Part shown: positions 1 to 64,000 of the stretch, piece after piece
Numbering within the stretch: the stretch's first letter is position 1
Layout: every line of letters starts with the position of its first letter
NCBI RefSeq assembly: GCF_023734115.1
Contig: NZ_AP025737.1
Span: forward strand, 1,302,001 to 1,366,000
Direction of reading: 5' to 3'
Source of the DNA: Herbiconiux sp. L3-i23
GTDB taxonomy: Bacteria; Actinomycetota; Actinomycetes; Actinomycetales; Microbacteriaceae
DNA: 64,000 nt
Position numbers and translations under genes: made by a program
Notes under the pieces: model-generated
The model's input: the letters and a program-made list of their open reading frames with translations, nothing else
Databases searched by the model: none
Told to the model about the DNA's origin: nothing

Positions 1-280
1 GCTCCTCGATCGCCTCGACGATCGGGTCGAAGCTGCGGGCGTCGAGTTCGGGGTCGAAGGGCAGCACCTCGAGGCTCGAACACCGCGACTGGGCTTCGCG
101 CAGTCGGAGACCGCGTTTCACCCCTTCGGCTCGGGCGCTCGACGAGCAGGCGTGCACCTCGCCCTTGTCGATGAGCGCGAGAGGGGTGTCGAGGGGGATG
201 CCGGCCGCCCGTGCGGCGGCGAACGCCGGCCAGTCGGGGCACCACAGCAGCATCGTGCGGGTCGTCTCGGCGAGCGTCAT
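1..280 (-). CDS. imuB: DNA polymerase Y family protein ImuB, N-terminal part (cut by window edge)
   Basis: Only the first 93 residues are inside the window. They begin with an LWCPDWP motif and continue through PLALIDKGEVHACSSSA and an ARAEGVKRGLRLREAQ stretch, the pattern of the N-terminal fingers/palm of ImuB/DinB-like Y-family proteins. ImuB is the inactive Y-family adaptor that links ImuA and the error-prone polymerase DnaE2 in the actinobacterial SOS mutasome. The ATG overlaps the imuA stop as TGATG, so the two are translationally coupled, and both sit behind one LexA box. dnaE2 is expected next, beyond the edge. An internal Met (MLLW) is an alternative start. Confidence 0.82.
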   Translation of the reverse strand, partial: MTLAETTRTMLLWCPDWPAFAAARAAGIPLDTPLALIDKGEVHACSSSARAEGVKRGLRLREAQSRCSSLEVLPFDPELDARSFDPIVEAIEE

Positions 281-1038
281 CAGATCGCCCTCGGGAACGA
301 CGCCGGCTCCTCGTCGAGCGGTCCGGTCGCCGTGGAGAGGGGAAGGGGGATGTCGGCGCCCGGGTCGGAGCGGTATCGGGGAGCATCGGCGGGGACGGGA
401 TCGATGCGCACCCATTTGCGTCGCGACGGGCGTCCGCGGAACTCGGCTTCGACCTGCATGCGCCGTCCGGTGATCATGCCGTGCCCGTCGCCGAGTCCGC
501 TCCACTCGTTGGCGGTCACCGTGAGCCGGGCCTCACTGCCCGGCCACTCGCCGAGCGAGATGAGCGCGGCGTCGCGTTTGCGCAACCTCGCGGCGAGGCG
601 TCCGGCGTCGGCGTCGGAGACGCGTCGGGGCGGGCGGACGACGACCACGGTGAGCACGTCGGCGAGCGCCGAGGCGACGGTCAGCCAGTGATCGCCGGGG
701 TCGGGCACGAGCACGAGGCGGGAGAGGTCGATGCCGCGAGCGATGGCGGCCTGGGCGCCGAACTCGGGCACCCCGACGACTCCGCACCAGGCACCCGCCG
801 CCGAGGGTGCCGCGAGCATGCTCATGGCGAGGGTGAGCGACCCGCCGATCGAGTAGGCCGCTCCCGCCCGCATCATGCCGTCGGGGAGGAGCCCTGCGAA
901 CATGGGCGATGTCGCGAGCCCCTTGGTCTGCAGGGTGGTCGCCTGCATCTCCTTGATGCGCGACTGCAGCTCGCGGATGCGCTCCATCGCGTCCGCACCG
1001 GAGGGTGCGGCGAGGGACGAAGCGGTCACGGCAGCCAC
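280..1038 (-). CDS. imuA: ImuA-like SOS mutagenesis protein
   Basis: A 252-residue protein, the usual length for actinobacterial ImuA. It is a RecA-superfamily-like protein that works with ImuB and DnaE2 in damage-induced translesion synthesis. An N-terminal helix (MERIRELQSRIKEMQ) is followed by a RecA-like core with GGSLTLAMSM near residue 65, where a canonical Walker A is absent, and LSRLVLVP, as in actinobacterial relatives. The start is a GTG 9 bases downstream of the SOS box. That leaves almost no leader, so the true start could also be GTG at codon 4 or ATG at codon 18. It overlaps imuB by one base (TGATG). Identification rests on sequence pattern plus the SOS box and ImuB neighbour. 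Confidence 0.75.
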   Translation of the reverse strand: MAAVTASSLAAPSGADAMERIRELQSRIKEMQATTLQTKGLATSPMFAGLLPDGMMRAGAAYSIGGSLTLAMSMLAAPSAAGAWCGVVGVPEFGAQAAIARGIDLSRLVLVPDPGDHWLTVASALADVLTVVVVRPPRRVSDADAGRLAARLRKRDAALISLGEWPGSEARLTVTANEWSGLGDGHGMITGRRMQVEAEFRGRPSRRKWVRIDPVPADAPRYRSDPGADIPLPLSTATGPLDEEPASFPRAI

Positions 1039-1047
1039 ATCCCAGTT

Positions 1048-1063
1048 TCGAACATGTGTTCGA
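1048..1063. promoter_or_regulatory. LexA-binding SOS box of the imuA-imuB operon
   Basis: TCGAACATGTGTTCGA is a perfect 16-bp palindrome and an exact match to the actinobacterial SOS box TCGAAC-N4-GTTCGA recognised by LexA. It lies just upstream of imuA, so the operon should be repressed by LexA and induced by DNA damage. Confidence 0.9.
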
Positions 1064-1101
1064 CGGTGTCAAACGCCGCCGACACTGGGAAGTGGCTGCG
1101 C

Positions 1102-1122
1102 GACCGCTCAGCCCGAGCGGTC
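1102..1122 (-). terminator. Hairpin downstream of small acidic gene pair
   Basis: GACCGCTC and GAGCGGTC form a perfect 8-bp stem with a 5-nt AGCCC loop, six bases past the stop of the 60-residue protein. There is no U tract, which is usual for terminators in this kind of genome. Confidence 0.5.
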
Positions 1123-1127
1123 CGCTG

Positions 1128-1310
1128 TCACCGTTCGGAGGTCGCCTCGAGGTCGGGGCCGGTCTCGCCGGCTCCGTCGACGGTCAGCAGTCCGTCCGGG
1201 TCCTTCGGACCCCGCTTCCCCGTGAGTCGCTCGCCGACCGCGTCCGGGTCTCCGGCCGCAACCGGCTTGTCCACGTGGTCGGGAGGAGGGAGCTGGCCTT
1301 CGCGGGCCAT
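1128..1310 (-). CDS. Small hydrophilic protein of unknown function
   Basis: A 60-residue polypeptide rich in Pro, Gly, Asp and Glu (for example GDPDAVGERLTGKRGPKDPDG), with no hydrophobic core and probably disordered. The ATG overlaps the stop of the upstream acidic gene as TGATG, so the two are translationally coupled, and a hairpin follows. No family is recognised. The tight coupling to a gene with a clear ribosome site is the main reason to believe it is expressed. Similar small acidic proteins recur elsewhere in this window. Confidence 0.55.
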   Translation of the reverse strand: MAREGQLPPPDHVDKPVAAGDPDAVGERLTGKRGPKDPDGLLTVDGAGETGPDLEATSER

Positions 1311-1558
1311 CAGCTCTGCTCGACGGGGCCGTTCGACCCGGAGTCGTCGAGCCCGACGATCTCCTCGCCGGCGAGCTCGTTCTCGTCGAGTACCGGCTCG
1401 CCCTCCGCGGGGGAACCGCCGGTCGGGCCGTTGTTGCCGTCGCCCGCGCCCGGGAGAACCGTCTCGCCGGCCACCGCGTCGTTCGTCACCGTCTGCTTCG
1501 ACTCCGCATCGATGCGCTCGTCGTCGTAGGCTCCGCCGTCGGGGATGCTGTCGCTCAT
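1310..1558 (-). CDS. Small acidic protein, probably disordered
   Basis: The 82 residues start MSDSIPDGGAYDDERIDAES and carry many Asp/Glu and Gly/Pro, with no signal peptide or membrane segment. The ATG has a good ribosome site (GAGAGGAATCGCG before it). An open frame extends further upstream, but that part is arginine-rich out-of-frame sequence and is not credible. It is first in a two-gene unit with the 60-residue protein. The function is unknown. The amino-acid style resembles the acidic proteins near 18.2 kb and 31.1 kb. Confidence 0.6.
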   Translation of the reverse strand: MSDSIPDGGAYDDERIDAESKQTVTNDAVAGETVLPGAGDGNNGPTGGSPAEGEPVLDENELAGEEIVGLDDSGSNGPVEQS

Positions 1559-1695
1559 CGCGATTCCTCTCGTTCCTGCTCGTGGAAGGTGTCCACCCAC
1601 GCTACGAGCTCGTCCCTGGAAGCTCGGGGAGCGTCCTGCCGACTCCCAGGCGGAGTCGACCGGAGAGTCGGCGAGAACGATCGGACGCGGCGCTG

Positions 1696-3375
1696 TCAGG
1701 AGGCGAGCTCGAGGAGGTCGTTCTCCTCGATCAGTTCGAGCGAGAGCACCCGGTAGCCTTCGCTCTCGAAGAACACGGTCACCCGGTCGTCTTCGACCTT
1801 CGTCACCGTGCCGTCGCCCCACTCGCGGTGCCGCACCGCGGCGTCGAGGGGGAAGGGCACGTCGGCGTCGGCCGCCGGACGGTGCTCCTCGTACGCGGTG
1901 CCCGAGGTGCAGGTGTCGCAGTCGCCGCACGGCTCGCTGCGCGCCTCGCCGAAGTAGCCGAGCAGGAAGATCCTGCGGCACTCGAGGGTCTCGGAGTAGG
2001 AGCGCATCATCGCGATGCGGGACTCGTCGATGCGTTCGTGCTGCTCGGCCACCCCGAACGCGGCCGCGACCGCGTCCTCGACGCTCGTCCCGGTGGCGAG
2101 GGCGAGCCGCTCCCCGTGCCTCGTCACGGCGAGCGAGTCGACGAGCAGGCCGATGCTCGACCCGAGTTGGCGTGTACTGGACTTCGTGGCGTCGGCGAGT
2201 TCGCCGAGACCCACCGGATGCGACGCGGACGCGAGCGCGGCGGCGATCCGTTCCAGCCGGCTCCGATTCGGAGATCCGCTCGCGAAGAACCGGCGCAGCG
2301 AGAGGTCCTCCGGCCGGTAGTGCAGCCGGGCGATGGCGGACTCGCCGTCTCTGCCCGCCCTGCCCACCTCCTGGTAGTAGGCGTCGATCGATTCGGGCAC
2401 GGCCTCGTGCACGACGAAGCGGATGTTCGGCTTGTCGATGCCCATCCCGAAGGCGCTCGTGGCGACGACGACGTCGAACTCGTCGTCCCGGAAGCCTTCG
2501 TGCAGTTCACGGCGGCGCTTCGCCGGAAGGCCGCCGTGATAGGCGGCGGTGCGCAACCCGCGGCTCTCCAGGAGTTCCGCGTACTCCTCGGTGTCGCGTC
2601 GGGTGGCCACGTAGAGCAGGCCGGGCTTCGGCAGGGCGTCGATCTCGTCGAGGATCGTGGCCCGCTTGTCGTGCTCCTCGGTGTGCCGCTCGACCTCGAG
2701 CCGGATGTTCGGCCGGTCGTAGCCGCGCGAGAGCAGCAGCTCGTCGCGCAGCCCGAGACGGTCGATGATCTCCTCGCGGACGGGTCCGGACCCGGTCGCC
2801 GTCATCGCGAGGATCGGTGGACGCCCGAGCGCCTCCGCGGCGTCGCGGAGGCGCAGGTAGTCGGGCCGGAAGTCGTGACCCCACGAGGACACGCAGTGCG
2901 CCTCGTCGACGACGAAGAGGGAGACGCCGGCGCCGCGCAGACGTTCGATCACCTCGTCACGGGCGAGCTGTTCGGGGGAAAGGAACAGGTACTCGGCGCT
3001 GCCGCCGCCGAGCTGCGCCCACGCCTCCTCGTTCTTCGTGTCGCTCTGGGCCGAGTTGATGGCGACGGCGTGCGGCGCCCCGTCGCGTGCGGCGATGCCG
3101 GCGACCTGATCGGCCTGCAGGGCGATGAGCGGCGATACGACGACGGTCGGGCCGGGCAGCAGCGCGCCGGCGACCTTGTAGACGGCCGACTTGCCGTATC
3201 CCGTCGGCATGATGGCGAGCACGTCGCGCCCGGCGACGGAACCGGCGATCGCCTCGGCGAGACCGGGTCGCAGCTCCGACCAACCGAACATCTCGTCGGC
3301 CACGCGACGGATGCGCTCGTCGGTGCGGTCGGCGCTTCGTTCTTCAGTGGTTGCGGCGGCGTCAGTCGATGTCAC
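1696..3375 (-). CDS. recQ: RecQ-family ATP-dependent DNA helicase
   Basis: A 559-residue superfamily-2 3'-5' DNA helicase acting in recombination and fork repair. Walker A (MPTGYGKS) is near residue 56-63. The DEAH box at 157-160 is followed by the RecQ-specific aromatic loop CVSSWGHDFRPDY. The helicase C domain carries QEVGRAGRDG. A zinc-binding subdomain has Cys residues in CRRIFLLGYF and CGDCDTC. The last 60 residues (VRHREWGDGTVTKVEDDRVTVFF) match the DUF3553-type beta domain found on some actinobacterial RecQ proteins in place of HRDC. The frame is intact. It stands alone between intergenic gaps, and no SOS box is visible in front of it. Confidence 0.93.
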   Translation of the reverse strand: MTSTDAAATTEERSADRTDERIRRVADEMFGWSELRPGLAEAIAGSVAGRDVLAIMPTGYGKSAVYKVAGALLPGPTVVVSPLIALQADQVAGIAARDGAPHAVAINSAQSDTKNEEAWAQLGGGSAEYLFLSPEQLARDEVIERLRGAGVSLFVVDEAHCVSSWGHDFRPDYLRLRDAAEALGRPPILAMTATGSGPVREEIIDRLGLRDELLLSRGYDRPNIRLEVERHTEEHDKRATILDEIDALPKPGLLYVATRRDTEEYAELLESRGLRTAAYHGGLPAKRRRELHEGFRDDEFDVVVATSAFGMGIDKPNIRFVVHEAVPESIDAYYQEVGRAGRDGESAIARLHYRPEDLSLRRFFASGSPNRSRLERIAAALASASHPVGLGELADATKSSTRQLGSSIGLLVDSLAVTRHGERLALATGTSVEDAVAAAFGVAEQHERIDESRIAMMRSYSETLECRRIFLLGYFGEARSEPCGDCDTCTSGTAYEEHRPAADADVPFPLDAAVRHREWGDGTVTKVEDDRVTVFFESEGYRVLSLELIEENDLLELAS

Positions 3376-3430
3376 GACTGCATGCTGACACAGCGATTCT
3401 GGGAAATGCGGCTCGGGTCGGAGCTTCGCC

Positions 3431-3763
3431 TCAGGCGGCGCCGCGGTCGCGGTCGAGGCGGCCCAGCATGTTCCACACCGTGGTCGTGAGGTCGGGGTGC
3501 TCGAGTGCGATCAGCCGCAGGACGCCGAATTCGAACCTCTCGGCGCGGGCGGGGTCGGCGGCCGGGTGGTACGCCTTCGCCCGTTGCTCGCCCAGGTCGA
3601 GCGCAGCGATGGTGTCCTCGCGGAGGATGCGCACCACCCGCTCGTCGACGGTGGGCATGTCGGGGATGAACTGCCACGGGTCCTCGCCGTCGCGGCAGCG
3701 TTGCTCGATCTCGGCCTGCAACTCGTCGCGCGCCTCCGCGCGCAGTGTCGACAGCGTCCCCAC
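3431..3763 (-). CDS. Conserved hypothetical protein
   Basis: A 110-residue, mostly alpha-helical soluble protein (VGTLSTLRAEARDELQAEIEQRCRDGEDPWQF in outline). The GTG start is chosen because GGAGGGGAG sits 7 bases before it; the upstream ATG lacks such a site. No signal peptide, membrane segment or known catalytic motif is visible, and the family is not recognised. It is a single gene between recQ and the VOC gene on the same strand. Confidence 0.55.
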   Translation of the reverse strand: MGTLSTLRAEARDELQAEIEQRCRDGEDPWQFIPDMPTVDERVVRILREDTIAALDLGEQRAKAYHPAADPARAERFEFGVLRLIALEHPDLTTTVWNMLGRLDRDRGAA

Positions 3764-3839
3764 GCCTGCTCTCCCCTCCGTGAGCTTCCGACCATACGAC
3801 AGCCCGGTGACCACACCGGACCGACGCCTCACAGGTGTC

Positions 3840-4244
3840 TCACTCGGACGCGGTGCCGCCGCCGCCGTTCGCGACGGGGATCCGTTCGGCGACGATCACC
3901 TCGATGCCGGTCGGGTCGATCAGTCGCGCGATCCGCTCGCCCCACGGCTGGTCCTCGGCGTCGGCGGTGACGACGGCGCCGAACGAGCGGGCGCGGCGCA
4001 CCACCTCGTGGACCTCGGCGACGTAGAACCAGATGGACACCTGGCTGGGCCCGCGCGGAGGGTCCGGGTGCGAGCCGAGTCCGAGTTCGGCGTCGCCGAT
4101 CTTCAGCGACACGTAGGTGGGGTCGTCGACCGGGAAGCGGTAGACGACCTCGCCGCCGAGGACGTCGCGGTAGAACCCGATGAGCGGCGGCAGCTCCGTC
4201 GCCACCACGATGGGGAATCCGTTCAGTGCCCGCTCTCCGGCCAT
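3840..4244 (-). CDS. VOC-superfamily (glyoxalase/bleomycin resistance-like) protein
   Basis: A 134-residue single-module vicinal-oxygen-chelate protein. It has LIGFYRDVLGGEVVYRF at the first beta-alpha-beta unit and a second half with VSIWFYVAEVHEVVRRARSFGA and WGERIARLIDPTGIEVIV. These are the usual repeats of the fold. The substrate cannot be told from sequence; family members include isomerases, dioxygenases and antibiotic-binding proteins. The start is placed at MAGERAL, with GGAGAAGG upstream, rather than at the longer arginine-rich extension. Confidence 0.75.
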   Translation of the reverse strand: MAGERALNGFPIVVATELPPLIGFYRDVLGGEVVYRFPVDDPTYVSLKIGDAELGLGSHPDPPRGPSQVSIWFYVAEVHEVVRRARSFGAVVTADAEDQPWGERIARLIDPTGIEVIVAERIPVANGGGGTASE

Positions 4245-4335
4245 GTTCGCCCGCCTTCTCCGATGTCGTTCAGATCCGCATTCCAGCAAGTCGACCTGTG
4301 AGGCGCAAGCAGACTCATCGAATAGCCTCGGATCC

Positions 4336-4815
4336 GTGTTCGATGTCGCGGTGACCTACCTGTTGCGGCACGGAGCGCGCGGCACCGAGGTGCTCCTCGG
4401 CGAGAAGCTCACCGGCCTCGGGGCGGGCAAGATCGTGGGGCCGGGCGGCAAGCTGGAGCCCGGCGAGAGCGCCGCGCAGGCCGCCGCGCGCGAGGTCGAG
4501 GAAGAGGTCGGTGTGCTCGTCCGACCGGACGATCTGCGTCGCGTCGCCCGTCTCGCCTACGAGTTCCCGCACCGGCCCGCCTGGAGCCAGCGGTCGACCG
4601 CCTTCCTCGCCGAGGTGTGGACGGGCGAGCCGCGCGCCAGCTCCGAGCTCGCCCCGCGCTGGTACCCGATCGACGCGCTGCCGCTCGAGCGGATGTGGGA
4701 CGACGCGCGGCGTTGGCTGCCGCGGGTGCTGACCGGCGAACGGATCTCCGTCGACTGCTCCTACGCCGACGACAACGACACCGTCGCCACCTGGGTCGAG
4801 GCGCCGCTCGACTGA
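4336..4815 (+). CDS. NUDIX hydrolase (MutT-like)
   Basis: A 159-residue protein with a complete Nudix box starting at GGKLEPGES and ending REVEEEVG, matching G-x5-E-x7-REU-x-EE-x-GU, the metal- and pyrophosphate-binding motif. Length and sequence best match 8-oxo-dGTP diphosphatase-type MutT proteins, which hydrolyse oxidised nucleoside triphosphates to monophosphates. The GTG start is chosen because the domain begins directly with FDVAVTYLL. Upstream in-frame sequence belongs to the antisense side of the VOC gene. Confidence 0.8.
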   Translation: MFDVAVTYLLRHGARGTEVLLGEKLTGLGAGKIVGPGGKLEPGESAAQAAAREVEEEVGVLVRPDDLRRVARLAYEFPHRPAWSQRSTAFLAEVWTGEPRASSELAPRWYPIDALPLERMWDDARRWLPRVLTGERISVDCSYADDNDTVATWVEAPLD

Positions 4816-4859
4816 CCTCGCTCCACTGGCGCCTCTCGCCTGACCTCGCTCGCCCGAGG

Positions 4860-5327
4860 TCAGAGCGTGCTCTGCCAGTCGAGGTTCACCACCTGGCCGA
4901 TGTAGACCGTCTCGCCGAAGTCGTGGATCGACGGGTTCATCCGCAGCAGCTGCTGCTGCGGCAGGTCGAAGCGTTGGGCGATGTCGAAGAAGGAGTCGCC
5001 GGCGACGACGGTGTACCGCTCCGGTTCACCGGAGGCGTCGGTCGTCGCGGTGCCCAGTGCACCCGTCCGCGGCCCGCTGTCGACGGCCGGTCCCTCCTGG
5101 ACCTCGGGGGCCGGCGCATTGGGGACGAGCGGATCGGCCCCGGGTGCTCCCGCCCCGGGCGCAGCGGGCGGGGTCGGGGTCACCGTCACGTACACCGTCT
5201 CGGCGGGTGCCGGCGCCGCAGTGACGAAGACGGTCTCGGCCGGCGTGGGGACGCAGCCGCTGAGCGCTGCAGCCAGCGCGAGACCGCTCACGACACCGAG
5301 CATCCCGCGGGATCGACCTCGGACCAT
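4860..5327 (-). CDS. LysM-domain lipoprotein
   Basis: A 155-residue exported protein. An N-terminal signal with lipobox LSGC puts the lipidated Cys at residue 25. A Pro/Ala/Thr-rich linker with repeated ETV(F/Y)VT motifs follows (about 30-100), then one LysM domain (YTVVAGDSFFDIAQRF to QVVNLDW, about 105-150). LysM binds N-acetylglucosamine in peptidoglycan, so it is probably a membrane-anchored, cell-wall-attached protein. GAGGAGG stands 5 bases before the ATG. It is a single gene, divergent from the next. Confidence 0.82.
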   Translation of the reverse strand: MVRGRSRGMLGVVSGLALAAALSGCVPTPAETVFVTAAPAPAETVYVTVTPTPPAAPGAGAPGADPLVPNAPAPEVQEGPAVDSGPRTGALGTATTDASGEPERYTVVAGDSFFDIAQRFDLPQQQLLRMNPSIHDFGETVYIGQVVNLDWQSTL

Positions 5328-5501
5328 GACCCTCCTCGGCCGGTCGCGGCGCTCGCCGCACGACCCGAGTCTGCCGATGCTCCGGTGGCGCCGCAACCGC
5401 GGATGATCCGGATGTCCTCCGCCGTGGCCTCGCGCGCGACGTTCCCCACAGACGCGGCCCGAACGGCCTGATGGCGGCGCGAACGGTGCGACTCTTCCGA
5501 C

Positions 5502-5906
5502 ATGGACGGCATCCGCAGCACCGCACTCGACACCGACGACGAACTGCTCGACGAGGTGATCTCGCTGCTGCATGCGGCGAACAAACCGGGACTCTGGCTC
5601 ATCTTCCTCGACGAGGGCAAACGGCTCTGTCAGACCCTCATCCCGATCGACGGCATCCCGACCGTCCCCGGGCCGGGTGAGGACGCGAGCTTCGCGCCGC
5701 TGCTCGACTGGCTCGCCGACGGCGAGGGCGCCGCATCGGTCGTGTTCGTCATCGAGCGGCACGGCGACGCGAGGACCACAGCCGCGGACGTCGCCTGGGC
5801 CCGGTGCCTCCGCACGGCCGCGGGCATCGCCGAGCTTCCGGTGCGCGGCCAGATCGTGCTGCACGACACCGGTGGGCGGTGGCTCGCGCCCGACGACTAC
5901 CTGTGA
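5502..5906 (+). CDS. Conserved hypothetical protein, weakly RadC/MPN-like
   Basis: The 134 residues form a soluble alpha/beta protein: MDGIRSTALDTDDELLDEV, then a strand GLWLIFLDEG, then VVFVIERHGDARTTAADVAWARCL and GQIVLHDTGGRWLAPDDYL. The order (a strand ending in His-x-Asp, then T-x-x-D-x-x-W helix, then a strand GQIVLHD) recalls RadC/JAB-type MPN domains but lacks the complete HxH-x-D metal site. The RadC link is a guess. No ribosome site is obvious, so the message may be leaderless. It is convergent with the MFS gene. Confidence 0.55.
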   Translation: MDGIRSTALDTDDELLDEVISLLHAANKPGLWLIFLDEGKRLCQTLIPIDGIPTVPGPGEDASFAPLLDWLADGEGAASVVFVIERHGDARTTAADVAWARCLRTAAGIAELPVRGQIVLHDTGGRWLAPDDYL

Positions 5907-5921
5907 GCCGCTCCACGCGTC

Positions 5922-7301
5922 CTAGTTCTGCGGCGTCTCGACGGCGACCTTCTCGGCGCTCGCCCGGTTCTGGATGCCGATCGCAGACGTCATGGCGCCG
6001 AGGAGCAACAGGACGGCGGCGATGATCACGGTGCGGTGGAAGGCCTCGAGATCGAGGGCGCCGCCGAAGATCGCACCGAGGAACGCGACCGCGACGAGAC
6101 CCGCGACCCTCGACACCGCGTTGTTGACGGCGGAGGCGATACCGCTGCGCGCCGGCTCGATCGCGCCGAGGATCGCCGAGGTCAGCGGCGCGACGGTGAT
6201 GGTGAGGCCGAGACCGAAGATCAGCAGCCCGGGCAGCATCTGCCACCAGAAGTCGAAGTCGCGCTGCACGAACAGCAGCCACAGGAAGCCGACAGCACCG
6301 ATCGCAGGACCGACCGCCATGAACCAGCGCGAGCCGTAGCGGCCGGCGAGACCGCCGAACGTGCCCGAGAGGAACAGCGGGATCAGCGCGGCGGGGAGGC
6401 TCGCGAAGCCGGCGAGGAAGGCGGGCGCGCCGACCACCTGCTGCAGGTAGAGGGTGACGACGAGAGGGCCGAGCGAGAGTGCGGCGTAGACGAACACGGT
6501 GGCGAGATTGCCGACCGCGAAGTTGCGCACCGAGAACAGGGCGAGCGGCAGCATCGGCTGCGCCGCCCGACGCTCCCACAGCAGATACGCGACGAAGAGC
6601 ACCGCGCCGCCGAGGAGCGGCACCAGCACGGCGGGGCTTCCCCAGCCGAGGCGTTCGTGCTCGATCAGTGCGAAGACGGGGCCGGCGAGACCCAGGGTGC
6701 CGAGCAGCGCTCCGATGACATCGACCCGGGCGCCGGAGGTCTTCTCGTGCCCGCCGCGCACACGGCTGAGCAGCAGCAGGGTGATGGCGATCGGCAGGAC
6801 GTTGATGCCGAAGATCCACCGCCATCCGACGGTGTCGACGAGCGCGCCGCCCAGCACGGGGCCAGCGATGAAGGCGACACCGGTGAACCCGGTCCACAGC
6901 CCGATCGCCCGTGCCTGCGCGGCGCCGGAGAAGCTCGAGGTGATGATCGCTAGAGAGCTCGGCACGAGCAGCGCCCCGCCGACCCCCTGGACGACGCGGG
7001 CGGCGATCAGCAGGCCCGCGGTGGGGGCGAGAGCGCAGGCGACCGAGGCGACACCGAAGAGGACGAGCCCCGCGACGAGGACCCGCGCGCGGCCGAGCGA
7101 GTCGGACAGCGAGCCGGCGAGCAGGATCAGTGCCGAGAGGCTGAGGAGGTAGCCGTCGAGCACCCACTGGCTGGTGACGATGCCGCCGCCCAGCTCGTCG
7201 ACCATGGCGGGCAGCGCGACGTTGACGATCGAGCCGTCGAGGAAGGGCACGAAGGAGGCGAGGATCGCGACCGTGAGGATCAGTCGCTGCCGGAGATCCA
7301 C
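5922..7301 (-). CDS. MFS transporter, DHA2 (14-TM drug exporter) family
   Basis: A 459-residue integral membrane protein with about 14 hydrophobic segments. It carries MFS signatures: DGSIVNVALPAM in TM1, QWVLDGYLLSLSALILLAGSLSDSLGRARV (motif A region between TM2 and TM3), and GFTGVAFIAGPVLGGALVD (motif C, typical of antiporters). EmrB/QacA-type relatives export drugs or small metabolites using the proton gradient. The substrate is unknown. It starts 4 bases after the stop of the upstream lipoprotein gene, so the two are probably cotranscribed. Confidence 0.88.
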   Translation of the reverse strand: MDLRQRLILTVAILASFVPFLDGSIVNVALPAMVDELGGGIVTSQWVLDGYLLSLSALILLAGSLSDSLGRARVLVAGLVLFGVASVACALAPTAGLLIAARVVQGVGGALLVPSSLAIITSSFSGAAQARAIGLWTGFTGVAFIAGPVLGGALVDTVGWRWIFGINVLPIAITLLLLSRVRGGHEKTSGARVDVIGALLGTLGLAGPVFALIEHERLGWGSPAVLVPLLGGAVLFVAYLLWERRAAQPMLPLALFSVRNFAVGNLATVFVYAALSLGPLVVTLYLQQVVGAPAFLAGFASLPAALIPLFLSGTFGGLAGRYGSRWFMAVGPAIGAVGFLWLLFVQRDFDFWWQMLPGLLIFGLGLTITVAPLTSAILGAIEPARSGIASAVNNAVSRVAGLVAVAFLGAIFGGALDLEAFHRTVIIAAVLLLLGAMTSAIGIQNRASAEKVAVETPQN

Positions 7302-7305
7302 GCGG

Positions 7306-7701
7306 TTACTCGGTCACCTGGAGGGTGAAGGCGATCTCATCGGTGCCGTCCGTCAGCGAGACCTCGGTGCTGCCGGCCTCGAGCGGCGTGATGCCCGGGT
7401 TGAAGGTGGCGCCGTCCTTCGTGCCGCCGGGAGTGAACTCCGCGATGGCGGGATCGGAGAAGGTGGCGCTCCACGCGTCGGGGGTCTCGGCGTCGAGGTC
7501 GAGAACGCGTCCCATCGGCAGCGTGACGGTCGTGCCGGCGAGCGCGCCGTCGACGGTGACGATCACCGGACCGATCGCGCTCGGGCTGGGGGAGGCGTCG
7601 GGCCCCGCGCCGCCCGCCGCGCAACCGCTCAACAGCAGAGTCCCGGCGAGGATTCCGCCGATCGTCGCGCCCACCGTCGCGCCCACTGACAACCGTCGCA
7701 T
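7306..7701 (-). CDS. Lipoprotein with beta-sandwich domain (chagasin-like?)
   Basis: A 131-residue exported protein whose lipobox LLSGC follows a hydrophobic signal. The mature part is a short Ala/Pro/Ser linker and a roughly 90-residue all-beta domain (VIVTVDGALAGTTVTLPMGRVLDLD, ending EVSLTDGTDEIAFTLQV). Strand order and the final F-x-L-x-V resemble bacterial Ig-like or chagasin/ICP-type protease-inhibitor folds, but this is only an impression. GAGGAGAG precedes the ATG at residue 11 of the longest frame, which decides the start. It is cotranscribed with the MFS exporter. Confidence 0.65.
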   Translation of the reverse strand: MRRLSVGATVGATIGGILAGTLLLSGCAAGGAGPDASPSPSAIGPVIVTVDGALAGTTVTLPMGRVLDLDAETPDAWSATFSDPAIAEFTPGGTKDGATFNPGITPLEAGSTEVSLTDGTDEIAFTLQVTE

Positions 7702-7806
7702 CCGACTCTCCTCGCTCGTGTCGGCGCCCATGGTCGCGCCTGCGCGTCACGCTATCGAATCGCGAGGGGGGATGGTGGGACGACGGACCGGGACGAGGAC
7801 CGGGAA

Positions 7807-7835
7807 GGCGGCCGGCCCCGTCGGAGCCGGCCGCC
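7807..7835 (-). terminator. Terminator of the lactonase-ABC transporter operon
   Basis: GGCGGCCGGC and GCCGGCCGCC form a perfect 10-bp all-GC stem with a 9-nt loop, starting 4 bases after the permease stop codon. There is no U tract. Confidence 0.75.
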
Positions 7836-7839
7836 ACGG

Positions 7840-8868
7840 TCAGGCTTTCGCGTACCGCCTCGCGATGGTCGACAGGGCGACGGCGAGCACCAGGATGCCG
7901 CCCTTGAACACGTACTGCCAGAAGGTGGGGGTGCCGAGCAGGCTCAGCCCGTTGAAGCCGACGCTCACGACCAGCACGCCGACGAGGGTGCCGAGGATGT
8001 GGAACTCGCCGTCGCGCAGCGTCGCGGAGCCGAGGAAGACCGCGGCGAACGAGTCCATCAGGTACCCGTCGGCGGCGCCGACCGTGCCCGAGCCGAGCAG
8101 GGAGGCGAGCAGGATGCCGGTGATGGCGGCGCACACTCCCGCGATCACGAACGCCGTGATCTTCGACCGGTCGGTGCGGATGCCGGCGAGACGCGCCGCG
8201 CTCTTGTTCGCTCCGACCGCCTGGATGCGCTGGCCCGTGGCGGTGCGGTTGAGGATCAGCCAGAGCAGCGCGACGACGATCGCCATGAACCAGATCGGGT
8301 TCTGGATGCCGAGGAAGCGGGCGAGGGTGATGTAGCTGAACTCGCGGGGCACGTCGATGATCGGCGAGCCCGCCGTGTACCCGAAGGCGAGGCCGGTGAG
8401 TATCGTCCCGACACCCAGTGTGGCGACCACCGCGTTGACCCGCGCCTTGGTGACGAGGATGCCGTTGACACCGCCGATGCCGCCGCCGATCGCGATGGTC
8501 ACCAGCACGGCGATGATGAGCGGCAGTCCCTGGTTGGCGACGAGTCCGGTGACGAGCACCCCGGCGAGGCTGGCGGCGTAGCCGACGCTGAGGTCGAACT
8601 CGCCGACCACCAGCACGAGCGTCAGCCCGCAGGCGATGATCGCGGTGAGCGCCGACTGGTTCACGATGCTGAGCAGGTTGGTCGGCGAGAGGAACGCGCC
8701 GTTCGGCACCGCCAAGCCGAAAATGATCAGCATGATCGCCATCGCGATGAGGGTGCCGTACTTCGACACGATGGTGAGGGCGAGGCGGCCGCGTCGCGAG
8801 TGCGGGGTCAGGCTTCCCTCGGTCGCGGCCGGGTTGGTGCTCGCGGGGTCGGGCAGTGTCGTGGTCAT
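7840..8868 (-). CDS. Ribose-type ABC transporter permease
   Basis: A 342-residue inner-membrane protein of the RbsC/MglC (BPD_transp_2) family with about 8-10 membrane helices. Signatures include ACGLTLVLVVGEFDLSVG (the conserved G-x-DLSVG loop), VVATLGVGTILTGL, and FAAVFLGSATLRDGEF near the end. It forms the channel with the double-ATPase upstream. The ATG overlaps the ATPase stop as ATGA. Sugar-type transport is the family norm, but neighbours suggest a lactone or its hydrolysis product may be the cargo. It is last in the operon and followed by a strong hairpin. Confidence 0.9.
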   Translation of the reverse strand: MTTTLPDPASTNPAATEGSLTPHSRRGRLALTIVSKYGTLIAMAIMLIIFGLAVPNGAFLSPTNLLSIVNQSALTAIIACGLTLVLVVGEFDLSVGYAASLAGVLVTGLVANQGLPLIIAVLVTIAIGGGIGGVNGILVTKARVNAVVATLGVGTILTGLAFGYTAGSPIIDVPREFSYITLARFLGIQNPIWFMAIVVALLWLILNRTATGQRIQAVGANKSAARLAGIRTDRSKITAFVIAGVCAAITGILLASLLGSGTVGAADGYLMDSFAAVFLGSATLRDGEFHILGTLVGVLVVSVGFNGLSLLGTPTFWQYVFKGGILVLAVALSTIARRYAKA

Positions 8869-10439
8869 GAGTCGGTTCCCTTTCCGGTCTCCCGGTCGAA
8901 GCTGAGTGAGAGGAGGCGGTCGACGGTGATGTCGCCTCCGACGAGTTCGCCCGAGACGTGCCCCTCGGCCATCACGACCACGCGGTCGCAGAGGGCGACG
9001 AGCTCCTCGTTGTCGGACGAGATGGCGAGCACGGCGGTGCCCTGCGCGGCGAGTTCGCGGATGACGCGGTGCACTTCGGCGCGGGCGCCGACGTCGACGC
9101 CGCGGGACGGCTCGTCGAGGATCAGCACCCGAGGGCGGTCGATGAGCCACCGCGCGATGGCGACCTTCTGCTGGTTCCCGCCCGACAGCGAGCTGACGAG
9201 GGCGCCGACGCCCGCCGACTTCACCGTCACCTCTCGGGCGATGTCCGTCGCGCGCCGGCGTCCCACCCCGAAGCGGAGAAACGGCCAGAGCGCCGAGCGG
9301 CGCAGCGAGCGCAGCGTGGAGATGTTGATGTTGAAGTCGATGGTGCGGTCGAGGAAGAGCCCCTCCGATCGGCGCTCCTCCGGGACGAGCCCGATGCCCG
9401 CGAGGACCGCGTCGGCGGGCTCGGCGAACCGGACCGGTCGACCCTCGAGCAGGACCTCGCCCGCGGTGCGCTTGTTCTCGCCGTAGACGAGCTTCGCGAG
9501 CTCGGTGCGGCCGGCGCCGACGAGTCCCGCGAGGCCGAGCACCTCGCCCTCGTGCACGGTGAGGGAGACATCGCGCACCAGGTGCCCGTCGGCGACGCCG
9601 CGCACCTCGAGCACCGGGCGACCGACGGGTGCCGGTTCGTGACCGCGCTCGGGGATCTCGAGGTCGCGGCCGACGATCGCGCTCACGAGTTCCGGCTTCG
9701 TCATCGGGGTGCCGACCGAGCGCCGCGTCACCGCGCCGTCCTTGAACACGGTGATGTCCTCGCACAGCTCGCTGACCTCGTCGAGCCGATGCGAGACGAA
9801 CAGCACCGCGGTGCCCGACGCCGCCAGCTCGCGGATGATCCGGTGCAGGCGGGTGGCCTCGGATGCGGACAGCGAGGCGGTGGGCTCGTCCATCGCGATC
9901 ATGCGGGCGTCCCGCATGAGCGCGCGACCGATGAGCACGAGCCACTGATCGGCGGTGGAGAGGTCGTCGACGTTGGTGTTCAGCCCGAAGTCCATGCCGA
10001 GCTTCTTCGCGACCGCCGACGCCCGCGCCCGAGCGGGCCGCCAATCGATGACGCCGAGCCGCGACGGCGGCTTCTGGCCGAGCATCATGTTCCGCAGCAC
10101 GTTCCAGCCGGGGATGAGGCTCATCTCCTGGTGGATGAAGGCGAGGCCGAGGCGGGAGGCGGCGTCGGGATCGGGGATCTCGACGGTCTCGCCCTCGACG
10201 ACGACCTCGCCGCCGTCGGGCTGCTCGATGCCGGCGAGGACCTTGATGAGGGTCGACTTGCCGGCGCCGTTGGCGCCGATGAGCCCGTGCACGACGCCCG
10301 GCCGCACGGCGAAGGACACCCCCTTCAGCGCGTACACGCCGCCGAAGGACTTGCTGATGTCGTTCACCCGGATGAGGTCGCCGCCGGTGCGGCGTCCCGT
10401 CGTCGCGGTGTCGGGGATGGAGTCGTTCACGGTGCTCAT
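8865..10439 (-). CDS. Sugar-type ABC transporter ATP-binding protein (RbsA/MglA-like)
   Basis: A 524-residue protein with two fused ABC domains, as in RbsA/MglA. The first has Walker A GANGAGKS at 55-62, a degenerate signature (LSTADQWLVLIGRAL) and Walker B MIAMDEPTASLS. The second has a degenerate Walker A (GLVGAGRTELAK), the signature LSGGNQQK and ILDEPSRGVDVGA. That asymmetry is normal for the family. It powers uptake through the downstream permease, which it overlaps by 4 bases (ATGA). The start is the ATG at MSTVND; the longer upstream frame runs into the binding-protein gene. Confidence 0.92.
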   Translation of the reverse strand: MSTVNDSIPDTATTGRRTGGDLIRVNDISKSFGGVYALKGVSFAVRPGVVHGLIGANGAGKSTLIKVLAGIEQPDGGEVVVEGETVEIPDPDAASRLGLAFIHQEMSLIPGWNVLRNMMLGQKPPSRLGVIDWRPARARASAVAKKLGMDFGLNTNVDDLSTADQWLVLIGRALMRDARMIAMDEPTASLSASEATRLHRIIRELAASGTAVLFVSHRLDEVSELCEDITVFKDGAVTRRSVGTPMTKPELVSAIVGRDLEIPERGHEPAPVGRPVLEVRGVADGHLVRDVSLTVHEGEVLGLAGLVGAGRTELAKLVYGENKRTAGEVLLEGRPVRFAEPADAVLAGIGLVPEERRSEGLFLDRTIDFNINISTLRSLRRSALWPFLRFGVGRRRATDIAREVTVKSAGVGALVSSLSGGNQQKVAIARWLIDRPRVLILDEPSRGVDVGARAEVHRVIRELAAQGTAVLAISSDNEELVALCDRVVVMAEGHVSGELVGGDITVDRLLSLSFDRETGKGTDS

Positions 10440-10452
10440 CGGCGCCTCCTGC

Positions 10453-11436
10453 TCAGTCGAGCGCTTCGGGGTGTTCGGCGAGGAAGTCGTCGATGGTGTC
10501 GGCGGTGACGAGGACACCCGGGACGTCGACCGTCTCGGCCTCGGTGCTGCCGTTCTCGATCGCCTCGAGGGTCTTCTCGAACATGGTGCGCCCCTCGAGG
10601 GTGCCGTCCTCGTACACGGTCGCCGTGAGCGAGCCGTCCTGGACCGCCTTGATGGCGGTGCTCGATCCGTTGATGCCGTAGGTCAGCACGTCGGTGCGTC
10701 CCGTCTGCTTCAGCGCCGAGATGGCGCCGAGGGTCGGGTCCTCCCAGCAGCCCCAGATCGCGAGGTTGCCGCCCGCGGGGTGGGCGCCGAGCCAGGCGGT
10801 GGCGTAGTCGGCGCCGTCTTGCAGGAAGCCGGGGATGCCGACCTCGTTCTTCGTGACCCGGATGTTCGGGTAGTCGGCGAGCATCTCGTCGAACAGCGCC
10901 TCGCGGTCGCGGCAGACCTGACCGGTGCGGTAGGTGAGGGCGAGCACGTCGCCGTCGTCACCGATCGCGTCGAGCAGCGCCTGGGTGGCGGGCTCGGCGA
11001 ACGGGGCGCCGTCGCCGGTCGTCATCACGACGCCCGGAGCGATTCCGCCACCCCAGGTGGCGACGGGGATGCCCGCGTTCTGAGCGGCGCTCAGTCCGGC
11101 GCCGAGCGAGCTCGCCGGGAAGACGAGGTCGAAGATCATGCCGGCGTTCTTGTTCACGAAGTTCGTGATGGCCGCGTTCGCCTGGTCGGCGTTGCCTGCG
11201 GCGTCGACGACCTCGACCGTCCATCCCGCCTCCTCGGCCGCCTCGGTGGCGCCGGCGATGACGCGGGCGTTGTTCGCGTCGGTGGCGCTGATGGTGACGA
11301 TGCCGAGCAGGGTGCTCTTCGGCTCGCCGCCCTCCGCCGCCGCGCCGGGGACATCGTCGGGGGTGCTGCAGGCGGTGACCGCCAACAGGGCGGCGCCGGC
11401 CAGGGCCAGCGCGAGAACTGCTTTGTTCTTCCGCAT
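10453..11436 (-). CDS. Ribose-type ABC transporter substrate-binding lipoprotein
   Basis: A 327-residue secreted periplasmic-binding-protein-like protein of family Peripla_BP_4. The signal ends in a lipobox with the lipid Cys at residue 23 (LLAVTAC). The mature part shows STLLGIVTISATDANNARVIAGATEAAEEAGW at the first Rossmann unit and IFDLVFPASSLGAGLSAAQNAGIPVATWGGG in the hinge region. It captures the substrate outside the cell. GAGGAG lies before the ATG. It is second in the operon after the lactonase and 13 bases before the ATPase start. Its ligand is unknown. Confidence 0.88.
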   Translation of the reverse strand: MRKNKAVLALALAGAALLAVTACSTPDDVPGAAAEGGEPKSTLLGIVTISATDANNARVIAGATEAAEEAGWTVEVVDAAGNADQANAAITNFVNKNAGMIFDLVFPASSLGAGLSAAQNAGIPVATWGGGIAPGVVMTTGDGAPFAEPATQALLDAIGDDGDVLALTYRTGQVCRDREALFDEMLADYPNIRVTKNEVGIPGFLQDGADYATAWLGAHPAGGNLAIWGCWEDPTLGAISALKQTGRTDVLTYGINGSSTAIKAVQDGSLTATVYEDGTLEGRTMFEKTLEAIENGSTEAETVDVPGVLVTADTIDDFLAEHPEALD

Positions 11437-11459
11437 TGTGAACTCCTCGTGGTTCTTCG

Positions 11460-11551
11460 GTGTGGTGCAGGGATCGGTGGTGTTAGGGACAGTGGTGTTG
11501 GGGACAGTGGTGCTGGGGATCGGTGGTGCTGGATCGGTGGTGTCGGTGGTC
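11460..11551. repeat. Short degenerate tandem repeat in lactonase-binding-protein spacer
   Basis: About six imperfect copies of a GGTGGTGTTGGGGACA-like motif of roughly 13-18 bp (variants GGGATCGGTGGTG and GGGACAGTGGTG) fill the gap between the lactonase stop and the binding-protein leader. This is low-complexity DNA with no open frame of its own. Confidence 0.6.
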
Positions 11552-12437
11552 AGGGAAGCTCGGCCGCCGCAGGGGCGGGGGCGGTCAGCCGCGACGCGCT
11601 GCCGGGGGCGAGCAGCAGCTCGGCGACCGAGAGGCCGTCGTCGTACTTGCGCGACGGGTGCCGGCTGAACGTGGCGTACTCGTGCACGATGACGAGGCGG
11701 TTCGTATCGCCCGCCGTGCGGGCCATCTCGTCGATGATCTGCAGGCCGCGCCATCCGCTGCCGCCGCCGAAGCCGATGTTCACCATCTCGCCGGAGCCGC
11801 CGATACCCTCGGCGTTCTCGTAGCTGTACAGGGCGTCGCCGGTGACGACCCAGTTCTGACCGGCGTCCTCGACGACGACGTACTGGCCGCCCATGGTGTG
11901 GGTGTCGTACGCGGTGCGGATGTGCAGGCCGGGGAAGAGGTTCTCGACCGGGCCGTCGAGGAGGGTCAGGCGGCCGCTCGCGGCGAGCTTCTCGAGCTCG
12001 GTGACATCCTCCGGGTCGAGGGCGCCGATGATCGAGCTGTACAGGTGACGGTTGTCGAGCGCCCAGCGCGAGCTCTCGAGCTCGATCTTCTGCAGGTAGA
12101 AGGTCGCGTTGGGGAAGTAGCGGTACCCGCCCGCGTGGTCGTAGTGCGCGTGGGTGAGGATGACCGTGTCGATCTCGTCGGGCGTCACGCCGACCTTCGC
12201 GAGCACCTCGGCCGGCGGCTGCCAGTCGACGATGTCGTTGATGTCGTTGTAGTGCTTGTTCGACGACGCGTTGTCGTGGCCGATGTCGACGAGGATCTTG
12301 TGCCCGCCGCCCTCGATGTAGGCGTAGCTGTAGGCGAACATCCTGGTCCCGGCGTTCCACTGTCCGTAGAAGATGCAGCCCATGGGCTGTTCCAGGCAGT
12401 GGGAGTACTCGAGCATCCAGATGGAGTACGACGACAT
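11550..12437 (-). CDS. MBL-fold lactonase, N-acyl-homoserine-lactonase family
   Basis: A 295-residue metallo-beta-lactamase-fold hydrolase. The zinc motif HAHYDHAGG has His96, His98, Asp100 and His101. Further ligands are suggested by VVTGDAL (Asp) and VIVHEYATFS (His). N-terminal sequence MLEYSHCLEQPMG and length match AhlD/AttM-type lactonases, which open homoserine lactones or gamma-butyrolactones. No signal peptide is present, so it is cytoplasmic. The ATG is preferred over the GTG two codons upstream because GGAAGG is 6 bases before it. It is first gene of the operon with the ABC transporter and divergent from the Fic gene. Confidence 0.8.
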   Translation of the reverse strand: MSSYSIWMLEYSHCLEQPMGCIFYGQWNAGTRMFAYSYAYIEGGGHKILVDIGHDNASSNKHYNDINDIVDWQPPAEVLAKVGVTPDEIDTVILTHAHYDHAGGYRYFPNATFYLQKIELESSRWALDNRHLYSSIIGALDPEDVTELEKLAASGRLTLLDGPVENLFPGLHIRTAYDTHTMGGQYVVVEDAGQNWVVTGDALYSYENAEGIGGSGEMVNIGFGGGSGWRGLQIIDEMARTAGDTNRLVIVHEYATFSRHPSRKYDDGLSVAELLLAPGSASRLTAPAPAAAELP

Positions 12438-12644
12438 CGTCACCCTTCCGCGAGGGCGCCTTCACCCTCAGTAATCGATTTCTGGAGCGTATGGGGCACT
12501 GAAGGGCTCGGCCAACCGCTGGAGACCGCCCATCCGGCCACTTCCGATAACTGACCCGGCCATGCCCTCCGATGAGGACGCAGCCGTTCATAGCGGCGCT
12601 CTTGTTATTGTTTAAGCGATCATCCGGAACGAGGTTGTGCAGGT
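12438..12644. promoter_or_regulatory. Divergent regulatory region between lactonase operon and Fic gene
   Basis: A 207-bp non-coding gap serving both directions. It is locally AT-richer than the genes (TTGTTATTGTTTAAGCGAT near 12602-12620). No regulator gene lies beside it and no clear operator palindrome was found. Confidence 0.45.
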
Positions 12645-13838
12645 ATGACGAGTCCCAGCGACGAGGCGTGGCCCGCCGTCGCGTTCGAGGAACGCACCTG
12701 GGACCCCGCCACCGAGGTGCGCGACTCGTTCTCGCCCATCCGCGCGGAGTCGGGTCCGTACCGGGCCATCGTCCCCGCCGCCATCGCCGAGCGACCCGTC
12801 CGGGTCGACGACGCCATCGCGGCGCTCGCCGCCGACGCGACCGCGGAGCTGATCCGGCTCGACGCCGAGTTCGGCTACCGGGACGAGGCGGTGCCGCCAC
12901 TGCTCGTCCGGGCCGAGAGCGCCGCGAGCTCCTCGATCGAACGGGTCAGCGCCTCCGCCCTGTCGGTCGCGCTCGCCGAGTTCGAGGAGTCCGTCGACCC
13001 GGCGGCCGGTCAGCTGGTCAGCCACAGCCGTGCGATCGAACTCGCCCGGGCGCGGGCCGCGTCACTCGACGAGGACGCGATCGTCTCGGTTCAGCGCACC
13101 CTCATGGCCTCGAGCCGTCCCGAGCGTCGCGGACGGTGGCGCGACCAGCAGGTGTGGATCGGAGGAGGGGCACGCGGACCGGCGCGCGCCGCGTTCGTGC
13201 CGCCCCACGTGTCCCGTCTCCCCGCCGCGATGGACGACCTGATCCGCTTCATGCGCCGACCGCAGTTGCAGCCGCTCGTGCAGATCGCGGTCGCGCACGC
13301 GCAGTACGAGACGATTCACCCGTTCCTCGAGGTGAACGGCCGCACCGGGCGTTCGCTCGTGCAGGCGATGCTGCGCCGCGCCGACGTTGCCCGCACCCTC
13401 GTCATCCCGATCTCCGCGGGACTGTCCGAGGACACCGCCGGGTACTTCGACGCGCTGACCCGGTACCGCTCCGGACGTCTCGAGCCGATCGTCGAGATCT
13501 TCGCCACTGCCGCGATCTCCGCGGTGGAGAGCAGCAGACAGATGGCCGACGACCTCGTGCAGGTGCGTTCGACGTGGTCGCAGCGCTGCACGGCACGTCA
13601 AGGCTCGGGCGCGCGGCGTCTGCTGCCGCTGCTCGAGACCCGGCCGGTGCTCACCTCCGCGTCCGCGATGGAGCACCTGCGGGTCAGCGCCCCCAACGCG
13701 CAGCTCGCGATCGACCGGCTCGTCGCCGACGGCATCCTCACCCAGGTGGGCGGGGCCCGTCGCAACCGCGTGTGGGCGGCCACCGGACTGCTCGCCGTGG
13801 TCGACGCCTTCTCGGAGCGCACGCGCCGTCAGCGCTGA
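12645..13838 (+). CDS. Fic-family protein (AMPylase/nucleotidyltransferase fold)
   Basis: A 397-residue protein. The N-terminal helical part has SSSIER at 95-100, the place and spacing of the autoinhibitory (S/T)xxxE motif. A Fic domain (about 125-290) has the flap WIGGGARGPARAAFVPP and catalytic loop HPFLEVNGRTGR at 225-236. A winged-helix-like C terminus follows (about 325-390). Fic enzymes usually transfer AMP from ATP to a protein hydroxyl. Here the loop reads E-V-N-G-R where the consensus is (D/E)-G-N-G-R. The catalytic His, Asn and final Arg are kept, so activity is plausible. It is a single gene, not paired with an obvious antitoxin. Confidence 0.88.
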   Translation: MTSPSDEAWPAVAFEERTWDPATEVRDSFSPIRAESGPYRAIVPAAIAERPVRVDDAIAALAADATAELIRLDAEFGYRDEAVPPLLVRAESAASSSIERVSASALSVALAEFEESVDPAAGQLVSHSRAIELARARAASLDEDAIVSVQRTLMASSRPERRGRWRDQQVWIGGGARGPARAAFVPPHVSRLPAAMDDLIRFMRRPQLQPLVQIAVAHAQYETIHPFLEVNGRTGRSLVQAMLRRADVARTLVIPISAGLSEDTAGYFDALTRYRSGRLEPIVEIFATAAISAVESSRQMADDLVQVRSTWSQRCTARQGSGARRLLPLLETRPVLTSASAMEHLRVSAPNAQLAIDRLVADGILTQVGGARRNRVWAATGLLAVVDAFSERTRRQR

Positions 13839-13903
13839 TCTTCCGGCTCCCCCCTCCTTGTCGCGGGCCCGCGGGAGGCGAGGCGATGGGGGAGGATCGA
13901 GGG

Positions 13904-16393
13904 GTGAGCCTTCTCGATCGCATGCCGTCCACCGACGACCCGGACCAGGCGTACGAGGGCTTCGTCGGGTGGGCTGAGGACCAGGGCTATTCGCTCTACG
14001 AGGCGCAGGACGAGGCCGTGCTCGAGATCGCGAGCGGATCTAACGTCATCCTCTCGACCCCGACCGGCAGCGGGAAATCGCTCGTCGCGGTCGCCGCGCA
14101 CGCGGTCGCCGTCGCGCAGGGCAAGCGCTCGTTCTACACGGCCCCGATCAAGGCGCTCGTCAGCGAGAAGTTCTTCGCCCTCGTGGAGGTGTTCGGCGCC
14201 GAGAACGTGGGAATGGTCACCGGCGACTCCTCGGTCAACGGCGACGCCCCGATCGTCTGCTGCACCGCCGAGATCCTCGCAAACATGGCGCTTCGCCGCG
14301 GCCCCGATGCCGACATCGACCAGGTCGTGATGGACGAGTTCCACTTCTACGCCGACCCCGACCGCGGCTGGGCGTGGCAGGTGCCGCTGCTGACACTCGC
14401 CGACACCCAGTTCGTGCTCATGTCGGCGACGCTCGGCGACGTCGCCGACCTCGCCGCCGACCTCAGCGATCGGACCGGGCGCGACACGGCGCGGATCACG
14501 GGCGTCGACCGGCCGATCCCGCTGCACTTCTACTACGCCACCACCCCGGTGCAGGAGACCGTCGAGGAGCTGCTGCAGAGCGATCAGGCGCCCGTCTACA
14601 TCGTGCACTTCTCGCAGGCCGCCGCCATGGAGCGCGCGCAGGCGCTCGCGAGCATCTCCGTGCAGACCCGCGCCGGCCGGGACCTGATCGCCGAGGAGAT
14701 CGGCGGGTTCCGCTTCACCACCGCGTTCGGACGCACCCTCAGCCGGCTGCTGCGCCTCGGCATCGGCGTCCATCACGCCGGGATGCTGCCGAAGTACCGA
14801 CGGCTGGTCGAGCAGCTCGCCCAGCGCGGGCTGCTGCGGGTCATCTGCGGCACCGACACGCTCGGGGTCGGCATCAACGTCCCCATCCGCAGCGTCCTGC
14901 TCACCGCTCTCACCAAGTTCGACGGCACGAAGATGCGCCAGCTCACCGCCCGCGAGTTCCACCAGATCGCGGGCCGCGCCGGGCGCGCGGGTTTCGACAC
15001 CGCAGGCACCGTGCTGGTGCAGGCGCCGGAGCACGAGATCGAAAACGCGCGCGCCATCGAGAAGGCGGGCGACGACCCGAAGAAGAAGCGGAAGATCATC
15101 CGCAAGAAGGCGCCGGAGGGGTTCGTCTCATGGGGCGAGCCGAGCTTCCGCAAGCTCGAAACGGCCGAGCCCGAGGCGCTCACCAGCCGCATGGTGCTGA
15201 CCGCCGCGATGCTCGTCAACGTCATCGCGCGCGGCGGCGACGTGTTCGCAGGCGTCCGCGCCCTCGTCTTCGACAACCACGAGCCGCGCGCCCGCCAGTA
15301 CGCGCTCGCGCGGCGGGCGATCGGCATCTACCGCACCCTCGTCGCCGCGGGGGTCGTCGAGAGCGTCGACGGCACCATCCGCCTCACGGTCGACCTCGAC
15401 CCGAACTTCGCGCTCAACCAGCCGCTGTCGCCGTTCGCGCTCGGGGCGCTCGAGCTGCTCGACCGGGACTCGCCGACCTACGCCCTCGACGTCGTCAGCG
15501 TGATCGAGTCGACCCTCGACGACCCGCGCCCGGTGCTGTCGCAGCAGGAGTTCGCCGCCCGCGGCGAGGCGGTCGCCGCGATGAAGGCCGACGGCGTCGA
15601 GTACGAGGAGCGGACGGCGGCGCTCGAGGACGTCACCTATCCGAAGCCGCTCGCCGAACTGCTGTTCGCCGCGTTCGAGACCTTCGCCGCGGGGCAGCCG
15701 TGGGTGCGCGACTTCGAGCTGCGCCCCAAGTCGGTGGTGCGCGACATGTTCGAGCGGGCCATGTCGTTCACCGAGTTCGTCGGCGCCTACCAGCTCGGCC
15801 GCAGCGAGGGACTGGTGCTGCGCTACCTCTCGGACGCGTTCCGCGCGATCCGGCAGACCGTGCCGCCCGAGGCGAAGAGCGAGGAGCTCCTCGACATCAT
15901 CGAGTGGCTCGGCGAGCTGGTGCGCCAGGTCGACTCGAGCCTGGTGGACGAGTGGGAGCAGCTCGTCGCCCCCTCGGCCGACCCCGATGCTCCCGTCGTG
16001 CCGCCCGCACCGCCGAGCATCCTCACCAACCGACGCGCGTTCCTCGTGCTGGTGCGCAACGAGATGTTCCGGCGCGTGCAGCTGATGGCGCTCGACAAGC
16101 CGGAGGAGCTCGCGGCGCTCGACGGCCCGGGCGGCCTCGACGCCGACGGATGGGCGGACGCGCTCGACGCCTACTACGGCGAGCACGCCAGCATCGGCAC
16201 CGGAGCCTCCGCGCGCGGTCCGATGATGATCGTGATCGATGAGGATGCGCGTCCTGGGTACTGGGCGGTCGAGCAGATCCTCGACGACCCCGCTGGCGAT
16301 CGGGACTGGCGCATCCGGGCAGAGGTCGACCTCGACGGTTCGGACGAAGCGGGCACTGCCGTCGTCCGGACCGCCGAGGTCGTCAGGCTCTGA
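13904..16393 (+). CDS. Ski2-like DEAD/DEAH helicase with DUF3516
   Basis: An 829-residue superfamily-2 helicase of the actinobacterial DUF3516 type. It has Walker A TPTGSGKS at 52-59, DEFH at 144-147, SAT in LMSATLGD, and motif VI-like FHQIAGRAGRAG in the C-terminal helicase domain. The long C-terminal DUF3516 region carries a basic patch KKKRKIIRKKAPEGF. Relatives resemble RNA-processing Ski2/Mtr4 enzymes, though the bacterial role is not settled. The GTG start has GGGGGAGGA 7 bases upstream. An in-frame ATG six codons earlier also has a purine-rich site. A 12-bp palindrome, CGCGGGCCCGCG, lies 31 bases before the start. Confidence 0.88.
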   Translation: MSLLDRMPSTDDPDQAYEGFVGWAEDQGYSLYEAQDEAVLEIASGSNVILSTPTGSGKSLVAVAAHAVAVAQGKRSFYTAPIKALVSEKFFALVEVFGAENVGMVTGDSSVNGDAPIVCCTAEILANMALRRGPDADIDQVVMDEFHFYADPDRGWAWQVPLLTLADTQFVLMSATLGDVADLAADLSDRTGRDTARITGVDRPIPLHFYYATTPVQETVEELLQSDQAPVYIVHFSQAAAMERAQALASISVQTRAGRDLIAEEIGGFRFTTAFGRTLSRLLRLGIGVHHAGMLPKYRRLVEQLAQRGLLRVICGTDTLGVGINVPIRSVLLTALTKFDGTKMRQLTAREFHQIAGRAGRAGFDTAGTVLVQAPEHEIENARAIEKAGDDPKKKRKIIRKKAPEGFVSWGEPSFRKLETAEPEALTSRMVLTAAMLVNVIARGGDVFAGVRALVFDNHEPRARQYALARRAIGIYRTLVAAGVVESVDGTIRLTVDLDPNFALNQPLSPFALGALELLDRDSPTYALDVVSVIESTLDDPRPVLSQQEFAARGEAVAAMKADGVEYEERTAALEDVTYPKPLAELLFAAFETFAAGQPWVRDFELRPKSVVRDMFERAMSFTEFVGAYQLGRSEGLVLRYLSDAFRAIRQTVPPEAKSEELLDIIEWLGELVRQVDSSLVDEWEQLVAPSADPDAPVVPPAPPSILTNRRAFLVLVRNEMFRRVQLMALDKPEELAALDGPGGLDADGWADALDAYYGEHASIGTGASARGPMMIVIDEDARPGYWAVEQILDDPAGDRDWRIRAEVDLDGSDEAGTAVVRTAEVVRL

Positions 16394-16420
16394 GCCGGTC
16401 TTACGAAAAGGGGCGCAGGA

Positions 16421-16525
16421 TCATCCCTCGGCCTGCGACGGTTTGCCGTCGCTCGCCTGGACGTCGTGCTCCTCGGTCTGTGGCTCTTCGCCCTCGGCCT
16501 GCGAGGGCTTATCCGGGTCTGCCAT
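16421..16525 (-). CDS. Very small acidic protein (34 residues)
   Basis: It begins MADPDKPSQAEGEEPQTEEH and ends DGKPSQAEG. The peptide KPSQAEG occurs twice, at residues 6-12 and 28-34, so it looks like an internal duplication. A strong ribosome site (AAAGGAGAACAG before ATG) supports translation. There is no known family. It lies convergent to the helicase, with the MRJP-like gene upstream on the same strand. It belongs by style to the acidic proteins scattered through this window. Confidence 0.55.
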   Translation of the reverse strand: MADPDKPSQAEGEEPQTEEHDVQASDGKPSQAEG

Positions 16526-16625
16526 CTGTTCTCCTTTCGTCGGGAATCAGGTCGTGGGAAGTCGTGATCGGTGCGTGTCGGCGCTTCGGCAGCTCGGTGG
16601 TTGGACAGCTCAGCAGTGCGACAGC

Positions 16626-17762
16626 TCAGCGGCGGAGCCGCACCGGGCCCGCGTCGATGGCGACGCGGAAGAGGTAGTAAGGGTAGCTCCGCAGATCCTC
16701 GCCACCCTGGTACTTCGCCTGACGGTGGAGCTGATTGCAGGTGACGTACAGGTGTCCGTCCGCCGCCACCGACATCGTGTCGGGCCACAGCATCCGCTCG
16801 TCGTGCACGAGGGTCTCGATGGTGCCGTCGACCCCGCGTCGGACGATCGCGTTGTGCTCGTAGCTCGTCGCGTAGATCCGCCCGGCGTCGTCGGTCTCGA
16901 GACCGTCGGCGCCCCCGCCCTTGTCGCCCTCGTCGCGCACCGTCTGCGCGACGGCGTCGTCGTCGATGCTGTGATCGACGAGTGCGTCGGTGGCGACGCT
17001 GTACCAGCGGCGTGAGGCGAGCGGGCAGTACCAGAGCCTGCTGCCGTCGCTCGAGATGGCGATGCCGTCGGCGCCCATCGTGACCGGCTTCGACTCCTCG
17101 CCCGGCGTGCGTTCGGCGAAGACGCGGCCCTCGGCGATGGGGACGAACTCGGCTCTCGTCTCGGCCTTGGTCGTGGGGTGGTCGCGCAGGCGTCGCCAGG
17201 CCTCGCCGCTCGCGAGGTCGACGACGATGATGCCGTTCTCGCCCTGGTCCGCGGAGTCGGTGATGTAGGCCACCCCTGCCTCCCCGCGGCCGAGGTCGAA
17301 GCGCACGTCGTTCAGGTAGGTCGTCGGCAGGGCGACGTCCTCATCGAAGACGATGCTCTGGAACACCTCGTTCGTGGTGAGGTCGATGCCGACGAGCTTC
17401 GGTCCGCCGTACTGCGTCGGCTGGAACATCGGCGATCCGGTGTCGAGCACCCAGAGCCGGTCGTCGGGGTCGACGACGATCGACTGGACCGACACGAACG
17501 CGGTCTTGTCCGCGTCCCCGGACGGGCTGTTCCAGCGCTCGTCGGGGAAGGCGCGGGGAACACCGTCGACGATCTCGACCACGGTCGCCTCGACCTCGTC
17601 GCCCCACTTCGGGAAGTTCACGAAGATCCGTCCGGTGCGCGAGACGCTGACGCCGGTCGGCATCGGGCCCGAGTCGAAGGCGTGGACGACCTCGAGCGCC
17701 CCGGCCGGTGCGTCGACCGATCGGATGCTCTGCTCGGGGCCGCCCGCCCAGAACCGGTTCAC
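16626..17762 (-). CDS. Major royal jelly protein/yellow-family beta-propeller protein
   Basis: A 378-residue protein with SMP-30/yellow-type propeller repeats: PTGVSVSRTGRIFVNFPKW, VDPDDRLWVLDTGSP, TYLNDVRFDLGRGEAGVAYITDSA, ADGIAISSDGSRLWYCPLASR and GLETDDAGRIYATSYEHNAI. These are the conserved blade motifs of the bacterial MRJP family, often annotated as lactonase-like or gluconolaconase-like without proof. No signal peptide is visible. The GTG overlaps the stop of the upstream small gene (GTGA), so they are coupled. Confidence 0.8.
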   Translation of the reverse strand: MNRFWAGGPEQSIRSVDAPAGALEVVHAFDSGPMPTGVSVSRTGRIFVNFPKWGDEVEATVVEIVDGVPRAFPDERWNSPSGDADKTAFVSVQSIVVDPDDRLWVLDTGSPMFQPTQYGGPKLVGIDLTTNEVFQSIVFDEDVALPTTYLNDVRFDLGRGEAGVAYITDSADQGENGIIVVDLASGEAWRRLRDHPTTKAETRAEFVPIAEGRVFAERTPGEESKPVTMGADGIAISSDGSRLWYCPLASRRWYSVATDALVDHSIDDDAVAQTVRDEGDKGGGADGLETDDAGRIYATSYEHNAIVRRGVDGTIETLVHDERMLWPDTMSVAADGHLYVTCNQLHRQAKYQGGEDLRSYPYYLFRVAIDAGPVRLRR

Positions 17763-18004
17763 GACCCGAAGCCCTCCGGCGTCTCCGAGGTGGCGGACGG
17801 CTCGGGGTTGGCCTCGAACTCGGACCAGGCGCGCTCGTAACGCTCCCGGTTCGATTCGAGGCCGGTCTCGAAGTAGCCGTCGTAGATGGGCTTGCCGCCG
17901 GACTCCGGGAAGTCGTCGAGGGTGCCGACCTCGCGAGCGAACTCGCCGGTCTCGTCGTCGCGCTTCTGCTGGTCGTGCAGCCATGCGGGGAAGGTCTGGG
18001 TCAT
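17759..18004 (-). CDS. Small YozE/SAM-like domain protein
   Basis: The 81 residues contain FPAWLHDQQKRDDETGEFAREV followed by DDFP and a Tyr-x-x-YFE segment. This is the pattern of the YozE SAM-like small helical domain (W-L-x-RDD-x-(I/T)-G-x-(L/F)-A-x-(D/E)-V-x-x-D-x-x-FP). The function of that family is unknown. The C-terminal tail is acidic and probably flexible. Its stop overlaps the start of the MRJP-like gene by 3 bases, suggesting a shared message. Confidence 0.65.
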   Translation of the reverse strand: MTQTFPAWLHDQQKRDDETGEFAREVGTLDDFPESGGKPIYDGYFETGLESNRERYERAWSEFEANPEPSATSETPEGFGS

Positions 18005-18064
18005 GTCGGAAGTCTTTCGTGTGTTGTGGTCGCGTGATGTCGTCGGGATGGCGGATGCGGCTGA

Positions 18065-18238
18065 TCAGACGGGCGAGACGCCCGAGCCCTCGTCCGGAGC
18101 GTCCGGCGCGAACTCAGTGACCGCCGCCGTGCCGTCCGGCGGGATGACGGTGCCGGGCACCGGCTCGCCGAGCTCCTCGGGCTGCTGCTCGGCGTCGTCG
18201 TTTCCGGCGGCGTCCCGGTCGCGCAGCTCCGCCGTCAT
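18065..18238 (-). CDS. Small acidic protein (57 residues)
   Basis: It begins MTAELRDRDAAGNDDAEQQP and ends with a Pro/Gly/Asp-rich tail (APDAPDEGSGVSPV). It is hydrophilic, with no membrane segment. The ATG overlaps the stop of the preceding acidic gene as ATGA, which is the main support for translation. The function is unknown, and no family is recognised. Confidence 0.5.
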   Translation of the reverse strand: MTAELRDRDAAGNDDAEQQPEELGEPVPGTVIPPDGTAAVTEFAPDAPDEGSGVSPV

Positions 18239-18444
18239 CGCGTCGCCGCTCCCGTGTCGAGGTCGTCGCCCGCCTGCAGATCGGGTCCGTCGGCTTCGGT
18301 GATGTCGATGCCCTCCTCGCTCAGCGGCTCGTCGTTCTCGGTTCCCGGGGCGGGCGGGACGGCGGCCGCTCCGCCGTTCATGTCGGGGACGAGGGTCGAG
18401 TAGTCGGGATCACCCAGGGTCGGTTCCACGTTCGGATCGCTCAT
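18235..18444 (-). CDS. Small acidic protein (69 residues)
   Basis: It begins MSDPNVEPTLGDPDYSTLVP and ends ADGPDLQAGDDLDTGAATR. It is very rich in Asp, Glu, Pro and Gly, and probably disordered. The start is set at MSDPN, as in the sister protein MSDSIP at 1.5 kb; a GGAG lies about 10 bases upstream. It is coupled to the next acidic gene by an ATGA overlap. The function is unknown. Confidence 0.55.
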   Translation of the reverse strand: MSDPNVEPTLGDPDYSTLVPDMNGGAAAVPPAPGTENDEPLSEEGIDITEADGPDLQAGDDLDTGAATR

Positions 18445-18545
18445 GTCATCGATGCTCCGTCTCGTTCCTTGCGGTTCGGTGGGCACCACCTGGACGCGTC
18501 TCCAGCGTCCTCGGAGGAGGCGTCCAGCCGCGGCCGACAGGTTCG

Positions 18546-18705
18546 CTCTCGATACGCTCCTTCGTCGCTACTCGACGACCGGAGCGGACTCGGTCGTTGA
18601 GTAGGGCGAAGCCCGTATCGAAACGGGTCGAGTAAGCGAAGCGCATCGAGACCACCGCGCCGGGATCGGTGCGTGTGCTCTCGATGCGCTCCGTCGTCGC
18701 TACCC
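18546..18705. repeat. Interspersed repeat cluster A (four copies)
   Basis: Four copies of a roughly 28-34 bp element with consensus GTCGAGTA(A/G)(G)CGA(A/C)G(A/C)...GC(A/G)TATCGAGAC or its complement: 18546-18580, 18592-18624, 18625-18653 and 18678-18705, in alternating orientation. Neighbouring copies can pair as hairpins. The same element recurs at 59.9-60.3 kb and 63.8-64.0 kb. It lies after the alcohol dehydrogenase stop. Confidence 0.8.
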
Positions 18706-18711
18706 GGAAGC

Positions 18712-19851
18712 TCACGCAGCGGGGTGCAGGAGCACTTTCGTCCAGCCGTCGTCGCGCGCGTCGAAGTGCTTGTATGCGTCGGGGGCCTCATCGAGGCCGA
18801 GCTCGTGCGAGACGATCGCCGACGGGCTGGCCTTGCCGCGGATGATGAGGTCGCGCAGCTGACGGTTGTACTTCTTGACCGGGCACTGTCCCGTGCCGAT
18901 CGCGATGCCCTTGGTGAACGCGGTGCCGAAGTCGAACGCGATGCGGCCCTTCGCTGCCTCCTCGTTCGGCGCCTCGGGGTCCTCGGGGACGTAGACCCCC
19001 ACGACACCGAGCCGGCCCGTGGCGCGGACGACTTTCACCAGGTTGTCGAGCACCATCTCGGGGTGCTCCTCACCGGTGTGGTCGTGCGCCTGGAATCCCA
19101 CCGCCTCGACGCCGCAGTCGACGCCGAAACCGTCGGTGTACTCCATGATCGCCTCCTCGACGTCGACCTTCGAGAAGTCGATGGCCGTGGCGCCCATCCG
19201 CTCGGCGAGCGCGAGCCGGTCGGGTTCCTTGTCGACGACGAACGTCTGCGAGGCTCCACGGAGGTTGGCGCTGAGCGCCGCCATCAGGCCGACGGGACCG
19301 CCGCCGAAGATCGCGACCGTGTCACCGGGAGAGACGCCCGCGAGCTCCGTCGCGTGGTAGCCGGTCGGGAAGATGTCGGAGAGCATGGTGAAGTCGTTCT
19401 CCCATTCGGTGCCGGCGGGCAGCTCCAGGAGATTGAAGTCCGCCCACGGCACGCGAAGAAGCTCGGCTTGGCCTCCCCAGTACGGTCCCATCATCGGATA
19501 GCCGTACCCCGCGCCCGGCTGACCCGACGGGTTCGCGCGCAGGCAGGCGCTCGTGAAGCCCTCGTTGCAGTTCCGGCACGTCCCGCAGGCGAGGTTGAAG
19601 GGCACGGACACGCGATCGCCGACCTTGATCCGCTCGACTCCGGCGCCCACCTCTTCGACGATGCCCATGTTCTCGTGTCCGAGAACCATTCCGGGATCGA
19701 GCGCCGACCGCCCCTCGTAGGGATGCAGGTCGGAGCCGCAGATGTTCGCGGTGGTGATCCTGATCACCGCATCGAGAGGGTTCTCGATCTTGGGGTCGTC
19801 GACCTCTTCGACCTGCAGTTCAAACGGTCCCTTGAATACCACTGCCTTCAT
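18712..19851 (-). CDS. Zinc-dependent alcohol dehydrogenase (formaldehyde-dehydrogenase-like)
   Basis: A 379-residue medium-chain dehydrogenase. Catalytic zinc ligands are in NICGSDLHPYEG (Cys) and GHEN (His-Glu). Structural zinc Cys residues are in CGTCRNCNEGFTSAC. The Rossmann motif is GGGPVGLMAAL. The QPGAGYGYPMMGPYWGGQAELLRVPWAD insertion is typical of the glutathione-independent formaldehyde dehydrogenase-like branch, which oxidises aldehydes or alcohols with NAD. GGGAGAG precedes the ATG. It is a single gene. The precise substrate cannot be inferred. Confidence 0.88.
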   Translation of the reverse strand: MKAVVFKGPFELQVEEVDDPKIENPLDAVIRITTANICGSDLHPYEGRSALDPGMVLGHENMGIVEEVGAGVERIKVGDRVSVPFNLACGTCRNCNEGFTSACLRANPSGQPGAGYGYPMMGPYWGGQAELLRVPWADFNLLELPAGTEWENDFTMLSDIFPTGYHATELAGVSPGDTVAIFGGGPVGLMAALSANLRGASQTFVVDKEPDRLALAERMGATAIDFSKVDVEEAIMEYTDGFGVDCGVEAVGFQAHDHTGEEHPEMVLDNLVKVVRATGRLGVVGVYVPEDPEAPNEEAAKGRIAFDFGTAFTKGIAIGTGQCPVKKYNRQLRDLIIRGKASPSAIVSHELGLDEAPDAYKHFDARDDGWTKVLLHPAA

Positions 19852-20022
19852 CTGCGTCTCTCCCGCTCGCTCGCTGCGGCCGGATCGGACCGGGCCGCGC
19901 CCCGACGATCGGGGCCCTTTCAGTCGACCCGCCTCCCCGGAGCAGCGCCAAGGATCAGCACGAACCGCACAGGACACCGGCGGCGACAGTTCAGGAACCG
20001 CACCCCAATCGGCGTGTTTGCC

Positions 20023-20028
20023 TAGAGT
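20023..20028 (+). promoter_or_regulatory. Possible -10 box for a leaderless transcript
   Basis: TAGAGT ends 8 bases before the ATG of the CPBP gene, and no ribosome site is present. The spacing fits transcription starting at or next to the ATG. No convincing -35 was found. Confidence 0.35.
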
Positions 20029-20036
20029 TGTCGGCG

Positions 20037-20846
20037 ATGACGATCGACGCCGTCCGCCCACCGTCCGCCTCCTGGGCGATCCTCCCCGCGCTCGGTGTCG
20101 CCGCCGCCGCGGTGCTGCTGTTCGGGTTCGAGCAGAAGCTCGCCGGCTACCTCGTGCTCGCCGCGAGCGTCGGGATCGCCTTCGCCGCGGGGCGGGAACT
20201 CGGCAAGGACCTGCTGCTGATCGGCGTCGGGATGTCGATCGTCGGTGCCGTGTCCGTCGAGGCCAACATCGACTGGTGGAACATCGTGCTGCTCGGCGTG
20301 GTGCTCTCGGCATCCGTCGCGGTGCCCTTCGCGATCGACCGCTTCGTCTACCGTCACCGCACCATCGCGTTCCCGGTGCCGCGGACACCGTGGACGACTC
20401 TCGAGCGCGCCTGGTTGATCGGCGCTGTCGTCGCCGCGTACCTGATCCTGCCGGTCTACTTCATCCGGTCGGGGGTGTACCAGAACTGGCCGGCCGTGCA
20501 CGAGTGGCACGAGCTCCTGCGACTGTTCGTGGGCGTGAACGCGGTCGGCATCTGGGACGAGCTGTTCTTCATCTGCGTGATCTTCAGTCTGCTGCGCCGG
20601 CACTTCCCCGACTGGCAGGCGATCCTGCTGCAGGCCGTCATCTTCGTGTCGTTCCTGTGGGAGCTCGGCTACCGCTCATGGGGCCCCGCCATCACCATCC
20701 CGTTCGCGATCATGCAGGCGTTCATCTTCACGAGGACGAAGTCGCTGCCGTACGTGATCTGCGTGCACCTGCTGTTCGACTTCCTCGTCTTCCTCTCGAT
20801 CGTGCACGCGCACAACCGCGAGTGGCTGCGGATCTTCCTCTACTGA
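20037..20846 (+). CDS. CPBP-type intramembrane protease-like membrane protein
   Basis: A 269-residue protein with about 7-8 membrane helices. The motif GIWDELFFICVIFSLLRRHFP sits where CPBP/Abi proteases carry EExxxR. FVSFLWELGYR and ICVHLLFDFLVF (His and Asp/Asn positions) supply the second and third motifs. The first motif here has Asp-Glu rather than Glu-Glu. Such proteins cleave within the membrane or act in prenyl-protein processing and bacteriocin immunity; the client here is unknown. There is no ribosome site before the ATG, so translation may be leaderless. Confidence 0.75.
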   Translation: MTIDAVRPPSASWAILPALGVAAAAVLLFGFEQKLAGYLVLAASVGIAFAAGRELGKDLLLIGVGMSIVGAVSVEANIDWWNIVLLGVVLSASVAVPFAIDRFVYRHRTIAFPVPRTPWTTLERAWLIGAVVAAYLILPVYFIRSGVYQNWPAVHEWHELLRLFVGVNAVGIWDELFFICVIFSLLRRHFPDWQAILLQAVIFVSFLWELGYRSWGPAITIPFAIMQAFIFTRTKSLPYVICVHLLFDFLVFLSIVHAHNREWLRIFLY

Positions 20847-20934
20847 CGGCCCCCGCATTCACCTCGGCACGGGGCAGTTAACCGGCGTTCGCTAAGTTGT
20901 GCGCCAGCAACCGTCAGCGATCGAGGAGTTCCCG

Positions 20935-21759
20935 GTGTCGAAGAACGCCAAGAAGTCGAAGAACGTCAGCAAGCCCGACCACGGCACGAAGCCGGACGAC
21001 GCCAAGGTCAAGGCCTCGAAGAAGGCGAAGAAGAGCGGCCCGTCGCTCGAGCATCTGCTCACCGTCGTCACCGAGACGGCGAAGGAGGCCGTCCGCGCCG
21101 GCGTCGCAGCGCAGGCCGCCGGCAACAAGGCGTCGGCGAAAAAGGGGGCGCTGAAGGAGGCGCGGGCCCGGGCCGCGCAGGCGAAGGCGCAGGCGGCGAA
21201 GGCCGCCGACGAACTGGCGATCGCCGAGGCCGCCGCTCGCGGCGCCGAGCACGATGAGCGTGAGGCGAAGAAGGCGCTCGCGAAGGCGAAGAAGAAGCGC
21301 GTCGACGCCGAAGCCGCCGCCTCGAAGGCCACCGCCAAGGCGGGCCGCGCCCGGGCGGACCTCGACGCGCACCCCTCGGCGCCGGCGCAGCAGGCTCAGG
21401 CGGCGGCGATCGTCGCGGAGGCCGCCGAGGTGCAGCCGGTCACGCACGACGACGAGCGTCCCGAGTCGGTGCCGACCGCCCTCGTCGAGGATCCGGTCGC
21501 CGTGCCGCTGGCCGACGACGCGAGCTCAGCGTCCGAATCGACCGAGGACCCCGCCGACACCTCGGTGCCGGACGAAGTCTCGGTGACCTCGGTGCAGGCG
21601 CCGACCGTCCCCGCCGTGGTGACGCCCTCCGGGGACTGGACCCTCGCGCGCCTGCGCCTCATGGCACGCGGTCGGGGCATCCGCGGCTACTCGGCGATGT
21701 CGAAAGCCCGCCTCCTCGAGGTGCTGCTCACCACATCACCGATCGACGGTCAGGGCTGA
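20935..21759 (+). CDS. Ala/Lys-rich protein with C-terminal SAP/Rho-N-like motif
   Basis: A 274-residue protein. The first 35 residues are strongly basic (SKNAKKSKNVSKPDHG onward). Residues 35-150 are an Ala/Lys/Glu/Arg-rich long-helix region resembling histone H1-like tails or a coiled coil. Residues 150-230 form an acidic Pro/Val/Asp/Ser linker. The final 40 residues (DWTLARLRLMARGRGIRGYSAMSKARLLEVL) match the SAP/Rho N-terminal helix-extended-helix style that binds nucleic acid. The GTG start has GAGGAG upstream. It may bind or compact DNA, but this is inference. It overlaps the opposite gene by 10 bases at the 3' end. Confidence 0.65.
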   Translation: MSKNAKKSKNVSKPDHGTKPDDAKVKASKKAKKSGPSLEHLLTVVTETAKEAVRAGVAAQAAGNKASAKKGALKEARARAAQAKAQAAKAADELAIAEAAARGAEHDEREAKKALAKAKKKRVDAEAAASKATAKAGRARADLDAHPSAPAQQAQAAAIVAEAAEVQPVTHDDERPESVPTALVEDPVAVPLADDASSASESTEDPADTSVPDEVSVTSVQAPTVPAVVTPSGDWTLARLRLMARGRGIRGYSAMSKARLLEVLLTTSPIDGQG

Positions 21760-23177
21760 CGACGTCGGGGGCGCGCGAAGTCGTCGATCTCGGTGCGCAC
21801 CCACCACGCCCCGGTCTCCGCCTTCTCGGCTCGTGTCGTGAACCGGTAGGCGAAGAGCCGCGCCCTCACCCAGGTCGGCCGCTCACCGCCGAACGGGTCG
21901 AGCCGCAGCAGCGCGAGCGTCGGACGGTCGGCCTCGAGGAGGCGTTGCAGGAAGACGTCGAACCAGCGGGAGTCGCCCCCGAGCGGCAGGAACCACATCA
22001 GCCAGTCGAGTCGCAGATGGTACGGCGCGAACTGCCGTGGGCGGCGCATCGGGTCGCCAGGCTTGCCGCGGAATCCGTACTCCCGCCACGTCGCCGTCTC
22101 CGGGTCGGCGTCCAGGGTGCCTTCGACGACGACCTCGTATCGGGGTCTCGTCACACTCCCGAAGGCGCCGTACGTGTTGACCAGGTGCAGGCGGTTGAAG
22201 CTCGCGTTCATCAGCTGTCGACGTGACAGCAGATTCCGCACCGGCCAGAAGCTGAGCACGACGAACGCCACCGTGACGCCCACCGTGACGACGAGCCACC
22301 ACAGCGGGGTCGACTCGCCGGATCCGAGGTCGGCGGGAACGAAGGGCAGCACCGCGTGGACAGCGTCGTCGCCGATCGCGGCGAAGGCGAGCACGATGGT
22401 GATCCAGTTCAGCCAGGCGAAGTTGCCGGTGACGACGAGCCACAGCTGACTGAGGACCACCAGGGCGCCCGCGACGGAGGCGATCGGCTGCGGGAAGAAC
22501 AGCAGGAACGGCACGATCAACTGGGTGACGTGGTTGCCGACCACCTCCATCCGATGCGCCCGCTTCGACAGGTGGTGGGCGGCGCGGCTGAACGGCCCCG
22601 GCATCGGCTGGGTCTCGTGGTGGTAGTAGAGGGCGGTCAGATCGCGCCAGGCGGGGTCCCCGCGGAGCTTGATGAGTCCCGCCCCGAACTCGAGCCGGAA
22701 CACCAGCCACACGACGAGAAGCAGTACGAGCGTCGGTGGCGGCACTCGATCGGATCCGAGGAAGGCGACGGTGAAGCCCGCCTCGAGCAGCAACGTCTCC
22801 CAGCCGAACCCGTAGAAGGTCTGTCCGACGTTGACGACCGACAGGTAGAGCCCCCACATGGCGAGGAACACGAGCAGCGGCAGCCACGGCGGCCCCGTCT
22901 GCGGGAGGCCGACGACGACGGTGAGGCCGAGGAGCGCGCCCACCCAGCACACGATGCGCAGCAGCCGGTCCGAGTAGTGCAGGCGGAAGAGCGTCGGGCC
23001 TCGGAGCGCGCGAGGTCCCCGGTCGAGTACACGACGTACTGGGAGGAGGCCTCGGTCGCCGAGCAGGGCGGGGAACTGCAGGGCGGTGGAGACGAAGGCG
23101 ACGAGGAACAGCGCGGCGATCCCGCGTTGCAGCACGAACCGGGCGATCTCGCCGTCGCCCTGCGCGAACCAGTCCAT
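21750..23177 (-). CDS. Lipase maturation factor family membrane protein
   Basis: A 475-residue multi-pass membrane protein with about 7-8 hydrophobic segments. It has LMF1-family signatures: IARFVLQRGIAALFLVAFVSTALQFPALLGDRGLLP at the N terminus, WETLLLEAGF, LEFGAGLIKLRGDPAWRDLTALYYHHETQPMPG, and a C-terminal PRQFAPYHLRLDWLMWFLPLG. Vertebrate LMF1 assists lipase folding; the bacterial role is unknown. MDWFAQ is chosen as start because the family usually begins there. The frame reaches 14 codons further upstream, where it meets the divergent LLM gene. Confidence 0.85.
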   Translation of the reverse strand: MDWFAQGDGEIARFVLQRGIAALFLVAFVSTALQFPALLGDRGLLPVRRVLDRGPRALRGPTLFRLHYSDRLLRIVCWVGALLGLTVVVGLPQTGPPWLPLLVFLAMWGLYLSVVNVGQTFYGFGWETLLLEAGFTVAFLGSDRVPPPTLVLLLVVWLVFRLEFGAGLIKLRGDPAWRDLTALYYHHETQPMPGPFSRAAHHLSKRAHRMEVVGNHVTQLIVPFLLFFPQPIASVAGALVVLSQLWLVVTGNFAWLNWITIVLAFAAIGDDAVHAVLPFVPADLGSGESTPLWWLVVTVGVTVAFVVLSFWPVRNLLSRRQLMNASFNRLHLVNTYGAFGSVTRPRYEVVVEGTLDADPETATWREYGFRGKPGDPMRRPRQFAPYHLRLDWLMWFLPLGGDSRWFDVFLQRLLEADRPTLALLRLDPFGGERPTWVRARLFAYRFTTRAEKAETGAWWVRTEIDDFARPRRRQP

Positions 23178-23219
23178 CTCGTCGCCGACGATACGCCCGG
23201 TTTCGACGATGATCTTCAT

Positions 23220-24239
23220 GTGAAACGAATCGGCTTCCTCACGTTCGGCCACTGGCAGCCCGTGCCGGGATCGCTCGCCCGCACCGCCGCCGACGCCTAC
23301 CGGCAGACCATCGATCTGGCGGCCGCCGCCGAAGAGCTCGGCGTGGACGGCGCCTTCGTGCGGGTGCACCACTTCGCGCGCCAGATCGCGTCCCCGTTCC
23401 CGCTGCTCGCCGCCATGGCCGCGAAGACGAGCACGATCGAGGTCGGCACCGGCGTCATCGACATGCGCTACGAGAACCCGCTGTACATGGCGGAGGAGGC
23501 GGCGATCACCGACCTGATCAGCGGCGGTCGCCTGCAGCTCGGCGTGAGCCGGGGATCGCCCGAGACCGCCCTTCGCGGTTACGAGTCGTTCGGCTACATC
23601 CCGGACGAGGGCAGCAGCGACGCCGACGACGCACGCGAGCGCACCGAGGTGTTCCGCGCCGCCATCAGCGGCGCCGGGGTGGCGCAGGCCGACCCGCGGA
23701 TGACCGGGACGGCGGGCGCGCTCGCGGTGCAGCCCCAGTCGCCGGGGCTGTCGGACCGCATCTGGTGGGGCAGCGGCACCCGGGCCACTGCGGAGTGGAC
23801 GGCGGAGCGCGGCATGAACCTGATGAGCTCGACACTGCTCACCGAGGACACCGGCGTTCCCTTCGACGAGCTGCAGGCAGAGCAGATCTCGCTGTACCGC
23901 GAGAAGTGGAAGGCGGCCGGCTGGACTCACGAGCCGCGCGTCTCGGTCAGTCGGAGCATCCTGCCGATCGTCAACGACATGGACGAGATGTACTTCGGCG
24001 GTCGCGCCGGCGGTGAGAGCGAAGACCAGGTCGGCTACCTCGACGGCGGCCTCGCCCGGTTCGGCAAGAGCTACGTGGGAAGTCCCGAGCAGCTCGTGCG
24101 CGAACTCGGACGCGACGCCGCGGTGGCCGAGGCCGACACCCTGCTGGTGACCGTGCCGAACCAGTTGGGCGTCGACTACAACGCCCACCTGCTGGAGTCG
24201 ATCGTGCAGTACATCGCCCCGGAGCTAGGCTGGCGCTGA
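23220..24239 (+). CDS. LLM-class flavin-dependent oxidoreductase
   Basis: A 339-residue bacterial-luciferase-like TIM barrel. It begins KRIGFLTFGHWQPVPGS and has VDGAFVRVHHFARQIASPFPLLAAMAAKTSTIEVGTGVIDMRYENPLYMAEEAA and LISGGRLQLGVSRGSPE. These are the standard FMN/F420-binding core strands of the family, which perform monooxygenation or hydride transfer. The GTG directly abuts the other strand's longest open frame. There is no clear ribosome site. The substrate is unknown. Confidence 0.85.
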   Translation: MKRIGFLTFGHWQPVPGSLARTAADAYRQTIDLAAAAEELGVDGAFVRVHHFARQIASPFPLLAAMAAKTSTIEVGTGVIDMRYENPLYMAEEAAITDLISGGRLQLGVSRGSPETALRGYESFGYIPDEGSSDADDARERTEVFRAAISGAGVAQADPRMTGTAGALAVQPQSPGLSDRIWWGSGTRATAEWTAERGMNLMSSTLLTEDTGVPFDELQAEQISLYREKWKAAGWTHEPRVSVSRSILPIVNDMDEMYFGGRAGGESEDQVGYLDGGLARFGKSYVGSPEQLVRELGRDAAVAEADTLLVTVPNQLGVDYNAHLLESIVQYIAPELGWR

Positions 24240-24268
24240 CTCCCACCTTCCCGTCAGGAGGTCAGCCC

Positions 24269-24601
24269 GTGGTCGGTGCCGATCATCCGCTCGTCGAACG
24301 AGTGAGGGCGATGCTGCCCGCCGATCGGGTGCGCGAGGTGTCGATGTTCGGCGGGCGCGCCTTCATGCTCGACGAGCGGATGCTGGTCTGCGTCGACCGA
24401 GGCGACGGCCTTCTCGTTCGGGTCTCACCCGAGCGCGATGGCGAGCTGATGACGAGGCCCGGTGCCGGCCGGATGACGATGGGATCCAAGCAGCTCGAGG
24501 ACGGCTGGATCCTGGTCGATGCCGAGGCGGTCGCCGACCACGCCGGACTGACGTTCTGGGTGCAGGAGGCTCTCCGGTATCACGCCGAAGCGCGCGCCTG
24601 A
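24269..24601 (+). CDS. TfoX/Sxy N-terminal domain protein
   Basis: A 110-residue protein with the TfoX_N pattern: VREVSMFGGRAFMLDERMLVCVDRGDGLLVRV, then MGSKQLEDGWILVDAEAVAD and a final helix. In gamma-proteobacteria the domain is part of a competence regulator. Stand-alone actinobacterial copies have no established role. The GTG start has GGAGG 7 bases upstream. Its 3' end overlaps the convergent aminotransferase by 22 bases. Confidence 0.82.
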   Translation: MVGADHPLVERVRAMLPADRVREVSMFGGRAFMLDERMLVCVDRGDGLLVRVSPERDGELMTRPGAGRMTMGSKQLEDGWILVDAEAVADHAGLTFWVQEALRYHAEARA

Positions 24602-25953
24602 GAGCCGGTGAGCGCTCGGAGCGCCTGAGCGAGCACATCGAGGTGCACGTCGACATCCGCCCGAGTCGTGCTGGGTGCCATCAGCGCCATGTTGTGGAAC
24701 GGGGTCAGCAGGATGCCCCGGTTGGCGAGGAACAGGTGCAGGAAGTCTTCCAGCTCACCGTCGGCCGCCTCCGCCGCCTCGGTGCCGGTGCGCGGCGCCG
24801 GGTCGGCGAAACGGTACTCGGCCCGCGCGCCGAGCTGGGTGATCGACCAGGGGAGGCCGAAATCCTCGAACAGGTGCCGCACCCCGTCGGTGTAGTGGGT
24901 GGCGGTGTCGATCATCGTCTCGAAGGCCGCGTCGGTGAGGACCTGTTCGAGCGTCGCTCGCATCGCCGCGACCGACATCGGATTGCCGGCGAGAGTGCCG
25001 CCCACCCCGCCCATGTCGACCAGGTCGAGATCGTCGCGGTCGAGGATGCGGTCGGCCAGCTCTCGTGAGAGCCCGTAGGCGCCGCTCGGGATGCCGCCAC
25101 CGATCGCCTTGCCGATGACGAGGACGTCGGGTTCGAGACCCCACGCCGCCGTCGCCCCGCCGGGGCCCGCGGAGAAGGTGTGGGTCTCGTCGATGATGAG
25201 GAGTGCCCCGTAGCGGCGGGTGAGGTCGCGCACCCGGGCGTGGTAGCCCTCGTCGGGCAGGACGATGCCGATGTTCGTGAGTGCCGGTTCGATGAGGACC
25301 GCCGCGACGTCACCGTCCGCGAGCTGTCTTTCGAGGCCCTCGAGGTCGTTGATCTCGGCGACCCGGCTGGTCTCGGTGACCGGCATGGGCGCGCCGACAT
25401 TGCCGGGCCGGTCGATGCCGGCGCCGCCCGGCCCGGCGACGATGAGGGACTCGTCGACGCTGCCGTGGTAGCAGTAGCTGTGGAAGAGGATCTTGCTGCG
25501 ACCGGTGACCGCCCGCACCAGGCGGATCGCCCACCGGTTCGCGTCGGTCGCCGTGAGCGAGAAGCTCCAGAGGTCGAGACCGAAGCGGCGGTGCAGCTCG
25601 GCGCCGACCCATTCCGCCTCCTCGGTGGGCAGCATCGTGGTGATGCCACCCCGTTCGGCGATGCGGCGGTTCACCGCCTCGACCACCGGCGCGGGCGAGT
25701 GGCCTGCCATCGCCCCGGTGTCCCCGAGGGCGAAGTCGAGGTACTCGTGCCCGTCGATGTCGCGCACCCGGTTGCCGAACCCGCCGTCGAAGTAGAGCGG
25801 GAAACCGCCGGCCTTCTTGTTCATCCACGTCATCGGGACGTTGCCGAAGAGGTGCGTCGCCGCTTCGTACGCCGCCCGCGACCGGGGGTTGCGTTCGGCG
25901 AACGACTCGCGTTCGGTGGCGAGCAGGGTGGTGAGGCGGGCTCTGTCGATCAC
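24580..25953 (-). CDS. Class III PLP-dependent aminotransferase (glutamate-1-semialdehyde aminomutase-like)
   Basis: A 457-residue fold-type-I enzyme. The PLP lysine is K282 in VIGKAIGGGIPSGAYG and the cofactor Asp is D255 in LLIIDETHTF. The N-terminal region DGHEYLDFALGDTGAMAGHSPAPV is typical of GSA-aminomutase-like members. Sequence SLTATDANRWAIRLVRAVTGRSKILFHSYCYHGSVDE fits that subgroup too. The frame is complete. The GTG overlaps the stop of the large nuclease-helicase gene (GTGA). This is unusual company, since the upstream gene acts on nucleic acid. The substrate is not predictable. A true hemL role is unlikely without other haem genes nearby. Confidence 0.85.
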   Translation of the reverse strand: MIDRARLTTLLATERESFAERNPRSRAAYEAATHLFGNVPMTWMNKKAGGFPLYFDGGFGNRVRDIDGHEYLDFALGDTGAMAGHSPAPVVEAVNRRIAERGGITTMLPTEEAEWVGAELHRRFGLDLWSFSLTATDANRWAIRLVRAVTGRSKILFHSYCYHGSVDESLIVAGPGGAGIDRPGNVGAPMPVTETSRVAEINDLEGLERQLADGDVAAVLIEPALTNIGIVLPDEGYHARVRDLTRRYGALLIIDETHTFSAGPGGATAAWGLEPDVLVIGKAIGGGIPSGAYGLSRELADRILDRDDLDLVDMGGVGGTLAGNPMSVAAMRATLEQVLTDAAFETMIDTATHYTDGVRHLFEDFGLPWSITQLGARAEYRFADPAPRTGTEAAEAADGELEDFLHLFLANRGILLTPFHNMALMAPSTTRADVDVHLDVLAQALRALTGSQARASA

Positions 25954-28900
25954 CCGGTCAGTATCGCGGAGTGAGCCGCCTGAGAGCGAGGAACCGCACC
26001 GGTCAGGCGGAGGAAGCCGCTCAACTCGGCGACCCCTTCGGCGGTGTACGGAAGGTAGTCGCGGAGGGCGGGGGAGTGCACGAGGTAGGCCGCCCACTTG
26101 GCCCGTGAGATGGCGACGTTCAGACGGTTGCGCAGCAGCAGGAACGAGATGCCGCGTGGCACATCGGTGGCGGATGACGCGGTCAACGACACGATGGCCA
26201 CCGCCGCCTCCTGCCCCTGGAACTTGTCGACCGTTCCGACCGGGGTGCCGGTGAACCCGGCCTCGTCGAGGCGGGTGCGGAGGAGGCCGACCTGAGCGTT
26301 GTAGGGCGCGACCACGATGATGTCGGAGGGGCGGAGCGGGTCGGCGACCCGTCCGGTGGTCGGGTCGGTCCACTCGCGGCCGACGTGGGCCCGCACGAGG
26401 TCGACGACCGCCGCCGCCTCTTCGGGCGACTCGGTCGCATTGCCCGAGTGCTCGATGCGGATCGGGTGCAACCCGGGTGCGGCCCCATCGAGCCGGCGCT
26501 CGAGGGTCTCGGGGAGCCGCGGGCTCAGCCGTCCCTCGTAGGACAGGTCGGAGACCGCGGCGCACAGCGTCGGGTGCATCCGCCAGCTCTGAGCGAGGAA
26601 GTAGCCGTACTCGGCGGGGAGCACGTCATGACCCGACGACAGCCAGCCGAGCGCCGACGTGTCGATCGGCTCGGGATGGAGCCCCTGACTGACCTGCGGC
26701 AGCTGCTGCGGGTCGCCGAGGAGCAGCAGGTTGCGGGCACTGCCGCCGACGGCGATCGTGTTCGCGAGCGAGAACTGCCCGGCCTCGTCGACGACGAGGA
26801 GATCGAGTCCGTTGCGGGGCACCTGCGACGCGTTCGCGAAGTTCCACGCCGTGCCGCCGAGCACGAAACCGCTCGTGCGACGGTCGAGCTGGAACGGCAC
26901 CATCTGCTTGGGTTCGTCGAGCACCGTCCACGGCGGGGTCGTCTGGTAGCCGGACCGCGGAGGACGCTTGCCGACGAGGTCGGCGGGGACCCCCTCGGCG
27001 ACGATGCGGCGGAGGAGGTTCTCGACCACCTCGTGCGACTGGGCGACCACGCCGATGCGCCATCGGTGCTCGCGCACCAGTTCGGCGATCACCTTGGCGC
27101 CGACGTAGGTCTTGCCCGACCCCGGCGGGCCCTGCACTGCGAGGTAGGAGCGGTCGAGTCGCGAGGTCGCGAGGGCGATCGGCCGCCAGCTCTCGGCGTC
27201 GGTCGGCTCCGGGAGGGCACCGCCGCCGGTGAGGCGGGGAGGGATGCGGCGCAGCAGATCGAGGCTCGGCTCGGCGCGCATCGCCGGCAGATCGTCGCCG
27301 ATCGACTGCCCCCACTCGAGGATCGCGGCGCGCTGGTTCTTCGTCGCGATCGGCGCCGCCGGCGTCAGCGCCAGAGGGAGGGAGCGCCAGGTCTCGCCCT
27401 CGATGCCGGCTCCCTCTTCGATGAGCACGTCGGTGCGTTCGCCCTCGACAATGACCTCGATGACGCGGATGCCGGCATGCTCGCCCCGCTGCCCAGGGGG
27501 CACCGGGTTGCAGCGCGCGGGGAGCGGCTGCTCGTACATGGCGAACGGGTTCGACCCGATGTCGAGCCGGCTGCCGGGGGAGAGACGCCCGCGGAGCACC
27601 AGAGTCCGGGTCGGCTGGCGCCGCCCCTCGTCGACCGACCAGTCGGAGACGATGCGCACCAGGTCGACGACGAAGACGTCACGCTGATCGGCCCATTCCT
27701 CGATAGGGGCGACCTGGCGGTTGTAGTGCTCCCACCAGAAGGTCTTGTCCTCGCGGCGGTGGTACTCGATGGCGGCCGCGGCGAGAGCGAGCGCCGTCTG
27801 GTCGGCGTCCCGGTCGGCCGCGGGAACGCCCTCGACGCTGCGCAGCAGTCGGTTGCGAGCGGCGTCCTCGTCGCGTTCGAGTCGCTCGTTGCGCGGCACA
27901 TCGGGCAGGACGTCGCTGCGTCTCGCCACCCCGCGCTCGTCGGCGCGCTCGATCAGCCAGTTGCGAAGACGGTGAGTGGAGACGCAGTCGTAGCGGTTGT
28001 ACTCCTCGATCTGCGCCAACTGCGCGGCGGCCTCGTCGGCGCGTCCGGCGTCGACGAGCAGCGTGTAGTCGACGTAGGCGGTGATGGAGTCGGCCGCGTT
28101 GGTGACGTCGCTCTCGCGCAGCTCGTCGCCCATGTACAGCGGCTCGAGCTTCTTCAGGCTGTACGAGCGCTCGGAGATGCGGATGGACCGTTTGACGACG
28201 GGGTAGAGGTCGACGAACACGTGCTCGCGCAGCAGCTCGTCGAGGATCGCCTCGCCGACGCCGTACCTCGAGCACAGCAGCTGCAGGTGGGCCCGCTCGT
28301 AGTCGGCGTAGTGGTAGATGTGCAGGCCGGGGTGCCGCGCCCGCCGGCGCTGCACGTAGTCGAGGAAGTCGAGAAGCGCCTGCTTCTCACCCGCCCGGTC
28401 GTGCGCCCAGAACGCGCGGAAGTGCTCGGGCTCGTTCGGCTCGTGCTCGACGACGCCGAAGAGGTAGTCGAGCCCCCAGTCGCGACCGTGCTCGTCGCTC
28501 CAGAGCGGGTCGCCCTCGAAGTCGAAGAAGATGTCGCCCTCGTCGGGTGCGGGCAGCGCGGCGAGGCCCATGGAGTCGTACACGTGGTACGCGACCCGGG
28601 CCCGTTCGCCCGGTTCGTGCGGCGGCGCCTCGAGCTGCATCCGCGCCTGATCGCGCAGCTTCTCGAACGTCGCGGGACCGATGCCCGGCACGAGATCGGC
28701 GCGTGCCGCGAGTTCGTCGATCGTGCGGACCCCCGCCGCGGCGAGATGCGCGCGCTGGCCCGCACGCAGGCCGGCGACGAGGAGGACGTCGCGGGTCGCC
28801 TCGACCTGCACGGTGCACTCGGCGCACCGGCCGCAAGCGACGTAGCCGTCGGCGCCCCAGGCGATCGGAGCGGTATCGGCGACACGGGCGTCGATCATCG

Positions 28901-29525
28901 CCCTCAGGCGGGCCATGCGGTCGAGGAAGACGGGCTCGACCTCGTCGAGGCGATGCGTGGTGAGGGTGCCGTCGCCGAGGATGAGATGCACCTCGTCGTC
29001 GACGGGGATGCCGATGCGGCGCAGTTGACCGGCGTAGGCGGCGAGCTGCATCATCGCGGTGATCTTCGCCTTGCGCGCGAGCTTGGTGTCGTACACCGCG
29101 AACCGGGGGAGCCCGCCCTCGTCGCCGGTGCGCACGAGGAAGTCGGCGAACCCGACGAAGCCCTCGTCGACGAACGTGGCCTGGTACACGACCTCGGCCC
29201 CGTCGCGGAGCGCCTCGAGCGTTGCGGCCATCGCCTCGCGGAGCGCGTCGAGATCGCCCTTCGACGCCGGTTCGGCGATCTCGGCCACCCCGCCCGAAGT
29301 CCCGGGCGTGTACGGGCCGAAGCTCTCACGGAAGCGGCCGAGCTCGCGCTGTTCGTGCTCGCCGCCCAGCACGCTCGCGCGCTCGAGCATCGCATCGACC
29401 GGCTCGGGGACGGCCTCGATGCGGCCGAGCTTCGCGTCGAGACGGCGCATGAGCGCCCACTCGCACGTGACGGCGGCGGTCAGGTCTGACGCGCTCGTGA
29501 AGACGACGTCATCGCGGACGAACAT
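25950..29525 (-). CDS. TM0106-type RecB-like nuclease fused to UPF1/DNA2-like helicase
   Basis: A 1191-residue protein in three parts. Residues 1-240 are a Cas4/RecB-like nuclease: DTKLARKAK and QLAAYAGQL provide the D-x-K and Q-x3-Y motifs, and Cys near 22 with CGRCAEC near 231-237 could hold an iron-sulfur cluster. Residues about 330-520 resemble a DEDD-type RNase H-like exonuclease (FFDFEGDPLW; IYHYADYERAHL; EYNRYDCVSTHRLRNWL). From about 780 on comes a superfamily-1 helicase (GPPGSGKT near 800; LDLLVVDEAGQFSL; GDPQQLPQV; GTVDKFQGQEAAVAI). TM0106-family members are probable DNA end-processing or defence-related enzymes without a defined role. Confidence 0.85.
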   Translation of the reverse strand: MFVRDDVVFTSASDLTAAVTCEWALMRRLDAKLGRIEAVPEPVDAMLERASVLGGEHEQRELGRFRESFGPYTPGTSGGVAEIAEPASKGDLDALREAMAATLEALRDGAEVVYQATFVDEGFVGFADFLVRTGDEGGLPRFAVYDTKLARKAKITAMMQLAAYAGQLRRIGIPVDDEVHLILGDGTLTTHRLDEVEPVFLDRMARLRAMIDARVADTAPIAWGADGYVACGRCAECTVQVEATRDVLLVAGLRAGQRAHLAAAGVRTIDELAARADLVPGIGPATFEKLRDQARMQLEAPPHEPGERARVAYHVYDSMGLAALPAPDEGDIFFDFEGDPLWSDEHGRDWGLDYLFGVVEHEPNEPEHFRAFWAHDRAGEKQALLDFLDYVQRRRARHPGLHIYHYADYERAHLQLLCSRYGVGEAILDELLREHVFVDLYPVVKRSIRISERSYSLKKLEPLYMGDELRESDVTNAADSITAYVDYTLLVDAGRADEAAAQLAQIEEYNRYDCVSTHRLRNWLIERADERGVARRSDVLPDVPRNERLERDEDAARNRLLRSVEGVPAADRDADQTALALAAAAIEYHRREDKTFWWEHYNRQVAPIEEWADQRDVFVVDLVRIVSDWSVDEGRRQPTRTLVLRGRLSPGSRLDIGSNPFAMYEQPLPARCNPVPPGQRGEHAGIRVIEVIVEGERTDVLIEEGAGIEGETWRSLPLALTPAAPIATKNQRAAILEWGQSIGDDLPAMRAEPSLDLLRRIPPRLTGGGALPEPTDAESWRPIALATSRLDRSYLAVQGPPGSGKTYVGAKVIAELVREHRWRIGVVAQSHEVVENLLRRIVAEGVPADLVGKRPPRSGYQTTPPWTVLDEPKQMVPFQLDRRTSGFVLGGTAWNFANASQVPRNGLDLLVVDEAGQFSLANTIAVGGSARNLLLLGDPQQLPQVSQGLHPEPIDTSALGWLSSGHDVLPAEYGYFLAQSWRMHPTLCAAVSDLSYEGRLSPRLPETLERRLDGAAPGLHPIRIEHSGNATESPEEAAAVVDLVRAHVGREWTDPTTGRVADPLRPSDIIVVAPYNAQVGLLRTRLDEAGFTGTPVGTVDKFQGQEAAVAIVSLTASSATDVPRGISFLLLRNRLNVAISRAKWAAYLVHSPALRDYLPYTAEGVAELSGFLRLTGAVPRSQAAHSAILTG

Positions 29526-29596
29526 CGCGGCCTCCTTCCAGGATCGACCTGCTGAAGCTAACAGCAGCCGCCGACACCGGAGGGGGCCGCGGATGC

Positions 29597-29785
29597 TCAG
29601 TCGAAGATCGCCGCGCTGACGCCCGTGGGGCCGTCGTAGGTCTTGTCCGGGATGCCGCGGAGGGCTTCGAGGACCTCGTCGCTCGCGCCCGACGACTCGG
29701 CGTTGCTCACCAACGCTTCCTTGTCGGCCGGATAGTCGACGCCTCCGAGCGCCTTCTGGATGTCGATGGGGCTGACGTCCGCCAT
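29597..29785 (-). CDS. DUF2795 domain small protein
   Basis: A 62-residue protein, DIQKALGGVDYPADKEALVSNAE followed by DEVLEALRGIPDKTYDG. This is the DUF2795 pattern seen in many actinobacterial and cyanobacterial small proteins of unknown function. The ATG is preceded by GGAAAGGA at good distance. It follows the baeRF gene on the same strand after a CT-rich 67-bp spacer. Confidence 0.75.
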   Translation of the reverse strand: MADVSPIDIQKALGGVDYPADKEALVSNAESSGASDEVLEALRGIPDKTYDGPTGVSAAIFD

Positions 29786-29852
29786 ATGTCGTCCTTTCCG
29801 TTCTCTTCTTGTTCTTCTTCTTCTTCGGATCGCTTCTTCTTGGATCTCTCCG

Positions 29853-30989
29853 TCAGGAGGGCGTGCCCGGCCAGCGGAGCAGGGCCGCGGCCCCGCCACC
29901 GCCCGGAAGCTGCGACGCGGTCACGAAGCGGATGTCCGCGTCGGTGATGATCGCCGCGCGGGCGAGCGCCTCTGCGGCGGGAACGGGCGCGATGATGCCG
30001 GCGGGTGCGGCGTCCTCGGGTGCCGTGGCGACCCAGGGGACGTCATCGAGCGCGAGCAGCGTGCGGTCGCCGAGCGAGTCCGGGTCGAGGAACAGCGTCT
30101 CGACCTGAGCCTGGCGCAGCGCGTGGACGACCCAGCCCACCCCGGTGACCCCCGAGCTGTCGCCACGGCCCACCTCCTGGCGCAGGCGGTCGAGGCGGGA
30201 GTCGAGGTCGGCGGCGCACAGCGCGTCGATGCGCTGCTCGACGAACTCCTGCAGGACGGTGGGCGAGGCGCCATCCGCGCGGGTGTGCACGGGGAGCTCC
30301 TCCACGAGCGCGCGGGTCGCGGGCGCGAACGCGTCGAGGAGGAGCTGGCGTGCGCGCACATCGCCGCTCACGACCACCAGGCGGGGACGGTGCTCGAGGA
30401 CGAGCGCGTCGACGGCCGCCGCCAGCTGGGTCTCGTTCTGTTTCCAGATCTCCTCGCTGTGGTGCTGCCAGCGCAGGTGCGACCAGCCGCCCATCTGCAC
30501 CTTGGGGAGGCTGTCGGTGCGGCCCTGCACCGTCTCGGTCAGTTCGGCCGCGACGGAGCCGGTGCGGTACAGGGCGATATCGCCCGCGTCGCGTCCGGCC
30601 TCGACCACGAGGTAGCACATCTCCAGGCGCCGCTGTCGCAGCAGCGGCACCAGCAGGGGGAGCGGACCGTACGCCGCGAGCTCTTCGACCGGTGGCGTCC
30701 CCGGGATGGCGTCCGCGAAATCGATGCGGTCCCCGTGGGCCAACAGGCACCGGGTGAGCGGACTCGGCATCCCCAGCGGTTCGAGGAGCGCGTCCTCGAT
30801 GCGGTCGATGAGACCGTCGGGCGCGCCCTCCTTGCCGAGCGCATCGCGCACGGACCGGCGCCGCGACGCTGCGAGACCCGCCGGATCGGACCGGTCTCCC
30901 GAGACATCGACGACCACGCTCACCCACGGCCCCGGCGTCCGCACCAGTTCCGACAGTCGTTCTTTCACCCCTGCTCCGGCGTCCGCCAC
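29853..30989 (-). CDS. baeRF/Vms1-like (Rv2629-type) family protein
   Basis: A 378-residue protein matching bacterial archaeo-eukaryotic release factor (baeRF) proteins such as M. tuberculosis Rv2629. PWVSVVVDVSGD stands at the N terminus, YLVVEAGRDAGDIALYRTG in the middle domain, KVQMGGWSHLRWQHHSEEIW at the characteristic turn, and LVVVSGDVRARQLLLDAF and VETLFLDPDSLGDRTLLAL in the eRF1-3-like C-terminal domain. Family members are proposed to act on stalled peptidyl-tRNA or ribosomes under stress. The GTG start has AAGGA upstream. It sits with stress-type small genes and DUF2795. Confidence 0.8.
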   Translation of the reverse strand: MADAGAGVKERLSELVRTPGPWVSVVVDVSGDRSDPAGLAASRRRSVRDALGKEGAPDGLIDRIEDALLEPLGMPSPLTRCLLAHGDRIDFADAIPGTPPVEELAAYGPLPLLVPLLRQRRLEMCYLVVEAGRDAGDIALYRTGSVAAELTETVQGRTDSLPKVQMGGWSHLRWQHHSEEIWKQNETQLAAAVDALVLEHRPRLVVVSGDVRARQLLLDAFAPATRALVEELPVHTRADGASPTVLQEFVEQRIDALCAADLDSRLDRLRQEVGRGDSSGVTGVGWVVHALRQAQVETLFLDPDSLGDRTLLALDDVPWVATAPEDAAPAGIIAPVPAAEALARAAIITDADIRFVTASQLPGGGGAAALLRWPGTPS

Positions 30990-31026
30990 TGCAGTTCCTT
31001 CCTCTTCGTCCCTCGCCCGCGGTCCG

Positions 31027-31248
31027 TCAGTCCTGGTCGGTCGCGCCGGGGCGCGTGCTGTCCTGCAGGTCCCCGTCGACGCCCAGCGCCTGCGCGGCCT
31101 CCGCGTCGTCGGTGTCGTCGGGAAGCGCGGTGCTCTGCCGCCATTCCTCGACGTGTCCCGACCCGTGTCCCTGCACGACGGACTGCGCCTCGTGCTTCAG
31201 CTCGTCGTCACGCTGCTGTCCGTGGGTCCCGCTCGATTGCGAACTCAT
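31027..31248 (-). CDS. Small hydrophilic acidic protein (73 residues)
   Basis: It begins MSSQSSGTHGQQRDDELKHE and ends with an Asp-rich tail (GVDGDLQDSTRPGATDQD). It has no hydrophobic segment and is probably disordered. GTGAGGAG precedes the ATG. The KHEAQSVVQGHGSGHVEEWRQ part is seen in small actinobacterial stress-associated proteins, but I cannot name a family. It stands just upstream of the baeRF gene and could share its message. Confidence 0.6.
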   Translation of the reverse strand: MSSQSSGTHGQQRDDELKHEAQSVVQGHGSGHVEEWRQSTALPDDTDDAEAAQALGVDGDLQDSTRPGATDQD

Positions 31249-31294
31249 CGCTTCTCCTCACTCGTCGTCGTCGATCGACGCACTGAACGCGCGC

Positions 31295-31540
31295 CTAGGC
31301 CTCCGGGTCGCCGAACTCGCCGTCGGAGACCTGCGGCGCGGCGGCCTCCGGCTCGCTCGCACCCGGCTCGGTGCCGAGCGCCGCCGTGTCGACGTTCACG
31401 CCGACCGGGCGGTCGGGATGCGTCGGCTCGGCCGCCTCGACGTCCTCGGTCGTCGATGCGACCGCGGCGACCGACGCGACAGTCGGGGGAGATGCCACCT
31501 CGGTGTGCTCCGGTCGGCCGTCGTGTGCGCTCGTGCTCAT
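31295..31540 (-). CDS. Small acidic protein (81 residues)
   Basis: It begins MSTSAHDGRPEHTEVASPPT and is rich in Ala, Glu, Pro and Asp, with a likely disordered chain. The inner of two in-frame ATGs is chosen because GAGGAGG is 7 bases before it but only 1 base before the outer. The function is unknown. It is first in a same-strand run with the 73-residue protein, baeRF and DUF2795. Confidence 0.55.
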   Translation of the reverse strand: MSTSAHDGRPEHTEVASPPTVASVAAVASTTEDVEAAEPTHPDRPVGVNVDTAALGTEPGASEPEAAAPQVSDGEFGDPEA

Positions 31541-31769
31541 GGGCATGCCTCCTCGCGTCGTGGTGTGCCAAGCCAACGCCTCGCCCCCGCCGGGCGGCAA
31601 GCCGGTCCCGGCGACTCGCCGCCAAGGCCCCGGGGATTCACAGGGACGCGGAATCGGCGCCCGTTTCTCCCACCCCGTCATCGGCATCCACTCAGCCACT
31701 GAGGCGGGAGGTACGCCTAGATTCTCGTTCCTTGCGACGTGCGAACCGCGCGCGACGTGGGAGGGAACG

Positions 31770-32564
31770 ATGACGGTCGGAAACAGAACCGGGGGACGCC
31801 GGGCGCGCGCCGGTGACGCGGTGCTCACCCGCAACGTGGCGCCCGGAGTGCATCGGCTGGCGCACGCGTTCGTCAACTGCTACCTCCTGGTGGAGGGCGA
31901 CGAGGTGACGATCGTCGACGCAGCGCTGCCCAAGACGTGGGCCCTGCTGCCCGCCGCCCTCGAGGCGATCGGGGCCGACCGGCGGGCGGTCAAGGCGCTG
32001 GTTCTGACCCACGCCCACTTCGACCATCTCGGATTCGCGCGTCGGATGCACGAGCAGTGGCGCGTGCCCGTCTTCGGCCACCCGATCGAGGACTACATCG
32101 CCGCCCACCCCTACCGCTACGCGCACGAGAACCCGCGGGCGATCTACCCGATCGCGCACCCGCGGGGCATCCCGATCCTGACCCGCATGGCGGCCGCCGG
32201 CGCCTTCGGAGTGCGCGGCATCGAGTCGCTCCGAGGATTCGCGCCGGGAGACGTCCTCCCCGTCCCCGGTTCGCCTCGCGTGGTGTTCTCACCCGGCCAC
32301 ACCTACGGGCACAGCGCCCTCCACCTGCCCGAACGCGACGCGCTGCTCTCGGGCGATGCGCTCGTCACCCTCGACCCGTACACGGGCAGGACGGGGCCGC
32401 GCATCGTCGCCGGTGCCGCGACCGCGGACAGCGCCCTCGCCCTCGCCTCGCTCGACGCCCTCGCGGCCACCGAGGCGCGCATCGTTCTGCCCGGTCACGG
32501 CGAGCCGTGGCGGGCGGGGGTGCGCAGCGCGGTCGCCCTCGCCCGCTCGGCCGGACGGGCCTAG
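31770..32564 (+). CDS. MBL-fold metallo-hydrolase
   Basis: A 264-residue metallo-beta-lactamase-fold protein with motif HAHFDHLG, VVFSPGHTYGHSALHL (His ligand), LLSGDALVTLDP (bridging Asp) and IVLPGHGEPW (last His). All metal ligands are present, so it is probably an active hydrolase of the glyoxalase II/lactonase type. No signal peptide is seen. GGGAGGGAACG stands before the ATG. The stop shares the palindrome CTAG with the convergent glycosyltransferase gene. Confidence 0.83.
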   Translation: MTVGNRTGGRRARAGDAVLTRNVAPGVHRLAHAFVNCYLLVEGDEVTIVDAALPKTWALLPAALEAIGADRRAVKALVLTHAHFDHLGFARRMHEQWRVPVFGHPIEDYIAAHPYRYAHENPRAIYPIAHPRGIPILTRMAAAGAFGVRGIESLRGFAPGDVLPVPGSPRVVFSPGHTYGHSALHLPERDALLSGDALVTLDPYTGRTGPRIVAGAATADSALALASLDALAATEARIVLPGHGEPWRAGVRSAVALARSAGRA

Positions 32565-33325
32565 ACGGTCCGCAGACGCCGTCGAAGCGCTCGGCCGGAG
32601 AGCCTCGCCCAGCGCAGCGGCGGCAGGTCGTGGGGCCAGTGCACGAACACCGAGCGGAACCCCCGCGCCAGACGGGTGAACGCTCCGCCGCGCAGCGGAT
32701 CGGCGGAGATGCCGACCGTGAGGGCGGGATCGAACACGATCCTCGCGCGCTCGCCGACGTGGAAGCTGAGGTCCATGTCGTCGTGGAGGTCGGGCGTCAG
32801 GTGCACGTCGTCTCGGATCGCCCGCCACAGGCCGCTCCGGACCGCGAGGTTCGATCCGAAGAGCGGCGGATGTCCGAGGGCCGTGCCCGCAGCGAGGCGG
32901 TAGGCGCCCATGTACGCCCACGACAGGGGGCGATCGAACGCGCGGGCGACGCCGGTCAGACCGTAGAAGCGACCCGGACCGCTGACGGCGCCGACGTGCG
33001 GGTCGTCGAACGCGTCCACCATCCGCTCGAGCCAGTCGCCGGGGAGTCGCGAGTCGGCGTCGCAGCGGGCGATCAGGTCGCCGCGCGCGGCGTCGAACCC
33101 CGTCGCCGCCGCGGCCGGGATCCCCGGTCGCCCCTCGGGCACCACCCGGGCGCCCATCGCCCGGGCGACCGACCCGACATCGCGCGAACTCGCATTGTCG
33201 ACGACCACCACCTCGTCGGCCGGTCGCGTCTGCCGGGACAGGTCGACGAGGCAGCGGCGGAGCTCCTCGACATCGTCCTTGACCGGGATGACGACGCTGA
33301 TCGTCTCGATGCGCTGACGGGGCAT
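32561..33325 (-). CDS. Family 2 glycosyltransferase
   Basis: A 254-residue GT-A-fold enzyme. It has ISVVIPVKDDVEELRRCLVDLSRQTRPADEVVVVDNASS at the N terminus and IARCDADSRLPGDWLERM with the D-x-D nucleotide-metal motif. The acceptor region FGSNLAVRSGLWRAI and DLHDDMDLSFHV holds the likely catalytic Asp residues. There is no membrane helix, so it is a cytosolic or peripheral enzyme. Donor and acceptor are unknown. The ribosome site is weak. It ends tail to tail with the MBL gene. Confidence 0.83.
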   Translation of the reverse strand: MPRQRIETISVVIPVKDDVEELRRCLVDLSRQTRPADEVVVVDNASSRDVGSVARAMGARVVPEGRPGIPAAAATGFDAARGDLIARCDADSRLPGDWLERMVDAFDDPHVGAVSGPGRFYGLTGVARAFDRPLSWAYMGAYRLAAGTALGHPPLFGSNLAVRSGLWRAIRDDVHLTPDLHDDMDLSFHVGERARIVFDPALTVGISADPLRGGAFTRLARGFRSVFVHWPHDLPPLRWARLSGRALRRRLRTV

Positions 33326-33504
33326 GGGGGAACTGGATCCTCTTCTTCCGTATCGACGGCACGCGCCCCCGTCAAGGGGCGCGTGCGGATGCTCGGAAAG
33401 TCTGTCTCGGCTTCCAGGGAGTGGTCCGAGAACGCCCAGCGGAACCCCTTGGTATGGATGCGCGGGCAATCGCCTGCGAGTCGAAACCCCGAGATTGGAC
33501 ACGC

Positions 33505-34362
33505 ATGTTCTTCCACCGTCAAGAACTCCAGCACAAGGCCGTCCCCGACAAGCCCGACGCCATCTACGCCCGTCGACTCCAAGAGGTGCTGGGTGGCCAG
33601 TACGGCGAGATCACCATCGCCATGCAGTACGGCTTCCAGGCCTGGAACACCCATATCCCCGGCAAGTACCGCGACCTGCTCTACGGCATCGCCGCCGAGG
33701 AGTTCGGACACGTCGAGATGCTCGCCATCATGATCGCCCAGCTGCTCGAGAAGGCCCCCGTCCAACAGGCCGAGGATGCCGCCAAGGCCGACCCGGTGCT
33801 CGGCGCCGTGATCGGCGGCATGGATGTGCAGCACGCCATCGTCGCGGGTGCGGGCGCCCGCGCGGTCGACTCGAACGGCAACCCGTGGCAGGGCAGCTAC
33901 ATCACCGCGAGCGGCAACCTGCTCGCCGACTTCACGGCCAACGCGAACGGCGAGATGCAGGGGCGCCTCCAGGCCGCCCGGCTCTACCACATGACCGACG
34001 ACAAGGGGGTCCGCGATCTCCTGTCCTTCCTCATCGCGCGCGACACGATGCACCAGAACCAGTGGATCGCCGCCGCCCGCGAGCTGCAGGAGGAGGGCGC
34101 CGAGCTGCTGCCGGTGCCGAACAACTTCCCGCAGGCGAAGGAGGATCAGGACGTGCACTACCAGTACCTCAACTTCTCCGATGGGGCCGCTGCGGCCGAG
34201 GGCAGCTGGGCCAAGGGACCGACTCCGGACGGGAAGGGCGAGTTCAGCTACCACGACGGCCCCACCTCGAGCGTGCCGATGCCGCCGCCGACGGTGCCCG
34301 ATGAGCGCTTCTACGGCACCGATCCGAAGCCGAACCTCGTCGAGAGGCGACGGGAGCCCTGA
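33505..34362 (+). CDS. Manganese (non-haem) catalase
   Basis: A 285-residue di-manganese catalase that turns hydrogen peroxide into water and oxygen. The five metal ligands are all visible at family positions: Glu35 (QYGEITIAMQY), Glu66 and His69 (AEEFGHVEM), Glu150 (NANGEMQGR) and His183 (RDTMHQNQW). The C-terminal tail is Pro-rich and charged. The start at MFFHRQEL is the family norm; longer frames upstream are not. It is monocistronic and ends at a strong hairpin. It is a likely part of oxidative-stress defence. Confidence 0.93.
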   Translation: MFFHRQELQHKAVPDKPDAIYARRLQEVLGGQYGEITIAMQYGFQAWNTHIPGKYRDLLYGIAAEEFGHVEMLAIMIAQLLEKAPVQQAEDAAKADPVLGAVIGGMDVQHAIVAGAGARAVDSNGNPWQGSYITASGNLLADFTANANGEMQGRLQAARLYHMTDDKGVRDLLSFLIARDTMHQNQWIAAARELQEEGAELLPVPNNFPQAKEDQDVHYQYLNFSDGAAAAEGSWAKGPTPDGKGEFSYHDGPTSSVPMPPPTVPDERFYGTDPKPNLVERRREP

Positions 34363-34404
34363 AGGACGCCGTCGAGAAGAAGTAGACGTAGCACGACAAC
34401 GAGT

Positions 34405-34432
34405 CGGCGTGCCGGGGTGTCCCGGCACGCCG
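34405..34432 (+). terminator. Terminator after manganese catalase
   Basis: CGGCGTGCCGGG and CCCGGCACGCCG form a perfect 12-bp stem with a GTGT loop, 43 bases after the catalase stop. There is no U tract. Confidence 0.8.
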
Positions 34433-34541
34433 TCTGCGCGTCGCCTGCGCGTCGGCCGATGGGCGTAACCACACCCTGACTGGGGGTTCTTCTCCTTCCC
34501 GGCGCGGCAATAGCGTTCAGACACCGGATTGGGGGATCCAC

Positions 34542-34937
34542 ATGTCTGTTCCGCTCGCTATGTCTGCTCCGCTCGTTCCCGAGCTCCTGCTCGGTCTCGG
34601 CGCCGGCGTCGCCGGCGTGCTGCTGCTCGTGCTCGGACTGCCGCTGTGCGGTGCGATCTTCGGCCGCCGCTTCGTGCGGGCCTACCGGCACCGCCGACTC
34701 GAACGCGTCACCACGGCGCTCGCGATCACCGCAGCGGTCGCCGTCGCGGGCATCGGACTCTGGAGCCTCGCGATCGCGAGCGCGCCCGGCGTCTACGACG
34801 AGCCGCTCGTCATGCTGGCCGTGACCTTCCTGCCCTTCACCGTCGCTTTCGCGGCACTGGCCGTCGTCGTGCAGCACTTCACGGTGCTGCCCGCCCGGCC
34901 CGTCGCCGCCTCGGTGCGTCGCGCCAGCTTCCACTGA
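34542..34937 (+). CDS. Small membrane protein of unknown function
   Basis: The 131 residues contain three predicted transmembrane helices (about 12-40, 58-80 and 88-112), with a basic cytosolic loop RRFVRAYRHRRLERV between the first two. GGGGGATCC precedes the ATG. No family is recognised. It stands alone between the catalase terminator and the large lipoprotein gene. Confidence 0.6.
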   Translation: MSVPLAMSAPLVPELLLGLGAGVAGVLLLVLGLPLCGAIFGRRFVRAYRHRRLERVTTALAITAAVAVAGIGLWSLAIASAPGVYDEPLVMLAVTFLPFTVAFAALAVVVQHFTVLPARPVAASVRRASFH

Positions 34938-35135
34938 CTTCCGGTCCCGCTCGCCCGGCCCGCCGCTAGCACCACCCAGCCACGCCCGCGGCGAGCGACC
35001 CGCCGCCAATCCGCTGAACGACCGCTGTACAGCCGTCGGCAGGCGGCTCACGACGCGCCGAAAGCCCTTGTCATGCCGTCGCGGGTATACGCACACTGGG
35101 CGTAGGTGGCAGCGAGGTCCTTGCAGGAGGCGTAC

Positions 35136-37166
35136 ATGGGCGGTTCGGTTCGGCGCGACCAGCGAGGGACCGAACCGGGGACGCGCCGTCGCAGGCTCGT
35201 CCTCGCGGTCGCCGTGACGTTTCTCGCCGGCGCCGCCCTCAGCGGCTGCGCCGCGACGGCCGGTCCCGCGCCCGCGGTCACCGCGCTGTCCGCGGACGAC
35301 GCGACGGTCCAAGCGGTCTGCGACCGCGCCGCCACGCTCACCGACTCGGGCGAACCGGACGCCGCGCTCGACCTCATCGACCGCTACCGCGACGGCGCCC
35401 CGACGCCGGCGCCCACCGTGACGCGACGCACCAGCACGCCGACGCCGTCCCCGACGCCGGTGGTCGACTGCGAGCCCGAGCGGCTCGCCGCGCTCGACGC
35501 CGCGGCGCAGGCCGGCTCGATGCAGGAGGTGCCGTCGCCCGCCCAATCGTTCGCACGCGACTGGGATCGCGTCGCTGTCGGTCTCATCGTTCCGCTGCTC
35601 CCGGCACTGTTGACCGCCGGGGTCGCCTTCCTCGTCTTCGCGATCCTCGGCCGTCTCGCGGCGCTCCTGCCGGGCATGCCGTGGCCGGCGGTGCGGAGCC
35701 GTGTGCGGCGGGTGACGGTCACGTCCGCGGGGCTCGTGCTCGCGGCGGCCGGCGCTGTTCTTCTCGCTGCGACCCTTCCGCTCGGCATCCCGTCGCTCCT
35801 CGCGCTCTGGGCTCTCGTCGGTCTTGCGGGCAGCGTGCTGCTCGGCGCCGCCTTCGCGGGAAGGCTCCGCATCGGCATCGAAGTCCGCGAGGGGGACCGG
35901 AACATCCGAGAGGCGTCCGCTCAGGTCATCGCTCAGCTGCAGTCGATCGGCGCGGCGCCGCCGCGCGGAGTCGAGGCGCCCATCGGCTCCGACGTGACGG
36001 CCCTCGCCGATGCGGTGCTGCAGGCTCCCGCGACGAACCCCGTCGTGCAGCTCGTTCGTCTCGTCGGCTCCGCGCTCTTCACGACGACTCCGTGGCGCGT
36101 CCTCGTCGCCATCGAGGACGACCGCGCCTCCGTCATCGTGACCCGGAACGGCCGCGCGGTCGCCGCCCACGAGGTCGACCCGTCGCGCCTCTTCCCGGTC
36201 GGCATCACCGATCCGGCGAGCGGGGAGTCGAGCCCGCCCGCGATCGCCGCCGCCCGACCCGTGGACGAGCCCGCGCCGCCCGTGCTCCTGCCGTTCGTGC
36301 ACGAGTGCGCGGCCGCCGTCGTGATCACCGCGCTCGCGACCGAATACGACGGATTCGAGGCGCTCGGCTCGACCTCATGGGAGAGCGTCGCACTCCAGTA
36401 CGTCGCGACCACCGCGTTCGATGCCGACCCTGAGACGAAGCGTCGGCTGCTCGCCGCGTCGCTCGAAGCGGATCCGGACAACCTCGTCGCCGAGAGCGCA
36501 CTCCACCATGCGATGTTCCGGCACGCGGACCGGCCCGAGGAGATCGTGCCCTACCTGGAGCTGCTCGAGCGCCGGATCGAGTCGCTGCTCGTGGCTCCGT
36601 CGAGCGTTCCGGCGTCGACGAGCCCCGTGGTCGTGACACCGGACCCCGAGGTCGGCCACATCGAGGGCGAGATGCCGGCGCCCGGTTCTCTCGACCTCGT
36701 CCGGCGTCTGCTCATCGGGTACCTCGCCGCCTCCCTCAACCTGCAGGAGTTCGGCATCGGCGACGCCCGCCGTGAGCGCAACGCGCGCCGTCTCGTCGAC
36801 CTGCTCGCCAACGGCACCCCCGCATCCGGCGGTCTCCGCGACCGCATGCGGCTGTCCGCCGGGCTCATGTACGTCGAGGTCGTCCCGGGGGAGAAGGGCA
36901 CGTCGTCACCGGTGGACCTCTGGTCGCAGCGCGCCCTCCGGTCCTCGTCGCCGAGGGTCGCCTTCAACGGCGCCTGCTACTTCTCGACGCAGTGGCGCGA
37001 CTCCCTGCCGCCATCGCAGAAGGTGGTGATCGAGGCGCACGTCGCCGAGCGGCTGCGGTACGCCCTGGTCGTGCCCGAACTGCGGGCGGCGGCGCGGGTC
37101 GACCCGGTGCTGGCGCACCACCGTGGCCACCCCTGGTTCGAAGACCTCCTCGACTCGTACGAGTGA
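35136..37166 (+). CDS. Large membrane-anchored lipoprotein-like protein, function unknown
   Basis: A 676-residue protein. It has an N-terminal twin-Arg-rich signal and lipobox LSGC (Cys near 38), a Thr/Pro-rich linker TPTPSPTP, then three to four membrane helices (about 145-240). A long cytosol- or exterior-facing C-terminal half follows, with helical-repeat character (ETKRRLLAASLEADPDNLVAESALHHAMF resembles a TPR). The combination of a lipidated Cys with later membrane helices is unusual, so the first hydrophobic segment may simply be another helix. GGAGG is 5 bases before the ATG. It is coupled to the downstream PAP2-DAGK gene. Confidence 0.6.
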   Translation: MGGSVRRDQRGTEPGTRRRRLVLAVAVTFLAGAALSGCAATAGPAPAVTALSADDATVQAVCDRAATLTDSGEPDAALDLIDRYRDGAPTPAPTVTRRTSTPTPSPTPVVDCEPERLAALDAAAQAGSMQEVPSPAQSFARDWDRVAVGLIVPLLPALLTAGVAFLVFAILGRLAALLPGMPWPAVRSRVRRVTVTSAGLVLAAAGAVLLAATLPLGIPSLLALWALVGLAGSVLLGAAFAGRLRIGIEVREGDRNIREASAQVIAQLQSIGAAPPRGVEAPIGSDVTALADAVLQAPATNPVVQLVRLVGSALFTTTPWRVLVAIEDDRASVIVTRNGRAVAAHEVDPSRLFPVGITDPASGESSPPAIAAARPVDEPAPPVLLPFVHECAAAVVITALATEYDGFEALGSTSWESVALQYVATTAFDADPETKRRLLAASLEADPDNLVAESALHHAMFRHADRPEEIVPYLELLERRIESLLVAPSSVPASTSPVVVTPDPEVGHIEGEMPAPGSLDLVRRLLIGYLAASLNLQEFGIGDARRERNARRLVDLLANGTPASGGLRDRMRLSAGLMYVEVVPGEKGTSSPVDLWSQRALRSSSPRVAFNGACYFSTQWRDSLPPSQKVVIEAHVAERLRYALVVPELRAAARVDPVLAHHRGHPWFEDLLDSYE

Positions 37167-37168
37167 GC

Positions 37169-38743
37169 ATGAGACACCCGGTCGTCGCCTACCGCCGTGC
37201 CCGGCTGCTGCCCGGTTGGGTGCGACGTCTCGATCGACGCGCGGGTCGACTGATCAACGCACGTCGCGCGCACCGGTGGCGCGACGGCGGATATCGGCGG
37301 CTCTCACGGACGGCCGATCACGGCCGGCTCTGGTTCGCGATCGCCGGCGTCCTCTTCCTCACCGGGCGTCGGCGGGCCGCGATCCGCGGTGTGCTGTCCC
37401 TCCTCGCCGCGAGCGCTCTCGCCAACCTCGTAGGGAAGCGTCTCTTCGGCGGTCCCCGCCCGCTCGTGAAGCACATCCCGCTCGCCCGTCGCCTGCACGT
37501 CTATCCCGCGTCGGCATCCTTCCCATCGGGGCACTCGGCGAGCGCCGCCGCGTTCGCGACCGGGGTGACGCTCGAATCGCCTGCGGCCGGGTTCCTCGTC
37601 GCGCCGCTCGCCGCCGGGGTCGTCTACTCGAGACTGCACGTGGGGGCCCACTGGCTGTCGGATGTCGTCGCGGGAGCCGCCCTGGGCGGTGCGGTGGCGG
37701 TCGTCGGCCGCCTCGTCGCTCCGGCGCAGACACCGAGCGAGCAGCCGATACCCGGTACGGGCGAGGCGGTCGAGCTGCCGACGCTGGGCGATGGCGCCGA
37801 CGCGTTCATCGTGATGAATCGCAAGGCGGGCAAGGACGTGCTGCGCGCGGATCCGCGCCTGCAGATCACGCGCCGGCTACCGGCGGCGCAGGTGCACGAG
37901 CTCCGTCCCGATGAGACGGCCGACGACGCCGTCCGCGAGGCGATGGGCTCCGATCGGCCGCCGCGGGTGCTCGGCGTCCTCGGCGGCGACGGTTCGGTGT
38001 CGCGGATGGCGCATCTCGCGCGCGAGTTCGACCTCCCGCTGCTGGTCCTTCCCGGCGGAACCTTCAACCACTTCGCCCGGGCCGCCGGCGTGCCCACCGT
38101 CGACGATTCGCTGGATGCCGCGGAGCGCGGCACCGGCGTTCTGGTCAGTGCGGCCGACCTCGAGGTCGACGGGCGGTCTCTGACCGTGCTGAACACCGCG
38201 TCCGTCGGTGTGTACCCGGACTTCGTGGCGGACCGCAAGAAGCGCAAGAAGCGGCTCGGCAAGTGGCTCGCCGGGGTACTCGCCGCCGCCACGGTGCTGC
38301 GCTCCGCGTCGCCCGTCGATGTCGAGGTCGACGGCCGCCGGATCCGGGTCTGGTCGCTGTTCGCGAGCGTCGGCCGCAACGAGCCCGAACAGATCGCGAC
38401 GATGCAGCGGCGCAGTCTCGACGACGACGTGCTCGACGTCCGGATGCTGCACGCGCGCGGTTCGCGGCTTCGCGCCATCACGTCGTTGGCGTTCGGGCGC
38501 AAGACCTCGGCGGTGCTGCGCGTGCTGCACCTGCTGCCGCCGCGATCCGACGTCGAGTCGTTCACGGCGTCGTCGGTGCGCCTCGGCGTGACGTCGAAAG
38601 GTCGCGGGGATGTGCCGTTCGCCCACGACGGTGAGCTCGAACGTCCCGGCAGCGACTACGGGGCGGAGTTGAGGGTGCAGGCGCGGGCGCTCCGCGTCTA
38701 TGCGCCGCCCCCGCGGCGGCCGGAGGGCTCCACGCTCGCGTAG
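37169..38743 (+). CDS. PAP2 phosphatase fused to diacylglycerol kinase-like domain
   Basis: A 524-residue bifunctional lipid enzyme. The N-terminal PAP2 domain has KRLFGGPRP at 90-98, PSGHS at 119-123 and SRLHVGAHWLSD at 154-165 with membrane helices, and removes phosphate from lipid phosphates. The C-terminal DAGK/LCB5 domain (about 210-510) has FIVMNRKAG, LGVLGGDGSVSRMA and LPGGTFNHFARA, and phosphorylates lipids. The opposing activities on one chain suggest a lipid phosphate switch or recycling step at the membrane. A GTG two codons upstream overlaps the previous stop (GTGA) and is an alternative start. Confidence 0.85.
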   Translation: MRHPVVAYRRARLLPGWVRRLDRRAGRLINARRAHRWRDGGYRRLSRTADHGRLWFAIAGVLFLTGRRRAAIRGVLSLLAASALANLVGKRLFGGPRPLVKHIPLARRLHVYPASASFPSGHSASAAAFATGVTLESPAAGFLVAPLAAGVVYSRLHVGAHWLSDVVAGAALGGAVAVVGRLVAPAQTPSEQPIPGTGEAVELPTLGDGADAFIVMNRKAGKDVLRADPRLQITRRLPAAQVHELRPDETADDAVREAMGSDRPPRVLGVLGGDGSVSRMAHLAREFDLPLLVLPGGTFNHFARAAGVPTVDDSLDAAERGTGVLVSAADLEVDGRSLTVLNTASVGVYPDFVADRKKRKKRLGKWLAGVLAAATVLRSASPVDVEVDGRRIRVWSLFASVGRNEPEQIATMQRRSLDDDVLDVRMLHARGSRLRAITSLAFGRKTSAVLRVLHLLPPRSDVESFTASSVRLGVTSKGRGDVPFAHDGELERPGSDYGAELRVQARALRVYAPPPRRPEGSTLA

Positions 38744-38782
38744 CCTTGGAGGCAGGACGAGACCGGCGAGAGGGGCTGTTTT

Positions 38783-39565
38783 TTGGCGGTGGCGGAATGC
38801 ATTCACGGATTCGACGAGGGCCTTTGCGACATCTGCTTCCCGCGGGAGGAGCCGAAGAAGGCGGTCGCGGCGCCGAAGACCCGCGCGCGAGCGGCATCGG
38901 TCGGCCCGCGCAGCAGGGTTCCCGGCTCGTCGAGGAAGGCCCCTGAACTCGACTCGGCCCCGTTCGCGGAGCGACGGATCTACCACGTCACCCACCTGCG
39001 CAATCTCGACGCGATCTTCATCGACGGCGCGATCCGTTCGTCGGCGGTGCCCGAGTTCGACATCGCGTCCCCGTTCCTGCGCGAGCGACGCGCGGGCGTC
39101 GAGGTGGCGCCCGACGCGCCGCTGACCGACTTCGTGTCGTTCTCGCTGAGCCCTCACGCGTCGTGGTGGGACGAGGTGCGCACCGGAGCGCACGACGGAC
39201 GCTGGTCACCGGAGGCGCGTCAGTCGAAGCCGACCCAGTTCGCGGTGCTCGTCGGCACGGTCGCCGCGGTCGGGCCCGAGATCGTGGTGTCCGACGGCGA
39301 CGCCGGTGCGCCGTCCTCCCGCTTCGGGGTGGGCTCGGTCGCTGCGTCGCAGCTGGCTCGCCGAGCCGAGCTCGCCGACCCCGAACTGCTCGATGCCGAA
39401 GTCCTGGTGCGAGGGGAGTACCCGCTGGCGAAGGTCGCGGTGCTCGCCGTGCCGAACGAGCCGGTGCGAGACCACGTCCGTGCCACTCTGCGCGAGAGCG
39501 GCACGAAGGCGCCTCGCATCGTCGTGTACCCGCCGTGGTTCCTCCCGGTGCCCGAGAACGTCTGA
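38783..39565 (+). CDS. DarT-like (DUF4433) ADP-ribosyltransferase, orphan
   Basis: A 260-residue protein. The N terminus CIHGFDEGLCDICFP (Cys6, His8, Cys15, Cys18) could bind zinc. A basic linker follows, then a DUF4433/DarT-like fold: RIYHVTHLRNLDAIFIDGAIRS at 65-86, then DFVSFSLSPHASWWDEV, and a final LVRGEYPLAKVAVLAVPN strand. DarT toxins ADP-ribosylate thymidine in single-stranded DNA and are normally next to the DarG macrodomain antitoxin. No macrodomain gene is nearby. The TTG start has GAGAGGGG 7 bases upstream; GTG two codons later is possible. Confidence 0.72.
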   Translation: MAVAECIHGFDEGLCDICFPREEPKKAVAAPKTRARAASVGPRSRVPGSSRKAPELDSAPFAERRIYHVTHLRNLDAIFIDGAIRSSAVPEFDIASPFLRERRAGVEVAPDAPLTDFVSFSLSPHASWWDEVRTGAHDGRWSPEARQSKPTQFAVLVGTVAAVGPEIVVSDGDAGAPSSRFGVGSVAASQLARRAELADPELLDAEVLVRGEYPLAKVAVLAVPNEPVRDHVRATLRESGTKAPRIVVYPPWFLPVPENV

Positions 39566-39762
39566 CCGGGCACCTCGGCGCGATCCTCGACGCGATTCCT
39601 TCAAGCGCGGGCAGGGCGTTCTCAGGGCGCACTCGCGGCTGACGTGCGTGTCAGCCGAGCATCAGCTGAGTGTCGGCTGGTCAGCTGGCATGAGCGGGCC
39701 GTGGATGATCGACTTGTCGTGTCGGGGCGGAAGCGTCCCGTTCGCATGTCGAAAGGAACACC

Positions 39763-40038
39763 GTGATCGGTCTCATCATCAGCATCATCGTCATCGGCTT
39801 GATCGCGGGTGCGCTCGCCCGGCTCATCGTGCCGGGACGTCAGAGCATGTCGATCCTCATGACCATCGTCCTCGGTGTCATCGGATCGTTCGTCGGAGGC
39901 TTCCTCGGATTCCTCATCTTCGGCGCCGACTCGCAGGACGGCTTCTTCCAGCCGGCCGGCATCATCGGCTCCGTGATCGGCGCGATCATCGTGCTGCTCA
40001 TCTACATCAGCGTGAAGGGCCGCGGCGCCCGCCGCTGA
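39763..40038 (+). CDS. GlsB/YeaQ/YmgE-family membrane protein
   Basis: A 91-residue protein with three membrane helices and the family's Gly-rich pattern: IAGALARLIVPGRQ, then TIVLGVIGSFVGGFLGFLIFG and AGIIGSVIGAIIVLLIYI. These are small envelope stress proteins (transglycosylase-associated family) of uncertain mechanism. AAAGGAAC precedes the GTG. A perfect hairpin follows, shared with the convergent helicase gene. Confidence 0.88.
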   Translation: MIGLIISIIVIGLIAGALARLIVPGRQSMSILMTIVLGVIGSFVGGFLGFLIFGADSQDGFFQPAGIIGSVIGAIIVLLIYISVKGRGARR

Positions 40039-40054
40039 CCCGAAGGTCACGCCG

Positions 40055-40094
40055 CATCCGCGCGCTGCTCGTTCAGTCGAGCAGCGCGCGGATG
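40055..40094. terminator. Bidirectional terminator between GlsB and SNF2 helicase genes
   Basis: A perfect 17-bp stem (CATCCGCGCGCTGCTCG with its complement) closes a 6-nt TTCAGT loop. The loop contains the helicase stop codon on the minus strand, so half the stem is coding sequence for the last helicase residues. Confidence 0.8.
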
Positions 40095-43000
40095 TCGTCT
40101 GCCGTGAGGGAGTCGCTGAACATCGCGTCGTCATCGATGACCGCGTCGAAGAGTCGCGCTTTCTGCTCCTTCAACGCCATCACCTTTTCCTCGATGGTGC
40201 CGCTCGCGACCAGCCGGTAGACGTTCACCGACCGGGTCTGCCCGATGCGGTGCGTGCGGTCGACGGCCTGTTCCTCGGCGGCGGGATTCCACCACGGATC
40301 GAGTAGGAAGACGTAGTCGGCCTCGGTCAGGTTGAGGCCGAAGCCTCCCGCCTTGAGGCTGATCAGGAACACCGGGGCCGGACCGGTTCTGAACCGGTCG
40401 ATCACCTCCGACCGCCGCGTGGTCGACCCGTCGAGGTATTCGAAGTCGATGCCCGCAGCCGTCAACCTCTCGCCCGCCTTGCCGAGGAACGAGGTGAACT
40501 GGCTGAAGACGAGCGCCTTGTGGCCCTCTGCGATGACGTCCTCGAGGTGTTCGAGCAGGGCGTCGAGCTTCGCCGACGGCGTGCCGGCGTACTTCTCGTC
40601 GAGCAGCGATGCATCGAGGCTCAGCATGCGCAGCAGGGTGAGCGAGCGGAAGACGATGAACCGGTTCTTGTTCATGTCCGCGAGCAGTCCCAGCAGCTTC
40701 TGACGTTCCCGCTGCAGGAACCGGTCGTAGAGCGCGCGGTGCGCGGGAGCGAGGTCGACCCTCAGCTCCTGCTCCTGCTTCGGCGGGAGATCCGCGGCGA
40801 CCAGCTCCTTCGTGCGGCGCATCATGAGCGGCCGGATGCGGCGGCGCAGCGTCGCCAGCTTGTCGAGCCCGCTGCCCGAGGTGATGGGCCGCAGGTAGTC
40901 CTCACGGAACCGTCGGGACGAGGGGAACAGGCCGGGGGCGACGATCCGGAACAGCGACCACAGGTCGGTGAGACTGTTCTCCATCGGCGTGCCGGTGATC
41001 GCGAACTTCACCGCCGCGTCGAGCTCCACCGCGTTCTCGTGCGCCTTCGACTCGGGGTTCTTCACGAACTGTGCCTCGTCGAGCACCAGAGCCTCCCATC
41101 TCACCGCCTTGTAGCCCGCGAAGTCGAGGCGGAACAGGGCGTAGGAGGTGATCACGATGTCGGCCTGCTCGGCGTGCGACGCCGGCGAGACCCGCGATTT
41201 GCGCTCGGTCTCGGTGATGCCGACGACCCGCAGACCGGGGGTGAACCGCTTCGCCTCGCTCACCCAGTTGGGGACCACCGAGGTGGGAGCGACGACGAGG
41301 AACGGCCGGCGCTGCGCAGCGGGCCGGGTCTCGACGGCGTGCGCCGCCAGGGCGAGCGTCTGGATCGTCTTGCCGAGTCCCATGTCGTCGGCGAGGACAC
41401 CGCCGAGCCGGTGCTCCCAGAGGAAGGCGAGCCAGTCGAACCCGTCGTGCTGGTACGGGCGCAGCTGCGCGTCGAGCCCGGTCGGCAGAGGCGTGTGGTC
41501 GACGCCCTCCTTGTCGACGAGGGCCAGCAGCCCGGCGACGGATTCGCGCCACGCGATCGACTGCTCGCTCTCGTCGGCGAGGTCCTCGAAGTCGGCCCAG
41601 AGGCCCGCCTGGTAGCGGCTGATGCGGACTCCGGTCTCCCACTCGTCGAGCTCGGAGGCCTCGAGGATGAGGTCGCGGAGCCGGTCGAAGACCGGCTGCC
41701 GCAGGTTCAGGTACGACTTGTCGATGAGCAGGAGCTTGTTCTGCCCCTTAACGAGTGCCTTGAAGATCGGACCGAACGGCACCTTCTTGCCGTCGATCGT
41801 GATGATGACGCCGAGGTCGAACCAGTCGCGCTGGTCGGTCTCGACGGTCGACACCGTCAGCGAGGGGTCGCCGGAGAGCTCGCGGTAGTCGGGCTGGTCG
41901 CCGATCACGACGACCGTGACCCCGGGAATCTCTCGGATCCGGGGGAGCTGATGCTCGGTGAACTCGGCGGCGTCGACGCCGTGCAGGGTCGTCGCGTCGG
42001 TCGCCGCGACCGCGATGCCGGCGGCCGCGGCCTCCTGGAGGATCTTCGTCTCGGCGTCGGGGTCGCGGAATCCGTCGCCCGTCGCGAACGGGAGCTTCGC
42101 CCGATCGGGGCCGTACTGCCAGCGCCAGTCGAGACGCAGCACGTCGCCCTTCGCGAAGGTCGCGGTCAGCTCGAGCACGGCCGACGGGGCGGCCGGCAGG
42201 TCGACGGACGCGTCGGGGCTGCTCACCGCGATCGTGCGGCGCAGAGTCGGGAAGTACTCGGTGAGGAACTCGTCGGCGTCGGCGGCGGGAACGACGACGG
42301 TCGTCGGGTTGCGCAGCAACTGTCGCTGCTCGCCCGACACTGGCGCCGATGTCGGTGCGAGCGTGAGGCGGGTGGCGGGGTCGAAGCTCCACGAGTACAG
42401 GCCGTGGTCGCCGATCAGACGGGTCGTCGCCACCGGTCGGGCTTCGCCGCCGATGCGCACGGCGGGGACCACCCGGAGGTCGCGCGGCCCGTCGGCACTC
42501 CCGGTGGAGTCGTTCGACGCGAAGATCTCGACGGCGATGCTGGCGCTGTCCCCGAACTCGATCGGGTCGCCCTTCTTGCCGGTGACGAGCGCGATGCCGA
42601 GGTCGTCGGCGCTTTGCAGCAGGGGCCACAGCAGCGGGCTCGTGATGTGGTCGAGGTAGATCCAGTCGGCTTCGGTGAAACCGAAGTTGCCACGGGTCGA
42701 CCGGTCGAGGGCGGCGATCTGGCCGAGCCAGCTCTGGTGGTCGGGGTTCAGGCGCAGGCGGCCGGTGTGGTAGCCGACCGTGCTCCAAGTGACCGTGTTG
42801 CGGACCCAGTTGCCGGCACCGCTCCGGGTCACGGGTCGGACGGCGAGGCGCACATCGGCGCGGTCGGGGGTCGCGGCATCGGCCGTGCGGGCGGAGGCGC
42901 CCCGCCACCGGTCGCGTATCGCGCCCATCTCGCGCAGTTCGAACAGCAGCCCCATCGAGGTGTACGCGGTGGGTCCGTTGTCGGCGAGGCTCCGCGGCAC

Positions 43001-43441
43001 GGTGAGGGCGGTGAGCGCCGACTTCCAATCGTTCGGGGCGGGTGCGGTCGGCGTCGCGGTCTTCGAGGCGACCACCTCTTCGGTGACGGCGCCGCCGATC
43101 TCGCCCCACCGCATCCCGCCGCCGATGCGCTCCTGGACGGTGAGCAGGTTGCGCCGGATCAGCGTCGCGGCGACGTGCTTGCAGTCGCCGCCGACGGGGC
43201 AGGTGCAGGTGCTGGTGATGTTCTGCGCCGCGTCCTCGGGGAAGTGGATGCGGCTGAGGTAGGGGCGCGGGGCGCCGCCGCGCACCCGACCGGTGAGCAC
43301 CGACTCGTCGGCGTCCCACGACAGCTCGAGCACGTTGCCGCGCGAGGCGTAGTCCTGACCGCGTTCGAAGGACTGCGGACCGACGAGTTGCGCGATGCCG
43401 CGCACGTCGAGGAAGGGCTGCGCGCCACCGTTCGAAGGCAT
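40073..43441 (-). CDS. SWIM zinc-finger SNF2-family helicase
   Basis: A 1122-residue superfamily-2 translocase. The N-terminal SWIM finger has Cys79, Cys81, Cys87 and His89 ([11 protein letters not shown]). A middle domain of unknown fold (about 150-600) is followed by the SNF2 core with [16 protein letters not shown] near 690, [12 protein letters not shown] near 785, and the helicase C part [37 protein letters not shown] and DRTHRIGQT. Enzymes of this build remodel protein-DNA complexes or act with nucleases and defence; no partner is adjacent. The frame is intact, and the terminator overlaps its last codons. Confidence 0.92.
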   Translation of the reverse strand: [1122 protein letters not shown]

Positions 43442-43461
43442 CCTTCCAGGATAACGGCGCC

Positions 43462-43507
43462 CCCGACATCGACGGCCGCCGCGAGTGCGGCGGCAGTCGT
43501 TGTCGGG
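43462..43507 (-). terminator. Terminator after uracil/xanthine-type permease
   Basis: A 46-nt hairpin: CCCGACA-CGAC-GCCGCCGC pairs with GCGGCGGC-GTCG-TGTCGGG, interrupted by two single mismatches, with a GAGT loop. It starts 10 bases past the permease stop and shields the SNF2 gene from read-through. Confidence 0.75.
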
Positions 43508-43517
43508 ACCGGTCCGG

Positions 43518-44798
43518 TCAGCTGAGGCGCTGCTTCTCGGTTCCGCGCAGGCGGGCGATGCCCGTCATCAGGTGGTAGACGACGATCGCGGCGATGGTGC
43601 CGAGGACGATGCCGCTGAAGCTGAGGTCGCCGGCCATGATCGTGAAGTTCGCGATGCCCATGATCAGGGCGATGCCGGCGGTCAGCTGGTTCGCCGGTCG
43701 GCTGAAGTCGACCTTGTTCTCGACCCAGATCCGCACGCCGATGATGCCGATCAGACCGTAGAGCGCGGTGGTAACGCCGCCGAGGACCCCCGGCGGGATG
43801 GTGTTGATGATCGCGCCGATCTTGGGTGACAGTCCGAGCAGGATCGCGGTGAAGCCGGCGACCCAGTAGGCGGCAGTCGAGAAGACGCGGGTCGCGGCCA
43901 TGACGCCGATGTTCTCGCCGTAGGTGGTGGTGGGGGAGCCGCCGCCGATGCCGGCGAGCACGGTCGCGATGCCGTCGGCGAAGAGCGCGCGTCCGGTCAG
44001 GGGGTCGAGGTCGCGGCGGATCAGCTGACCGACGCCCTTCACGTGGCCGACGTTCTCGGCGATGAGCGCGAGGACGACGGGCAGGAACATCAGGTAGATG
44101 CCGATCTGGTCTCCCGAGAAGGTGGGAGTGGTGAACTGCGGCAGACCGATCCACGCGGCGTCGCCCACCTCGCTGTAGTCGACCTCGCCGGCGATGACCG
44201 AGGCGACGTAGCCGACGACGACGCCGATCACGATGGAGAGGCGGCCGAGGAAGCCCTTGAAGACCACGGCCGAGAGCACGATGGCGAGCAGCGTGATGGT
44301 GGCGATGAGCGGCGAGAGCGCGAAGTTGTCGCGCGCGGCGGGTGCGAGGTTGAAGCCGATGAGCGCGACGATCGCGCCGCTCACCACCGGCGGCATGAGG
44401 ATGTCGATCCAGCGGGTGCCGACGACCTGCACGAGAACGCCGACGAGGGCGAGGATCGCGCCGGTGATGATCATGCCGGCGAGCGCCGTGCCGGGGCCGC
44501 CCGTGGTTGTCGCCGCACCGATCGGGGCGAGGAACGCGAACGAGGAGCCGAGGTAGCTGGGGAGCTTGTTGCGGGTGATCAGCAGGAACAACAGCGTGCC
44601 GATGCCCGAGAACAGGAGGGTGGTTGCGGGCGGGAAGCCGGTGATGAGCGGCACGAGGAAGGTCGCGCCGAACATGGCGACGACGTGCTGCATGCCGAAG
44701 CCGATCGTGCGGCCCCATGTGAGTCGCTCCTCGGGGAGCACGATCTCGTCGGCGCCGACGGTCTTGCCGTCGCCGTGCAGAGTCCAGGGAAGTGCCAT
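43518..44798 (-). CDS. Nucleobase permease, UraA/SLC23 family
   Basis: A 426-residue transporter with about 14 membrane segments and NCS2/SLC23 signatures: TIGFGMQHVVAMFGATFLVP near the start, VALIGFNLAPAA, FLPVVLALIAENVGHVKGVG, and GIGGGSPTTTYGENIGVMAATRV (the substrate-binding core). The family takes up uracil, xanthine or related ring compounds with protons. AAGGAG lies 7 bases before the ATG. It diverges from the amidohydrolase-kynureninase operon across a 155-bp gap. It may therefore import that pathway's substrate; its true cargo is not shown by sequence. Confidence 0.9.
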   Translation of the reverse strand: MALPWTLHGDGKTVGADEIVLPEERLTWGRTIGFGMQHVVAMFGATFLVPLITGFPPATTLLFSGIGTLLFLLITRNKLPSYLGSSFAFLAPIGAATTTGGPGTALAGMIITGAILALVGVLVQVVGTRWIDILMPPVVSGAIVALIGFNLAPAARDNFALSPLIATITLLAIVLSAVVFKGFLGRLSIVIGVVVGYVASVIAGEVDYSEVGDAAWIGLPQFTTPTFSGDQIGIYLMFLPVVLALIAENVGHVKGVGQLIRRDLDPLTGRALFADGIATVLAGIGGGSPTTTYGENIGVMAATRVFSTAAYWVAGFTAILLGLSPKIGAIINTIPPGVLGGVTTALYGLIGIIGVRIWVENKVDFSRPANQLTAGIALIMGIANFTIMAGDLSFSGIVLGTIAAIVVYHLMTGIARLRGTEKQRLS

Positions 44799-44953
44799 CG
44801 CTAGCTCCTTGCGGCCCGATGGGATCGGAGGGGGCGCGAGGCGCGCGGCGGGCCGACGCCGAGCGTAGCGGCGTGTCGCGCCCCGACGTGCGCGCCGCGC
44901 GAGGTGTCGCGTGTGAAACGATGCGAAGGACATCCGGCGACGAAAGGCCCTGA

Positions 44954-46225
44954 GTGAGCGACATCGACCTCTTCCTCGCGGGTGCCGCCCAGCCGGACGA
45001 GCTCCTCGTGACCGACGCGCGGGTCATCGACGTCGTCGCCGGAACCGCGTCCCCGGGGGCGCTATGGATCCGCGCCGGACTGCTCGAGGCGGTCGGAGCC
45101 GAGAGCGACGTGCGCGCGGCGATCGCCGCCGCGGAAGCGAACCCGGCGGAGCTCGACCTCGACGGCGCCTACGTCATGCCCGGGCTGATCAACATGCACA
45201 ACCACCTGTCGCTGTCGCTGCCCGGCAGCGCGGGCGAGGTGCTGAACTCGCTCGACGCGGCGGGGCTCGCGCTCTACATGGCCGACGGCGCACGCCGCAC
45301 CCTGCACAGCGGGGTGACGACGGTACGCAGCGTCGCCGAGAAGGGGCACGCGGACTTCGCGCTGCGCGACGCGATCCGGGCCGGACGCGCGCAGGGTCCC
45401 GATATCTTCACCGCGGGTCGCGCCCTCGTCTGCACCGGTGGGCACGGTCACGAGGGGGACGACACGCTCGAATGCGACGGCCCCGTCGGGTTCGCCACCG
45501 GGGTGCGCAGCCAGATCAAGGCCGGCGCCGACCTCATCAAGGTGATGATCTCGGGCGGGATCGCGGGCGAGCACGAGGGCATCGCCACCCCGCAGCTGAC
45601 CGACGACGAGATGGCCTCCGTCATCGAGATCGCCCACGCGTGGGGCCGCAAGGTCACCGCGCACGCGGGCCCGGCGCCGATCATCGGCCGCGCCGTCGAA
45701 CTCGGGCTCGACTGCGTCGAGCACGGCTACGAGCTGACCCCCGAGGTCGCGGCGCTCATGGCGGAGAGGGGCACAGCACTCGTGCCGACCCTCATCGTGA
45801 CCCGCTGCGGCGCCTTCTTCGACGAACTCGGCGTGCCGGCCTGGATGCAGGAGCGCTCGCTCGGCGCCGGTCCCCGGCACATCGAGTCGTACCGGATGGC
45901 GCTCGACGCGGGTGTCGAGATCCTGCTCGGCAGCGACATGCCGCCGTTCTGGCGGTTCGAGGGGACCACCGCGATCGTGCGCGAGCTCGAGCACATGGCC
46001 GCGTTCGGACTCGACCCGGCGGCGGCGCTGCGCGCGGCGACGATCGCGCCGGCACGTTGGCTGCGAGCCGACGACGCGATCGGCAGCGTCGACGTCGGCA
46101 AGCGGGCCGACCTGATCGCGATGGACGAGAATCCGCTCGAGGACGTCAGCGCCCTGCGTGGCATCCGCTGGGTGATGAAGTCGGGCGACGTCGTCCGCGA
46201 CGACCTGCTCGTCACCGCCCGATGA
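44954..46225 (+). CDS. Amidohydrolase-family metal hydrolase
   Basis: A 423-residue TIM-barrel hydrolase. Metal ligands: HNH in VMPGLINMHNHLSL; Lys in DLIKVMISGGIAGE; His in KVTAHAG; His in DCVEHGYEL; Asp in EILLGSDMPPFW. The C terminus VGKRADLIAMDENPLEDVSAL is the closing beta domain. Relatives include imidazolonepropionase-like and Xaa-Pro dipeptidase-like enzymes that split amide bonds in metabolites. The GTG start has GAAAGG upstream. It is first gene of a five-gene operon ending in kynureninase, and is probably an early amide or ring hydrolysis step there. Confidence 0.83.
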   Translation: MSDIDLFLAGAAQPDELLVTDARVIDVVAGTASPGALWIRAGLLEAVGAESDVRAAIAAAEANPAELDLDGAYVMPGLINMHNHLSLSLPGSAGEVLNSLDAAGLALYMADGARRTLHSGVTTVRSVAEKGHADFALRDAIRAGRAQGPDIFTAGRALVCTGGHGHEGDDTLECDGPVGFATGVRSQIKAGADLIKVMISGGIAGEHEGIATPQLTDDEMASVIEIAHAWGRKVTAHAGPAPIIGRAVELGLDCVEHGYELTPEVAALMAERGTALVPTLIVTRCGAFFDELGVPAWMQERSLGAGPRHIESYRMALDAGVEILLGSDMPPFWRFEGTTAIVRELEHMAAFGLDPAAALRAATIAPARWLRADDAIGSVDVGKRADLIAMDENPLEDVSALRGIRWVMKSGDVVRDDLLVTAR

Positions 46226-46246
46226 GCGATCGCGGAAGGGACACCG

Positions 46247-46585
46247 ATGCCCGCTGAGAACCTCGGCTCCGATGGCAAGCCCGACATGGAGCTGTACGAC
46301 ATCAAGGTCGTCGTCGACCGTATCGAGGGCCGGTCGGTCTGCGATATGCGCGTCGGCGACTACGCCGAGATCGTGCACTCGAGCAGGCTGAAGATCCCGC
46401 GTCACTTCTGCATGTACGCCCTGCAGGCGGTGCTGCCCCTCATCCCGGCGAAGCAGCGTCAGCTGCCGGAGCACGACTGGCTCGAAGGCGAGCAGTACGT
46501 CGCCTGCCCCGATCCCGAGGAGCGCCTCATCATGCGGATCGAACGTGGCGCGCTCTGCGCCATGCGGTCGGATGAGCTGACCTGA
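46247..46585 (+). CDS. TIGR04076-family small protein
   Basis: A 112-residue protein with VVVDRIEGRSVCDMRVGDYAEI and HFCMYALQAVLPLIPAKQRQLPEHDWLEGEQYVACPDPEERLIMRIER. This is the pattern of TIGR04076 proteins (Cys-x, F-C-x-Y-A-x-x-A-x-x-P). Their role is unknown, but they often sit beside oxidoreductases and hydrolases. GGAAGGG precedes the ATG. Its stop overlaps the next start (TGATG), tying it to the LLM oxidoreductase. Confidence 0.8.
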   Translation: MPAENLGSDGKPDMELYDIKVVVDRIEGRSVCDMRVGDYAEIVHSSRLKIPRHFCMYALQAVLPLIPAKQRQLPEHDWLEGEQYVACPDPEERLIMRIERGALCAMRSDELT

Positions 46586-47616
46586 TGGGCGCGGAACAGG
46601 GGCAGCGGATGCCGATCGAGATCGGTCTGGGCATCCAGTCGGACAAACGGCCCGGCGAGTACGCCGCCATCGCGCGGACCGCCGAGCGGTACGGCATCGA
46701 CGTGCTCAGCGTGTTCAGCGACCTGCTGTTCCAGCCGCCCATCGCGGCCCTGCTCGAGATGGCCGCCGCCACCTCGCTGGTGCGCCTCGGTGCCGCCTGC
46801 TGGAACCCGTACACGCTGCACCCGTACGAGATCGCCGGTCAACTCGCCGCGCTCGACCTCGCGAGTGACGGACGCGCGTACCTCGGGCTGGCGAAGGGGA
46901 CGTGGCTCGACGCCATCGGCCGCGAGCAGCCGAAACCCGTCGGGCACCTGCGCGATGCCGCCGGCTTCATCTACGCGCTGCTCTCGGGGACAGGCGAGGG
47001 CTTCGATGGCGAGTACTTCGCGCTGCAGCCGGGCGTCGCACTGCGCTACCCGGTGCTGCGGACGAGGCCGCCGCTGCTGCTCGGCAGCTGGGGGCCGCAG
47101 GGCGCCGCCCTCGCCGGACGCATCGCCGATGAGATGAAGATCGGTGGCACCGCGAACCCTGCCATGGTCGCGGTGATGCGGGATCGGATGGCACCCGGAG
47201 CCGCGCGCGCCGACCGCAGCGCCGACGACGTCCGCCTGGTGCTCGGCGCGGTGACCGTCGTCGACCGCGACGGCGCCGCCGCACGCTCGGCGGCTCGCCG
47301 CGAGGTCGCCATGTACCTCGACGCCGTCGCCGAACTCGATCCGACGGTCGAGGTCCCCGCCGATCTGCTCGCGGGCGTTCGCGACCGTCTGCGCGACGGC
47401 GATCACGAGGCAGCCGGACGCGCGATCCCCGACGACATCCTCGATCTCTTCGCGTTCGCGGGTACGCCGGAGCACGTCGCCGCTCAGGCGCAGGCGATCA
47501 TCGATGCGGGCGCCGACCGCGTCGAGTTCGGCACTCCGCACGGGCTCACCGACCTCGGGGGAGTCACCCTCATCGGCGAGGCCGTCGTGCCCCTGCTCGA
47601 CCGGACGCGACGGTGA
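46585..47616 (+). CDS. LLM-class flavin-dependent oxidoreductase (catabolic operon)
   Basis: A 343-residue luciferase-like barrel: IEIGLGIQSDKRPGEYAAIARTAERYGIDVLSVFSD, then AAATSLVRLGAACWNPYTLHPYEIAGQLAALDLASDGRAYLGLAKGTWLD, which is the F420/FMN-binding style of the methylene-tetrahydromethanopterin-reductase-like branch. PPLLLGSWGPQGAALAGRIADEM is the late cofactor-site strand. It could carry out ring oxygenation or hydride transfer in this operon. It is translationally coupled on both sides (TGATG before, GTGA after). Confidence 0.83.
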   Translation: MGAEQGQRMPIEIGLGIQSDKRPGEYAAIARTAERYGIDVLSVFSDLLFQPPIAALLEMAAATSLVRLGAACWNPYTLHPYEIAGQLAALDLASDGRAYLGLAKGTWLDAIGREQPKPVGHLRDAAGFIYALLSGTGEGFDGEYFALQPGVALRYPVLRTRPPLLLGSWGPQGAALAGRIADEMKIGGTANPAMVAVMRDRMAPGAARADRSADDVRLVLGAVTVVDRDGAAARSAARREVAMYLDAVAELDPTVEVPADLLAGVRDRLRDGDHEAAGRAIPDDILDLFAFAGTPEHVAAQAQAIIDAGADRVEFGTPHGLTDLGGVTLIGEAVVPLLDRTRR

Positions 47617-48695
47617 CCGCGACCCTCGTCGTCGTGGTCGCCGACGACCTCCCGGTGGACGCGGACCTGTTCGACGAGACGGTCGCCGGCGCGGCCCGGC
47701 GTCGGGACTGGGTGGCGGAGGTCCGCCGGGTGCCGCGCGCGGCGCTTCCGACCGAGATCGACTCGGCCGCCGCCTCTCCCGTCCTCCTCGTTCCGGGCAT
47801 GACCGTCGGGGCGACCGAGCTGGAGTTCCGCGACCGGGTCGACTCGGCGCCGGTGACCCGGTTCGACCTCGGGCGCCGGCCCCGGGACACCGATCCGCGC
47901 GTGCGTCATCACCTTTCGGGGCTCGGCCTCGACCACATGGCCTGGGCGGTGCTCGCCGCGATCGACGCCGCGCGGTCGCCCGCCGAGCGAGTCTCCTACG
48001 GCGGCGACGTCGACCAGTACGTCGACGTCCGTCGCCCGGCTGAGTCTCGTGGCACCGTCGTCCTGCTGCACGGCGGCTTCTATCGGTCGCGTTGGCAGGC
48101 GTCGCTGATGGACGACCTCGCCATCGATCTCGCCTCCGCCGGCCTCACGGCGCTCAACGTCGAGTATCGCCGCCCCGACGTTCACGACTGGGCGGAGACC
48201 GTCGCCGACGTGCGCGAGGCGATCCTGCTCGCCGTGCAGATCGCGCCCGGCCCGCTCGTGCTCGTCGGGCTCTCGGCGGGTGCGCAACTCGCGCTGCAGG
48301 CGGCGGAGCATGTCGCCGCGGGCGGCGACATCCATCCGACGCTCGCCGTCTCCCTCACCGGAGTGCTCGATGTCGTCGAAGCGGACGCCCGCTTCATGGG
48401 GGAAGGCGCCGTGCAGATGGCGCTCGGCGGCCGCCCGTCGGAGCTCCCCGCCGACTACGCCGACGCGTCGCCCATGGCGGTGCGCCACAACTCGGTGCCG
48501 TGGCTGGTCGTCGAGACCGACCGCGATTCACTCGACTTCCGGGAGATGGCGCGACGCCTCGCCCGCGCGGCCACCGGGCCTGTCGACACCATCGAGGGCG
48601 AGGGCGACCACTTCACGGTGCTCGATTCGGGCAGCGCAGTGTGGCGGCGGACCAGGGAGCGCATCCTCGCCGCGGTCGAGGGAGGCCGACGATGA
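47613..48695 (+). CDS. Dehydroquinase-II-like domain fused to kynurenine-formamidase-like alpha/beta hydrolase
   Basis: A 360-residue two-domain protein. Residues 1-120 look like a degenerate type II dehydroquinase fold: PVLLVPGMTVGATELEFRD matches the P-V-I-x-x-x-G-x-T-x-x-S-x-x-x-R-D block, and HHLSGLGLDHMAWAVLAAID the terminal G-x-G-x-x-G-Y-x-x-A-L helix. The catalytic Tyr and His are not seen. Residues 125-360 are an alpha/beta hydrolase: SYGGDVDQYVDVRRP, the oxyanion HGGF at 153-156, and nucleophile Ser221 in GLSAGAQ. This is the KynB-like/arylformamidase style. GTGA overlap before and ATGA overlap with kynureninase after argue for a shared pathway. Confidence 0.78.
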   Translation: MTATLVVVVADDLPVDADLFDETVAGAARRRDWVAEVRRVPRAALPTEIDSAAASPVLLVPGMTVGATELEFRDRVDSAPVTRFDLGRRPRDTDPRVRHHLSGLGLDHMAWAVLAAIDAARSPAERVSYGGDVDQYVDVRRPAESRGTVVLLHGGFYRSRWQASLMDDLAIDLASAGLTALNVEYRRPDVHDWAETVADVREAILLAVQIAPGPLVLVGLSAGAQLALQAAEHVAAGGDIHPTLAVSLTGVLDVVEADARFMGEGAVQMALGGRPSELPADYADASPMAVRHNSVPWLVVETDRDSLDFREMARRLARAATGPVDTIEGEGDHFTVLDSGSAVWRRTRERILAAVEGGRR

Positions 48696-49942
48696 GCGAC
48701 CTGGCGACCGCTCGCGAGCTGGACGCCCGCGACCAGGCGCCGGCTCGGGACCAATTCCTCTTCCCGATGCACGGCGATCGCGAGGTCGCGTATCTTTCGG
48801 GCAACGCGCTCGGCCTGCAGCCGAAGTCTGCTCGCGCCGCCGTCCTGACAGAGCTCGATCGGTGGGCGGGCCTGGCGCACGCCGGCCACTACGAGGGACG
48901 TCTGCCGTGGACCCGGTACGCCGAGGCGCTGCGCGTGCCGATGGGGTCGATCGTCGGCGCCCTCCCGCAGGAGACCGTGGCGATGAACGGGCTGTCAGTG
49001 AATCTGCATCTGCTGCTCACCACGTTCTACCGGCCGAGCGGCGCGCGCACGAAGGTGCTGATGGAGCGCCACGCGTTCCCGTCCGACGTATTCGCGATCC
49101 GCAGCCATGTCGCCGCGCGGGGTCTCGACCCCGACGTCGAGATCCTCCTTCTCGAGCCGCGGGAGGGCGAGGACACGCTGCGCACCGCCGACATCATCGA
49201 CACGCTCGAGCGACATGGGCAGCAGATCGCGGTCGTCCTCTTCGGCGGAGTGAACTTCCTCTCCGGCGAACTGCTCGACATCCCGGCGATCACCGCTGCC
49301 GCTCGGGCCATGGGGTGCCTCGTCGGCTGGGACTTGGCGCACGCGGCGGGCAATGTCGAACTGGCTCTCCACGACTGGGACGTCGATTTCGCCGCCTGGT
49401 GCACGTACAAGTACCTGAACGGCGGCCCCGGTGCGGTGGCCGGGGCGTTCGTGCACGAGCGCCACCTGGGCCGCGCCGATCTGCCGCGTCTCGCCGGCTG
49501 GTACGGGCAGGACGTGTCGGATCGCTTCGGCGACCACGAACGCCTCATGCCTTCTGCGACCGCCGACGCGTGGCAGATCAGCAACCCGGCGATCCTGTCG
49601 CTCGCGCCGGTGCTCGCGGCGGCCGAAATCACCGCTGGCATCGGGATGCCCTCGCTGGCTGCGCGCAGCCGGCGGCTGACCGGATACGTCGAAGAGCTCG
49701 TCGCTCCTCTGATGGAGGCAGGTCGGCTGGACCAGCTCACGCCGTCGGATGCAGATCGGCGCGGAGCGCAGCTGTCCTACCGTCTCGACGGGTCGTCGCA
49801 GGAGGTCGTCGACGCGATGCACGCGCTCGGCGTCTCGGCGGATGCCCGAGTGCCCGACGTGCTGCGCCTTTCCCCGTCGCCGCTATACAACTCGTACGAG
49901 GACTGCGCCCGCGCGGTCGCCGCACTGGTCGAGGTGCTCTAG
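48692..49942 (+). CDS. kynU: Kynureninase
   Basis: A 416-residue PLP enzyme of fold type I that cleaves L-kynurenine to anthranilate and alanine (or 3-hydroxykynurenine likewise). The PLP lysine is Lys240 in WCTYKYLNGGPGA and the cofactor Asp is Asp214 in VGWDLAHAAGN. VAYLSGNALGLQPKS and EGRLPWTRYAEAL at the N terminus are kynureninase hallmarks. Length matches the family. The ATG overlaps the hydrolase stop (ATGA). It is last gene of the operon. No tryptophan dioxygenase is in the window, so the kynurenine-like substrate must come from elsewhere or be a related compound. Confidence 0.9.
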   Translation: MSDLATARELDARDQAPARDQFLFPMHGDREVAYLSGNALGLQPKSARAAVLTELDRWAGLAHAGHYEGRLPWTRYAEALRVPMGSIVGALPQETVAMNGLSVNLHLLLTTFYRPSGARTKVLMERHAFPSDVFAIRSHVAARGLDPDVEILLLEPREGEDTLRTADIIDTLERHGQQIAVVLFGGVNFLSGELLDIPAITAAARAMGCLVGWDLAHAAGNVELALHDWDVDFAAWCTYKYLNGGPGAVAGAFVHERHLGRADLPRLAGWYGQDVSDRFGDHERLMPSATADAWQISNPAILSLAPVLAAAEITAGIGMPSLAARSRRLTGYVEELVAPLMEAGRLDQLTPSDADRRGAQLSYRLDGSSQEVVDAMHALGVSADARVPDVLRLSPSPLYNSYEDCARAVAALVEVL

Positions 49943-50529
49943 CCCGCTGCCGTCACGGTCTCGGTCGGCAGGGAGTCGAGGACACGGCGTACGCGTCGCT
50001 CGTGCCGGCGTTGCAGCGGGATGAAGACCACCTCGGAAGCCACGACGAAGACGAACAACCCCCACGCGAAGGGGGCGAGAGGACCGGCCTGCATTGCGAG
50101 GCCGACCGCGATGAGCGCGATGGTGGCGAATCCGAGCCTCGAACTTGCCTGTTGAAGGCGGATGTTCAAGAGGAAGGATCGGGCGTACCGGCGCGCGATC
50201 TGCGTGTCCGGAGGTGACGGCAGAGGCCCCGTATGGCGGAGGGCGTGGCGCAACCATGCGGCGAGGTCGATGTCGGTTGCTTCACGTGCGATTCGAGCGG
50301 ACAGTGCGGTGAGACGGCAATCGCGGATGAGGATCGGAATCTCGGCGGTGAGAAGAACGAATGCGAGAGCGATCACGCCGAACGCGAGAGAGCTGGCAGC
50401 GTCGAGCCGGAGCAGCCAGGCGGCGAGGGTCACGACGGCGGCGACGACAACGAAAGCGCCCGCGGCTGCGAGAAGGACATCACGTCGGAGGTGTCGGGTG
50501 ATGCTGGCAGGGTCGAGCACGTCGGACAT
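49939..50529 (-). CDS. Four-helix membrane protein of unknown function
   Basis: A 196-residue protein with two pairs of membrane helices (about 18-42 and 46-68; about 135-150 and 152-172), split by a soluble charged loop with RLTALSARIAREATDIDLAAWLRHAL. GGAGACCCC precedes the ATG. No family is recognised. It is convergent with kynureninase, and the two stops share the four bases CTAG. Confidence 0.65.
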   Translation of the reverse strand: MSDVLDPASITRHLRRDVLLAAAGAFVVVAAVVTLAAWLLRLDAASSLAFGVIALAFVLLTAEIPILIRDCRLTALSARIAREATDIDLAAWLRHALRHTGPLPSPPDTQIARRYARSFLLNIRLQQASSRLGFATIALIAVGLAMQAGPLAPFAWGLFVFVVASEVVFIPLQRRHERRVRRVLDSLPTETVTAAG

Positions 50530-50601
50530 GGGGTCTCCGCGAGGGTTGGGGTCCTCGAACGCTAGCGAGTGGGAGCGGAAGCGCCAAGCGACGCCGGTTC
50601 C

Positions 50602-51973
50602 TCAGTGCTGCGGGATCTTCACTCTTCCGCCGCGGCGGGGTCTTCGAGTGGAGTCGATGTGGGATGGCGGTGTGAACCACGGCACCCCGTCGATCATCTG
50701 CAACGTCCACCCGTCTTCGTCGTATCGGCGATGGTGGAAGTGGCAGAGGAGAACGCCGTTCTCGATGTCGGTGCATTGGGATGCCGACCACGGGTCGATG
50801 TGAGCTCCGTCGCACCACCGCGGGGGAGCGGTGCATCCCGGCCAGACGCAGCCGCCGTCGCGGGCGGCCATCGCTCTGCGCTGGGCGGCGGTGAAGTAGC
50901 GCTTCGTCGCTCCCAGTCGGAGCGGCTGCTCTCGTCCGTCGAGCAGTACCGTGACGATCTCGGCGCACTGCAGGACCCGCTTCACCGTGGCCGCCGACAC
51001 TGCGGCGGCGACGCCTTCGAACCAGGCGGCTCCCTGACCGGTGGCAGCCATTTCGGATGAGATGTGGAGGACCGCTGTCGCGGGCGAGGTCGACGAAGGC
51101 ATCGGCGCGCTTCTGCTTCCAGCTGCGGTCGTCCCATTCCGTCGGGTCTGGAAGGAGTTCGCTTTCGGCCGTGTCCGCGTCGTCGATATCACCACCGTCG
51201 ACCTCGCAGAATCTGACCTGACGTCGAGGAGCGGTGCGGGCATCGAGGGCCGCGTCGACGTAGGCGGAGCCCTCGGCGTCGACGCGGAGCAGGTACTCGA
51301 AGAGGTTGTCGTCGACCTGGCGCTTGGTGAGCTCGACGCGGGCTCGCGCCGCCTTCTCGCGCGGCTCCACCCCGTCCGGATCGAACTGATCGGGCAGCAT
51401 CCGGCAGACGTCTCGAAGCTGAGTGGCAGTCCAGTCGGACACTGCGCCGTCGACGAGGAAGCCTTCGGCCCACTCGAATCCTTCGACGGTGGCGTGCGGC
51501 CCGATCTTCGCGAGTGCCCGGACGATTTCGCGACCGGCACGGGCACTGAGCAGCCCATCGCTGAGTGCGCCGGCGAGGTGAGGAAGGAACGACGGGAGGA
51601 TCTCGCCGGTGATGCCTTCGCGTGGGGTGACCGCCAAGCCGAGCGCGCAGTGCATCGCGATGTCAGCCTCTGACTGCTTGGTGCGCTTCGCCAGCAGCTC
51701 GACCGCGTTCTTCTCGCCCGACCGGCGCGCGAGCGGCTCGGGCACCGTCGGCTCGCTGCGCCGCGCGACCTCGCCCGCCGCGGCGACGACGACGGCCTCG
51801 GCGAGCCGAAGGACCTCGACCGCGTGCTGGTGCATGGCGAGCAGATCGGCGTCGGTCGCCGCCATCAGTGACTCGACGACCGTCGACGACTCCGGCCGAG
51901 CGGCCAGCACGTCGGCGCGCGTCGCCAACGCGACGGCCTCTTCGGCCAACCGTGTCGTCGTGCGCCCCGCCAT
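50602..51973 (-). pseudogene. DUF222-HNH endonuclease gene, frameshifted
   Basis: Two reading frames carry one protein. The upstream frame from 51973 encodes the DUF222 helical domain (RLAEEAVALATRADVLAARPES to KQKRADAFVDLARDS). The downstream frame to 50602 continues with SSEMAATGQGAAWFEGVAAAVSAATVKRVL and the HNH nuclease CVWPGCTAPPRWCDGAHIDPWS, ENGVLLCHFHHRRYDEDGW. The switch, near 51065-51085, needs one base skipped. Both parts are well preserved, so this is a recent inactivation or a sequencing error. DUF222-HNH genes are repetitive and often decay in actinobacteria. It borders the 130-bp repeat array. Confidence 0.8.
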
Positions 51974-52020
51974 GACTGCACTCTTCCACCACCCTCCGAC
52001 ATCGCCTTCTGGCGGCTTCG

Positions 52021-52752
52021 CGCTTCGCGACGGCCGTGGACGGCCTCCTCAGCGACCAGGGTGTTCTGGTCATTGAGGAGGGCCGCCAGGCCCGTCGCGA
52101 AATGACATGAGTCGATGGTGCGCCGAGTTCGGCGCCCTGTTGCGGACCCGCGCTTCGCGACGGCCGTGGACGGCCTCCTCAGCGACCAGGTTGTTCCGGT
52201 CATTGAGGAGGGCCGCCAGGCCCGTCGCGAAATGACATGAGTCGTTGGTGCGCCGAGTTCGGCGCCCTGTTGCGGTCCCGCGCTTCGCGACGGCCGTGGA
52301 CGGCCTCCTCAGCGAGCAGGGTGTTCTGGTCATTGAGGAGGGCCGCCAGGCCCGTCGCGAAATGACATGAGTCGTTGGTGCGCCGAGTTCGGCGCCCTGT
52401 TGCGGTCCCGCGCTTCGCGACGGCCGTGGACGGCCTCCTCAGCGAGCAGGGTGTTCTGGTCATTGAGGAGGGCCGCCAGGCCCGTCGCGAAATGACATGA
52501 GTCGTTGGTGCGCCGAGTTCGGCGCCCCGTTGCGGTCCCGCGCTTCGCGACGGCCGCGGGCGGCCTCCTCAGCGAGCAGGGTGTTCTGGTCATTGAGGAG
52601 GGCCGCCAGGCCCGTCGCGAAATGACATGAGTCGTTGGTGCGCAGAGTTCGGCGCCCTGTTGCGGTCCCGCGCTTCGCGACGGCCGCGGGCGGCCTCCTC
52701 AGCGACCAGGGTGCGGGACCAGGGTGCGCGGGCGGGGTCCTCAGCGAGCAGG
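52021..52752. repeat. Tandem array of a 130-bp hairpin-forming repeat
   Basis: Five full 130-bp units begin at 52021, 52151, 52281, 52411 and 52541. A sixth is cut after about 42 bp (52671-52712), and a rearranged fragment runs to 52752. In each unit, outer arms TTCGCGACGG and CCGTCGCGAA close a hairpin of 78 nt (52154-52231 in unit 2) with inner stems GGCCTCCTCA and GAGGAGGGCC. A second palindrome, GCGCCGAGTTCGGCGC, follows. Units differ by only a few bases. No protein gene is credible inside. The 700-bp gap between the HNH pseudogene and the cation transporter is entirely this array. Confidence 0.92.
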
Positions 52753-52767
52753 TGACAGGATCTTCCC

Positions 52768-53718
52768 GTGGATGACGCAGCAACCGAGAAGCAGGGGAGC
52801 GGATCGACTCTCACGGTCGTCATCGCTCTCGCCGCCAATGCGCTCATCGCTATCGCGAAGACGTTCGCCGCCGTAATCACCGGGGCGGCCTCGATGTTCG
52901 CTGAGGCGGCGCACTCGTGGGCCGATGCCGGCAATGAGATCTTCCTGCTGATGGCCGACCGCCGCTCGCGCCGGCCCGCCGACGAACGGCACCCGCTCGG
53001 CCACGGTCGCGACGCGTACGTATGGAGCCTGTTCGCCGCGTTCGGACTCTTCGCCGTCGGAGCCGCAGTGTCGGTGTTCCACGGCGTCCAGGAGCTCTTC
53101 GAATCCGAGGAGGCCGGCAACTACCTCGTCTCGTACATCGTGCTGGCCCTCGCGTTCATCCTCGAGGGCATCTCGTTCCGGCGCGCAGTCGTGCAGGCCC
53201 GCGGAACGGCACGCGAGAACGAACGCGACCTGTTCGACGAGATCCTGTCGACCTCCGACCCCACGGTGCGTGCGGTGTTCTTCGAGGACGCGGCCGCGCT
53301 CATCGGCGTGCTCATCGCGTTCACCGGCATCCTGCTGCACCAGATCACCGGGTCGCCGATCCCCGACGCGATCGGATCGATCCTCGTCGGCCTGCTCCTG
53401 GGCGCGGTCGCGGTGGTACTGATCCAGCGCAATCGTCGCTTCATCGTCGGCGAGGTGGTCGACGAGCGGGTGCGGCGAGCGGCGCTCGGACGGCTCGGCG
53501 AGCACCCCGAGATCGCGTCGGTGTCGTACCTGCACATCGAGTACGTCGGCCCGGCGAGAGTGTTCCTGGTCGCCGCGGTCGACCTGGTCGGAGACGAGAC
53601 CGAGCACACCGTGGCCGCGCGCCTCAACGCCATCGAGGAAGAGTTGCAAACGAGCGAGCGCGTCGTGCGCGCGGTGCTGACGCTCTCGGCACCCGGAGCG
53701 GCGGCGCTCGTCGCCTGA
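52768..53718 (+). CDS. Cation diffusion facilitator (CDF) family transporter
   Basis: A 316-residue metal-ion exporter with six predicted membrane helices. FAEAAHSWADAGNEIFLL carries the TM2 metal site (His-Ser-x-x-Asp-x-x-x-Asn). HPLGHGRDAYVWSLFAAFGLFAVGA carries the HPxGHGR-x-x-Y signature. AVFFEDAAALIGVLIAFTGI is the TM5 site, and a cytosolic C-terminal domain follows (ASVSYLHIEYVGPARVFLVAAVDL). It probably exports zinc or a similar divalent ion. The GTG has AGGA upstream and lies directly after the repeat array. Confidence 0.9.
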   Translation: MDDAATEKQGSGSTLTVVIALAANALIAIAKTFAAVITGAASMFAEAAHSWADAGNEIFLLMADRRSRRPADERHPLGHGRDAYVWSLFAAFGLFAVGAAVSVFHGVQELFESEEAGNYLVSYIVLALAFILEGISFRRAVVQARGTARENERDLFDEILSTSDPTVRAVFFEDAAALIGVLIAFTGILLHQITGSPIPDAIGSILVGLLLGAVAVVLIQRNRRFIVGEVVDERVRRAALGRLGEHPEIASVSYLHIEYVGPARVFLVAAVDLVGDETEHTVAARLNAIEEELQTSERVVRAVLTLSAPGAAALVA

Positions 53719-53785
53719 GCGTGAAGCCAGCCCAGCTCGCCCTCCCCGCACGGCGGTCCGAGGGACGGCAGATCCCGGAGTGTGT

Positions 53786-53827
53786 CGCATCGCGACAGCC
53801 GTGAACGGCCTCCTCAGCGACCAGGTT
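53786..53827. repeat. Diverged fragment of the 130-bp repeat
   Basis: Forty-two bases match the first part of the array unit (CGCTTCGCGACGGCCG to GCGACCAGGTT) with about three differences. It lies in the same orientation, downstream of the CDF gene, so repeat material flanks that gene on both sides. Confidence 0.8.
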
Positions 53828-53842
53828 CGCAGGTCGCGCGGC

Positions 53843-54535
53843 TCAGCGGGCCGCGGCCGCCGGCTCCGGTAGCGAGCAGGAGGCGTCGACCTCGCCGACC
53901 GTGCCGGCACCGTCGGCCCACTCGACTGTGACGACTCCGCAGTTCGGGAAGCCGGGCAGCATCCGATGCGCCGGCACGAGGTGGCGCAGGATGCTCTGCA
54001 TCACGCTGCCGTGCGTCACGACCAGCACATCCCCGCCGCTTTCGACCGCGCGCAGCACGGTCGCGAGCCCGCTCTCGATCCGCTCGCGCACCTGCACTCC
54101 CGTCTCGGCGCGCCCCATCGGGTCGGCCGCGGCGATGGCGTCGAGCAGGGAATCGAAGCCGTTCTCGGTCATCGCCGGCCAGGTGCCGGGAACATCGGCG
54201 TAGTCCGCGCCGAGACCCGAGAACACCGGATCCCACAGCGAGTCGTTGGGTTGCCCCTCGAAGCCGCCGAAGTTCCACTCCCGCAACTCGACGAGCGGCA
54301 CCGGCTCGATGGACGGATGATGCCGCAGGGCCGCCGCCATCGTGGTGCGGGTGCGGGTGAGGTCGCTCATGAAGGCGGCCGTCAGTGGAACGTCGCGCAT
54401 CCGTTCGCCGAGCGCTGCGACCTGCCGCTCACCGTGTTCGGTGAGCGGCGAGTCGCACCAGCCCTGCAGCTGGCGGCGGATGTTGAAGAGGGTCTCGGCG
54501 TGCCGGACGAGATGCAGTCGCGCAGCGGTGCTCAC
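53843..54535 (-). CDS. Histidine phosphatase-family protein
   Basis: A 230-residue phosphoglycerate-mutase-like phosphatase. The catalytic motif is LHLVRHAETLFN (RHAE at residues 10-13) and the second His is in VLVVTHGSVMQSIL. ELREWNFGGFEGQ supplies the proton-donor Glu region. GTG is chosen as start just before the RHG motif; it lies 10 bases after the HPr stop. It is the last gene of the beta-glucoside PTS run and may dephosphorylate a sugar phosphate there, but the specificity is unknown. Confidence 0.82.
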   Translation of the reverse strand: MSTAARLHLVRHAETLFNIRRQLQGWCDSPLTEHGERQVAALGERMRDVPLTAAFMSDLTRTRTTMAAALRHHPSIEPVPLVELREWNFGGFEGQPNDSLWDPVFSGLGADYADVPGTWPAMTENGFDSLLDAIAAADPMGRAETGVQVRERIESGLATVLRAVESGGDVLVVTHGSVMQSILRHLVPAHRMLPGFPNCGVVTVEWADGAGTVGEVDASCSLPEPAAAAR

Positions 54536-54545
54536 GCAGCAGTGC

Positions 54546-54815
54546 TCACGCGGCGTCGAGGTCGGACTCGAGCAGCGCGTGCAGCTCGTCGGCCACTCGA
54601 TCGGCGTCGGCGCCGTCGACGTCGAGCACGACGGTGTCGCCGTGCTTCGCGGCGAGCCCCATGATGCCGAGGATGCTCTTGGCATCGACCGTCTTCTCGT
54701 TCACCGTGATCTTCACGTCGTGTCCGGTCGCCGCGGCGGCGGCCTTCGAGAAGATGGCGGCGGGACGGGCGTGCAGTCCGACGCTCGACGCGATCGTCGC
54801 GGTGCGCTGTGCCAT
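54546..54815 (-). CDS. ptsH: HPr phosphocarrier protein of the PTS
   Basis: An 89-residue HPr. The phosphorylated His is His15 in SVGLHARPAA and the regulatory serine region is KSILGIMGLA (Ser47). The length is normal. It passes phosphate from enzyme I to the IIA domain of sugar permeases. It is found here inside the beta-glucoside gene run, downstream of the antiterminator gene. No enzyme I gene is in the window. Confidence 0.9.
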   Translation of the reverse strand: MAQRTATIASSVGLHARPAAIFSKAAAAATGHDVKITVNEKTVDAKSILGIMGLAAKHGDTVVLDVDGADADRVADELHALLESDLDAA

Positions 54816-54875
54816 AGGGGTAGTGCCTTTCGTGGTGGATCGGGTGGGGCGGGTGCGGCGGTTCTGCCGCATCCG

Positions 54876-55706
54876 TCATTCGGGGGAGTTGCGGGCGATG
54901 TGGAGCGCCAGGTAGGCGACCTCTTCGTTGGGCAGCGCCACCTCGTACTCCTTCTGAACGAAGCTGCGCACCCGCTCGGCCGAGTCGACGGCCTTCGGGT
55001 AGCGCTCGCTCAGAGTGGTGAAGAGGAAGTCGTCGTCGCTCGTCGAGAGCTTCCCGTCGAAGAAGCGCTCGGCGAAGTACTGCAGGTGCGCCACGAAGCG
55101 CGAGGTGTGCAGGTCGTCGCGGCTGAGCTGCGCGGCGCCGGTGTGCGACACGATCTGGGCGATGCGGCTGATCAGCTGCACCACCTGCATCGAGTCGACC
55201 CCGGCTTTGCCGACGGCCGCGTTGACGAGGTGGAAGGCGATGTTCGCCGCCTCCTCGTCGGGCAGTTCGACGCCGAGCCGCTCACGCAGGGTGTCGACGG
55301 CGCGCATCCCCACCGCGTACTGCGCGGGATAGACCGTCTTCACCTCCCACACGAGCCGGTTCACGATCTTCATGCCGCGACGCTGCCGCTCGACGGCGAA
55401 GTTCAGGTGGTCGGTGAGAGTCAGGTATACGTGCGGGTCGAGTTCGAGCCCGTTCGCCGTCGCGTCGGCGACGATCGAGCGGGTGATGTCGACGAACTCG
55501 GCGGGGATCTGCGCGAGCAGCTCTACCAGGTTCCGCTGGTCGGCGTCGGGCAGCGACACGAAGACCTGGTCGACCGCGTCGGCTTGGACAGGGGCACCGG
55601 GCTTCTGCCCGAAGCCGATGCCCTTGCCCAGCACGACGCGCTCGACGCCGCGCTCGTCCTCGACGAGCACGACGCTCGAGTTGAGCACCTTCTTGATGGT
55701 CTGCAT
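54876..55706 (-). CDS. BglG/LicT-family transcriptional antiterminator
   Basis: A 276-residue RNA-binding regulator. The N-terminal CAT domain (QTIKKVLNSSVVLVEDERGVERVVLGKGIGFGQKPG) binds a ribonucleic antiterminator. Two PRD domains (about 65-170 and 172-276) hold conserved His residues in LTDHLNFAVER and AFHLVNAA, and LALHIARN in the second, which are phosphorylated by PTS proteins. GGAG is 6 bases before the ATG. It should let transcription pass the leader terminator upstream of the PTS gene when beta-glucosides are present. Confidence 0.9.
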   Translation of the reverse strand: MQTIKKVLNSSVVLVEDERGVERVVLGKGIGFGQKPGAPVQADAVDQVFVSLPDADQRNLVELLAQIPAEFVDITRSIVADATANGLELDPHVYLTLTDHLNFAVERQRRGMKIVNRLVWEVKTVYPAQYAVGMRAVDTLRERLGVELPDEEAANIAFHLVNAAVGKAGVDSMQVVQLISRIAQIVSHTGAAQLSRDDLHTSRFVAHLQYFAERFFDGKLSTSDDDFLFTTLSERYPKAVDSAERVRSFVQKEYEVALPNEEVAYLALHIARNSPE

Positions 55707-55762
55707 GTCAGTCTCCGTCGACGTCCGCAGCGACCCCGCCTCAGCGGGGAGGGTCGCCGACG

Positions 55763-59162
<3,400 letters not shown>

Positions 59163-59228
59163 GGTTCTCCTTGGTGCGGGCGGACATACACGCTCCGATG
59201 CGCTCCCGGCGATGCAGTTTCGGGCAAT

Positions 59229-59275
59229 AAAAAAGGACCCGACCGCAAGCGCTTACGCACTCATCGTTCGGATCC
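59229..59275 (-). terminator. Leader terminator for antitermination control of the beta-glucoside operon
   Basis: On the minus strand GGATCCG and CGGGTCC pair (one G-U), followed directly by T6, which is rare in this GC-rich DNA. The loop holds AAGCGCTT (59247-59254), a LacI-type half-site palindrome. It sits 66 bases before the PTS start. A BglG protein bound upstream would prevent the hairpin. Confidence 0.72.
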
Positions 59276-59295
59276 TGCCTGCATGACCAGTCACA

Positions 59296-59336
59296 TGTCC
59301 GCGGACAGGTTAGACACATGGTCTTGGCGTGCGCAA
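59296..59336 (-). promoter_or_regulatory. Likely promoter of the beta-glucoside operon with overlapping palindrome
   Basis: Minus-strand TTGCGC (59331-59336) and TCTAAC (59309-59314) are 16 bases apart, a fair -35/-10 pair. The perfect 12-bp palindrome TGTCCGCGGACA (59296-59307) lies at the predicted transcription start and could be an operator. Confidence 0.45.
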
Positions 59337-59401
59337 ATCGACACGGGTGCCCGCGGGGGCGTGAAGCTGGGTGCGTTCGAAGGTCGCGGGAGGACTCTGA
59401 C

Positions 59402-59941
59402 GTGGTGACGGAGTACCACTGGACCGGTACCGATCCGGCGTCGACCGAACGGCTGAGACTCACGAACGGCGGGTCGCTTCTCGCGCGCTCGGAAGTGGAT
59501 CGGTCGGGCACCCGGTACCGCTACGAGGTGCGGCTCGACTCCGACTGGACGTTTCGATCGTTGCGGATCGCGATGATCGGCGGTTGCGCGGTGACGCTCG
59601 AACACTCGGCGGAGTGCGGGTGGGTGGTGGACGGGACGGTCCGCGATGATCTCGACGGTGCGGTCGACATCGACCTGGTGGTGAGCCCATTCACGAACAC
59701 GCTGCCGTTGCGGCGGCTCGGGCTCGAGGTGGGGGCGTCGGCGGAGGTGGTGGTCGCGTGGGTCGACGACGACCTGAACGTCCTGCCCGACCCGCAGCGG
59801 TACACGCGTCTCGGCGCCGACCGGGTGCTGTTCGAGTCGCTGGACTCCGGGTTCTCGCGCGAACTGCTGGTCGATCCGGATGCGTTCGTCGTCGACTACC
59901 CGGGCCTCTTCCACCGCACCGGCTACCGCCCCGTCCGTTGA
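59402..59941 (+). CDS. Putative glycolipid-binding domain protein (DUF1089 type)
   Basis: A 179-residue all-beta-rich soluble protein: RLTNGGSLLARSEVDRSGTRYRYEVRLDSDWTFRSLRI, then GWVVDGTVRDDLDGAVDIDLVVSPFTNTLPLRRL, and a C-terminal FSRELLVDPDAFVVDYPGLFHR. The pattern W-x-(V/I)-DG...(D/E)-x-D-(I/L)-x-x-(S/T)-P-x-x-N-(T/S)-x-P-(I/L)-R-R is that of the putative glycolipid-binding family. No signal peptide is present. GGGAGG is 8 bases before the GTG. It is divergent from the PTS operon and has no defined role. Confidence 0.82.
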   Translation: MVTEYHWTGTDPASTERLRLTNGGSLLARSEVDRSGTRYRYEVRLDSDWTFRSLRIAMIGGCAVTLEHSAECGWVVDGTVRDDLDGAVDIDLVVSPFTNTLPLRRLGLEVGASAEVVVAWVDDDLNVLPDPQRYTRLGADRVLFESLDSGFSRELLVDPDAFVVDYPGLFHRTGYRPVR

Positions 59942-60253
59942 GCGAAGCGATACGAAGGGGTGCGGCGGCTGCGCTCTCGATACGCTCGTTCCTCGCGGGG
60001 GACTCGGTGCGCTTCGCTTACTCGACGACCGAAATCCCGGTCGTCGAGGAGCGACGAAGGAGCGTATCGAGTCCCTGGCGCAAGCGTGCGCCATGGGCCC
60101 AGGGTCGAGTAAGCGAAGCGCATCGAGACCATGGGCGCAGGTGGGACTGTCGCCTCCGTATCGCTTCGCTCAACGAGCGGGCTGTTTCCGGTCGTCGAGT
60201 AGCGACGAAGGAGCGTATCGAGACGGGTCGAGTAAGCGAAGCGCATCGAGACC
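59937..60253. repeat. Interspersed repeat cluster B
   Basis: Seven to eight copies of the element seen at 18.6 kb, in both orientations: for example 60049-60082, 60103-60131 and the back-to-back pair 60190-60253 (GTCGAGTAGCGACGAAGGAG... then GTCGAGTAAGCGAAGCGC...). They fill the 340-bp gap between the glycolipid-binding and DUF3054 genes. Nothing else is visible there. Confidence 0.82.
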
Positions 60254-60281
60254 ATCGCGCCGAGCGCGCTAGCGTCGTCAG

Positions 60282-60647
60282 GTGCGCATCGACCGTCCCG
60301 CCCTCGTCGCCTGGGCGGTCGACGCCGCCCTCGTCGCCGCGTTCGTGCTCCTCGGGCGGCGCAGTCACGGCGAGGACCTCGCCGGATTCGCGACCACCTT
60401 CCTGCCCTTCTTCGCCGCGCTGCAGGTCGGCTGGCTCCTCCGCTCCGGACTCGCAGCCACGAGCGTCGCCTCCGGCCTGATCGTGTGGCTCACCACCACC
60501 ATCCTCGGCCTCCTGCTGCGCCTTGCCACCGGCGACAGCGCCGAGCTGCCGTTCGTGATCGTCACCGTCCTCGTGCTTGGCGTGCTCCTGCTCGGCTGGC
60601 GCGCAGCCTGGACCGGAATCCGCCGGCTGTCGCGGTCGCGGGCGTGA
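60282..60647 (+). CDS. DUF3054 membrane protein
   Basis: A 121-residue protein with four membrane helices and the family motif VDAALVAAFVLLGRRSHGED in the first helix-loop, then FLPFFAALQVGWLL. The role of DUF3054 proteins is unknown. There is no ribosome site; TAGCGT lies 9 bases before the GTG, which suits a leaderless message. It stands just after the repeat cluster. Confidence 0.8.
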   Translation: MRIDRPALVAWAVDAALVAAFVLLGRRSHGEDLAGFATTFLPFFAALQVGWLLRSGLAATSVASGLIVWLTTTILGLLLRLATGDSAELPFVIVTVLVLGVLLLGWRAAWTGIRRLSRSRA

Positions 60648-60699
60648 TCGCGGGCACGCTGAGGCAACGGCCAGGGTCGGCGACGAAGATCGAGGTCCT

Positions 60700-61101
60700 A
60701 TGTCGCACCGCCGAACCGCCGTTCCCGCCGCCCGGAAAGAGAAGACCTGCGCGGTCTGCGGGCGCCGCATCGAGTGGCGCAAGAAGTGGGAGCGCTCCTT
60801 CGACGAGGTCAAGTACTGCAGCGACTCCTGCCGCCGGTCGAAGCTGACCGAGGCGGACGAACGCTACGAGCGGCGCATCCTCGAGCTGCTGTCGACGCGC
60901 GCCGAGTCGGCCACGATCTGCCCCTCGGAGGTGGCCCGGTCGGAGTCGGCCGACGAGTGGCGCGACCTGATGGAGCCGGTGCGCCGCGCCGCCCGCCGAC
61001 TCGTCGCCCAGGGCGAGGTCGAGATCACGCAGCGCGGCTCGGTGGTCGACCCGTCGACCGCGAAGGGGCCGATCCGCATCCGTCGCGCGCGCCGACCGTG
61101 A
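60700..61101 (+). CDS. DUF2256-DUF3253 fusion protein
   Basis: A 133-residue protein. The N-terminal DUF2256 zinc-ribbon-like part is CAVCGRRIEWRKKWERSFDEVKYCSDSCR with Cys in C-x-x-C and C-x3-C pairs. The C-terminal DUF3253 helical domain has ILELLSTRAESATICPSEVARS, DEWRDLMEPVRRAARRL and ITQRGSVVDPSTAKGPIRIRR. DUF3253 looks like a winged helix, so nucleic-acid binding is conceivable; the function is unknown. GAGG precedes the ATG. Confidence 0.85.
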   Translation: MSHRRTAVPAARKEKTCAVCGRRIEWRKKWERSFDEVKYCSDSCRRSKLTEADERYERRILELLSTRAESATICPSEVARSESADEWRDLMEPVRRAARRLVAQGEVEITQRGSVVDPSTAKGPIRIRRARRP

Positions 61102-61133
61102 CGGCTCCGGATGCCGGTTAGGGTTGACCGGCC

Positions 61134-61832
61134 ATGGTGAGACCGGTCGGCGCAGTCGCGTTCTTCGACATCGACAACACGCTGCTTCGCGGAGCATCGC
61201 TGTTCCACCTGGCGCGCGGGATGCACCGCGGAGGTCTCGTCTCCAACCGCGACATCGCCCGTTTCGCCTGGAAGGCCCGCCATTTCGCCAGCCGCGGCGA
61301 GAACCTGTCGCACCTCGACGAGATCCGCGCCCGCGCGCTGCAGCTCGCCGCGGGCATCTCCGTGGTGCGGATCGACGCGATCGCCCGCGATATCTACGAG
61401 AACTACACCGAGTCGGCGCTGTGGCCGAAGAGCGTCGCCCTCGCTCGGCAGCACATCGCCGACGGTCACGAGGTGTGGCTGCTGTCCGCGACCCCGCAGG
61501 TGCTCGCCGGCCTCATCGCCGAACGGCTCGGTCTCACCGGAGCGGTCGGCACCCGGCTCATCGAGGCGGACGGGCACTACACGGGTGAGATCGACGGCTC
61601 GGTGATGCACGGCGCCGCGAAGGCAGTCGTTGCCGCGCAGCTCGCCGAGCGCGCCGGCGTTGCCCCCGCCGACTGCTTCGCCTACAGCGACTCGCACAAC
61701 GACCTCCCGCTGCTCGGCTTCGCCGGTCACCCGACCGCCGTCAACCCCGACCGTGCTCTGCGCGCGCACGCGGTCGCCGCGGGATGGCCGCTCCTCGAGC
61801 ACCGAGGCCGCCGCAAGACGCTCGGCCGCTGA
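61134..61832 (+). CDS. HAD-IB family phosphatase (SerB/CicA-like)
   Basis: A 232-residue HAD-superfamily hydrolase of subfamily IB. The nucleophile motif is FFDIDNTLL (Asp13 and Asp15). Motif II is LLSATP (Ser), motif III a Lys in GAAKAVV, and motif IV is YSDSHNDLPLL. Relatives dephosphorylate phosphoserine or lipid-linked phosphates. The substrate is unknown. It is convergent with the dioxygenase-like gene, 9 bases apart. Confidence 0.88.
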   Translation: MVRPVGAVAFFDIDNTLLRGASLFHLARGMHRGGLVSNRDIARFAWKARHFASRGENLSHLDEIRARALQLAAGISVVRIDAIARDIYENYTESALWPKSVALARQHIADGHEVWLLSATPQVLAGLIAERLGLTGAVGTRLIEADGHYTGEIDGSVMHGAAKAVVAAQLAERAGVAPADCFAYSDSHNDLPLLGFAGHPTAVNPDRALRAHAVAAGWPLLEHRGRRKTLGR

Positions 61833-61841
61833 CCGATCCGG

Positions 61842-62714
61842 CTACACCCCGACGGTGAGCGCCGCCGTGTACCCGGCGGCGACGGATCCGGACATGGTCG
61901 CGATCTGGTGGATGCCGCCGTCGTCGCCGAAGACGTTGTCGGATCCGAGGGACACCTGCGCGACGTTGCGGACGCTCTGCTCATACCCGCTCGTCGCGTA
62001 CACTGCGGTGCACGCTTCGACCGGCAGCGCGATCTGCGACGTCTTCACGATGGGTCCCGACGCGACGGCGGTCGCGACGTCGGAGTACACCTCGAAGTGG
62101 ATGTGCGGCCAGCGTCCCGAGTAGCAGGCGGGGAAGATCGACGTGAAGGTGACGGTGCCGTTCGCGTCGACCTCCTGCACCCCGCGCAGGTAGTTCTCGT
62201 TCGCGAGGCCGTTGCTGTAGAGCGAGTAGTTCCCGGCGCGGTCGCAGTGCCACAGGTACACCGCCGCGCCGGTGAGGGCGGCTCCGGTTGCGGCGTCGCG
62301 CACCCCCAGCTGAATGGTCAACGGAACGCCCTCGGCGACGGTCGTTGATGATCCGAAGCTCGACCGGATGTCGCTGCGCACGATGCCGGAGTCGTCGAGC
62401 ACGTTGACGCCGTTCGACCCGTCGGCGGGATACGGGCCGCCGGTCTCGTCGGGCACCTCGGTCAGCGGGGAGGTGGCCGACGTCGCCGTCGGTGACGGGG
62501 TCGACGTGCTCGACGGCGTGGAGGCGGTCGTCCTCGTGGTGCCGGTGAGGGGAGCGCACGCCGCGAGCAGCGCTGTCGCAGAGATCCCGCCGAACAGACC
62601 GAGCACGCGCCGCCGGTCGACCAGGGTCTGCACGTCGTAGACGAGGCCGCGATCCTCCTCGTCGATCTCCTCGCCGTGCGGGTCCCGCCACTCGCGGGTG
62701 CTTCTCTTCGCCAT
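61842..62714 (-). CDS. Secreted intradiol ring-cleavage dioxygenase-like lipoprotein
   Basis: A 290-residue exported protein. A twin-Arg motif DRRRVLGLFGG and lipobox LLAAC (Cys near 53) point to Tat-linked lipoprotein export. A Thr/Ser/Pro linker follows. The protocatechuate-dioxygenase-like beta sandwich starts at DETGGPYPADG (first Tyr ligand) with AVYLWHCDRAGNYSLY and ends with GRWPHIHFEVY (two His ligands). The four Fe(III) ligands appear present. Such secreted forms are common in actinobacteria, and their aromatic substrates are unproven. GAGAGGA precedes the ATG. Confidence 0.85.
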   Translation of the reverse strand: MAKRSTREWRDPHGEEIDEEDRGLVYDVQTLVDRRRVLGLFGGISATALLAACAPLTGTTRTTASTPSSTSTPSPTATSATSPLTEVPDETGGPYPADGSNGVNVLDDSGIVRSDIRSSFGSSTTVAEGVPLTIQLGVRDAATGAALTGAAVYLWHCDRAGNYSLYSNGLANENYLRGVQEVDANGTVTFTSIFPACYSGRWPHIHFEVYSDVATAVASGPIVKTSQIALPVEACTAVYATSGYEQSVRNVAQVSLGSDNVFGDDGGIHQIATMSGSVAAGYTAALTVGV

Positions 62715-62859
62715 GACTCGTCCTCTCGATCGGTCGTGGTCCAGTCAGTCAGCCGTCGCTATGCGCGCCCGATGCGATGGCGATGCGGCGCCGGTGGAGA
62801 CGCGATGGGTTGTCAATGCCGCCTGACTCGCTTCGCGGGGCGGGCGGGGAGTTGGTGGC

Positions 62860-63690
62860 TCAGGCGCGGACGAACTGGCTGGCGGTGAAGACGGCGCCGG
62901 CGGGGTCGCGGATGAGTGCTTCGTGGGTCCAGTCGGTCTCCCGAGTGGACACGACGGTGGCACCGAGTTCCGTCGCCGACGCGATCGCCGCCTCGCGGTC
63001 CTCGACCGAGAACTGCACCCGCCAGCGCGCAGGCTCCCCATCGATGCTCGGACCGATGCCCGCGACAACATCGGCGAACCCCTCGGGTGCGCCGACCTGT
63101 CGCTCGAAGATGTCGGGGTCGACGGTGTCGGTGAGGTGCTGCCCGTAGCCCGGCTGCGCGACCATCAGATCGCCGAGCGCCGAGTCGGAACCGATCGACG
63201 TCCAGCCGAACACCGCGGAGTAGAACTGCAAGGCGGCCCGCGGGTCGGGGGTGTCGAGGATGCTGAAGTTCCACGCACCGGGAATGTTGGTGACCTGCAC
63301 GCCGAGCCGGTTCTTCGCCTGCCAGAGCCGGAATTCGGCCCCCGCGGGGTCGGCGCAGACGGCGAGCCGGCCGGCGGGACCGATGTCTTGGGCCGGAACG
63401 AGCACGCTGCCGCCCGCCGCTTCGACCTTCTTCTCGTAGGTCTCGACGTCGTCGACGGCGATATAGGTGTTCCACTGCGAGTCGGCCTCGGTCGGCCCGC
63501 TGATCGCCGCGGCGTCCGCGCCGTCGAGGGTCGCGACCAGGTACTGCGGCTCTACGCCCGGAGGAGTTGCGACGGTGAACTCCCAGCCGAGCACCGCGCT
63601 GTAGAAGGTGGTGGCGGCGCGGGTGTCGACGCGTTCGAGGTCGATCCAACTGGGGACGCCGGTCGGGTAGGTGTGCGGGGGAGTGGTCAT
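62860..63690 (-). CDS. Two-module VOC family protein
   Basis: A 276-residue protein built of two glyoxalase-like modules. The first has PSWIDLERVDTRAATTFYSAVLGWEF and ends DPAGAEFRLWQAK. The second has WNFSILDTPDPRAALQFYSAVFGWTSI and ends DPAGAVFTASQF. The duplication matches actinobacterial VOC proteins of the hydroxylase-like or antibiotic-binding type, none with a clear substrate. The start at MTTPPHTYPTG is the family norm; AAAGGA lies 10 bases before it. Confidence 0.85.
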   Translation of the reverse strand: MTTPPHTYPTGVPSWIDLERVDTRAATTFYSAVLGWEFTVATPPGVEPQYLVATLDGADAAAISGPTEADSQWNTYIAVDDVETYEKKVEAAGGSVLVPAQDIGPAGRLAVCADPAGAEFRLWQAKNRLGVQVTNIPGAWNFSILDTPDPRAALQFYSAVFGWTSIGSDSALGDLMVAQPGYGQHLTDTVDPDIFERQVGAPEGFADVVAGIGPSIDGEPARWRVQFSVEDREAAIASATELGATVVSTRETDWTHEALIRDPAGAVFTASQFVRA

Positions 63691-63787
63691 CGTCGTGCCG
63701 TCCTTTCCGTTACGGCGCCAGGGTAGAACCGGGAAGCGGACACACCCCCGTCTCGGAGCCACCTCCCAGTTGCGCGAGCAGCCCCGG

Positions 63788-64000
63788 TCGCCGAGTAAGC
63801 GGAGCGCATCGAGACCGCAGTGCCGAACTCCGGGGCTGCGCTCTCGGTGCGCTCGTTCCTCGCTTACTCGAGCCGTCTCGATACGGGCTTCGCCCTACTC
63901 GACGACCGGTGTGGGAGTCGTGTCCTTCGTATCGCTGCGCTCAACCGGCGGGATGAACCCGGTCGTCGAGTAGCGACGGAGGAGCGTATCGAGACGGGTC
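63788..64000. repeat. Interspersed repeat cluster C (runs to window edge)
   Basis: At least five copies of the same element as clusters A and B: 63788-63817, 63839-63908 (two, opposed), 63928-63951 and 63960-64000, the last cut by the window end. No gene is seen between 63691 and 64000. Confidence 0.8.

Follow-up and report, generated by a model that had tools for sequence, protein, structure and literature searches.

The window, a stretch of 64,000 nucleotides from the genome of Herbiconiux sp. L3-i23 (contig NZ_AP025737.1), contains a tandem array at 52019-52713 for which TRF reports a period of 130, 5.3 copies, 97% matches, and 0% indels (Table 1); a 13-bp repeat at 52704-52728 was also called by TRF. 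Any two of the five full units are separated by 1-6 differences over 130 positions (95-99% identity), and the partial sixth unit has one difference from unit 5 over its 43 positions, in agreement with the original prediction of five near-identical 130-bp units and a truncated sixth. The long complementary arms that it described in each unit are present, as is a separate palindrome, GCGCCGAGTTCGGCGC, which is exact in four of the five full units. Each repeat unit is composed of two inverted copies of a REP monomer of ~40 bp, which we name R1, and the 695-bp array comprises five inverted R1 pairs plus one REP. The array occupies most of the divergent gap between the starts of two genes, one of the DUF222 family on the minus strand and one of the cation-efflux (CDF) family on the plus strand. 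The DUF222 profile of the former gene is split over two reading frames that overlap at about 51080-51120, from which we conclude that the gene is frameshifted in the assembly, being either a pseudogene or the product of a sequencing error.

Table 1. Features of the R1 array and of the genes on either side of it (positions are those of the window).
Feature	Position	Strand	Description
DUF222 gene adjoining the array	50480-51973	-	PF02720; start at 51973
Five tandem 130-bp units	52021-52150, 52151-52280, 52281-52410, 52411-52540, 52541-52670		From TRF, own-genome BLAST, and unit comparison
Forward R1 monomer, unit 1	52019-52057	+	Recurs each 130 bp; outer stem GCGCT/AGCGA(C)
Box TCGCGACG of this monomer	52025-52032	+	
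Inner stem region of this monomer	52033-52044	+	
Box CTCCTC of this monomer	52045-52050	+	
Reverse R1 monomer, unit 1	52068-52106	-	Recurs each 130 bp in the five full units; outer stem GTCATT/AATGAC, inner stem GGCC/GGCC
Reverse-to-forward linker, unit 1	52101-52154		54 bp, outer-stem arms included
Palindrome GCGCCGAGTTCGGCGC in the linker	52120-52135		Unit 1; 4 exact copies in the window
Truncated sixth unit	52671-52713		One forward R1 monomer, 43 bp; compared with unit 5
Degenerate remnant	52714-52752		Partial R1-like end, identified by eye
Cation-efflux (CDF) family gene	52768-53718	+	PF01545; start 54 bp past the array

The near identity of the units could reflect an assembly artefact, a CRISPR, or a satellite of plasmid or phage origin. 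However, the array is internal to a 3.14-Mb contig of a 3.18-Mb genome and its individual units carry distinct changes, so that we regard this explanation as highly improbable. A CRISPR, which the original prediction had also dismissed, was rejected because the units abut, are alike throughout, and have no spacers, and a plasmid- or phage-borne repeat was rejected because neither collection yielded a match at E 1e-5. The window gave neither an Rfam match at gathering score nor a tRNA; a stand-alone RNA of a known family was rejected on the former ground, and a tRNA or tmRNA was likewise rejected for the array.

The R1 monomer consists, in order, of a variable outer stem arm, the box TCGCGACG, a variable inner stem, the box CTCCTC, and the second arm of the outer stem; the two boxes appear invariant, although most of their bases were set by the search pattern and their constancy is no independent measure of conservation. 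The outer stem switches between complementary versions (GTCATT/AATGAC, GTCGC/GCGAC, and CTCGC/GCGAG), and so does the inner stem (GGCC/GGCC, GCCGT/ACGGC, and GCCC/GGGC, with GTCGC/GCGAC when the inner part has 13 bases). A loop change from TGGA to CGGG that was noticed earlier in the late units is real, occurring in unit 5 and in the partial unit, but it is a paired replacement of T-A by C-G that flanks a loop of GG. Fold prediction places one unit well beyond its dinucleotide shuffles both as RNA (z of -6.3 and -8.0 on the two strands, beating 200 of 200 shuffles) and as DNA (z of -6.3 and -6.6, again beating 200 of 200), and the whole array as RNA reaches a z of -12.3 (20 shuffles). Single R1 monomers have no exceptional fold (four tested, z of -0.9 to -1.7, with 8-37 of 200 shuffles folding at least equally well), which indicates that the inverted pair is the source of the signal. 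The strong fold of the 78-nt hairpin in the original prediction is borne out, but its two halves are REP monomers in opposing orientation, and copies of that monomer occur at other sites as well.

A BLAST search of the unit against its own genome returned 209 matching pieces; among the matches listed, R1 groups into about 40 places, and the pieces mostly span one or both hairpin halves (unit positions about 1-43 and 46-94). With 51 copies of the strict pattern, R1 is a short palindromic repeat present in many copies, as the general definition of a REP has it. Placement was assessed in 42 sequences of the genome, namely the window and 41 stretches of which most were picked for R1, and in these 143 of 147 R1 monomers lie between genes called by our own simple gene caller and 4 lie inside them. 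The 37 gaps that hold R1 are unidirectional (17), convergent (16), or divergent (4), the class of the window gap having been corrected by hand since the gene caller overlooked the frameshifted DUF222 gene, whereas the 109 remaining gaps, each 100 bp or longer, are unidirectional in 55 cases, convergent in 16, and divergent in 38. R1 therefore resembles other REPs in being extragenic and mostly not between divergent genes (4/37 vs. 38/109 gaps). The alternating orientation typical of BIMEs is found in 72 of 93 neighboring monomer pairs outside the window (at most 250 bp apart) and in all 10 neighboring pairs inside it. Reverse-to-forward linkers outside the window are 52-57 bp long in 34 of 42 cases; forward-to-reverse linkers are 26-75 bp long, and another repeat lies within several of them. 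When linkers are compared from locus to locus, both kinds contain pairs more similar than the 99th percentile of shuffles (76 of 210 and 25 of 66), and for this reason a mobile inverted pair is not singled out by either kind.

Covariation in the stems was evaluated against 500 shuffles. The set comprises 82 distinct monomers whose inner part has 12 bases (73 of them from our genome and 9 from other genomes); the 29 of 111 monomers with other inner lengths do not enter it. The outer stem is paired in 84.8% of cells (shuffle mean 72.3, maximum 75.6) and has 79 compensatory cells against a shuffle maximum of 44; the inner stem is paired in 85.6% (mean 68.1, maximum 72.0) and has 69 compensatory cells against a maximum of 36. 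Pairings shifted out of register reach 24-57%, the shift being in a single direction for the outer stem. The original prediction took the kept stem as a hint of selection on structure, and the compensatory cells of both stems speak for it, but the numbers of further pair types fall within the shuffle range (13 vs. a maximum of 15, and 6 vs. a maximum of 8). We are cautious in reading this covariation as support for a preserved structure and no proof of one, given that related sequences can beat such shuffles when unconstrained. Among the standard-pair cells of the stems, 14 of 768 are G-T, which leans weakly toward a DNA palindrome over an RNA; the existence of discrete stem subfamilies makes the argument a weak one. 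Because the paired changes are nearly all Watson-Crick, we suspect that the thing copied would be the DNA palindrome and not an RNA product.

The same data bear on an alternative in which the array acts as RNA, its hairpins terminating or stabilizing the transcripts of neighboring genes or forming a small RNA. Very stable folds are predicted on both strands, the stems covary, and 33 of the 37 R1 gaps lie downstream of at least one gene, as is described for other REPs in the excerpted text of PMC3733652. However, G-T pairs are scarce, the array sits between two gene starts, and Rfam is without a match in the window; we consider an RNA function unlikely, and the structured RNA array of the original prediction gains no specific support from copies that are dispersed and mostly in extragenic DNA. 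R1 is a dispersed, mostly extragenic, and probably structurally constrained family. Given that it is dispersed, mostly intergenic, and alternating in orientation, with an excess of compensatory change in its stems, we posit with a probability of roughly 0.8 that the locus is a REPIN/BIME-type cluster, that is, inverted R1 pairs amplified in tandem at one intergenic site. The position of the array in a divergent gap, a class in which R1 is otherwise rare, counts against this reading, as do the lack of a detected RAYT-type gene, the further pair types that stay within the shuffle range, and the ordinary folds of single monomers. Membership in a genome-wide REP family is what the original prediction missed, and its interpretation as a whole is only partly upheld.

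We propose that R1 pairs spread as small non-autonomous mobile units and that one local pair may then have been amplified via slippage or unequal recombination between identical units; the near-identical tandem units fit the recombination-prone element that had been suggested for the locus. Any effects on the two neighboring genes, such as insulation, termination, or cruciform formation, would be secondary and are putative. Conversely, the array might be kept as a set of binding sites for gyrase, a nucleoid-associated protein, or a regulator, serving DNA topology or the two divergent genes. E. coli BIMEs bind gyrase and IHF, and the analogy, together with a divergent intergenic gap filled by the array, could be taken in favor of such a role. 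However, the linker palindrome GCGCCGAGTTCGGCGC is absent from the other 41 fetched stretches, and the copy number of R1 is lineage-specific; protein binding thus strikes us as rather improbable. The REPIN/BIME-type reading is strengthened by comparison with Pseudomonas. In the sections of Bertels and Rainey (2011; PMC3116915) that describe them, REPINs are inverted REP doublets in extragenic DNA whose REPs are accompanied by RAYT genes, and ordered REPIN clusters consist of tandem near-identical copies that include the flanks, one of them spanning 700 bp with four REPINs and a further REP. The R1 array has the same form, with five pairs and one REP over 695 bp, and differs from the REPINs of these sections in that its host is without a detected Y1 transposase. 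The kind of element is therefore already known, and it is the missing RAYT and the DUF222 neighbors that set the R1 array apart.

Among relatives, R1 copy number is lineage-specific. The unit finds matches at E 0.001 in five of the nine genomes of the genus, ours among them (195, 43, 18, 2, and 1 pieces), and the strict R1 pattern matches our genome alone among 149 genomes of the order. A looser pattern matches 10 of 199 family genomes, with 52 copies in our genome (of which that at 35232 seems to be a chance match), 15 in the congener G156, 48 with other stem sequences in G209, 2 in G275, and one in each of six further genomes, some of them chance-like. The original prediction was to fall if relatives held no copies and the stems no covariation; both are present, and the element stands. 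No R1 was found near the CDF orthologs of five congeners (1.5-kb flanks; L330-L334), and seven named CDF loci have 0 or 1 R1 match each (1 in L097 and 1 in L104), the CDF loci L101 and L108 coming from two of the same genomes. With R1 absent or single at these loci, we rejected the idea that the array belongs to the CDF locus as a conserved element. Eight window proteins were searched in ten CDF loci and the CDF protein alone matched, so that these loci offer no clean empty site; no CDF match was found in G156.

REPs are known bacterial DNA repeats that are usually accompanied by an enzyme, and RAYT transposases play the REP-spreading role in Proteobacteria. The Y1 transposase domain of RAYTs (PF01797) has no match in our genome and a single match among 199 family genomes (G167:C11:24558-24878, locus L300), in a search in which 5 of 14 control genomes match. 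Unlike REPINs, R1 has no cognate RAYT found in its genome, and we rejected a RAYT-driven REP on this basis; the mobilizer of R1 has been lost, has gone undetected, or is not a RAYT. A REP family in a bacterial family with Y1 in 1 of 199 genomes makes other REP spreaders testable.

Another class for comparison is that of the CGTC-tagged REPs, which in the excerpted text of Di Nocera (2013; PMC3733652) form dimers and have no known dedicated transposase, the class being left without a known mobilizer in 2013; those printed there come from five phyla, Actinobacteria not among them. Their features in that text are an unpaired CGTC at one end, A-T pairs at the start of the stem, and a CCA-like tail. 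R1 also occurs as dimers and has, on its other strand, CGTC right by the inner stem; in contrast to the CGTC REPs of that text, it ends in GAGGAG in place of a CCA-like tail and its stem has no A-T first pairs. The P. putida REP of GTAG-1 type, in the portion of Nunvar (2010; PMC2817692) that concerns it, has GGAG before the stem and GTCGCGAA after it, and both motifs are shared with the other strand of R1; R1 differs from the GTAG-1 REPs of that portion in having neither the GTAG head nor a RAYT. When GTAG or its printed variants (such as GYRG) are sought, the other strand of R1 has GGAG by the stem, and a second repeat, R2, has GAGTAG. We found no description of the R1 family in the open-licence literature on REP, BIME, REPIN, and RAYT elements, Actinobacteria, and Microbacteriaceae.

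Apart from the array, the window has REP-like clusters of R2 and a further repeat, R4, at 18547-18637, 59937-60240, and 63876-63995. R2 has the form GGTCGTCGAGTAG ... CGTATCGAGA, with its GAGTAG end adjoining the stem, and R4 has the form CGTATCGCTTCGCTCAAC.

Among the 71 genes flanking R1 gaps, DUF222 (13E12, HNH-like) is the sole family with more than two members, namely six genes; the families derive from an all-against-all BLAST that links five DUF222 genes and one other pair, and the DUF222 gene of the window was added by Pfam. Six DUF222 proteins pass the DUF222 cut-off, and one DUF222 protein compared with solved structures gave no match. The DUF222 profile matches the genome 14 times, twice in the frameshifted gene, which makes 13 DUF222 genes; their paralog groups are dispersed and share 84-92% DNA identity over 1.2-1.7 kb. 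Similarity within these groups (L024/L032/L041; L015/L046/L047/L050; L048/L049) often stops near the stop codon or at R1. The group A genes (L024, L032, and L041) carry R1 together with a third repeat, R3, which has 17 pattern matches in the genome, 15 of them genuine by eye; 12 of these 15 flank the three group A genes. The three R3 copies away from DUF222 are in L018 (about 4082-4118) and L037 (about 3900-3937 and about 4208-4244), and a tblastn search of both loci with a group A protein found no DUF222 remnant. In group B (L015, L046, L047, and L050), R2 arrays are downstream of three of the four genes. Multi-copy DUF222 genes are shared with Mycobacterium, where REP13E12, in the excerpted text of PMC10589994, is the name given to a DUF222-HNH gene repeat; no link of DUF222/13E12 gene repeats to short palindromes was found in the open-licence literature searched.

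These neighborhoods admit a rival account in which DUF222-HNH proteins replace RAYTs as the partners of the repeats, each subgroup acting on its own REP family, the gene and its flanking repeats spreading together, and lone repeats being non-autonomous offspring. Apart from the flanking-gene, R3, and R2 counts, it draws on the occurrence of any of the four repeat families within 300 bp of 9 of 13 DUF222 genes versus 7 of 61 window genes (p 5e-5), a test in which the paralogs are not independent, two of the nine positives rest on the loose R1 pattern, and the R2, R3, and R4 patterns were composed after the DUF222 flanks had been viewed. Repeats are also present at all four plus-strand DUF222 loci examined in G156, which has seven DUF222 genes, and by eye upstream of the plus-strand loci L195 and L312 of G209. 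Against this account, four of our 13 DUF222 genes are without repeats, none are seen by eye beside L309 (G209) and L305 (G151), most R1 clusters are away from DUF222, and, of the six DUF222 proteins that pass the DUF222 cut-off, five have an HNH match that falls short of the Pfam threshold and one has none at E 0.01. In 40 family genomes, with one DUF222 locus each and a stretch 35 kb away as the control, the total of local repeats is 168 bp per 11 kb at DUF222 and 164 bp in the control (p 0.37). An increase is confined to the 500 bp immediately downstream (4.5%, 15 of 40 loci), the other bins having 0.5-3.0% and 4-13 loci. An 8-mer test of the sequence downstream of DUF222 genes was unconvincing, the lowest p for any of the 141 8-mers being 2e-5. 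Given no total excess at the 40 loci, we rejected a DUF222-repeat link as a family-wide rule. The link is strong in our own genome and present at the four loci examined in G156 but not general in the 40 relatives, and we treat it as a lead.

We consequently find it improbable that DUF222 proteins are the partners of R1. The broader proposal, that palindromic repeats of Microbacteriaceae owe their maintenance and spread to DUF222-HNH nucleases acting in place of RAYTs, with subgroups owning R1/R3, R2, and R4 at their gene ends and with arrays such as this one as by-products, is speculative, and we doubt that it is correct; it nevertheless makes DUF222-HNH, an abundant family of unknown function (found in 62 of 100 family genomes), a concrete candidate mobilizer. 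Should the DUF222 link fail, what is left is a REPIN-type cluster of the ordinary sort, and no such repeats are described for its host in the literature searched.

The 300 bp upstream of DUF222 genes have enriched motifs of their own at the 40 loci (L220-L259). AATGTCGG occurs at 12 of 40 loci versus 7 of 1464 control windows, CTCCACAG at 11 of 40 versus 6 of 1464, and TATCCACA, which recalls a DnaA box, at 6 of 40 versus 2 of 1464. The DUF222 gene of the window has a variant, GATGTCGGAGG, at about 51990-52003 on the minus strand.
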